37,957 nt of DNA from positions 1 through 37,957 of the IMG/VR virus record IMGVR_UViG_3300025093_000053; one strand, written 5' to 3'. Position 1 is the first letter of the stretch. Each line of letters opens with the position of its first letter. Of this stretch, positions 1 to 37,957 are shown piece after piece. The notes under the pieces are model-generated. The model had not been told where the DNA came from. It saw nothing but the letters and a program-made list of their open reading frames with translations, and ran no database searches. Made by a program: the position numbers and the translations under genes. The stretch comes from a virus.

Positions 1-5399: not shown

Positions 5400-6630
5400 T
5401 AACATATACAAACCGCTTTATACATCAAAAAAGCGTTATTTTATTCTAACAGGGGGGCGCGGTTCTGGTAAAACGTTTGCGGTCCAAGATTTTTTAATAC
5501 GTTTATTGGAGCAGGTGGGGCAAAGTATTTTGTATACACGCTACACAATGACTAGCGTTGAGAAAACTATAATACCACTATTTACAAAACATATTGAGTT
5601 AATAAGCGATTTAAAAAAGTATACTATTACTAAAAAGCTCATAACAAATAATATAACGGGTAGTACTATAATGTTTAGCGGTATCAAAACAAGTTCAGGG
5701 GATCAAACAGGGAATTTAAAAACATTACCTAATATTACTACTTGGGTTATAGAGGAAGGCGAGGACTACAATAAAGAATCTAGTTTTATTGATATTGACG
5801 ATAGTATACGAACTAAAGGCATACAAAACCGTATTATTTGGATTCAAAACCCCACCACAAAAGAACACTTCATATATAAAAAGTTCTTTGAAAATAGCCA
5901 CGTTTTAAAGCCTTTGCACGGCTTTAGCTACCAACAAAGCACACACCCGGATGTTGAACATATACACACAACGTACCATATAAACAAAGCTAATTTGGAC
6001 GCTAAAAAAGTGGCACAATGGGAGCAAATAAGAGTAAAGAACCCTAAGAAGTATAAACACAAATATATAGGGGCTTGGTTAGATAAAGCGGAAGGGGTTA
6101 TATTTGAGGATTGGCAAGAAGGTGTTTTTGATGATTCTTTAGCTTATTGTTACGGTCAAGATTTTGGTTTTAGTGTTGATCCTACAACCTTGATAAAAAT
6201 AGCTATAGACAAGAAAAATAAAAAGATGTATTGGCATGAAGAAGCCTACACGAGCCAAAGCCTAGGCACTACAGATATTTATAACTTAAACATAAGCAGG
6301 ATAAAAGACAAAAACGCCCTAATTATTGCAGATAGTGCGGAAGGTAGGTTGATAAGCGACTTAAGAAAAATGGGGCTAAATATAAGGGAATGTAAAAAGG
6401 GGCCGGGTTCCGTTCGCGCGGGCCTGGTTGCTATGCAAGATTATATACATATTATAAGCCCTGAAAGTGTAAATATAAAAAAAGAGTTCAATAATTATAT
6501 TTGGAACGATAAAAAGGCAGGCATTGCAGTTGATGACTTTAACCACGCTATTGATGCGGGCCGCTATGCTTTTACAGAATTAACGAATAAAAGCGGGATA
6601 GTAGCCGCAAAACGAAAAAGAAGAAAATAA
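5380..6630 (+). CDS. terL: Terminase large subunit (packaging ATPase and nuclease)
   Basis: This 416-residue protein has a Walker A motif GGRGSGKT at residues 25-32 and a Walker B motif TWVIEEGED at 121-129 with the catalytic Glu. It has a C-terminal RNase H-like nuclease with acidic positions in YGQDFGF (about 264), IIADSAEG (about 318) and DDFNHAIDAGRYA (about 385-393). This is the full length of the PBSX/Terminase_3-6 type. It drives DNA into the prohead through the portal and cuts it. The start may be ATG 5380 or ATG 5383; either overlaps the small subunit. The portal gene does not follow, as it usually would, but lies 15 kb downstream. Confidence 0.96.
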   Translation: MMKVKINNIYKPLYTSKKRYFILTGGRGSGKTFAVQDFLIRLLEQVGQSILYTRYTMTSVEKTIIPLFTKHIELISDLKKYTITKKLITNNITGSTIMFSGIKTSSGDQTGNLKTLPNITTWVIEEGEDYNKESSFIDIDDSIRTKGIQNRIIWIQNPTTKEHFIYKKFFENSHVLKPLHGFSYQQSTHPDVEHIHTTYHINKANLDAKKVAQWEQIRVKNPKKYKHKYIGAWLDKAEGVIFEDWQEGVFDDSLAYCYGQDFGFSVDPTTLIKIAIDKKNKKMYWHEEAYTSQSLGTTDIYNLNISRIKDKNALIIADSAEGRLISDLRKMGLNIRECKKGPGSVRAGLVAMQDYIHIISPESVNIKKEFNNYIWNDKKAGIAVDDFNHAIDAGRYAFTELTNKSGIVAAKRKRRK

Positions 6631-6632
6631 CA

Positions 6633-6842
6633 ATGGGCAGACCAAAGAAGAAACAAAACGACTTTTTGCAGGCAGTTGAGGACCTCAAAAAGATTCAAAT
6701 TCTTTTTGAATCTATTTTTTTGAATAGTGATAACTTAGGTTACAAGGGAATAAGTAAAACCACCGCTTTAACCCTAAAACAGCTTAATAAAAAGATTGAG
6801 GTAAATATAAATTTGTTACCTAATGAAGTTCAAAAGGCTTAA
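6633..6842 (+). CDS. Small basic hypothetical protein
   Basis: This 69-residue protein starts two bases after the terminase stop and overlaps the next gene by 20 bases, so it is part of the same message. The N-terminus MGRPKKKQ resembles an AT-hook and suggests DNA binding. The rest is helical and Leu/Ile/Lys-rich. No family is recognised. Confidence 0.6.
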   Translation: MGRPKKKQNDFLQAVEDLKKIQILFESIFLNSDNLGYKGISKTTALTLKQLNKKIEVNINLLPNEVQKA

Positions 6843-7707
6843 TAAATACCAAATACCAACCCAGCCCCACGAAGTTACACTAAATGAGTGCTTTTCGTGG
6901 TTGTTGGACGTGGAACCGCTTAAACCGGCCAAGTGGGCTAAATTAGAACAGGAACCAGACGAAAAAGAACGTTTAAATATATTAGGTGCCTTTTCTGATA
7001 AGTTTATCAATGGGCCTTTAAGGTTATTTTTTGAAACGAATTTATGTTTCTTTTCGGGGCTAAATATGGAGCAGGTTAAACGGTTTGATATGGCACAACT
7101 AACCGAACTGTATTATCTAACTCAGGGCGCTATATTGCCACCTAAATACGAATATAAAGAAGTATTAAAGGTAGGTAAGGAATTTTATAAATTACCCGGT
7201 GTTAATATGATAGATTCTATTTTGTTTCAATACGCTGAATCGGACCAATTAGAGCAAAACGCAGAAAGAAACGAACAAAACAAAATATTTATCTTTGCTG
7301 ATATTATGGCCATATTACTAAGGAAGGAAGGCGAACCACTTTATTTAGCAGATAACGCAATAAAAGCAAGGGCAAACGGTTTTAAAACGGCTACTATGGC
7401 TCAATCTTGGCAGGTATATAACTATTTTCAAGAAACAAAAAAGGCCGTTCGTGCTAAATTTGGGAGTACTTTATTTTCTAAACCGAGCAGGGAAGAAAAA
7501 AAGGCAGGGGTTAAGGGTTTACAAGATTCTTTTGGGTGGTTATTGACAATAAAACGTTTAGCAGAAAAAAAGATTTTTGATATAAGCGGGTTTAATTCTC
7601 AGGATAGCGTTTTAAATACTAACACTTGGGAATGTTTAACCCATTTAGCAGCCGATAACGCTATAAATGCTTACAAAGGCCGTTTATATGACATAAAAAC
7701 GAAGTAA
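6823..7707 (+). CDS. Hypothetical tail-module protein, 294 residues
   Basis: I do not recognise a named domain. The protein is soluble, mixed helical, with a Trp-rich N-terminal third (NECFSWLLDVEPLKPAKWAKLEQEP) and a short Gln/Asn/Glu stretch near residue 140. It starts inside the preceding gene, and its last base is the first base of the next gene's ATG. Its position between terminase and tail genes suggests a tail assembly factor or chaperone. Proteins of about 300 residues of this general appearance are common beside tail genes in Bacteroidota phages. I see no obvious slippery sequence that would produce a frameshifted form. Confidence 0.6.
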   Translation: MKFKRLNKYQIPTQPHEVTLNECFSWLLDVEPLKPAKWAKLEQEPDEKERLNILGAFSDKFINGPLRLFFETNLCFFSGLNMEQVKRFDMAQLTELYYLTQGAILPPKYEYKEVLKVGKEFYKLPGVNMIDSILFQYAESDQLEQNAERNEQNKIFIFADIMAILLRKEGEPLYLADNAIKARANGFKTATMAQSWQVYNYFQETKKAVRAKFGSTLFSKPSREEKKAGVKGLQDSFGWLLTIKRLAEKKIFDISGFNSQDSVLNTNTWECLTHLAADNAINAYKGRLYDIKTK

Positions 7708-8978
7708 TGACACTAACAGAACTTAGTAATATATTTAATACTATAACTCAAAATATACCAGGTTTAAATTTTTATCATTTTGGTTTTCTTAGCGACATAA
7801 ACACCGCTATACAAAACAATTTTCAACCTTCTTTTGATTGTTCGGACCCTTACCCCCTGGTTATGTTTGAACCGCCGGCGGGATCATACCGCACACACGA
7901 TAGTAAAATTTTTCGGACTGTTAGATTGTTATTTGCAGACAGACAAGACAGCAATAAAAACGGTACTACTTGTGACACCTTAGCCGAAAAAATGAGCGAT
8001 TTAGAAAGTATAGCGCTTTCGTTTATGCGTACCCTTTACAGCTTAAAAATAGAAGGCGCTTGTTTGCAAAGCTCGCTAAGAAAACAGGAAGCCACCTTTA
8101 ATCTTGATGCTTACGCCTTTAATGATAGGTTAGTAACGTATGAACTTGCCTTTACACTTGTTACCCCTTATAGTACCGATTGTTTGGATTTGGATATAAC
8201 AACAATAGACCCGGAAGATATTGAAAATGTTAAATGTGATACGTTTTTAAATGAATATTCAATAAGTTACAATGGGATAGACCAATATATACAAGTCCCC
8301 GACAATAATTTATTAAGCTTTGGGGATGGGGCAACAGACACCGGAATGAGTATATCTATATGGATTAAAAGGCAAGGGACTGGAGTAACAGCGTTTTTAT
8401 TAAATAAAGGGACTGACGCCGGCGGCGGAATGGCTGCGAATAGTGAATATAGATTAAGCTTAAATAGTGCAGGTTTTTTATTTTTCTCTATTTTTTCAAA
8501 CTTGACAAATAATAATTATATACTAGGGAGTAGCACAATAGCGGTGCCGGGTAATACTTGGGTTCATATTGGTCTAACTTGGGACGGTTCAAGTATGAAA
8601 TATTATCTTAATGGGGTTTTACAGGCTTTTAATGTTTCTGAAGTCGGAACTTATGTAGCTATGCAAAACGGCCCCGGTAGCTTAACAATTGGTAAGCCTT
8701 GGGATGACCGTTTTTATTATTCCGGTTTCACAGATGAATTAACAATGTTCAATACTGCACTAAACGAATCGGAAATATTAGAACTGTACAACGGGGGGCA
8801 GCCTAATGACGTCACAACCCATTCAAAAGCCGCTTTTATTGTATACGGAAACCGTTTTGGTGATGGTGCAACTTTTGATAAAAACTGGGATTTTCCAGAC
8901 ATAAGCGGCAACGGTATTGCAAGCAATAGCGTAAACATGGAAGAAATAAACAGAACAACAGATATACCAACAGTATAA
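7707..8978 (+). CDS. Tail protein fused to a LamG/concanavalin-like lectin domain
   Basis: This 423-residue product has two parts. Residues 1-160 resemble small tail-completion or tail-terminator proteins in size and position, before an HK97-gp10-like gene. Residues about 185-370 form a LamG-like jelly roll: an opening SYNGIDQYIQVPD strand, SISIWIKR, the core motif WVHIGLTWDGSSMKYYLNG, and the closing FTDELTMFNTALNESEILELYN. LamG-3 domains of this pattern bind glycans or decorate virions. The fusion would place a carbohydrate-binding domain on each copy of a tail or neck protein. The lectin part is clear; the identity of the first part is inferred from context. Confidence 0.75.
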   Translation: MTLTELSNIFNTITQNIPGLNFYHFGFLSDINTAIQNNFQPSFDCSDPYPLVMFEPPAGSYRTHDSKIFRTVRLLFADRQDSNKNGTTCDTLAEKMSDLESIALSFMRTLYSLKIEGACLQSSLRKQEATFNLDAYAFNDRLVTYELAFTLVTPYSTDCLDLDITTIDPEDIENVKCDTFLNEYSISYNGIDQYIQVPDNNLLSFGDGATDTGMSISIWIKRQGTGVTAFLLNKGTDAGGGMAANSEYRLSLNSAGFLFFSIFSNLTNNNYILGSSTIAVPGNTWVHIGLTWDGSSMKYYLNGVLQAFNVSEVGTYVAMQNGPGSLTIGKPWDDRFYYSGFTDELTMFNTALNESEILELYNGGQPNDVTTHSKAAFIVYGNRFGDGATFDKNWDFPDISGNGIASNSVNMEEINRTTDIPTV

Positions 8979-8987
8979 AATAAAATT

Positions 8988-9212
8988 ATGTCACATATAG
9001 CGTTTATAGTTGACTATCCAACAACTGAAAATATTATAAATTGTGTAGTTCAACAGGAAGAAACTTTAAGGGTCAGTAATAGCGGTAACTATGCAATAGT
9101 TTACTTGCCTCACGATGTTCAAGAAATACCGGAATGCTTACAAGGTTATCAACCTTTAAATTTTGCCGGTATAGAATACATAATAAAAAACAACCCTGAA
9201 GAATGGCAGTAA
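8988..9212 (+). CDS. Small hypothetical protein between tail genes
   Basis: This 74-residue, mostly beta-strand, acidic protein has an N-terminal IAFIVDYPTTENI stretch and a C-terminal YIIKNNPEEWQ. It starts nine bases after the LamG fusion gene and overlaps the gp10-like gene by 10 bases, so translation is coupled. There is no recognisable domain. A small connector or tail accessory role fits its location, but that is inference. Confidence 0.6.
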   Translation: MSHIAFIVDYPTTENIINCVVQQEETLRVSNSGNYAIVYLPHDVQEIPECLQGYQPLNFAGIEYIIKNNPEEWQ

Positions 9213-9733
9213 CAAACAACGGGTTTATACAAGCGGCTGAAAAGATAGGGAAACTTACAGTTGAAGCCCTTAAAATAGCTTATAGATTGCAGGGGCACCG
9301 CTTAACCGGTAAGTTAGAAAAAAGCATAGAATATAAAACCCAAGAAACACCAGAGGGGGCAAAGGTTTTGATTTTAATGCAAGATTACGGAATAGTTATA
9401 GACCAAGGTATAAAACCGTCTAGGATTCCCTATTCGGGAAGAACTGGGGCAAGACGTTCTAAATATATAGAGGGGCTTAAAGACTTTGCAAAAAAGCGGT
9501 TTGGAGTTTCAACAAAAAAAGCAACTTCGATAGCCTTTGCAATAGCGAGCGCCCACAAAAGAGAGGGTTTAAGCACTCGAAATAGTAGGAAGTATAGTAA
9601 AACAGGTAAAAGACAGGGGGCGATAAGTGCGGCGCTTTTAGACACAAGAGAAGAACAAGAACGTTTAGCAGCTCAAGCCCTGCAAATGTCGATAGAATTA
9701 TTTTTTGAACAGTTTATACAAGAATCTATATAA
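9203..9733 (+). CDS. HK97-gp10-like tail completion / neck protein
   Basis: The 176-residue product has the pattern of the HK97 gp10 family: an N-terminal helix with LKIAYRLQGHRLTGKLEKSI (the family's typical TG.L..SI segment), a central QDYGIVIDQGIKPSRIPYSG strand region with bulky aromatic and Pro residues, and a long C-terminal helix. These proteins sit at the head-tail interface or at the top of the tail tube. It overlaps neighbours on both sides (10 bases upstream, 1 base downstream) within the tail operon. Its Lys/Arg-rich middle (KYIEGLKDFAKKRFG) is usual for the family. It is longer than the common 110-140 residues. Confidence 0.75.
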   Translation: MAVTNNGFIQAAEKIGKLTVEALKIAYRLQGHRLTGKLEKSIEYKTQETPEGAKVLILMQDYGIVIDQGIKPSRIPYSGRTGARRSKYIEGLKDFAKKRFGVSTKKATSIAFAIASAHKREGLSTRNSRKYSKTGKRQGAISAALLDTREEQERLAAQALQMSIELFFEQFIQESI

Positions 9734-10014
9734 TGACTTTAGTAGATGCACAGGCGGTTGTTGATGCTTATAACGCCGCCCCAATAGCGGGAACGACGGC
9801 GGTAGTAGGTCAGCTAATAAGTATTAGAACCTATGATTTAGACTATACCCCCATTTATATAACAAATACAGCAGTAGCAGGATATAACGCCGCCGACATA
9901 GAAACAAAAGCAAAATACGGACAGGCTTTTTATTATGCAGTTGAACAAGTAGCAACCGCGGGGGCGGACTTTGTAACGACATTCGATAATAAACTAACTG
10001 AATTACTAGGTTAA
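9733..10014 (+). CDS. Small Ala-rich virion-module protein
   Basis: This 93-residue, Ala/Thr-rich protein contains a repeated NAAPIAG / NAADIET pattern. Its first and last bases overlap the neighbouring genes (ATG sharing with the previous stop, TAATG at the next start), so it is firmly part of the tail operon. There is no membrane segment and no recognisable domain. A minor tail component or assembly factor is possible. Confidence 0.6.
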   Translation: MTLVDAQAVVDAYNAAPIAGTTAVVGQLISIRTYDLDYTPIYITNTAVAGYNAADIETKAKYGQAFYYAVEQVATAGADFVTTFDNKLTELLG

Positions 10015-11255
10015 TGGCATTACAATTAGACACAATAAGCACAATAAGCGCATATAGGCCCGTAAGGTGTATAGCAACTTATTTTTTCCCATTCCCTTTA
10101 AAAAAGTGTATAGCGGAAATAATAGTAAACGGAACTACTATAGCTACACAGACTTACAACATGAAAGAAATAGGGGTTGGGCAATATCAAGCCGTTATTG
10201 ATGCTCAAAGCGTTATACAAGACTTTTTAAGCCCCGACCAGAGCGACAACGCAACAACAAGCAGTTTAGGTACGAACGGCCAAGAATACAAAGTCTTAAA
10301 CCCCGACTTGTTTTGTTTTGTTGAGTTTTCCGTGACATACCAAGAACAGTTAGTAAATGGTAAATTGCAAGATATTGGGGTTGTGGAAACTATTGCCGGT
10401 TATGATGTTTTTGCAACGACGGCCCAAAACTTTGCAAGTATGGACCTATTAGAGTACCGCCCTATTTTTGGGGGAACGTCGCAATTATTGACCGCCGCAC
10501 CTCAGGAAATGGATATTTGTATTGAGGATAGTTACTATCTTAGTGCGATGACTAGCGGCCTTGGTTTTGCAGCCAATTACAATCTAAGAATACAAACATT
10601 TGATAGTGCCGGCGCTTTGATAGACGAAGGTATTTTGGAATTTTTACCGCTTCTAACCTTTACCCAGCAAGATATTATAACAGGCGGCGTGGGTCCTGCA
10701 AATATAGCGGCTACAACATTCGATCAAGGGGCAGTTAATATTAACAACCCTAATGTTGCTTATTATATTGTGGAATTTGGCGCCTTAAACTTGGCTTCTT
10801 ACGTTCCTACTTCGGTTGCTTATCGTTTTAATATTGTTCCTTGTTGCGCCTCTTATAAGGTCCGTTTATTTTGGTTGAATGATAAGGGTGGTTTTGATGC
10901 TATAAGTATGCAATACACGCAGCAAACAATTGATAAAACAAGCACAACAGTACAAAGACCTCTAAACTGGGGGCCTAGTCCGACATATCACAGCCCAGAG
11001 TATAAAGGCCAATACCCTATAAACATACAAGCTAATGAAAGTTTTGATTTAGAATATTGTTTAAAAAATAAATCTGAAGGTATTTGGCTACAAGAATTAT
11101 TATATAGTCCTGAAGTATACGCAGAAATCGACGGGCTACCTTTACAAAGTGTTATAGTATTAGACGGCACACCAATTACAGACGTTAAAAATGAAATTTC
11201 ATTATTTGAGATCACAATACAACCGGCAAACAGCAAAATAACAATGCGTAATTAA
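10014..11255 (+). CDS. Putative tail structural protein, 413 residues
   Basis: This is a beta-rich 413-residue protein without signal peptide or membrane segment, with many Thr/Ser/Asn/Gln residues typical of virion proteins. Features include a Cys pair (FNIVPCCASYKV) near residue 280 and a FFPFPLKKC segment near residue 26. It lies directly before a 737-residue virion-like protein and the tape measure. No known domain is recognised. Its position would fit a tail-tube-associated or distal tail protein. It starts with TAATG overlap from the preceding gene. The structural role is an inference from composition and context. Confidence 0.65.
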   Translation: MALQLDTISTISAYRPVRCIATYFFPFPLKKCIAEIIVNGTTIATQTYNMKEIGVGQYQAVIDAQSVIQDFLSPDQSDNATTSSLGTNGQEYKVLNPDLFCFVEFSVTYQEQLVNGKLQDIGVVETIAGYDVFATTAQNFASMDLLEYRPIFGGTSQLLTAAPQEMDICIEDSYYLSAMTSGLGFAANYNLRIQTFDSAGALIDEGILEFLPLLTFTQQDIITGGVGPANIAATTFDQGAVNINNPNVAYYIVEFGALNLASYVPTSVAYRFNIVPCCASYKVRLFWLNDKGGFDAISMQYTQQTIDKTSTTVQRPLNWGPSPTYHSPEYKGQYPINIQANESFDLEYCLKNKSEGIWLQELLYSPEVYAEIDGLPLQSVIVLDGTPITDVKNEISLFEITIQPANSKITMRN

Positions 11256-11260
11256 ATAGC

Positions 11261-13474
11261 ATGAGAAAATATATTGAATTAGAAATTGACGGCGTAACGG
11301 TGGCGCTTCCTTTAGAGGAATTGCCTTTTTTGCTTTCCTATCGTATAGCAAACGAACTAGGACAGGCGGCGGGTTCGAGTGCTGATAGGTTTATAGATAT
11401 ACCAGGCAGTAAAGAAACTAATAACCTATATCAAACCTATAGCGATATAAGCACCAATAACAAAACAGCTATAGAACTAAAAGAAACTACTGTAAAGGTC
11501 AACGGCGTGCCGGTTTTTGAGGGTGTTAGCCAATTGCAACGAGCTATATTAAATGGTAAAGGTAGACCATACAAAAGAGAAGTTTCTAAATACAAGGTGG
11601 GGCTTTATGGCTCAAATGCTTCTTGGTTATTAGCTCTAAAGGGTTTAAAACTTTCAGACCTAACATTTACTAATCAAACATTTGATAGTGCAACGGTCCA
11701 AGCGGGTTGGGGTGCCTCTTATGATGGCGGTGATTTTTTCGGTTTTTGCTTGATTAAGTGGCGAACGTGGAACAATGAAACCGGCGGCACTACTTTAAAA
11801 AGTTCTGTTAGTGTAGACCTGAGCGAGTTTACACCCTTTTTATTTATTAGGTCGATATTGGAAGCAATAGAAAACGAAATAGGGTATACTTTTAACTCTA
11901 AATTACTAAGTACTGAGCGCTTTAAAAGTTTAATATTGCCTATTGCGCCGGTTGAAACATACCCGCAAACTTACAGCGATGATTTTTTAAATTTCATTTT
12001 AGAAGTTCCAAACGTAACAATAACAGCACAGCCAACAAGCCCACCACCTACCGCAGTTGTGTTGCTAGGGCTTAACGCTTTACAATTGCCAAGCCTTAAT
12101 CCTGGTGCTTGGGTTGGTGCCACTTCTACTTATACCGTATTAAGTGATGGGTTTTTGATTTTTGAAACCGACCTAACCTGTACGGCCACAAGTGCAACAC
12201 CCCCGCAATATTGTTTCATTGGGGTTTCTATTTCGGGTGCCCCTTTTCAACCCTTAGCGCAATTTGGGAGCGTGGCTTTAGGTGGCCCAGCTATTGCAGC
12301 CGGCGAACGTTCAAGGTTTAAAAGTTTGGTCATTCCTATCTTGGCGGGGGATACTATACAAATACAGTCTTTTTGCGTTGAGCAAGTAGGCCCCACCCCC
12401 CAAACGTGTGATATTCAGGGGACAATACAAGCAACTTTCGAAGCGTCTTTTGGATTTAATCAACCTATTGTTTGGGAATATCTTTTAAAGGATTGGACCG
12501 CTTTGGACTTTATTAACGGCCTTACAGATGTACACAATTTACGTTTTGAAACCGATGAAGCTACTAAAACCATTAGTTTTGAACCTAGAAACAATTACAC
12601 GGACACAACAGCCACAACGGCGGCAACCTTAGAGGATGGTTTTTTTGATGATTCTACAACAACGGATTATACCTCAAAACTAGACTTTCAAAAAGATGCA
12701 GAAATTGAACGACTAAAACCAAAAAGAAACCAAGTTTTTAAATGGGCAACCGACGGAGCGACAGAAAGCGCAAAAGAAGAAGGCCAATTAAGGGGGATTT
12801 ATGAGGGTGCCTATATTTTGCAGGATAACACCTTTTTGGATCAAGATGAAACAAAAGAGGTGCGTTTTTTTGCTAAAACTATTCACACTCTAGAACAAAT
12901 TATACAAAGTGATCCTGACACCGTAGGAACCGACATAGCGCCCCTAATACCGCTAATATTCCCGCAGGACTACCAAAAAGACGACCAAGCACTAAGTGCA
13001 AATTATGATGTAAAGCCCCGTTTATTGCACTTTTTTGGGCAACGTGGCGGTATAGATGGGTATTTACAAGTGGACACAGTGGGGGATATAGAAACACCGG
13101 CTTGTTTTTTTGTGAATTATAATGATAATACAGGGAATGACCCGTCTTTGAGCTTTGCAAATGAAACTATAAACGGGTTGAGTGTTCCCGGCTTGTTAGA
13201 TACTTACTATATCCATGAAATGGCAACACTAAGTAATGCCAAAAGGCTAAAAGAGTTTTTACTATGGAACACCTTAATGTTAAACAATCTTAGTTTTCAA
13301 AATACTTTCTTTTTGGATAATATAAGGTATATAATAGAAGAAATACAAGACTTTGACCCAACCCAAGACAATAGTACTAAAACGATCCTATTGCCTTATA
13401 TCTTGGCAACGGTGGCGGATTCTAACAATATAGAAAACAGTTTATTAAACGGGTTAGCCGTTTTATTTCCTTAA
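11261..13474 (+). CDS. Large putative tail/baseplate protein, 737 residues
   Basis: This protein begins with a strand-rich domain (YIELEIDGVTVALPLEELPF, then SYRIANELGQAAGSSADRF at about residues 27-45) that resembles a protein I associate with Bacteroidota phages and prophages, placed next to the tape measure gene. Residues about 240-400 look like an inserted beta domain, rich in Thr/Pro/Ala with TSPPPTAVV and a Cys-containing TDLTCTATSATPPQYC. The C-terminal 250 residues contain a FFGQRGGIDGYLQVDT stretch. A role as tail-tip, hub or host-contact protein is suggested by size and position. No enzymatic motif is seen. Confidence 0.65.
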   Translation: MRKYIELEIDGVTVALPLEELPFLLSYRIANELGQAAGSSADRFIDIPGSKETNNLYQTYSDISTNNKTAIELKETTVKVNGVPVFEGVSQLQRAILNGKGRPYKREVSKYKVGLYGSNASWLLALKGLKLSDLTFTNQTFDSATVQAGWGASYDGGDFFGFCLIKWRTWNNETGGTTLKSSVSVDLSEFTPFLFIRSILEAIENEIGYTFNSKLLSTERFKSLILPIAPVETYPQTYSDDFLNFILEVPNVTITAQPTSPPPTAVVLLGLNALQLPSLNPGAWVGATSTYTVLSDGFLIFETDLTCTATSATPPQYCFIGVSISGAPFQPLAQFGSVALGGPAIAAGERSRFKSLVIPILAGDTIQIQSFCVEQVGPTPQTCDIQGTIQATFEASFGFNQPIVWEYLLKDWTALDFINGLTDVHNLRFETDEATKTISFEPRNNYTDTTATTAATLEDGFFDDSTTTDYTSKLDFQKDAEIERLKPKRNQVFKWATDGATESAKEEGQLRGIYEGAYILQDNTFLDQDETKEVRFFAKTIHTLEQIIQSDPDTVGTDIAPLIPLIFPQDYQKDDQALSANYDVKPRLLHFFGQRGGIDGYLQVDTVGDIETPACFFVNYNDNTGNDPSLSFANETINGLSVPGLLDTYYIHEMATLSNAKRLKEFLLWNTLMLNNLSFQNTFFLDNIRYIIEEIQDFDPTQDNSTKTILLPYILATVADSNNIENSLLNGLAVLFP

Positions 13475-13484
13475 AATTAATACG

Positions 13485-16295
13485 ATGGCTCGCACAGTAG
13501 CAATAGAAATAGACATAAAAGGGCAAAAGAATGTTTTAAAGCTCACGGACGCAATTAAGCAGACAAACAAAGCCCTGAAAGACACTAAAAAAGAAATTGA
13601 CGGGGCAACGTCTGCAAATGAACGTTTGGCAAAACAAAAAACGTATGACAATTTAGTAAAACAATTAGTTCAGCTAAAAGCAGAATTAAAAGGGGCACGT
13701 ACTGAGCAAAGGAACGCTATTAGGGATTTTGAGGCAGCCAAAACGGGAGCGGATTCATATAGGGCTTTAAATGCTGAGTTAGTAAGGGCACGTCAACAAT
13801 TTAAAGAACTTTCTAAAGCAGAAAGAGAGGGCGCAAAAGGTAGGGATATAATAAAAAACATTCAACGTTTAGATACTGAGTTAAAAAAAATAGATGGCAG
13901 TATAGGCCAATTTCAAAGGAATGTAGGAAATTATAGAGGCGCTTTAGGTAACTTAGGGAAAACTATAAGACAGGTATTCTTGGGGCGTTCTATAGTGGAA
14001 GGGATAAGAAGAATAACCGGCTTTTTAGGTGATGTTATAGAACGGAACAAGGAAACGGACCAGAGCGCCCGCGAACTTTCAAACGCATTTGCTAAAATCG
14101 GGAATGTGGCCGAAAAGATAGCCCTAACATTTATTAGAACCTTTGGCCCTGCCTTAACCTTTGTATTGAATGGTGTAGGATCACTAATCGAAGCCCTAAG
14201 CGGGGTAAGTATCACAAGCAACGAGGCGTTAAACTCTTTTAACGAGCAATTAAAAGGGGTTCAGGAACTTGATAGTAATTTAACCCCATTAGCGGCAAGG
14301 TACGACGAATTAACAGCGAAAACAAAGCTATCTAAGGACGAACAAAAGGAACTCAGAGATATAACAAAACAACTTTCTGATGAAGTACCAGGAGCGGCCA
14401 CCGCTTTCAACGAACTAGGGGAAGCTATAGGGGTAAATACTGAACAGGTGCGCGGGTTGATAGCTAGAGAAAAAGAACTATTGGAACTAGAAAGGGAAAG
14501 GGCATTAAGAGAACAAGAAAGCAATAGAGTTAAGATAGCTAAACAGATTAAAGAACTTACGGCGGCGCTAGATGGGCAAAACCTAACCAGCACCCAAGCG
14601 GCTTTTATAGAAGAAAATAGAATAAATTTAGGGGATAAGCTATTGGACCTAAGACGGCAAGAATTAGACACAGACACAGAAATAGCACGTTTAAAGGCTA
14701 TCAACACCCAAGTAACCGCAGAACTAACCAAAGAAGAAGAAAAAAGCGAAAAGGCAGCCAAAAGCAAAAACAAAACCCTGAAGGAACAACAAACCGAGTA
14801 CGAAAAATTACAAAATCGAGTAGAGGAAGCCACAAAGGCAATACAGGAGCAATTAAGTAGAGGTATAACACCAACAACAGAACAGACAGAAGAACTAAAA
14901 CAAAGCACTTTAGAACTAAACGCCGTAAACAATGAACTAAAGGCGATTTTAGACGAGCTAACACCGAAAAAAGAACAGGACGCAAAGGCAACCGAAAACG
15001 AAGCCAAAGCAACAAAAGACCTAAGCGGCGAAATAAGCAAGCTAAACGAGCAGCAACAAAAAGCACTACAACAAACCGGAATAGCAAACGAACGTTTAAA
15101 GGCTTTAGAAGAAGCCCAAGCGGCTTTAAATGCCTTGACTGGGGAAGAAGAAAGCGCCGCACAACAAGTAGAGCAGATTAGACAAAATTTAGCTAATAGG
15201 TTGCAGCAAATTGACCGCCAAACTTTACAGAATCAAGAAACAAATTTAAGCCTTCGAATTAGAGCTTTAGAGGGACAAAAAAAATTTGAACTAGCTATCT
15301 TTGAAGGCACCGCCCAAGAAAAGAAACTTTTAGAACAACAATTTAACACCGAGTTAGCAAACCTGCAATTACAACAAGTAACAACACAGGAAGCACTTTT
15401 AAAACAAGATGTTCAGAATTTCAAAGCTAGTGAGGAAGCCAAAACCGCAAAAGCAAAAGAAGAAAACCAAAAAAGAATTGAACTAGTTGGCCAACTTATA
15501 CAAGGCGCTCAACAAGTATTCCAAGCCTTTCAACAATTAGCAGAAGCGGAAGCACAGCAAGAAATTGACCGTTTAAATGAAAAAGAAGCAACAAGAACCG
15601 AAAACCTTACACGCTTACAAGAACAACTACAAACCGCTTCAGGACTAGAAGCGCAATTTCTACAACAACAAATTCAGCAAGAAGAAGGAGCGGCGGCAGA
15701 TATTGCTAAACGGAAAGAAGAAATTGCCAAACAGGAAAACATAAGAAAAAAAGAAGCTGCTATTAGTAACGCAATTATCGGAGCGGCTTTAGGTGTAATA
15801 AATGCTTTTCAATTACCGCCACCAGCTTCTTTTATAGCGGCGGCGGTAGTAGCAGCAACAACGGCGGCACAAATTGCAACTATTAGCGCTCAAAAGTTTG
15901 CTAAGGGTGGTTTAGTTGATGGCCCAAGCCACGCACAAGGCGGGGTTAAATTTGCGGCGGGTGGTCGTGTTGTAGAATTGGAAGGTGGTGAGGCTGTTAT
16001 AAATAAGAAAAGCACTAAAATGTTTGCCCCTATGCTTTCAGCTATGAACGTGGCCGGTGGTGGTAAAAAGTTTGCGGCGGGGGGTATGCTTCCAAGTTTA
16101 GGGGCACCCAATATATCAACTACAACCGGAATAGGTACGGCTATTGATGCGGCCCAACAGGTGGCCGCTTTTGAACGCAGAACCGCAGCCCTAGAAAAGA
16201 TAGTTCTAAAGTCACAAGTTCAATTAAACACAAGAGATTTACAAGAGGATAACCAAGATAGACAAGTAATATTAAATACAATCAATAATGAATAG
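13485..16295 (+). CDS. Tape measure protein
   Basis: This 936-residue protein is overwhelmingly helical, with long coiled-coil stretches rich in Glu, Lys, Gln and Ala (about residues 10-130 and 320-740). Hydrophobic segments near residues 205-235 and 758-800 (AIIGAALGVINAF, IAAAVVAATTAAQIATI) are followed by the hallmark C-terminal Gly-rich tail-tip motif FAKGGLVDGPSHAQGGV and its repeats FAAGGRV and FAAGGM. This is the usual signature of tape measure proteins of siphoviruses and prophages. It sets tail length and may form a membrane channel for DNA entry. It is the longest gene of the window, and its last residues overlap the next gene by 8 bases. Confidence 0.93.
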   Translation: MARTVAIEIDIKGQKNVLKLTDAIKQTNKALKDTKKEIDGATSANERLAKQKTYDNLVKQLVQLKAELKGARTEQRNAIRDFEAAKTGADSYRALNAELVRARQQFKELSKAEREGAKGRDIIKNIQRLDTELKKIDGSIGQFQRNVGNYRGALGNLGKTIRQVFLGRSIVEGIRRITGFLGDVIERNKETDQSARELSNAFAKIGNVAEKIALTFIRTFGPALTFVLNGVGSLIEALSGVSITSNEALNSFNEQLKGVQELDSNLTPLAARYDELTAKTKLSKDEQKELRDITKQLSDEVPGAATAFNELGEAIGVNTEQVRGLIAREKELLELERERALREQESNRVKIAKQIKELTAALDGQNLTSTQAAFIEENRINLGDKLLDLRRQELDTDTEIARLKAINTQVTAELTKEEEKSEKAAKSKNKTLKEQQTEYEKLQNRVEEATKAIQEQLSRGITPTTEQTEELKQSTLELNAVNNELKAILDELTPKKEQDAKATENEAKATKDLSGEISKLNEQQQKALQQTGIANERLKALEEAQAALNALTGEEESAAQQVEQIRQNLANRLQQIDRQTLQNQETNLSLRIRALEGQKKFELAIFEGTAQEKKLLEQQFNTELANLQLQQVTTQEALLKQDVQNFKASEEAKTAKAKEENQKRIELVGQLIQGAQQVFQAFQQLAEAEAQQEIDRLNEKEATRTENLTRLQEQLQTASGLEAQFLQQQIQQEEGAAADIAKRKEEIAKQENIRKKEAAISNAIIGAALGVINAFQLPPPASFIAAAVVAATTAAQIATISAQKFAKGGLVDGPSHAQGGVKFAAGGRVVELEGGEAVINKKSTKMFAPMLSAMNVAGGGKKFAAGGMLPSLGAPNISTTTGIGTAIDAAQQVAAFERRTAALEKIVLKSQVQLNTRDLQEDNQDRQVILNTINNE

Positions 16296-16572
16296 GTACG
16301 AACATTTAGAAGGCAAAAGAGAACAGATTTTGCAAGCCCTTAAAGACATGAAAAGCTATAGTACTATACAAAAGGGTAAAAGCTATTTAGGGGGGTTGTA
16401 TTATCGTTATTGTAAGCCGTTGCCTACTTGGTTGCAGCGCTATAACGCAGCGGCAAAAGAAAAGCAAATAGAACGCTATATAAAACAAAAATTAAGGTGC
16501 CCCAATTGTGTTAAACGTGTAGAAAACTATTTTTTAAAATATGCAAGTGATACCAGAACAGATAATAAATAG
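16288..16572 (+). CDS. Small basic protein with CxxC motif
   Basis: This 94-residue, strongly basic protein overlaps the tape measure by 8 bases and the next gene by 32. The C-terminal part has RCPNCVKRVENYF, a single CxxC that could bind zinc as a dimer or together with the Cys near residue 47. The N-terminal half is helical with Lys-rich repeats (KREQILQALKDMKSY). It is probably an accessory of tail assembly, because it is co-translated with the tape measure, but the family is unknown. Confidence 0.6.
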   Translation: MNRYEHLEGKREQILQALKDMKSYSTIQKGKSYLGGLYYRYCKPLPTWLQRYNAAAKEKQIERYIKQKLRCPNCVKRVENYFLKYASDTRTDNK

Positions 16573-16825
16573 CTTTTTAGATTCTTTAGAACTTCGGGTT
16601 GATAGTCAAGGAATGGCAGAGTGTGCAAGGTGTGTAATATCCTTTTTGATTGAACAGGGGTTTATAAAACCGTGCAAAATTCGTGCGTATATGGTTAGCC
16701 AACTCTACCCTAAAGCACTAGCGGAAAGCGACAATAAAACACAGGCTGTTAAGAAAGTTGCTTCATGGTTAGAGGTAGATTATAAAACCGTTTGGAATAT
16801 ACTTAGCAATAGGCACCGGTATTAA
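16541..16825 (+). CDS. Small protein with C-terminal helix-turn-helix-like segment
   Basis: This 94-residue protein is helical throughout. Residues about 66-90 (KTQAVKKVASWLEVDYKTVWNILSN) read like a helix-turn-helix: a first helix KKVASWL, a turn and a recognition helix YKTVWNILS. It overlaps the preceding gene by 32 bases. Its last codons (AAT AGG CAC CGG TAT TAA) belong to a direct repeat found again at 17221, so the end of the gene marks the left border of an insertion-like segment. DNA binding is plausible but unproven. It might regulate late genes. Confidence 0.6.
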   Translation: MQVIPEQIINSFLDSLELRVDSQGMAECARCVISFLIEQGFIKPCKIRAYMVSQLYPKALAESDNKTQAVKKVASWLEVDYKTVWNILSNRHRY

Positions 16826-16830
16826 TAGAC
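16798..16830. repeat. Left copy of direct repeat flanking a small cassette
   Basis: Bases 16806-16829 match 17221-17244 at 23 of 24 positions (shared ACCGGTATTAATAGA). With a one-base indel the similarity extends upstream through TATACTT. The repeat includes the stop codon of gene 16541-16825. Confidence 0.8.
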
Positions 16831-16844
16831 AAGCTATAAAAGGA

Positions 16845-16875
16845 AACACTCACTAGTTGGTAGCTAGTGAGTGTT
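16845..16875 (-). terminator. Perfect 12-bp hairpin, probable terminator of the leftward cassette gene
   Basis: AACACTCACTAG (16845-16856) pairs perfectly with CTAGTGAGTGTT (16864-16875) around a 7-base loop. On the leftward strand the stem is followed by TCCTTTTAT, suiting termination of gene 17189-16977. On the rightward strand no clear U-tract follows. Confidence 0.65.
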
Positions 16876-16906
16876 CAATATCTTTAAAGTAAAGGGAGGT
16901 ACAAAA

Positions 16907-17029
16907 ATGATTCGATTAGTTTTTTGTGTATTCCTCTTAATTACAAAAATAGGGTATTATTACCAAAAAGTCAATTTCAACAAGAAGTATTTTCTGATTG
17001 GAATGAATGAGCCCTGCAAGTGTCACTAA
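16907..17029 (+). CDS. Possible 40-residue membrane peptide with strong Shine-Dalgarno
   Basis: An open frame of 40 codons starts at ATG 16907, six bases after AAAGGGAGGT, the only strong Shine-Dalgarno match I noticed in the window. The first 19 residues (MIRLVFCVFLLITKIGYYY) could form a membrane helix or signal anchor. The end carries a Cys pair (PCKCH). It overlaps the leftward zinc-protein gene by 53 bases on the opposite strand. Bacteroidota rarely use Shine-Dalgarno pairing, so this may be fortuitous. Confidence 0.3.
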   Translation: MIRLVFCVFLLITKIGYYYQKVNFNKKYFLIGMNEPCKCH

Positions 17030-17189
17030 AAACCCTCAACATATCCCACATGGTAAAAATCCCTTTTTCATATTCTGATTTTGAATACTTGTCTGGATGT
17101 TCACAATAGTGGTGTGTTAGCTTATCTATTTTAAACGCTTTTGATGCGAACTTACAATTATAGCATTTTCTTTTTTTACAATAACTCAT
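16977..17189 (-). CDS. Small Cys/His zinc-binding-like protein on the opposite strand of the late block
   Basis: This 70-residue protein has a CxxxxCxxC motif at its N-terminus (YCKKRKCYNCKF), then HHYCEHP near residue 27 and a further Cys near residue 58, a pattern fitting one or two zinc sites. The segment MWDMLRVFSDTC and the overall layout recall small Cys-rich proteins I associate with Bacteroidota phages. It is the only leftward gene inside the rightward structural block, carries the leftward leader sequence (AAAAACTAACAACACT) before ATG 17189, and lies between two copies of a direct repeat. It is therefore probably a moron expressed separately from its neighbours. The function is unknown. 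Confidence 0.7.
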   Translation of the reverse strand: MSYCKKRKCYNCKFASKAFKIDKLTHHYCEHPDKYSKSEYEKGIFTMWDMLRVFSDTCRAHSFQSENTSC

Positions 17190-17205
17190 AGTGTTGTTAG
17201 TTTTT
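17190..17205 (-). promoter_or_regulatory. Conserved leader sequence before start codon 17189
   Basis: The minus strand reads AAAAACTAACAACACT and then ATG. The spacing to the start is three bases longer than at the other sites. Confidence 0.5.
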
Positions 17206-17213
17206 GTTAAGCG

Positions 17214-17246
17214 TATACTTGCAATAGGTACCGGTATTAATAGAAA
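17214..17246. repeat. Right copy of direct repeat flanking a small cassette
   Basis: Bases 17221-17244 match 16806-16829 except for one base. Here the repeat is not part of a gene; it looks like a leftover or regenerated copy of the 3' end of gene 16541-16825. Confidence 0.8.
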
Positions 17247-17499
17247 AGGATTGAACTATACGAATAAACATAAGTCCAACCCTTCGCATAATAGACAATA
17301 CAATAATACAATAAAAACAACGAAATACAAAATAAAAAACAAGTGTTTACACAAATAGGGCGTACGCCCTATTTATCCCCCTAATTGCCCCAATGATTTT
17401 TTTATCAACCTCTACCAACCTCTACCGGTAAGCTATCACTTTTAACATAAACGTATAAAAATCACTAACTAATAAATATATTATTCGTTGTTTTAATAT
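17247..17499. promoter_or_regulatory. Non-coding region before the head operon with palindrome and direct repeats
   Basis: The gap between genes is 310 bases (17190-17499). It contains a perfect 22-bp palindrome at 17353-17374 (AAATAGGGCGT and its complement), the 10-bp direct repeat CAACCTCTAC at about 17406-17425, and an AT-rich stretch before ATG 17500. No exact TAnnTTTG element was found on the plus strand, so the head promoter is not located. I see no further gene here. Confidence 0.55.
17353..17374. promoter_or_regulatory. Perfect 22-bp palindrome, operator or terminator
   Basis: The half-site AAATAGGGCGT is followed directly by its exact reverse complement, with the central step GTAC. 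It is too tightly centred for an ideal hairpin loop but could fold with a 4-base loop. As a DNA dyad it would suit a dimeric regulator of the head operon. Confidence 0.55.
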
Positions 17500-18891
17500 A
17501 TGGCTAGTTATACAGATTACCCACAAGCAGCGACCAATAACGCAAAAAAGGCGCTCAAATTCAGAGAGGAAACCGAAAATAAAAACGATTGCGGCACCCC
17601 TGTAGGATGGGCACGTGCTAACCAATTAGCTAATAGGGAGCCTATAAGCGAGGACACCATAAAAAGAATGGCGAGCTTTAATAGGCACCGACAAAACAAA
17701 GACGTTCCTTATGAAGAAGGGTGCGGGGGTTTAATGTGGGACGCTTGGGGCGGTACTGAGGGGATAGACTGGGCAATAAGAAAAAGCGAACAAATAGACA
17801 AAGAAAAACAAAATATGTTTGAAATAGATATAATTGGGGATATAGAAGGTTTTTGGGGTATGGATTATGACAAGATAAGCAACCGACTAAAAGAGGCAGA
17901 CGGGGCGCCGGTATTGATTAACTTACATAGTGGTGGCGGTTCTGTATTAGAAGGTTTTGCTATTCGTAACGCCTTACAAAACTATAAAGCCGAGAAAACT
18001 ATAAAAGTAATAGGTTTAGCCGCTTCTATTGCGTCGCTAATTCTTACAGGTGCCGACCGTGTAGAGGTTCAAAAAGGTTCTTTTGTTATGATCCATAATG
18101 TTGCATTATGGAACGCCGAACCAATGACCGCCGAAGAACTACAGCAGCAAGGGCGAACGCTTGAAACGATGGAAACGGAAATCATTGAAGCCTACACAGA
18201 CGCAGCCGAAAAGAGAAACAAACTAATAAACGGCAACCGAAAAGAAACGGCTGACAATTTCAAAAAATTAATGGATGCTGAAACTTGGTTAAACGCTCAG
18301 CAGGCTATTGACTTAGGTTTAGCAGATTCTATTGTAAGCGGGTACGATAAAGAGGAAGAAGAAGAAAAAGAACAAACCCAACCGGCAACACCTACATTAA
18401 CAAACAAGTTCAAAAACACCCTAAGCAATTACAAAAACATACCAGATAATTTAAAACTATTATACAACATTGATAAGATGGAAAACCAAGAGGAAAAGGT
18501 TTCAATATCTACCTTAGAAAAAATATTAAACGCTTTTAGTGGGCTTTTTGGTGCTAAAAACCAAACCGAGCAGGCCCCACAACTAGAGCCGGAACAGGTA
18601 GCGGAAGAAACCGAACAAACAGAAGAACAAAAACAAAATTTAGAAATGACTGAAAAGGAAATGATTGAACACCTAAGCGGCAAAGGCTACACGGTTACAA
18701 ACCAAGTTGAGGAAGCCCCACAGGTGGAAGAAACACAAGAAGAAAACGAACTTTTAACAGAAGTTCAAGCGCTAAAAAATCAAATTGCTGAGATCAAAGC
18801 GAGCTTAGGAAAACCAACAGGCGACAAAGTAAGCAACGACGGCAAAAAGGTTGACCCATTAGCGGCACTAATCAAAAAGAATTTAAAATAA
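17500..18891 (+). CDS. Capsid maturation protease (ClpP/S14 type) fused to scaffold
   Basis: This 463-residue protein has three parts. Residues about 1-95 carry a phage-associated domain (GWARANQLANREPISEDTI, then WDAWGGTEGIDWA) of unknown function. Residues about 106-285 are a ClpP-like serine protease: LINLHSGGGSVLEGFAIRN for substrate binding, the nucleophile Ser176 in GLAASIAS, and His199 in FVMIHN. Residues about 320-463 are acidic, Gln/Glu-rich coiled coil ending in a basic tail, typical of a scaffold. The protein would shape the prohead and then digest itself. An in-frame ATG at 18478 (MENQEEK) could give the scaffold alone, as lambda C gives Nu3. Decoration and capsid genes follow. 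Confidence 0.88.
   Translation: MASYTDYPQAATNNAKKALKFREETENKNDCGTPVGWARANQLANREPISEDTIKRMASFNRHRQNKDVPYEEGCGGLMWDAWGGTEGIDWAIRKSEQIDKEKQNMFEIDIIGDIEGFWGMDYDKISNRLKEADGAPVLINLHSGGGSVLEGFAIRNALQNYKAEKTIKVIGLAASIASLILTGADRVEVQKGSFVMIHNVALWNAEPMTAEELQQQGRTLETMETEIIEAYTDAAEKRNKLINGNRKETADNFKKLMDAETWLNAQQAIDLGLADSIVSGYDKEEEEEKEQTQPATPTLTNKFKNTLSNYKNIPDNLKLLYNIDKMENQEEKVSISTLEKILNAFSGLFGAKNQTEQAPQLEPEQVAEETEQTEEQKQNLEMTEKEMIEHLSGKGYTVTNQVEEAPQVEETQEENELLTEVQALKNQIAEIKASLGKPTGDKVSNDGKKVDPLAALIKKNLK
18478..18891 (+). other. Possible nested scaffold protein from an internal start
   Basis: ATG 18478 lies in frame exactly between the protease part and the acidic coiled coil, and would give 137 residues. 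Nested scaffolds are established for lambda-like protease-scaffold fusions. Here the separate product is only inferred; no strong ribosome binding site is visible. Confidence 0.4.
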
Positions 18892-18907
18892 TAAAAAATA
18901 GCATATA

Positions 18908-19699
18908 ATGCAAAGATCGAATCCACACGCATACGTGAAAAACGGGATAAAATTATACTACCCAAAAGCAGCCGGTGAGGCTATTTTGTACCCTAATATT
19001 TCTTATGTAATTGCAGCAGACGGAAGCACGGCAACGGTTGAGGTGCTTAACGATGCAAGTGCAGATTACATAACAGTAAAAATTACAGACAAAAACGGCG
19101 CTTATGTAGCCCATAAATTTAGCCCAGTTGCGACAGGTGATAGTCAAGTAATTGACACATCTAGTTTAGACGCTTCTTGTAATTGGACTATTAGAGTTTA
19201 TGCAGGTATTGAGCCAAGTTCACAAGGTTGTGACGGTGCAAACTCTGATTATTGTGTAACGGTTTGCGATCCACAGGGGGCAAGCGGTAACACGGTACCA
19301 GAAGGAGCGCAGGGCCTTTATTTTGGAATTTTTGACAATGGATCGACAAACCCATTGTTTACAGATGGTTATGTTGCATACGGGGAAACTATAGATTTAG
19401 GGACTACCTATACAGCGGGTGATGACCTTATTTTAAATATAGTGGGTTTTGGTGATGAATCACTAACAGACCCTGTTAAAAAAGGTTTAACAATTAGCGC
19501 GGTAAGTATTACAGGTGATGTAACTTCATTTACAGACTTAACCCCTGTTACATCTGATGGAACAACAAGCCTAAACCCAGCGGATGATGTCACGCTTGAC
19601 ATTGCTTTAGCCGGTAGTTATAGCGCCGTTGTTACACTTACAAGTACAGACAATGCTTATGAAAATTATACATTCACTCTTACTTGGACGGCTGTATAG
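18908..19699 (+). CDS. Probable capsid decoration protein with Ig-like C-terminus
   Basis: This 263-residue, Thr/Ser/Asp/Gly-rich, beta-strand-dominated protein lies between the protease-scaffold and the major capsid gene, where head decoration proteins are usually encoded. Residues about 170-263 read like an Ig-type or Big-type fold ending in YENYTFTLTWTAV. The N-terminal half includes a YVIAADGSTATVEVLND strand region and a Cys-containing loop (QGCDGANSDYCVTVC) that could hold disulfides or a metal. It would stabilise the capsid surface or bind cell-surface glycans. The call rests on context plus fold-like patterns. Confidence 0.6.
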   Translation: MQRSNPHAYVKNGIKLYYPKAAGEAILYPNISYVIAADGSTATVEVLNDASADYITVKITDKNGAYVAHKFSPVATGDSQVIDTSSLDASCNWTIRVYAGIEPSSQGCDGANSDYCVTVCDPQGASGNTVPEGAQGLYFGIFDNGSTNPLFTDGYVAYGETIDLGTTYTAGDDLILNIVGFGDESLTDPVKKGLTISAVSITGDVTSFTDLTPVTSDGTTSLNPADDVTLDIALAGSYSAVVTLTSTDNAYENYTFTLTWTAV

Positions 19700-19739
19700 T
19701 AGCAAACTAAATTTAAAAACAATCTAATATTTATATAAA

Positions 19740-20774
19740 ATGCCAGAGATTTTAGAAAGAAATATACAATTGTCTTTGCTTCAGGATGACATGAACCAGG
19801 CAATTTTAGAACCTATCTTTTTTGATACGGATTTTCAAACACTTTTTAGTGTAGACACAAACGCACGTACCAAAAAACGTGTACCATATATAAAGTTTAA
19901 ACAAAACCTTTTAAGACGTCGTACGGGCTGTAAACCGGAGGAAGTTGAAGCGATTGAAATTTCAAAACGTTGCTTTGATATTCATGACCAACAATTTAGA
20001 ATCCCGCTTTGTGAAGATGAATTTGAGGACACTATTTTCATGGGCATGGTTGAGCGTGGTGTAAGGAAAACAGACCTCACAACTACCTTAATGGCTCAGA
20101 TTTTAGTTGAATCTGCACAGGTCGCAATCCGTAAAGATTTAACAAACTTAGCCTTTTTTGGCAAGCGTTCAATGACACCCGTAGCAGGTGCTGAATACCT
20201 AGATATAGCAAACGGCCTTTGGTCTTTCCACTTGCCAACTTTGCAAAGCGAGGGTAATCTACAATTTACTAACCAAACGGCGGCTTTAGGTGCTGGTGAT
20301 GCTATTACACTTTTGAGAAATGTATACAACAATCAAGCTAACGTTTTGGCGGCTGTCCCTGCAAATCAAAAATACATAGCTGTAGACCGAACGGTATACG
20401 AAGCATACAGACAAGACCTTGAAACGGTACAGGGCGCCGGCGGTTTTACCTCTATAACTGAGGACGGGAAAGAAATGTTGACATTTCACGGTATTCCTGT
20501 TATTCCAATGTATGAGTGGGAAGATATTTTAACAACTTTAGGGGTTAACTTAAGCGTTACACCTTCTAATTTTGTTCTATTAACTACACGCCAAAACCTT
20601 TGGTTTGGAACAGATAGCGCAAACCCACGCCAAGAACTAGAAGTATGGTATGATAAGCGTGACAAAATCAACTATTTAGATTCTATGTTTAACGTTGGTT
20701 TTGAGTATCTACATGATGAATTTTTCAGCGTAGGAGCTAATCAAAACGTTTTGGACGCTTTAGTAGCACTTTAA
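19740..20774 (+). CDS. Major capsid protein
   Basis: The 344-residue product follows the protease-scaffold and decoration genes. It is mixed alpha/beta and matches the layout of HK97-fold capsid proteins: an N-terminal arm, a central E-loop-like and spine-helix region (TLMAQILVESAQVAIRKDL, residues about 117-135), and a C-terminal A-domain and P-domain with IPVIPMYEWEDI (about 252-263) and an FGTDSANPRQELEVWYDK segment. No long N-terminal delta domain is present, consistent with a separate scaffold. It forms the icosahedral shell. There is no signal or membrane segment. The family call is by pattern and position. Confidence 0.85.
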   Translation: MPEILERNIQLSLLQDDMNQAILEPIFFDTDFQTLFSVDTNARTKKRVPYIKFKQNLLRRRTGCKPEEVEAIEISKRCFDIHDQQFRIPLCEDEFEDTIFMGMVERGVRKTDLTTTLMAQILVESAQVAIRKDLTNLAFFGKRSMTPVAGAEYLDIANGLWSFHLPTLQSEGNLQFTNQTAALGAGDAITLLRNVYNNQANVLAAVPANQKYIAVDRTVYEAYRQDLETVQGAGGFTSITEDGKEMLTFHGIPVIPMYEWEDILTTLGVNLSVTPSNFVLLTTRQNLWFGTDSANPRQELEVWYDKRDKINYLDSMFNVGFEYLHDEFFSVGANQNVLDALVAL

Positions 20775-20805
20775 TCTAATTAGTTAACCTTTAAAAATAT
20801 AAATA

Positions 20806-21330
20806 ATGAGTATAACACAAGGAAGGCTAATAGATTGCACCGTAGACCAATGTTGTGGGGGTGGTGTGGATAAAATATGGATAGCCAACAGAACGGACGT
20901 TGATATAGATAATATTACTAGAAACGTAGACAACCAAGTTGATGCCCTGCCAATGGTGGCACTAGCTGTATTCTATGAATTTGAAACGCAGCCGGAAACT
21001 TCAAGCGTAAGTGATGCTATAACCGCTTCGGGTTGTTGTGGTATTCACACGGTAGGTATTACCTTTGTATTTAAGTGTCTTAAACAAAGCGACTTAGATA
21101 TTTTAAAGGAATTAACAGACAGTTGTTGTGGTTATGTTGTTATTTTCCAAACATCGAACGGGAACCGTTTTATTTTTGGTTTGGAAACCCCAAGAAATGC
21201 AAAATTTGCTGAGGGTTCTATTGAAACCGGAACGGCTTTAGAGGATGCAAACGAAATAAGCGTTACACTACAGGCCAAACAGCTAGTAGCAATGGAGCAA
21301 CTTGACCCAACTTTAGTAATACCAGTATAA
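20806..21330 (+). CDS. Probable major tail / tail-tube protein with Cys pairs
   Basis: This 174-residue, beta-rich protein has the general length of tail-tube proteins. The C-terminal part (YVVIFQTSNGNRFIFGLE, then EGSIETGTALEDANEISVTLQ) resembles tube-type or virus-like jelly-roll proteins of Bacteroidota phages. Unusually it has three CC pairs (DQCCGGG, SGCCGIH, DSCCGY) that could form disulfides or bind metal. It lies between the capsid and portal genes, not in the main tail module, so a head-completion protein is the main alternative. It starts 31 bases after the capsid gene. Confidence 0.55.
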   Translation: MSITQGRLIDCTVDQCCGGGVDKIWIANRTDVDIDNITRNVDNQVDALPMVALAVFYEFETQPETSSVSDAITASGCCGIHTVGITFVFKCLKQSDLDILKELTDSCCGYVVIFQTSNGNRFIFGLETPRNAKFAEGSIETGTALEDANEISVTLQAKQLVAMEQLDPTLVIPV

Positions 21331-21551
21331 TGAAAATAAAACCTAAATACTTAGGTGTTAGGGTTTCTTTTGTAACGTCTAAGGGGAAGCCTTTAGACGT
21401 TACTTTATTAGAAAAAACACCTAAAACAGTAATAAAAGAAATAGCCAAAAAATGGCCTAATTGGGTAGAAGAAACGCCAACAAATGAGAAATCCAACAAA
21501 GAAGAAAAGACCGCAAAACAGGACAACACAAACACAGGGGAAGAACAATAA
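21330..21551 (+). CDS. Small Lys/Thr-rich protein before the portal gene
   Basis: This 73-residue protein overlaps the preceding stop codon (TAATG) and overlaps the portal gene by 68 bases in another frame. Residues 1-46 form a small strand-helix domain ending in AKKWPNWVEE. The tail (residues 48-73) is charged and disordered, consistent with being squeezed over the portal start. No known family is recognised. Confidence 0.55.
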   Translation: MKIKPKYLGVRVSFVTSKGKPLDVTLLEKTPKTVIKEIAKKWPNWVEETPTNEKSNKEEKTAKQDNTNTGEEQ

Positions 21552-22851
21552 AAAGGTTCTTAATTCCGCTCGTTTGTCCTATAGTGGAAGCCCATTTTTA
21601 AAAGAGGATCAACTAGAAGAACCTCAAAACAAATTTTTGTTTAAGGTTAATAAGAATGATACTTTTAATTATGTTCACTTCTTTGATTATGAGGATAGTT
21701 TTTTAAAAAAAATGCACTCAGTTGTGAATACTAGTCCAACAACTAGAAGTATTCTACAAAAGAAAAACTTTTTCACAATGGGAAAAGGTTTTTTGGCAAC
21801 AACAAAGCAAAAGAGTTTCATTTTAAGCGATAGCACCCAAGACACAGAACCAAACACGGCTCAAGTTGTAGAGGTTGAGGAATTTTTGCAAAGGGTTAAT
21901 GTATTTCAGGAAACTATACACGATATTTTAAAAAAAGTAATTTGGGATTATGATAGTTTTGGTAATGCTTACATTGAAATTGTTAAAACCTTAGACGGCT
22001 TAAATATCTACCATAGACCCGCCCATGAAGTAAGATTAAAGGAGGTTGTTAATAGGTATGAGGATGTTAAATATTGTGTTATTAGCCGAGATTTTGACGA
22101 CTTTTTAACACAAAACTATAAGCGTGAAGTATTGCCGCTATACCCTCATTTTGAAAATATTGACGGTTCGGAGCGTTGTATATTACACATAAAAGACTAT
22201 CAACCCGGTTTTGATTATTATGGGTTGCCTTCTTGGATTTCTGCAATTTTATGGGCAGAATTAGAGTATAGAATACCTAAATACAATCAAAGTGAGTTTG
22301 AAAATGGGTTCATGCCTTCAGCAGTCATACAGGTGCCAGGCAGCGAAAACGACCAACAAGCACAAGACGCGATTGATATGTTCACGGAAGAACAAACCGG
22401 AACCGGCAACCAAAGCCAACTTTTTGCGATGTTGATAAGCGACCCAAACAACCCGGCCAAAATCGACATACTAAGCAAACAACACGAGGGTTCATATATG
22501 GAGCTATCAAAATTAGCACAAATGAACATTATGAAGGCTCACAACTTTAGCGATGCGTTGATGGGGGATAAATCACCCGGCGAGCTTGGCGGATCTCAGC
22601 AGCTTAGAACGGAATTAGAATATAAATACGAAGAAATGTTCATACCTAGACAACAAATGTTTTCTAAAAAGCTGTTACAGCCAATTCTTGACCTTTTAGG
22701 GGAGCAAAAGGGCTATACTAATGAAGTTGCGTTAAAGTTCGTTAAAAATATTCCTACTAGCTTTGCGGGGGATATAAACATAAACGACGTTTTAACAGTA
22801 GACGAACGCCGGGAAGAATTAGGTTATCAAGCTCTAAATAATAACGAATAA
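21484..22851 (+). CDS. Portal protein
   Basis: This 455-residue protein has the layout of phage portals: a basic disordered N-terminus (about 35 residues), a clip/stem region with YHRPAHEVRLKEV and a YYGLPSWISAILWAELEYRI helix-rich segment (about 235-265). A wing and crown follow with EGSYMELSKLAQMNIMKAHN and DALMGDKSPGELGGSQQLRTEL (about 335-385), the typical portal signature seen before the C-terminal helices. It forms the dodecameric DNA gate bound by the terminase large subunit. It is located downstream of the capsid gene, not next to terminase. The true start may be somewhat later than 21484, since the first residues overlap the previous gene. Confidence 0.9.
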   Translation: MRNPTKKKRPQNRTTQTQGKNNKKVLNSARLSYSGSPFLKEDQLEEPQNKFLFKVNKNDTFNYVHFFDYEDSFLKKMHSVVNTSPTTRSILQKKNFFTMGKGFLATTKQKSFILSDSTQDTEPNTAQVVEVEEFLQRVNVFQETIHDILKKVIWDYDSFGNAYIEIVKTLDGLNIYHRPAHEVRLKEVVNRYEDVKYCVISRDFDDFLTQNYKREVLPLYPHFENIDGSERCILHIKDYQPGFDYYGLPSWISAILWAELEYRIPKYNQSEFENGFMPSAVIQVPGSENDQQAQDAIDMFTEEQTGTGNQSQLFAMLISDPNNPAKIDILSKQHEGSYMELSKLAQMNIMKAHNFSDALMGDKSPGELGGSQQLRTELEYKYEEMFIPRQQMFSKKLLQPILDLLGEQKGYTNEVALKFVKNIPTSFAGDININDVLTVDERREELGYQALNNNE

Positions 22852-23507
22852 TGGCAGTAGTAACAAATACATTAATTCAGGCGGAAGAAATAACAAACGG
22901 CGGTATATTGCGAACAGGACCGCAAAACCAGCAACTCAACCCGGACTTGTTAGCCCCTCACATTTGGATTGCAGAACGAACACACGTTTTAGATATATTG
23001 GGCACCCAACTATACAACGATCTTATAACACAAAAAGGGGGTTTAGTATCTAATTATAACGATCAATGCGGGTGCCCTTTACAAAATGCGTTTCCAGAAA
23101 ACGCCTGTTATGAATCTTTTTGGACTGCAATACTAAAGCGGCTTTGTAGTATTGCCACGATTTACACGGCTTTGCCCTTTTTGACTATTGAGATAACTAA
23201 CAACGGCTTATTGATTAACAACACTCAATATGCTGAGACCGCCGGCGTTGATGGTATGCACACCTTGCAAACAGCATTAAGACAACAATTAACAACACTT
23301 AGGGAGCTAACAGGAAAATATATTTGTGAAAACAAAGATTGTTTACCTTTGGGGTGTTGTCCGACGTGTAAATATGAGTTTGATAATTGTAGTTGTAACA
23401 ATTGCGACACCAAGCCCCCTAAAAGTAAGCTAATGTTATTTAGCCCGACTAAGAAAAAGAAAGACAACTATTATAATGATAGACACTATAAAAATAATTG
23501 TTGGTAA
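22851..23507 (+). CDS. Head-tail connector-like protein with Cys-rich C-terminus
   Basis: This 218-residue protein follows the portal, overlapping by one base. Residues about 30-60 (LLAPHIWIAERTHVLDILGTQLYNDL) match the pattern of Bacteroidota head-tail connectors (DUF6712-like). The C-terminal 50 residues are remarkable: nine cysteines between about 168 and 200 (ICENKDCLPLGCCPTCKYEF, then DNCSCNNCDT), followed by a Lys/Asn/Tyr-rich basic tail. The Cys array could bind zinc or form disulfides that lock the neck. The connector role comes from position and N-terminal pattern; the tail is not part of the usual family. Confidence 0.65.
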   Translation: MAVVTNTLIQAEEITNGGILRTGPQNQQLNPDLLAPHIWIAERTHVLDILGTQLYNDLITQKGGLVSNYNDQCGCPLQNAFPENACYESFWTAILKRLCSIATIYTALPFLTIEITNNGLLINNTQYAETAGVDGMHTLQTALRQQLTTLRELTGKYICENKDCLPLGCCPTCKYEFDNCSCNNCDTKPPKSKLMLFSPTKKKKDNYYNDRHYKNNCW

Positions 23508-24089
23508 TTGGCACACACTATAACAAATATAACTGATTCAGCTATAAGGCTTACGGATTTACAAATAGGAACCGATTTAGATGTAAAAAACAAGTTCCAA
23601 ATTGAACCCGGTGAAACTATCGACCTAACCAGCCTAAGAACCCCAAGCGGTAAGGTTTTTAGCTCTCAGCGTTTACGCGATGCTGTTTACAATGGTGCGG
23701 TTGCCTTTGTTGTTGGTGGTTCGCCTTTGTCGGTTGCTGATAGTATAGATTATTTTACTAATTACAATTTTGTACCCGGTGGGGGCCTTGTTCCTGATGA
23801 AGTCGTGCAAATAAATACAGATTATGCAGCAGTTGAAAGTAAAAACGCTATTGTGGCAGATGCAGCCGCAAACAATATAAAAATAACACTACCAGCAGCC
23901 CCAACAAAGGGTTTTAAATGGACTGTTAAAAGGTTAGATAAAAGTAATTTTGTGTTAGAAGTAGCAGCAACCGCACCGGCTTTGATTGATGGGCTTGTAA
24001 GTAGTCTAACAATAGCAAAAACAGGACCTAATAAATTTAATAACTCCTTAACGTTCCTTTTCGATGGGGCTAATTATCAAATAGTTTAA
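23508..24089 (+). CDS. Fibre-base-like virion protein with TTG start
   Basis: This 193-residue protein starts at TTG 23508 directly after the upstream TAA, with no gap, so it depends on translational re-initiation. Residues about 1-85 are an N-terminal beta domain. Residues about 110-193 (NAIVADAAANNIKITLPAA, then LTFLFDGANYQIV) match the repeat-like head of phage tail or head fibre proteins that end in a DGxxYxx(V/I) strand. It precedes a second fibre-like gene. It may anchor a fibre to the head or neck, because the portal and connector are its neighbours. Confidence 0.6.
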   Translation: MAHTITNITDSAIRLTDLQIGTDLDVKNKFQIEPGETIDLTSLRTPSGKVFSSQRLRDAVYNGAVAFVVGGSPLSVADSIDYFTNYNFVPGGGLVPDEVVQINTDYAAVESKNAIVADAAANNIKITLPAAPTKGFKWTVKRLDKSNFVLEVAATAPALIDGLVSSLTIAKTGPNKFNNSLTFLFDGANYQIV

Positions 24090-24092
24090 TAT

Positions 24093-25295
24093 ATGTCTTT
24101 TATTGTTGGTAATGATTTAGTGAATTATGATCCAAACGCCCTAGACGCGGGCGGGGCTTTGTCTGTTAGCCAAAAAACTATACTAGGTAACTATGTACAA
24201 GATAAAGACAATTTACCGCTTTTATTAGATAGGAAGGGGACCGGTTCACAGACCTATAGCGCCGGCGTTGTTAGTATGTCGGTTACTTCTGGCCAATATG
24301 CTGTTTGTCAATCATTCAAAAGGCATTTATATTTAGCGGGTAAATCTCAGGAATTAGAAATAACATTTAATAATTTTGCCCCCCAAGCAAATATTATTAA
24401 AAGGGTTGGATTATTTACCTCTAACACTACAGCACCCTATAATAGTAATTTAGACGGGTTTTTCTTAGAAAGTGACGGCGCAGACATAAGAATAAAAATA
24501 CAAAAAAATGGTTCTAGTATATCCGATGTTATACAAAGCGCTTGGAATATTGACCCGCTAGACGGAACCGGCCCAAGTGGTTTAACTTTGAATTTCAATA
24601 ACTTTACCGTTATGAAGTTAGACTATTTATATTTAGGTGGAACCGCTTTAAGGGTTTATTTTAATATTGGTGGTGTGTTTTATTTAGCTCATGTAGAAGA
24701 AAGTTCTAATATAAATTCAAGTACTTTTGTAAATTCGCCAGTTTTACCGGTTCGCTGGGAAATAAGAAGCACAACCGGTACCGGTTCTTTGGGTCAAATT
24801 TGTGCAGCAGTAACAACCGGCGGCGCTTTGGATTTAGTGGGCTTCCCTCACTCAGAAACAACAGGAACAAGTTTTATAAACGCTAATAATACAGCTAATA
24901 CTTATTTAGTTTGTGCTATTCGCTTAAACAACCTTAGTGCTTCAGTTAATAGTGTTGTTGGGGATGTTTTAGCAACCACAAATGATGCTTATATAGCTAA
25001 ATTTATACTAAATCCAACTATAGCAGGGGCGGCGCTAACATGGAACACTATAACCAACACAGGCGCACAATTCGCAATTGGTGACACGGCCAATCCTTCA
25101 ACAAATACCGTGACGGGGGGAACTATATTAAGTGAGGCGTTTGGAACCGGAAACGCTACTAAAACACTATTAGCGGATAGTTTATTTCAAATTGGGGCAG
25201 ACCTTGACGGCGTGGCGGATATTTTAGCCTTATGCGTTCAGCCAATAGGGAGCAATTTAGATATTAGAGGGCTTTTAAACTTTAAACACTTATAA
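24093..25295 (+). CDS. Fibre-like virion structural protein, 400 residues
   Basis: This is a beta-rich 400-residue protein. The segment SAWNIDPLDGTGPSGLTLNF (about residues 149-168) followed by a hydrophobic LDYLYLGGTALRVYFN strand matches a pattern seen in virion proteins of many marine phages, usually fibres or receptor-binding structural proteins. The N-terminal 60 residues carry a GTGSQTYSAGVVSMSV motif shared with such proteins. It starts three bases after the previous fibre-like gene. A role as head or tail fibre and receptor-binding component is likely but not proven. Confidence 0.65.
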   Translation: MSFIVGNDLVNYDPNALDAGGALSVSQKTILGNYVQDKDNLPLLLDRKGTGSQTYSAGVVSMSVTSGQYAVCQSFKRHLYLAGKSQELEITFNNFAPQANIIKRVGLFTSNTTAPYNSNLDGFFLESDGADIRIKIQKNGSSISDVIQSAWNIDPLDGTGPSGLTLNFNNFTVMKLDYLYLGGTALRVYFNIGGVFYLAHVEESSNINSSTFVNSPVLPVRWEIRSTTGTGSLGQICAAVTTGGALDLVGFPHSETTGTSFINANNTANTYLVCAIRLNNLSASVNSVVGDVLATTNDAYIAKFILNPTIAGAALTWNTITNTGAQFAIGDTANPSTNTVTGGTILSEAFGTGNATKTLLADSLFQIGADLDGVADILALCVQPIGSNLDIRGLLNFKHL

Positions 25296-25583
25296 ATGAT
25301 AGGCTTTGAAATAACATTAACACCCGGAGGGAATGGGTTTATATTAGACCCTAAAGACCTTATAAACAGCGTTGAGGTTGATTATAGAGCTATAAAACAG
25401 CCTTTAAATAGTGTTTTAAGATTGGTTTTAGAAGAAAACGAAGCCGACGGAATCAATATTATTTTTGTCGATGGGGTAAAGGTCAATTTAAAAAAAGAAT
25501 ATGTTTCTAAGGTTGGGGATGTAACAAGTTTCCCCACAAATGAAACTTTATTAAATTCTATTGTAACTCTTTTAGGATGGTAG
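25296..25583 (+). CDS. Small beta-rich hypothetical protein
   Basis: This 95-residue protein begins at the base after the preceding stop and overlaps the patatin gene by seven bases. It is mostly beta strands with a C-terminal hydrophobic segment (NETLLNSIVTLLGW). There is no known domain. Translational coupling on both sides ties it to the fibre gene and the phospholipase. A chaperone or accessory of either is conceivable. Confidence 0.55.
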   Translation: MIGFEITLTPGGNGFILDPKDLINSVEVDYRAIKQPLNSVLRLVLEENEADGINIIFVDGVKVNLKKEYVSKVGDVTSFPTNETLLNSIVTLLGW

Positions 25584-26440
25584 TAAACAGCAATAGCGGC
25601 GGCGGCGCTTATATACATTTTTTAGCTTATGCTAGTGGTTTGGCAGCTAAACGTCTAAACGTTTCCTTTGATGCCTTTAGCGGTGTTAGTTCGGGTTTAT
25701 ATGTTAGTATGATCCACGCAGTAAAGGGAACAGATTTTTTATTAAAAGCAGCCGCAAAAATAGACCCTTCGAAAGCCTATAAGAAAGTACAAATTTCAAA
25801 AAAGGGCCGTATTAAGTTAGGGGGGTGGTTTAATGCTATTAGTAAGGGTTATTTGATGGAACAGGACGCCCGCCCGATTATACGCGAAATCATAAGCCCT
25901 AAGGAATGGAAAGAGTATAGACAAAACTTTGATAGTGCCCCCGTTTATTGTAATGTATTGAACGCTACAACAGGCGAAAAAGAGGTATTTAATTTAAAAC
26001 ACTATGATTTTGAAACCGCTTTACATTTAGCTGAAGCAAGCGCACACATACCAGGCAACACGGCCCCCGTAAATATTGGCGGGTGTTGGTGTTGGGATGG
26101 GGGGAACAAGGACCACAACCCAAGCGGCGTATTGTTTGAAAAACACGATAATATAAAACACTTAGTTTCTGTTTGGTCACGTCCTAAAAATTGGAAGCTC
26201 GATCTTTGGCAGCCTAAGAAACCGAATATATTTAGCACCCTTAATAGAGTATTAGAAATATACAACCATGAAACCAGCCTAAACGATGAATACAAAGAAT
26301 TAAAAACCTGTTTAGAATTAGGCGTAAAAAGAATAGGAATATATAATGAAAGCAGAATATTAAATAATATATACCAATACGGTGAAAAGGAAAAACAACA
26401 ACTTTTAGAGGCTGCAAAAATAGCAGTATCAAAAATATAA
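25577..26440 (+). CDS. Patatin-like phospholipase
   Basis: This 287-residue protein carries the full patatin set: the oxyanion loop SGGGAY at residues 7-12, the nucleophile elbow GVSSG at 36-40 (Ser38), and the catalytic Asp in DGG at 174-176, spaced as in patatin phospholipases. It has no signal peptide, so it acts inside the cell or inside the virion. It would hydrolyse membrane phospholipid acyl esters. Its neighbours are fibre genes upstream and a holin-like gene downstream, so a role in lysis or in membrane damage during DNA entry fits. Patatins are otherwise known as bacterial toxins and CBASS effectors; a phage copy in the late operon is unusual. Confidence 0.88.
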   Translation: MVVNSNSGGGAYIHFLAYASGLAAKRLNVSFDAFSGVSSGLYVSMIHAVKGTDFLLKAAAKIDPSKAYKKVQISKKGRIKLGGWFNAISKGYLMEQDARPIIREIISPKEWKEYRQNFDSAPVYCNVLNATTGEKEVFNLKHYDFETALHLAEASAHIPGNTAPVNIGGCWCWDGGNKDHNPSGVLFEKHDNIKHLVSVWSRPKNWKLDLWQPKKPNIFSTLNRVLEIYNHETSLNDEYKELKTCLELGVKRIGIYNESRILNNIYQYGEKEKQQLLEAAKIAVSKI

Positions 26441-26479
26441 CCCCAATTTTAAAACCGTGCCCAACAACCTTTAAAATGA

Positions 26480-26851
26480 ATGAAAGAAATAAGATTAATA
26501 TTGTGTATTAGTGTTTTGTGTGTTTGCACAGTTACAGCGGTTTTATTAGTTAAACTGCCTGAGATTATAATAGTAGATACTAAAGACCTAGTTTTTTTGG
26601 TTTCATGGTATACTCTAGTAATTTCTACAACGGCGGGAAGTTTAGTAAGAATCCACGAATATTGGACGCAAAACCTAAAGTTATACAGCTTTTTAGTTTC
26701 TCAAAATGAGGATAGAAGGGAAGAAATTAAAGACAATAGCAAGCACATAAATGAGGTAGAAAGACGAAGCGAGTTAAACACTAGGTTTATTACCAACAAC
26801 CGCAATAATATAAACAAAATACTAGATTCAGGAGGCCACCAAAGGAAATAA
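26480..26851 (+). CDS. Holin-like membrane protein
   Basis: This 123-residue protein has two membrane segments at about residues 5-27 (LILCISVLCVCTVTAVLLV) and 38-57 (VFLVSWYTLVISTTAGSL), then a charged coiled-coil C-terminus (residues 70-115). This matches class II-like holins and position in a late lysis region after the phospholipase. Holins set the time of lysis by opening the inner membrane. The start at 26480 is preceded by a weak A-rich region. Its C-terminal coil is longer than in many holins, so a spanin-like or anti-holin role remains possible. Confidence 0.65.
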   Translation: MKEIRLILCISVLCVCTVTAVLLVKLPEIIIVDTKDLVFLVSWYTLVISTTAGSLVRIHEYWTQNLKLYSFLVSQNEDRREEIKDNSKHINEVERRSELNTRFITNNRNNINKILDSGGHQRK

Positions 26852-26853
26852 TT

Positions 26854-27093
26854 ATGAAAAATAAATTCACTCAAATAAGTTATTTAGCTTTTTTAATTTG
26901 TGTTTTAAGGCTTGATTTTAGCGATGGTTTAAGTGCTCGCATAAGTATACAAGCCGAACCACCCCAAAATATATATACATGGGAAAGAAGCGGGAAAAAT
27001 CGGAAACCTATAGACCCGGACTACATGACCCCAAAGGGCTTTGGGCTGATCTTATCCGGATCACAAAAGAAAAAGGACTTGAAAAAGTCTTAG
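26854..27093 (+). CDS. Small protein with N-terminal hydrophobic segment, overlapping the phosphoesterase gene
   Basis: This 79-residue frame begins two bases after the holin-like gene stop, with AAAGGAAATAATT before the ATG. An N-terminal hydrophobic stretch (residues 7-20, QISYLAFLICVLRL) resembles a signal peptide or anchor. The last 39 codons overlap the phosphoesterase gene in another frame, so the C-terminus (GSQKKKDLKKS) is constrained by it. Position next to a holin-like gene suggests a lysis accessory such as a spanin component, but the motif support is weak. Confidence 0.5.
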   Translation: MKNKFTQISYLAFLICVLRLDFSDGLSARISIQAEPPQNIYTWERSGKNRKPIDPDYMTPKGFGLILSGSQKKKDLKKS

Positions 27094-28217
27094 ACGCCTT
27101 AAAGGGAAAACCGGCCACAGAAACCACGAAGGAAGAACGCACGGCGGACAGCTGGGTAATAGAAAAGGAAGGCACCGAGATAAGAACCAAAGAACAATTA
27201 ATAAAAGCCTGTAAAATTGATACTAATATTTGGGAGGTATCAAGTTTTCGGGTGTCTACATGGCAGCAAAACAGTAAAACGGACGGACTAAAACAATTAT
27301 TCGCCGTAAAAGCCAATTTAAGCCTAAAAAAAGAAAGTCACATAGAAAGACTAGCCAAGAGGTTAGAAAATGGCTTATATGCCTATAAAGCCCCAAAATT
27401 AAACACAAAAGGGGCACAAAGGCAAACACAAACTAGCAATCATTGTAGTATTATTAATTTGTATGATGCCCATTTAGACAAGATAACAAGATACACGGAA
27501 ACGGGACAAAGTTCAGATATAGATAAGAACTGTAATTTATTTAGTGATACTTTTACTAAATTGCTTACGCTCTCAAACAACCCTGAAGTTATTATATTAC
27601 CTATAGGAAACGACCTATTTAATATAAACGACGCTAGAAGCACCACCAAAAAAGGAACACCACAAGAAACATATTTACACCATGTTGATACTTTTGAAAT
27701 TGTATTGAATTTGCTTAGGGGGTTGATAGATAAAGCCGCTAGGGTGGCCCCTGTTAAAATCCTTATGATAGCCGGGAACCATGACGAGGATTTAATACAC
27801 CTGCTTGGGGTTGCTTTTTCTGCAATATATCGAGATAGCAACCGGGTTAGTATTGACTATTCACGCCGTAAGCGAAAATATATACAATATGTAAATAATT
27901 TGTTTATGTTCTCACACGGGGATAAGATGAAAAGCAAAGTGGGACACATACCGGAAATTATAGCTCAGGAACAGCCTAAAAAATGGGCTTCAACTTCTTT
28001 TAGGTATGCATTTTTTGGGGACATACACCACCAGAAAGAGTATCAATTTTTAAGGGGGCAGGATTTCATAGGGGTAAAGGCTAAGTTTTTGCGGGCGGTT
28101 TGTGCTTCTGATGCGTGGCATGATGCGAGCGGTTACATAGGTATACAAAAAACCGCAGAACTTTATAACGTAAGTCCGTGCGGTAAAATGTTTAAAACCG
28201 TTGAGTTGAGTTTTTAG
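26979..28217 (+). CDS. Calcineurin-like metallophosphoesterase with N-terminal winged-helix-like region
   Basis: This 412-residue protein carries the metallophosphoesterase motif series: YDAHLDK at residues 162-168 (DxH-like), GND near 210, GNHDE at 266-270, SHGD near 313 and GDIHHQ near 347. These bind two metal ions for phosphoester or nucleic acid cleavage. Residues 1-135 contain a terminase/DNA-binding-like head (RTKEQLIKACKIDTNIWEV, SSFRVSTWQ). The combination recurs in siphophages, where its role in DNA metabolism or morphogenesis is not settled. The start overlaps the preceding small gene by 115 bases. The stop TAG (28215-28217) overlaps the stop of the leftward gene 28214-28621. Confidence 0.85.
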   Translation: MGKKREKSETYRPGLHDPKGLWADLIRITKEKGLEKVLDALKGKPATETTKEERTADSWVIEKEGTEIRTKEQLIKACKIDTNIWEVSSFRVSTWQQNSKTDGLKQLFAVKANLSLKKESHIERLAKRLENGLYAYKAPKLNTKGAQRQTQTSNHCSIINLYDAHLDKITRYTETGQSSDIDKNCNLFSDTFTKLLTLSNNPEVIILPIGNDLFNINDARSTTKKGTPQETYLHHVDTFEIVLNLLRGLIDKAARVAPVKILMIAGNHDEDLIHLLGVAFSAIYRDSNRVSIDYSRRKRKYIQYVNNLFMFSHGDKMKSKVGHIPEIIAQEQPKKWASTSFRYAFFGDIHHQKEYQFLRGQDFIGVKAKFLRAVCASDAWHDASGYIGIQKTAELYNVSPCGKMFKTVELSF

Positions 28218-28621
28218 AGCTTATCTTCTTCTTTTAGTTTTTGGTCTAAGTATTTACGGTCTATCTTTGTGCTTATTTCAATAGCATCTTTAAGGGTAAA
28301 TTCCCCGCCTTTTTCTAGGATAAGATCATAGGTTTTTATAATTTTTTCTATTGTTTCATCTTTAAAACCTAAGTGCTGTAAGCTCATAGCGGTCTTTAAA
28401 TACTGTACTTTTTGCGAAGTTGTTAATTGCATTTTTGTTTTGTTTACTAATTTAAAAAATCTAATAGGTAAAACTAGTCTTCTGTTTTCTTCCCCTATTA
28501 CCACTATTTTGTCAAATTTATTAGGCTTATCCCAAGTAGTCCTATATTTGCGCCCTTTAATTAAGTATTTAGTTTTGCTCCCCCCTAAATATTCAAGGCG
28601 ATCATTTTTATTAAATTCCAT
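28214..28621 (-). CDS. Hypothetical protein with SH3-like N-terminus
   Basis: This 135-residue, basic protein has an N-terminal part (residues about 8-62, YLIKGRKYRTTWDKPN, then VVIGEENRRLVLPIRFFKLV) that reads like a small SH3/KOW-type barrel. The C-terminal part (about 65-135) is helical with alternating charges. An internal Met (MQLTTSQ) at residue 64 could start a separate product. It is the last gene of the leftward block and converges with the phosphoesterase gene, the two stop codons overlapping. The function is unknown. Confidence 0.6.
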   Translation of the reverse strand: MEFNKNDRLEYLGGSKTKYLIKGRKYRTTWDKPNKFDKIVVIGEENRRLVLPIRFFKLVNKTKMQLTTSQKVQYLKTAMSLQHLGFKDETIEKIIKTYDLILEKGGEFTLKDAIEISTKIDRKYLDQKLKEEDKL

Positions 28622-28638
28622 TTCTTTATATTTGGTTA

Positions 28639-28797
28639 TTATTGTTTTAGCAATTTGTTTAATTCATTTAGACTATTATTTAAAGATTGAAGATTTTTTA
28701 TTGTTTTCTCTAGCTCTGGGACGGTGGGGAAGGTGAAATAATATTTTGCCTTATTCTTATCCCTTTTTGGTTTTCTTCCTGTTTTTATTTTAGGCAT
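28639..28797 (-). CDS. Small basic protein, 52 residues
   Basis: ATG 28797 to TAA 28639 gives 52 residues: a basic N-terminus (MPKIKTGRKPKRDKNK), a short YYFTFPTVPELEKT segment and a Leu/Asn-rich helix (LNNSLNELNKLLKQ). It fills the gap between genes 28802 and 28621, with four bases to the previous gene. The basic start suggests nucleic acid binding. No family is recognised. Confidence 0.5.
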   Translation of the reverse strand: MPKIKTGRKPKRDKNKAKYYFTFPTVPELEKTIKNLQSLNNSLNELNKLLKQ

Positions 28798-28801
28798 TTT
28801 T

Positions 28802-29164
28802 TTAGGGGAAAGTACTTATAAAATCTAATGAGAATATTATTTTTTCTAAAATATCTAAGTGAAATTTTTCTTGAAAATCAAACAAAACCCCATTAGTGCA
28901 AGCTAGATTATATTTTTTTTCGGCGCACATGATATAAGTAGCATCATTTAATATATATTCTAATTCAATCAAAACACCTTTTTTGCTAGTAGTAGGTTGA
29001 AATTCAAGCCCATAAGGGCGGTCTTTTAACCAACAAACAAACGGCCCGCATTTTATTAAATCCTCTAACGTTGCTTTAGCTCCTAGACCAAGCCAACAGA
29101 TTTTCAAAATATCCCGTAAAACACCAGCGTTGCCGCCCTCTATTGCGTCCTTAATTGTTACCAT
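28802..29164 (-). CDS. Hypothetical protein, 120 residues
   Basis: I do not recognise this protein. It is mixed alpha/beta with four to five Cys (ICWLGLG, KCGPFVCWLKD, MCAEKKYNLACTN). The N-terminal half begins MVTIKDAIEGGNAGVLRDIL, and the C-terminal half is Phe/Leu-rich and helical. It starts two bases after the stop of the nuclease-like gene and is part of the terminal leftward operon. The free Cys residues suggest a cytoplasmic protein. Confidence 0.6.
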   Translation of the reverse strand: MVTIKDAIEGGNAGVLRDILKICWLGLGAKATLEDLIKCGPFVCWLKDRPYGLEFQPTTSKKGVLIELEYILNDATYIMCAEKKYNLACTNGVLFDFQEKFHLDILEKIIFSLDFISTFP

Positions 29165-29166
29165 TG

Positions 29167-29691
29167 TTATTTACTTTTTAAACCCCCTAAAGGGACCCTA
29201 TAATCATCCCCATAAAAGCGGGGTTTTTGTTTATACTTTTCTATATCTTTATATTTAATAGACCCAACCATATACGCAAAATTGCATAAATCAATATCAA
29301 AACCGGCTTTTGTTTTGCCTTCAATCATCATTACGGTGCAGAAATTGAAACCCTTTTTTAACCCTGTTTTATATTGGTCTTCTGAGTATAAAAGGTTTAA
29401 ACTTTGAAAACCATAATTATTATAAAAGGCGCTTGTTTTAACCTCTATTTTAAAGCCGTTAACAATAAAATCATACTGATCCGCTAAGCCTACAACAAAA
29501 TTGTATTGATAATCAAACAGGCGGTTTATTAAAAAGGATTCAAAAGCCAACTCCCCTATATTTCCAATTATAAACTGGTTAAGGCGCTTATTTTCATCAA
29601 ACCCAAACCGATTATAAGCGTGTTCAACCTGGTCGGTGGCTGCTTGTATTGCTTTTTGTTTAATTTCCTGAGTGACTTGTATTTTTACCAT
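29167..29691 (-). CDS. PD-(D/E)XK nuclease-like protein
   Basis: The 174-residue product contains GNIGELAFESFL (about residues 44-55), with the typical conserved Glu, and DQYDFIVNGFKIEVKTS (about 71-87), which matches the D-x(8-10)-ExK core of PD-(D/E)XK enzymes. Many phage and restriction nucleases share it. With a C5 methyltransferase three genes upstream it could be a restriction partner or a repair/resolving nuclease; the sequence does not decide. It overlaps the upstream secreted protein gene by 32 bases. The active-site call is good; the biological role is unknown. Confidence 0.65.
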   Translation of the reverse strand: MVKIQVTQEIKQKAIQAATDQVEHAYNRFGFDENKRLNQFIIGNIGELAFESFLINRLFDYQYNFVVGLADQYDFIVNGFKIEVKTSAFYNNYGFQSLNLLYSEDQYKTGLKKGFNFCTVMMIEGKTKAGFDIDLCNFAYMVGSIKYKDIEKYKQKPRFYGDDYRVPLGGLKSK

Positions 29692-29980
29692 ACTTTTTTA
29701 TATTTCTATCATAATAAAAACTAAAGCCCTTCCCCCAGAAGAAAACGCCCGCCGCCGTCTTTTTGAGTTGGGCGCCCTCGTTTAAAAAATAACGGTTTTT
29801 AGCTACTTTTTGCACTTGGTAGCAGTCACGCCCAATAGTTATAAAATCTTTTGTTATAACTACTTTTAGGGTGTCATAAGTGACAACGTCGTGCCCAGTT
29901 CTGTTTATTTGCCGGGTGAAGTTGTAAACCTGAGCAGACAACACGCACGGCAATAGTAATAATATTAGTATTGTTTTCAT
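29660..29980 (-). CDS. Small secreted protein with SAQ-type signal peptide
   Basis: This 106-residue protein begins with a clear signal peptide (MKTILILLLLPCVLSAQ), cut probably after SA, the form usual in Bacteroidota. The rest is a basic, strand-rich domain with VVITKDFITIGRDCYQVQKV and FFWGKGFSFYYDR. It starts in an ATGA overlap with the transglycosylase gene, so the two are translated together. It would act in the periplasm, perhaps with the transglycosylase during lysis, or as a spanin-like or receptor-blocking factor. A Cys in LLLPC could also form a lipobox, making it a lipoprotein. Confidence 0.65.
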   Translation of the reverse strand: MKTILILLLLPCVLSAQVYNFTRQINRTGHDVVTYDTLKVVITKDFITIGRDCYQVQKVAKNRYFLNEGAQLKKTAAGVFFWGKGFSFYYDRNIKKYGKNTSHSGN

Positions 29981-30540
29981 AGTGTTTTATTAAAACATTT
30001 ATTGAAATAATTAGCATACTTATTAGTTATAGGGCTAAACACATTAGAAAAACCCCCGCAATGAATCCGAGCCAATTCTTCATAGCTGGGCAGCCGTTTA
30101 TATTTCTTTCTAAACCGCCACGCATACACCCCCATTTTTGCATAAAATACATGAAAAGAAAGCTCTGGGTTGTGCATCTGTTCATAGGTATACCCTAAAA
30201 CCCTTGCAAGGTCGCACCCTTCAAAATATATTTTTGACATTTGGAACAAGCCTATATATTTACCCATACTATTTAAAGAATCTTTTGGGGGTGTTCCTTT
30301 GTGTAGTCTTGTATAATTTCGGGTTTCAGTTTCAATAATTGCCTTAAAGAATTGGCTGTCGCAAGTGTCACGGTAAATAATGCAAGTATCATATACATAA
30401 ACTACGCTTTCTTTGCTATTCTTTTGCGGCTTATTTGTGCTTTTGCCACCAACCAATACAATACCAAGCACGAACCCAAAAAAGGCGCTTAGGATCAATT
30501 TATTTATATTCACGTTTCCCATATCTTTGTATAATTTCAT
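29977..30540 (-). CDS. Membrane-anchored lytic transglycosylase (endolysin candidate)
   Basis: A hydrophobic anchor at residues about 14-31 (KLILSAFFGFVLGIVLVGG) is followed by an SLT-like domain: the catalytic Glu in AIIETETRN (Glu70 or Glu72), the GKYIGLFQMS motif near residues 93-102, and LARIHCGGFSN and KYANYF near the end. This is the order in soluble lytic transglycosylases that cleave peptidoglycan. It is the only clear peptidoglycan enzyme of the window, so it is the likely endolysin, exported by its signal anchor. The start is ATG 30540 or ATG 30522 (MGNVNINK); both overlap the upstream gene. It is encoded in the leftward block, away from the holin-like gene. Confidence 0.75.
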   Translation of the reverse strand: MKLYKDMGNVNINKLILSAFFGFVLGIVLVGGKSTNKPQKNSKESVVYVYDTCIIYRDTCDSQFFKAIIETETRNYTRLHKGTPPKDSLNSMGKYIGLFQMSKIYFEGCDLARVLGYTYEQMHNPELSFHVFYAKMGVYAWRFRKKYKRLPSYEELARIHCGGFSNVFSPITNKYANYFNKCFNKTL

Positions 30541-31081
30541 TGTAAGCGTTTTTACACTCGAATTTTAAGTATTTTTCAAATAAGTTATAAGCCTCTAAAC
30601 TGTATGCTTGATACCTTCGCATTTTTATTTTCTTAAATAGTTCATTTCTCAGCTTACATTTGTGATCCAATACCCGTTTGGCTTCCTCATAGGTATAAGC
30701 CGCCCCAAATAAAAACCAATCCCCAAATAAACCCATTTTTGCAGCCCAAGCCCCGCCGGTTTTTTGTGTTGGTTCTAATTCTCTTAATCTTGGCTGGTAG
30801 TACGCTCTTAGTGTCCTATCTGAGCTGAGCAATAGTTTTTTTTCGCTTTTTTTCTTTGCTTTCTTGGTTGCCCTTGACTTTTCCGCCCTTATTCTACGGG
30901 CTTCTTTTTTAGCTCGTTTTTCTTCTTCTTTTTCGGCCTTTAAAGCCGCTCGTTTTTCTTGCTCTTTTTGTTTATATCGTTCTTCCATATCTACAAGGAC
31001 AAACGGGCGGCCTTGTCTTAGTTTATAGTCTGGACCGTGCCAATTTTTATATTGGTTGACGTTAAATAATTTTTCTTTCAT
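30500..31081 (-). CDS. Lys/Glu-rich coiled-coil protein
   Basis: This 193-residue protein carries a very long charged helix at about residues 32-82, rich in Lys, Arg, Glu and Ala, flanked by a short N-terminal segment (NVNQYKNWHGPDYKLRQG) and a C-terminal helical domain with GLFGDWFLFGAAYTYEEA and AYNLFEKYLKF. The conserved leader sequence precedes ATG 31081 and overlaps the methyltransferase stop. The function is unknown; the positively charged helix could bind nucleic acid. Confidence 0.6.
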   Translation of the reverse strand: MKEKLFNVNQYKNWHGPDYKLRQGRPFVLVDMEERYKQKEQEKRAALKAEKEEEKRAKKEARRIRAEKSRATKKAKKKSEKKLLLSSDRTLRAYYQPRLRELEPTQKTGGAWAAKMGLFGDWFLFGAAYTYEEAKRVLDHKCKLRNELFKKIKMRRYQAYSLEAYNLFEKYLKFECKNAYNEIIQRYGKREYK

Positions 31082-31095
31082 TGTGTTAGTTTTTT
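31082..31095 (-). promoter_or_regulatory. Conserved leader sequence before start codon 31081
   Basis: The minus strand reads TAAAAAACTAACACA and then ATG. It overlaps the stop codon of the methyltransferase gene. Confidence 0.55.
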
Positions 31096-32167
31096 ATAGT
31101 TTACTTAACCATTGTTTATATATTTCGTCCGCTATATTTGCCACCATTACAGGGGGGACAGACATTCCAACTAAATATGTTAAAGAACTATCTAAAAAAT
31201 TATAATCTAATGGATAACTCCCACCTAATAAAAAGGTTTTGGGTGTCACGTGTAACTTATCACAAGCCCTATATTTTTCGCTTTTTGAATCTATTGTTGA
31301 TAATACTTTGTTGTCATATTCGATACGTGCATTAAAGCCGCTGTTTTTATTAAAAACCCTAATATTAATATCAGATATACTATTATCCCCGTTTTTAAAA
31401 TGTTTTAATATTAGATTTTGCCTAGATGTTTTTTTGTGTAGTCCTTTTTTAGCTTTTATTTCCTTAAATACAATAGGTTTTTGATTGAATTTCAAACTAA
31501 GTTCTGGTACTTGTGTAAACATATCTTTTTGTATTAAAAAAGGTTCAGATAAGTCTTTACGCAAACAAATAAAAAAAACTCTTTCCCTTTTTTGGGGGAC
31601 ACCCATTTTTGAAGCATCAAGTAAAAAGTGTTGGCAGTAATAACCAGCTTTTTCAAAGGCTTTGTGTATTTTTATTACATATTCTTTGGCGGCCCCCATT
31701 AACATCCCTTTTACATTTTCGGCTACTACTACTTTAGGTTTTAGCTTTTTTGCAAGGTCTATAAAATCAAAAAACAATGTATCCAAAACCTGTTTTGCTT
31801 GACCTTCACGAAATTTTTTATTTTTCCCCCAATCTTTAGACCTATTCCCAGCCATTGAAAAACTACTACAAGGTGGTGAACCGTCTAAAATATCTAAATT
31901 GTATAATTCTTTTGGTAAATCTTTCCTATTTTTAAATTCTTGTATAGGTTCAACAAAAGAATACTTAGGATTATGGTTTTCAATGTAACATTTAGCCATT
32001 CTTGGATCTATCTCATTCATACCGATAACATCAAAACCAGCCAATTTATAACCCATTGTTGATCCCCCCCCACAAGCAAAACAACTAAAAACTGTACCTT
32101 TATCTTTTGTAAATTTTGCATTTTTAAGTGTCCATTTGTAAGGGTATTTAGATTCTTGATAGTTCAT
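31094..32167 (-). CDS. DNA C5-cytosine methyltransferase
   Basis: The 357-residue protein has motif I FSCFACGGGSTMGYKLAGF (about 27-45), motif IV GSPPCSSFS with catalytic Cys100, motif VI ENVKG (150-154), motif VIII QKRERVFFI (192-200), and the C-terminal motif X region with YLVGMSVPPVMVANIADEI. This is the full conserved order of m5C methyltransferases. The target-recognition region (about 205-290) cannot be read for specificity. A lone methyltransferase in a phage commonly protects DNA against host restriction. The conserved leader precedes ATG 32167. Confidence 0.95.
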   Translation of the reverse strand: MNYQESKYPYKWTLKNAKFTKDKGTVFSCFACGGGSTMGYKLAGFDVIGMNEIDPRMAKCYIENHNPKYSFVEPIQEFKNRKDLPKELYNLDILDGSPPCSSFSMAGNRSKDWGKNKKFREGQAKQVLDTLFFDFIDLAKKLKPKVVVAENVKGMLMGAAKEYVIKIHKAFEKAGYYCQHFLLDASKMGVPQKRERVFFICLRKDLSEPFLIQKDMFTQVPELSLKFNQKPIVFKEIKAKKGLHKKTSRQNLILKHFKNGDNSISDINIRVFNKNSGFNARIEYDNKVLSTIDSKSEKYRACDKLHVTPKTFLLGGSYPLDYNFLDSSLTYLVGMSVPPVMVANIADEIYKQWLSKL

Positions 32168-32181
32168 AGCGTTAGTTTTTT
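32168..32181 (-). promoter_or_regulatory. Conserved leader sequence before start codon 32167
   Basis: The minus strand reads TTTAAAAAACTAACGCT and then ATG. Confidence 0.5.
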
Positions 32182-32223
32182 AAACAGTAGCACAAAAGCA
32201 CCACTATAATTGTATAAATCATT

Positions 32224-32892
32224 TTACAAGTTTTTATTTTTTATCTCGTTATAATACCAGTTAGCATATTGGCGACAATACTCAACTTTTTGTTTTATAG
32301 CTTCCTCTTTTTTGGTGTCACGATCATAACCGATTTTTGTTACTCTATATTCCGGCGGTATGCCGTCCACCAAGTGAGCTTTTATATTATTTTCGTATTC
32401 TAGTAAAAAATCCGGCGTTTGGACAAGGCAATAGGCAACACTAAAAAGCGGCTTATCATAAAGCCACATATACCCGACGCCCTGCCAGTCATAACCGCTT
32501 TTTTTAATTGCCTTTTTGGCTTCTGTTACTGTAGCGGGAAAGGTGTCTTTACTCCAACTACTTTTAATATCTATTACCTCATTAGGGGCGTTTATATCAC
32601 ATTCCCCAGTTATAAAGTCATTTTCTATTCTTACGGTGTTTTTTTTGTGATTGGTAAAAAACACGTCATTGTATAGCTGTATACTTTCTTCCTCTACATA
32701 GGTTCCTTTTTCGGTATATTTAGAAGTAAAAAAGCTACTATAATCAAATACCTTTTCCTTTACTAGTTCCTGTATATAACTTTTGGCGGTTTCTGTTAGT
32801 TGTTCGCCGGTTTTGGCGGCGTTTTTAGGTGTTCCCATGATCTTGTATAATTGGGAAGCCCTTATTTTTAGATTATCGAAATTATAGCTCAT
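32224..32892 (-). CDS. YqaJ-type viral recombinase / exonuclease
   Basis: This 222-residue protein fits the YqaJ/lambda-exonuclease branch of PD-(D/E)XK nucleases. It has an early RASQLYKIMG segment, an acidic GTYVEEESIQLYND segment (about 63-76), then the active site GECDINAPNEVIDIKSSWS with Asp99 and Asp108-Ile-Lys110, and a YDWQGVGYMWLYDKPLFSVAY helix-strand region typical of the family. It would resect DNA ends for single-strand annealing recombination. It overlaps the preceding gene by 11 bases, which is probably its functional partner. Confidence 0.85.
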   Translation of the reverse strand: MSYNFDNLKIRASQLYKIMGTPKNAAKTGEQLTETAKSYIQELVKEKVFDYSSFFTSKYTEKGTYVEEESIQLYNDVFFTNHKKNTVRIENDFITGECDINAPNEVIDIKSSWSKDTFPATVTEAKKAIKKSGYDWQGVGYMWLYDKPLFSVAYCLVQTPDFLLEYENNIKAHLVDGIPPEYRVTKIGYDRDTKKEEAIKQKVEYCRQYANWYYNEIKNKNL

Positions 32893-33388
32893 TTAAGGCG
32901 GTTTTTTGTTGTGGTGTGAGGGAATATATAGAAATTAGCTTTTCTTTGCTAAATTGGCCCGTTTTGATGCTTTCAAGGGCTTTTTCAAAGCGTTCTTTAG
33001 ATATACTTGGTTTTTGTTTTGGCTTTGGGGCTGTTGGGCGAATTCTTACACAATCTTCTAATTCCTTAGTTGTTCGGTTTTTATACTTTCCTATATAAAG
33101 CGCAACTTTTTTACCTATACTATCCTCAATGTATTTAAAGCCAGTTGATAGTATTATGTTTTGGCTGTTTATCTGGTTAACAATTAAAGGCTTTACCCCT
33201 TTTTCTTGCCAGTGTACCACTTTTTTTAGTTGGTTTTGCTGTGCGTGGTCTTTAGGTAGTAGGGGGTTATATATTTGCTCATAGCCCCCGCTTTTTATGG
33301 TTAAAACTAAATCCTCTTTTTCGGGTAAATCCCAATGACCTAAATAGTTTTTGTTTGCGCTGCTTAGCCAATGTGTTTTATTTTTCAT
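32882..33388 (-). CDS. Probable recombination partner protein next to the YqaJ nuclease
   Basis: This 168-residue protein begins HWLSSANKNYLGHWDLPE and contains a DLVLTIKSGGYEQIYNP segment, then KPLIVNQINSQNI and VALYIGKYKNRTTKELEDCVRIRP. I associate this pattern with genes beside phage recombination nucleases, but the function is not established. The strand-rich middle could bind single-stranded DNA. The Pro/Lys linker (about 120-132) leads to a helical C-terminal tail. The overlap with the nuclease gene supports a functional link. Leader motif before ATG 33388. Confidence 0.6.
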   Translation of the reverse strand: MKNKTHWLSSANKNYLGHWDLPEKEDLVLTIKSGGYEQIYNPLLPKDHAQQNQLKKVVHWQEKGVKPLIVNQINSQNIILSTGFKYIEDSIGKKVALYIGKYKNRTTKELEDCVRIRPTAPKPKQKPSISKERFEKALESIKTGQFSKEKLISIYSLTPQQKTALNEL

Positions 33389-33403
33389 AATGTTAGTTTT
33401 TTA
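33389..33403 (-). promoter_or_regulatory. Conserved leader sequence before start codon 33388
   Basis: The minus strand reads TTTAAAAAACTAACATT and then ATG, the same as before 4456 and 2127 apart from one A. Confidence 0.6.
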
Positions 33404-33436
33404 AAGTTAAAAGAGTGGGGCAAAAGCCGCGTTTTG

Positions 33437-33709
33437 TTAAGCGTAAGGAAGTATAAATTTGTCCATTACTTTAGCTTTAAACATTCCTATATTTTTAGGT
33501 TGTTGCATTTCTTTTGAAATCTTAGCTGGTAGCATTTTAAAAACGATTTTGAAATATTTATTTTCTGCTTGTTCTTCCTTTGTTTCAATAGCCTCTAAAT
33601 CCTCAATAGTTATATTGTTATTTTCAATAGCTAAGTTAGTATTTTTGATAGCTTGGACAAGTTCTTTAGTTGCTTGTGTTAATTGTGGGTTGTCTGTAAT
33701 TGTTAGCAT
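33437..33709 (-). CDS. Small acidic hypothetical protein, 90 residues
   Basis: I choose ATG 33709 because the longer frame from 33784 would run through the promoter at 33754-33795. The product is 90 residues, acidic and Asn/Glu-rich in its first half (NNNITIEDLEAIETKEEQAEN), with a helical C-terminal part (FKIVFKMLPAKISKEMQQ). It is the first gene of the leftward unit that carries the recombination genes, mirroring gene 2366-2611 behind the sister promoter. The function is unknown. Confidence 0.6.
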   Translation of the reverse strand: MLTITDNPQLTQATKELVQAIKNTNLAIENNNITIEDLEAIETKEEQAENKYFKIVFKMLPAKISKEMQQPKNIGMFKAKVMDKFILPYA

Positions 33710-33753
33710 GATATTGATTTTTTTAATGCTATTGTTTGTTGTTGTTGTCAATA

Positions 33754-33795
33754 CAAATATGAGGTATTTATTTGAATTATCCAAATTTTGGACAA
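33754..33795 (-). promoter_or_regulatory. Second leftward promoter with palindromic operator-like -33 region
   Basis: On the minus strand CATATTTG (33761-33754, one mismatch to TAnnTTTG) lies 20 bases downstream of TTTG (33785-33782). The latter is embedded in the dyad TCCAAAATTTGGA at 33792-33780. Spacing and dyad are identical to the promoter at 2662-2703. Confidence 0.7.
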
Positions 33796-33819
33796 TGAAA
33801 AAGTAAAAAAAATATCAAT

Positions 33820-33851
33820 AAAAAATAAAAACCCCGTATTAATGGGGTTTT
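33820..33851 (-). terminator. Rho-independent terminator after the MazG-like gene
   Basis: On the minus strand AAAACCCC (33851-33844) pairs with GGGGTTTT (33835-33828) around an 8-base loop, followed by TATTTTT. It closes the leftward unit that ends with gene 33868 and precedes the next promoter. Confidence 0.75.
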
Positions 33852-33867
33852 GTGGATTGAAAAAAAA

Positions 33868-34215
33868 TCAATAATCTTGCTTGAACTGCTCTAGTGTTAT
33901 ATTACCTTTTGGCAGGTCCTCGCCTTTTACATAGGTGCCATTTATCATTTTTCCGGGCTTCCTGGTAAGGTTCTTATGGTGTGCAGCCTTTAACGCCCCT
34001 TCAAAAGATATATTTAACTGTGCAGACAATAGGGCCAAAGTGACAAGGCAATCCCCAAACTCCTTAATTTGTGCGGGGCGGTCGTTCTTCAGGATAGCCC
34101 CGTTTAATTCCCCTATTTCTTCCGTTACCTTTGCGAGTTGTTGAAAAAGGTTTTTGGGGTCTGTTATTCCTTTTTCGTTGCCCCATTCAATGACTTGTTT
34201 AACTATTTTCTTCAT
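33868..34215 (-). CDS. MazG-like nucleotide pyrophosphohydrolase
   Basis: The 115-residue protein has the all-alpha MazG/dUTPase-like metal site: Glu33-x-x-Glu36 in TEEIGEL and Glu52-x-x-Asp55 in KEFGDCLVTL, which bind Mg2+ for hydrolysis of nucleoside triphosphates. The C-terminal KNLTRKPGKMINGTY is typical of phage MazG-like proteins. Phage enzymes of this type may adjust nucleotide or ppGpp pools. It overlaps the upstream 59-residue gene by 17 bases. Confidence 0.88.
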   Translation of the reverse strand: MKKIVKQVIEWGNEKGITDPKNLFQQLAKVTEEIGELNGAILKNDRPAQIKEFGDCLVTLALLSAQLNISFEGALKAAHHKNLTRKPGKMINGTYVKGEDLPKGNITLEQFKQDY

Positions 34216-34378
34216 TGTCTTGTTTTATAGTGAAAATATTTATTGCCTCTTTTAATATTGCGCTTTCATATATATAAACCCGCTCGGTACTAGTTGCAGT
34301 ATTTAGCTTTTCTACTAAACGCCTAAGTTTTGCAAAGTCGCTTGGCTTGGTTTCTGATATATATTTAGTTTTGTTCAT
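34199..34378 (-). CDS. Small hypothetical protein, 59 residues
   Basis: ATG 34378 to TAA 34199 gives 59 residues (MNKTKYISETKPSDFAKL at the start), a basic helical protein ending in a Lys/Asp/Glu tail. The conserved leader sequence before the ATG supports it as a real gene, although it is short. It overlaps the MazG-like gene by 17 bases. No family is recognised. Confidence 0.65.
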   Translation of the reverse strand: MNKTKYISETKPSDFAKLRRLVEKLNTATSTERVYIYESAILKEAINIFTIKQDNEENS

Positions 34379-34392
34379 TGTGTTAGTTTTTA
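34379..34392 (-). promoter_or_regulatory. Conserved leader sequence before start codon 34378
   Basis: The minus strand reads TTTAAAAACTAACACA and then ATG. The same bases encode the last codons and stop (FKN stop) of the upstream gene. Confidence 0.6.
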
Positions 34393-34703
34393 AAAATAAA
34401 ATCTATAATGTTTTCCATATCTTCATCCATGTCTTTATTATTAAAGATACTTTCTTTGCATGGAACACCCAGACAATAATTATCTTTTTTGCAAATAGTA
34501 CAATTTACTATTTCCCCCCTAGCGTTACCAGTTTCAACTAATATATTAGCTAATCTATGCCACCAGTCCGAATCCCCACAAAATCTTTTTATAGGGGCTT
34601 CTATAACGGCCGATTTTAAGAACATTTTAAATAGTTCTTTAATGGTTATTTTTTCGCCGTACCAATCAATTGTCTTGTTTAAGTCTATTTTAGGCTTTTC
34701 CAT
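34383..34703 (-). CDS. Hypothetical protein with C-terminal Cys motif
   Basis: This 106-residue protein contains IVNCTICKKDNYCLGVPCKE (about 65-84), with four Cys spaced as a possible zinc or iron-sulfur site. The N-terminal half is helical, with KITIKELFKMFLKSAVIEAP and SDWWHRLANILVETG. Its leader motif is shared with the end of the RusA-like gene (stop within the motif). The function is unknown. Its place between RusA-like and MazG-like genes suggests nucleic acid metabolism. Confidence 0.6.
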   Translation of the reverse strand: MEKPKIDLNKTIDWYGEKITIKELFKMFLKSAVIEAPIKRFCGDSDWWHRLANILVETGNARGEIVNCTICKKDNYCLGVPCKESIFNNKDMDEDMENIIDFIFKN

Positions 34704-34717
34704 TATGTTAGTTTTTT
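34704..34717 (-). promoter_or_regulatory. Conserved leader sequence before start codon 34703
   Basis: The minus strand reads TTAAAAAACTAACATA and then ATG. It also encodes the LKN-stop end of the RusA-like gene. Confidence 0.6.
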
Positions 34718-35067
34718 AATTCCCCTAAAATATTAAAAACTAAAGTTTTCTTTTCTAATTCAGGGTTGTATTTTATACTCAAATAATCCCAAAATTGCTT
34801 CCTGTCATCATGCAAAACCCCCTTAGCCCTCAAACAGTCTACAAAAATTTTAATTGTTCCTGTTATGTTATCTAAGTCTAAGCGGGTGTTATGCTCAACC
34901 CTTAATTCCATCCACTTTAACGGCGGCGGGGCTGCTTTGGATATAAGAATGTTAAACTTAGTTTGCAAGGGTTTGGTTTTTGATCTCAATTTTTGCCAAT
35001 TCAGGCTTTTATATTGGTTTAGGCTTAAAACATCACCCTTATAAACTATTTGCGTCTTAGAAAGCAT
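34708..35067 (-). CDS. RusA-like Holliday junction resolvase
   Basis: The 119-residue protein matches the RusA family: an N-terminal SLNQYKSLNWQKLR segment, then the catalytic cluster R-x-D64-x-D66-N67 with Lys73 and Asp77 (in TRLDLDNITGTIKIFVDCL) and the DD pair (87-88) in LHDDRKQF. These correspond to the Asp/Lys active site of E. coli RusA, which cuts four-way junctions; phages use it to resolve replication and packaging intermediates. The start is preceded by an attenuator-like hairpin and a 275-base leader region, not by the usual leader motif. Confidence 0.88.
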   Translation of the reverse strand: MLSKTQIVYKGDVLSLNQYKSLNWQKLRSKTKPLQTKFNILISKAAPPPLKWMELRVEHNTRLDLDNITGTIKIFVDCLRAKGVLHDDRKQFWDYLSIKYNPELEKKTLVFNILGELKN

Positions 35068-35342
35068 ATTAAAGAAATTTAAAAAGGTGCTACACTAAAA
35101 AACTAGATTCAAACTATACAATTAATAAATTCAAAGTGCAGCACCTCAACACCAGCCCGAAAAACAAAACACAAAACAAATTATTTCTAAAAATCGGTTA
35201 TGAAATATTTTAAATAAGCTGGTGTAAAACATTAAATTAACAAAAGTATCGTTTTTTATACTTGCAAGATACTTAAATACAACCTTACACCCTTTTGGCC
35301 TCAGTTGCTACAAGTAGTACTATATTTGCTCACTCTAATACT
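35068..35342 (-). promoter_or_regulatory. Structured non-coding region before the RusA-like gene, with promoter and inverted repeats
   Basis: This 275-base gap has no gene. On the minus strand TACTTTTG (35248-35241) matches the TAnnTTTG -7 element exactly, although a -33 element at normal spacing is not clear. The expected leader of about 165 bases contains two inverted repeats: ACACCAGC (35149-35156) with GCTGGTGT (35218-35225), and AGGTGCTACAC with GTGCAGCACCT. A third dyad, AAGTATC/GATACTT around CTTGCAAG (35244-35274), covers the promoter and could be an operator. Confidence 0.5.
35080..35146 (-). terminator. Attenuator-like hairpin before the RusA-like gene
   Basis: AGGTGCTGCAC (35146-35136 on the minus strand) pairs with GTGTAGCACCT (35095-35085) with one mismatch and a long loop. 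The stem is followed by TTTTT, and the ATG is at 35067. The long loop makes it weaker than the other hairpins. Confidence 0.45.
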
Positions 35343-35690
35343 CTAATTAGTAACAGGGCAAAATTCAGGGGTTTTAATGTAGTCCCAAGAAACAACTTCT
35401 TTATTTAAAACCTCAATTTCATTTTTATCCCCCATAAAACAAGACAAGTCCTCGTCATAAATAACTTTTGCGCTAGTGCCCTCTAGTTTTTCAAAAAAAA
35501 CATCCCCTTCAAAGACTTTTTGCCCTTTAAATGTCGCTCCTATGTATTGCCCTATACTTTCTTTTATTACACTTATTTCCAACCCGGTTTCCCTGCATTT
35601 AATAGCTGAATAATCTTTGTATTGTATTAAATCACCGTAAACCCAGCCGCCGTTATAACTATCAGCGCCTCTAAATAGTATTTCTCTCAT
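35343..35690 (-). CDS. YopX-family protein (copy 1)
   Basis: This 115-residue protein starts MREILFRG and has the YopX pattern: an N-terminal RGADSYNGGWVYGDLIQY, the core IGQYIGATFKGQKVFEGDV (about 46-64), then a strand region and a C-terminal extension. YopX proteins are small phage proteins of unknown function that form oligomers. Its C-terminal part lacks the usual IGNxxENPEL ending seen in the second copy. It overlaps no neighbour and is separated from the RusA-like gene by a structured region. Confidence 0.85.
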   Translation of the reverse strand: MREILFRGADSYNGGWVYGDLIQYKDYSAIKCRETGLEISVIKESIGQYIGATFKGQKVFEGDVFFEKLEGTSAKVIYDEDLSCFMGDKNEIEVLNKEVVSWDYIKTPEFCPVTN

Positions 35691-35711
35691 TTTTATATAT
35701 TTATATAATTA

Positions 35712-36059
35712 TTAATTCACTCTGTTGTGCCCTTTTTGCGGTTCCTCAAATGTTCTTTGGTGCGGTTTTAAACTCGCCTTATGAGGAAAATTATAGGTGT
35801 TTACTTCCTCATATAGTTCCGTTCCGTATTCATCAACCCACGTGCAACCAACAGAAAAATAAAAAACCTTCCCTTTTAATTCATCGTTAACCGCCCGCCA
35901 CCAGTTAGCCGCGCAGGCCTTAGCCTCTTGTTTTGCTTTTGGTCCTGTAAAGTTAAACAACATCATTATTAAATCACTATCATAGACCGTATAAGTAATA
36001 GTATCTATTTCATTTGTCACGGCCTTCATAGCCTCCAAAAGTGCGTTTTTAGTTGTCAT
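35712..36059 (-). CDS. Hypothetical protein between two YopX genes
   Basis: This is a 115-residue mixed alpha/beta protein with no signal peptide. It has an Ala/Lys/Asn segment (KAKQEAKACAANWWRAVNDELKG interrupted by a Trp pair) and a C-terminal polar tail ending EEPQKGHNRVN. It overlaps the end of the larger YopX gene by 11 bases and precedes the smaller one by 21 bases, so the three are one operon. No family is recognised. Confidence 0.6.
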   Translation of the reverse strand: MTTKNALLEAMKAVTNEIDTITYTVYDSDLIMMLFNFTGPKAKQEAKACAANWWRAVNDELKGKVFYFSVGCTWVDEYGTELYEEVNTYNFPHKASLKPHQRTFEEPQKGHNRVN

Positions 36060-36453
36060 TGTTTAATAAGTTAGGGTTGTCAAATTTATTGCCTATAATA
36101 GTTGCTCGTTCTATTCTGTAGAAGTCCCTCGCTTGATCCTCATTTTCAGGATCACCGATCCAATCGACAAAAAAACATAGGCCGTAATCCTCACGACCTA
36201 TACAAAAACGGTCATCGTTTTCAAACTCTAAAATATCCCCCTCAAATATTTTTTGGTTATTAGAATCAGTAAGACCCGTATATTGACCTATTGTTCTTGA
36301 TATAACCCTTATAGGGTTTATTTCTGTTATTACATCATTGCAATATACAATATAATCCCAATCCTCAGTGGTTCTATTTATTACAATATCCCCCAAAACC
36401 CAAGAACCATTTAATTTGCTTTTAGCTCTAAATAATAAGTTATTTCTATTCAT
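36049..36453 (-). CDS. YopX-family protein (copy 2)
   Basis: This 134-residue protein begins MNRNNLLFRAKSKLNGSWVLG and has the YopX core IGQYTGLTDSNNQKIFEGDIL (about 68-88) and the family's usual C-terminal end ATIIGNKFDNPNLL. The role is unknown; the fold is a small oligomerising beta domain seen in many phages. The paralogue 35343-35690 is diverged, so the duplication is old. A leader motif variant (AAAAACTAGCATT) precedes the start at 36453. Confidence 0.9.
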   Translation of the reverse strand: MNRNNLLFRAKSKLNGSWVLGDIVINRTTEDWDYIVYCNDVITEINPIRVISRTIGQYTGLTDSNNQKIFEGDILEFENDDRFCIGREDYGLCFFVDWIGDPENEDQARDFYRIERATIIGNKFDNPNLLNNDN

Positions 36454-36467
36454 AATGCTAGTTTTTA
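36454..36467 (-). promoter_or_regulatory. Leader sequence variant before start codon 36453
   Basis: The minus strand reads AAAAACTAGCATT and then ATG, one base different from the consensus CTAAC. Confidence 0.5.
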
Positions 36468-36541
36468 TCTTTGGTTTGCGTTATCATTTCCCCCACTTGC
36501 TTGATTCGCGTGTTGAGGGTTATTATTGTCGGTTATATTAA

Positions 36542-37357
36542 TCATTTTTTGTGATGATCTTTGAAAAGGTGTTTATATTTTTCTATTTGCCGACTTCGTT
36601 CCTGTTCTATTTCCTCAGCACTTTTAAAACTTGGTTGGGTCTTAGGTTCACTAACTGTTTTAAATTTACTAAAAATTTGTTTCATTTGCTCAATCCCAGC
36701 CCTAGACCATTCGGTTTTCTCTAAGGCTTTTTTGTTATGGTGTTCCAAAAACTGTTTAGCCTCAGCAGCAGCCTCCCGTTGTTCATTGTAAAGGCTTAAC
36801 CACTCTAAAATATTAGCGCCATCAAAACGATCATAGCATTTACCAAAACGCCCCGCTTTTCCCCATTGAAAACATAGTTTAAAATCTGCAATAGTAAGAT
36901 AGTTATAGTTATCAATTATCAACAAGGCGGTTTCTAATGCCTCGTTTTTAGATAATTTACCACCTACTTTAAAAAAACTCGCAGTATGCAAGATTAAAGC
37001 GGTTAATATTGCGGCGGTGGTTCGTTCATCGTTGTATTTTGTCAACGTAGCAAGTGAGGGCGTGTTATTATCAAAAACCTGTTCAATACTTGAAACTCTA
37101 AAATGAGGGTTAACGCAAATACTCGCCCAATCCTCTAAACAAATTAGAGCCTTATCCGCTTCAAAGTTGCGCCCTAGCTTTTGCCATTTTTCAAGCTGTT
37201 CTAGTGGCATTTGAATTATTGCGGTTTTTTGTCCATCGGTCAAGGAACTCATTTGTAAGTGTTTCCGTGCCTGGCTTTCTAAGTAACTCAGTAATTTGTT
37301 TTGCAGTTTCTGCCTGTGTGTTATCGCTTCGGTTTTGTTTATTGGTGTTAGTTTCAT
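36542..37357 (-). CDS. DUF6633-like protein, probable replication partner
   Basis: The 271-residue maximum frame contains ALICLEDWASICVNPHFRVS, then a helical region with LTIADFKLCFQWGKAGRFGKCYDRFDGANILEWLSLYNEQR (split here at about residues 155-195), a pattern I associate with DUF6633-type proteins of Bacteroidota phages and plasmids, which often sit beside replication genes. The C-terminal third is Glu/Lys/Gln-rich and ends KHLFKDHHKK. It overlaps the initiator gene by 167 bases if ATG 37357 is used; Met36 (37252) or Met50 (37210) are alternative starts with smaller overlaps. It may load the helicase or act as a replication accessory, by analogy with lambda P, but this is not shown by sequence. 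Confidence 0.55.
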   Translation of the reverse strand: MKLTPINKTEAITHRQKLQNKLLSYLESQARKHLQMSSLTDGQKTAIIQMPLEQLEKWQKLGRNFEADKALICLEDWASICVNPHFRVSSIEQVFDNNTPSLATLTKYNDERTTAAILTALILHTASFFKVGGKLSKNEALETALLIIDNYNYLTIADFKLCFQWGKAGRFGKCYDRFDGANILEWLSLYNEQREAAAEAKQFLEHHNKKALEKTEWSRAGIEQMKQIFSKFKTVSEPKTQPSFKSAEEIEQERSRQIEKYKHLFKDHHKK

Positions 37358-37957
37358 CCTCTTTTATATTTTGCGTGTTGTAGTATTGATTTAAGTATTT
37401 TTCAAAGTTTTCAGGGCCAAAAAGAGTATCAGGGTTTAAAAATCTAGCCATTTTTTTACTTCCGCTCCATTCGTTTGTCTTGATGTCAATAACCTTTTGA
37501 AAGTCCATTATATCCGCCCCATTGTCTAATAAATGAACTATTTTAAGGCGGGGGCCGTACCGATCCATTGAGAATTTAGTTTTCTTTTCCCTGAATTGAT
37601 AATTGGCCTTAGCTTTTAAGTAATTCATTACCCGCATAACTTCAGGATAAAGGCGGCTTTCTGTTGCGGGTCGGTCTTTGTCTGTAAGTTTGCCGGCCTT
37701 TTCTTTTTTGGCGCAACTTTTTTCTTTTTCTTGATCCTGTTTCTGAATCTTAGAAAGAAGCTGTTGTTTTTCCTGTTCAAGTTCTTGAACCTGTTGTTTT
37801 AGCTTTTTTATTTCTGTGTGTGCTAAAGAAAGTTCTCTTTCTTTACTCTCTAATACTTCAATGTTTAATACTTCAATGTTTAATACTTCCCCTGTTCGTT
37901 TTGTTAGGGGGGTGGTGTTCGTTTTGTTAGGGGGGTGGTGTTCGTTTTGTGACCCTG
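37191..37957 (-). CDS. Replication initiator, C-terminal part (runs off the window)
   Basis: The leftward frame ending at 37191 is open to base 37957, with no start needed inside the window; the ATG at 37637 is internal. After the repeat-encoded linker and VLNIE repeats comes a coiled coil (about bases 37840-37700, Glu/Gln/Lys-rich). Then comes a Phg_2220_C-type domain: VMNYLKAKANYQFRE, IVHLLDNGADIMDFQKVIDIK, WSGSKKMARFLNPDTLFG, FEKYLNQYY. This domain is typical of phage replication proteins and follows a winged helix in complete family members. The winged helix is found at the other window end. A Thr/Asn/Gln-rich tail follows. Confidence 0.85.
   Translation of the reverse strand, partial: GSQNEHHPPNKTNTTPLTKRTGEVLNIEVLNIEVLESKERELSLAHTEIKKLKQQVQELEQEKQQLLSKIQKQDQEKEKSCAKKEKAGKLTDKDRPATESRLYPEVMRVMNYLKAKANYQFREKKTKFSMDRYGPRLKIVHLLDNGADIMDFQKVIDIKTNEWSGSKKMARFLNPDTLFGPENFEKYLNQYYNTQNIKEDETNTNKQNRSDNTQAETAKQITELLRKPGTETLTNEFLDRWTKNRNNSNATRTA
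37851..37889 (-). repeat. 15-bp tandem repeat encoding VLNIE
   Basis: Two and a half copies of TAATACTTCAATGTT lie between the G-rich repeats and the coiled coil. The period is a multiple of three, so the peptide VLNIE is repeated, unlike the adjacent G-rich units. Confidence 0.85.
37894..37950. repeat. 23-bp tandem repeats inside the replication gene, candidate origin iterons (right end)
   Basis: Two perfect 23-bp units (37894-37916 and 37917-37939) and an 11-base partial copy share the core GTTCGTTTTGTTAGGGGGG. They are clear relatives of the 19-bp repeats at 1-38. As 23 is not a multiple of three, the copies are translated in different frames (NEHHPPNK, NTTPLTK), so the DNA, not the peptide, is conserved. 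Confidence 0.8.

Follow-up and report, generated by a model that had tools for sequence, protein, structure and literature searches.

The initiator gene and the repeats at the record ends

The window analysed here is the complete viral record IMGVR_UViG_3300025093_000053, a stretch of 37,957 nucleotides whose two ends carry, on the minus strand, two open gene fragments that run off the record (Table 1). A winged helix of the HTH_36 type and a Phg_2220_C domain sit on these separate fragments. The PHROG matches of the winged-helix fragment were replication initiation families (best phrog_391, 6e-10; phrog_428, 6.2e-9) and, on the phrog_428 profile, this N-terminal half covers positions 117-182 while the C-terminal half covers positions 177-341. 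Since both halves match adjacent parts of the same profile, they very likely belong to one gene that was cut by the record ends. When compared with solved structures, the N-terminal domain gave only general winged-helix matches and a weak match to 2vn2, a chromosome replication initiation protein (E 0.07); a single-sequence structure model of the C-terminal half was poor (mean pLDDT 53.5), with a helix at residues 20-86.

Table 1. Coordinates of the features found around the junction of the record ends
Feature	Position	Strand	Evidence or remark
Initiator N-terminal half, winged helix HTH_36 ("DGECWPS" type), 102 aa, running off the record start	3..308	-	Pfam HTH_36 E 7.6e-11
Iteron 1, degenerate box (coding strand TAACAAAATA)	37..46	-	17 bp to next iteron
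Iteron 2, CAACAAAACG with C6 tract	20..29	-	19-bp unit
Iteron 3, CAACAAAACG	1..10	-	start of record
Iteron 4, TCACAAAACG	37943..37952	-	15+m bp from iteron 3
Iteron 5, TAACAAAACG with C6 tract	37920..37929	-	23-bp unit
Iteron 6, TAACAAAACG with C6 tract	37897..37906	-	23-bp unit, adjoins AT-rich array
AT-rich array of 15-bp direct repeats, 2.6 copies (AACATTGAAGTATTA on the coding strand); candidate unwinding element	37851..37889	-	TRF 100% match, score 78
Initiator C-terminal half, coiled coil and Phg_2220_C, 254 aa, running off the record end	37191..37955	-	Phg_2220_C E 1.5e-15, above cut-off; phrog_428 E 4.7e-17
Next gene in operon, phrog_35728, no assigned function	36542..37357	-	phrog_35728 E 3.2e-25

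Joining position 37957 directly to position 1 shifts the initiator frame by one base, so that the length m missing at the join must be 2 mod 3. The IMG/VR database classes the record as linear, meaning that end repeats were not detected, and this class together with the out-of-frame join indicates that bases are missing at the junction. We infer both circularity, the record being classed as linear, and a single intact initiator gene, the junction being unsequenced and its direct join out of frame. A preliminary description of this DNA, made by a model from the letters and open reading frames, had stated that the frame stays open through the repeats: this is true of each fragment, but across the join as given the frame is off by one base.

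The repeats themselves are G-rich on the plus strand and C-rich on the coding strand. Tandem repeats finder (TRF) detected a 23-bp repeat at 37893-37950 (2.5 copies, 100% match, score 116) and a 19-bp repeat at 1-37 (1.9 copies, 100% match, score 74), while 500 order-2 Markov shuffles of the 600-nt ends peaked at scores of 68 and 72; when the last 120 nt alone were shuffled, a score of 74 was reached 5 times and 116 never. These results bear out the 23-bp units at 37894-37939 and the 19-bp units at 1-38 that the preliminary description had reported, the observation that neither period is a multiple of three, and, through the Pfam and PHROG matches, their placement between a winged-helix half and a Phg_2220-type half. 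The array proved to be larger than described, however, with six iterons and not four: with the ends joined, the coding strand contains six boxes of the type TAACAAAACG at up to 2 mismatches, spaced by 17, 19, 15+m, 23 and 23 bp, and m = 2 would make the middle spacing 17. The iteron core CGTTTTGTT(A)GGGGGG is absent from the rest of the window at up to 2 mismatches. A second iteron array comparable to oriR of SPP1 was also considered and rejected, as the rest of the window contains just two matches with 3 mismatches and no array.

Because the 23-bp unit contains CCTAAC, one of its three phases has a TAA stop, and a run of the unit can stay open for no more than 66 nt (under three units); the run in the window measures 58 nt. 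In the 19-bp unit, where that T is absent, every frame is stop-free. The reading frame and the origin can thus constrain each other, with fewer than three such 23-bp units in tandem.

A 15-bp array that the preliminary description had missed adjoins iteron 6, the last in coding-strand order. Its GC content is 21%, versus 37% in the remainder of the initiator's C-terminal half, and its region falls in the 96-97th percentile of duplex instability within the window. It is the candidate for the unwinding element expected of an origin. The two G-rich arrays, their positions, their AT-rich partner and the protein families are direct observations.

Another tandem repeat of the window, with a 63-bp unit and 4.7 copies (1158-1452), lies in the ORF 1134-1676(-) and encodes leucine-rich-like units (LTSLDLSGL); the ORF 776-1132(-) is a shorter paralogue of that ORF.

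The gene that follows the initiator in the operon is, by its position only, a candidate partner, for example a helicase loader. In the phage collection it had no matches other than Bacteroides/Phocaeicola phages and a single faecal phage, it was matched in 5 of the 395 Bacteroidota genomes, and no relatives of it were found in viral contigs. In some Bacteroidota-linked loci (L278, L280, L281 and L282), phrog_35728 is adjacent to initiator-like genes whose hinges carry repeats. One of these, from a Bacteroidota genome (L282:3446-4459, minus strand), is a winged-helix initiator-like ORF with 22/24-bp in-gene repeats that lies upstream of the phrog_35728 gene as in the window, while L278, L280 and L281 have shorter repeats in ORFs neighbouring that gene. 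The terminase of the window is 48-49% identical to Riemerella phage terminases and 45-49% identical to those of Sphingobacterium and a Flavobacteriaceae genome. Judging from these identities and from downstream-gene matches that are mostly in Bacteroidota, the Bacteroidota host proposed in the preliminary description is likely. Some phage-collection records (hits H5, H63 and H97) have a host label at odds with their genes and may be mislabelled: Xanthomonas phage SU1 carries a Staphylococcus-type initiator, Shigella phage Henu10 a Riemerella-type terminase and Campylobacter phage CJLB-4 a 99% lambda O.

Hinge repeats and iteron spacing in related initiators

Relatives were collected separately for each domain. 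The C-domain set, made of 80 IMG/VR loci together with L005, 80alpha (L010) and Streptococcus phage Javan370 (L016), was reduced to 44 non-redundant genes, and a hinge repeat was counted when a tandem repeat scoring at least 50 was found within the 180 nt that precede the C domain. Such repeats were present in 33 of these 44 Phg_2220_C initiators, when codon-order shuffles of the hinge lead one to expect 0.6; outside the hinge, they were found in 0/44 genes in the first 180 nt (N domain) and in 1/44 in the C domain. Many of the hinges contain two arrays, the second being often AT-rich with periods of 12 or 15 bp. The N-domain set (80 loci, phage-collection loci and L003/L004) gave 31 non-redundant genes, among which 27 have repeats directly after the winged helix, none has them in the 200 nt before the end of the winged helix (within the wHTH), and one has them further down. 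A strong repeat is missing in the remaining 11 of the C-domain relatives and 4 of the N-domain relatives. The preliminary description had suggested looking in related phages for a conserved core: the repeats do recur at the hinge in both sets, but their sequences are unrelated between relatives, varying from gene to gene in the C-domain set.

A scan of genome contigs with the C-terminal half found no relatives, and Phg_2220_C was matched in 0 of the 395 Bacteroidota genomes sampled, indicating that close host-side relatives are lacking and that the combination seems uncommon in Bacteroidota. Another in-gene array was seen in a Bacteroidota phage, Riemerella phage vB_RanS_CRP6, where a hypothetical protein encoded directly upstream of the replicative helicase (L018:8497-9027) matches a DnaD-like helicase loader family and has 24-bp x3.3 repeats in its gene at 8630-8708.

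Several N-domain relatives have C-tract iterons, such as ACCCCCGCAGCAAATGC in phi2, of which CUB19 has a close variant. At least three ACCCC were found in 15 of the 31 N-domain relatives versus 4.2 expected from codon shuffles, an enrichment that is suggestive at most because the two sets differ in base composition, with GC-rich genomes in the N-domain set and AT-rich ones in the C-domain set. The idea that iteron sequence follows the N domain was consequently set aside, its C-tract excess being confounded by base composition, and the layout of the spacings is the stronger evidence.

In N-domain relatives, the spacings grow along the gene, the first being mostly 15-18 and the last mostly 21-23 (17 to 22). 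When these relatives were clustered at 50% identity, 13 of 14 clusters showed an increase and none a decrease (permutation P <1 in 5,000), on the one set in which the rule was both noticed and tested. A small but independent check was provided by lambda and 12 further lambda-O-type phages: 8 of the 11 scorable arrays increase and none decreases (20 to 24), and the spacings 20,24,24 / 20,24,23 / 19,24,23 / 19,23,24 recur despite differing iteron sequences. Just past the final iteron, the DNA has a higher AT content than the whole gene (P 8e-6). No spacing increase was found in the C-domain set (P 0.93). Loci with a short-then-long spacing in the two initiator families are L285-L296, L192 and L106-L191. 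Conservation of the layout in relatives and the short-then-long spacing are thus observed directly, and the window (17, 19, ?, 23, 23, with AT-rich DNA next) fits this layout.

The spacing rule is the most interesting part of the finding. The in-gene origins of at least two families (HTH_36 O-like and Phage_rep_O) may obey a spacing that does not depend on sequence, with about 17-20 bp far from the AT-rich DNA and about 21-24 bp beside it, and this step of 4-5 additional bases might place the proximal protomers so that strain enters the unwinding element; the window would then show the rule in a Phg_2220_C-type protein of a probable Bacteroidota phage. We regard this general proposition as evenly poised between right and wrong. 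It predicts that in-gene phage origins conserve iteron spacing and not iteron sequence, and that altering the spacing step with an unchanged protein sequence should impair melting. A statement of the rule was not found in the literature searched, which comprised papers available without subscription; the lambda spacings themselves were already annotated.

A candidate origin inside the initiator gene and its alternatives

We propose that the repeats at the record ends are very probably binding sites of the phage's own initiator, placed inside the initiator gene as in lambda; that these repeats and the AT-rich array together form a replication origin embedded in that gene appears highly probable to us. 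The winged helix at the N-terminus is the putative, and likely, iteron binder. In the proposed mechanism, it would bind the roughly six iterons of its own gene, and the bound iterons would be wrapped into a nucleoprotein complex. Strain would then be released in the adjoining downstream array of AT-rich 15-bp repeats, which would melt. The Phg_2220_C domain and a partner protein could then load the replicative helicase at the melted repeats, leading to theta replication. The models for each of these steps, from iteron binding through melting to the loading of the helicase, and for origin activity as well, are 80alpha, SPP1 and lambda. The lambda-O-style design that the preliminary description had put forward is supported by about 75 non-redundant relatives, by the placement of the AT-rich array, by 80alpha ORF20 and by the spacing shared with lambda-O phages. 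The GC-skew check that it had suggested gave no independent support: the skew changes sign near 5 kb and 28 kb, at the places where the genes switch orientation, and is therefore uninformative as an origin signal.

If the repeats were instead autoregulatory operator sites in the initiator's own gene, with replication starting elsewhere, binding alone would look identical, and repression of the operon to which they belong is common among winged-helix proteins. The repeats are nevertheless located mid-gene, away from any promoter position and with an AT-rich array adjoining, and the same layout exists in 80alpha, whose ORF20 is not complementable in trans, and in lambda, where the origin iterons are annotated at that place, which makes an operator role very unlikely. 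The variability of the hinge among relatives and the differences between their repeat sequences would suit a neutral minisatellite, expanded by slippage in a disordered linker and devoid of function at the DNA level. Slippage, however, predicts neither the recurrence of repeats at one and the same hinge across most of the relatives, with almost none elsewhere in the gene, nor the directional spacing rule seen in two families, and we hold this explanation to be most unlikely.

The linear class of the record and its out-of-frame direct join could also point to an assembly artefact, a chimera whose ends finish in unrelated repeats and whose gene halves come from different genomes. Against this, the iteron core is common to both ends and otherwise absent from the window, the two halves align to neighbouring stretches of a single family profile, and a short-read assembly would be expected to break inside a repeat array; we consider a chimera extremely unlikely. 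An origin embedded in the initiator gene, our preferred reading, would probably mean that the design of lambda, SPP1 and 80alpha also exists in a Bacteroidota phage, and supplies a defined candidate origin.

Comparison with known in-gene origins

Considering homology, the nearest functional model for the window is 80alpha ORF20 / SPP1 gp38, rather than lambda O. ORF20 matches phrog_428 at 6.9e-97 and the 80alpha record annotates a putative origin inside it; complementation of ORF20 in trans failed, which the authors of that work took as a sign of an embedded origin, who describe SPP1 gp38 as its homolog and lambda O as unrelated (PMC5499656). ORF20 and the window initiator are alike as replisome organizers of phrog_428 with Phg_2220_C and, very probably, the same domain order, and the ORF20 hinge contains, like that of the window, repeats followed by an AT-rich direct-repeat array. 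They differ in that the iteron sequences are unrelated and the host phylum is different, that the N domain of ORF20 is weakly HTH_36 (E 0.0098) when that of the window scores far better (E 7.6e-11), and that the next gene is a DnaC-type loader in 80alpha versus phrog_35728 in the window.

In SPP1, the direct repeats of oriL lie in gene 38 and are bound by gp38, with an AT-rich unwinding element adjoining (PMC6316719). Direct repeats and an AT-rich DUE (a candidate one in the window) placed within the initiator's own gene are common to gp38/oriL and the window, a likeness drawn from publications (PMC5499656, PMC6316719), whereas SPP1 has a second origin, oriR, elsewhere and no second core array was found in the window.

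The origin of lambda has the same order, iterons and then an AT-rich tract (PMC7466680, PMC3349717), and lambda O resembles the window initiator in its mid-gene iterons, four in number and spaced by 20, 24 and 23 bp. Lambda O is, however, a Phage_rep_O protein (PF04492, E 5.7e-36) and not an HTH_36/Phg_2220_C protein, and PF04492 was not among the matches of the window initiator halves at E up to 1, so that the window initiator appears to work like lambda O, yet is not a PF04492 member. A resemblance between the window and lambda iterons (shared CAAAACGA) was examined and discarded as not significant (P about 0.16-0.63 versus shuffles).

The O-like proteins of the Pseudomonas/Stenotrophomonas phages phi2, LPPA33 and CUB19 (phrog_391/678) share the N-domain type of the window, HTH_36 with a CWP motif, and have C-tract iterons after this domain, with spacings of 16-17 and then 21-23 bp. 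Unlike the window, they have a different C-terminal half (Phg_2220_C matched in 0 of the 3 scanned) and GC-rich genomes. In-gene repeats have also been noted in a related phage, MD8 (PMC8508860). The embedded-origin design itself is already known, and the window is very probably a further example of it.
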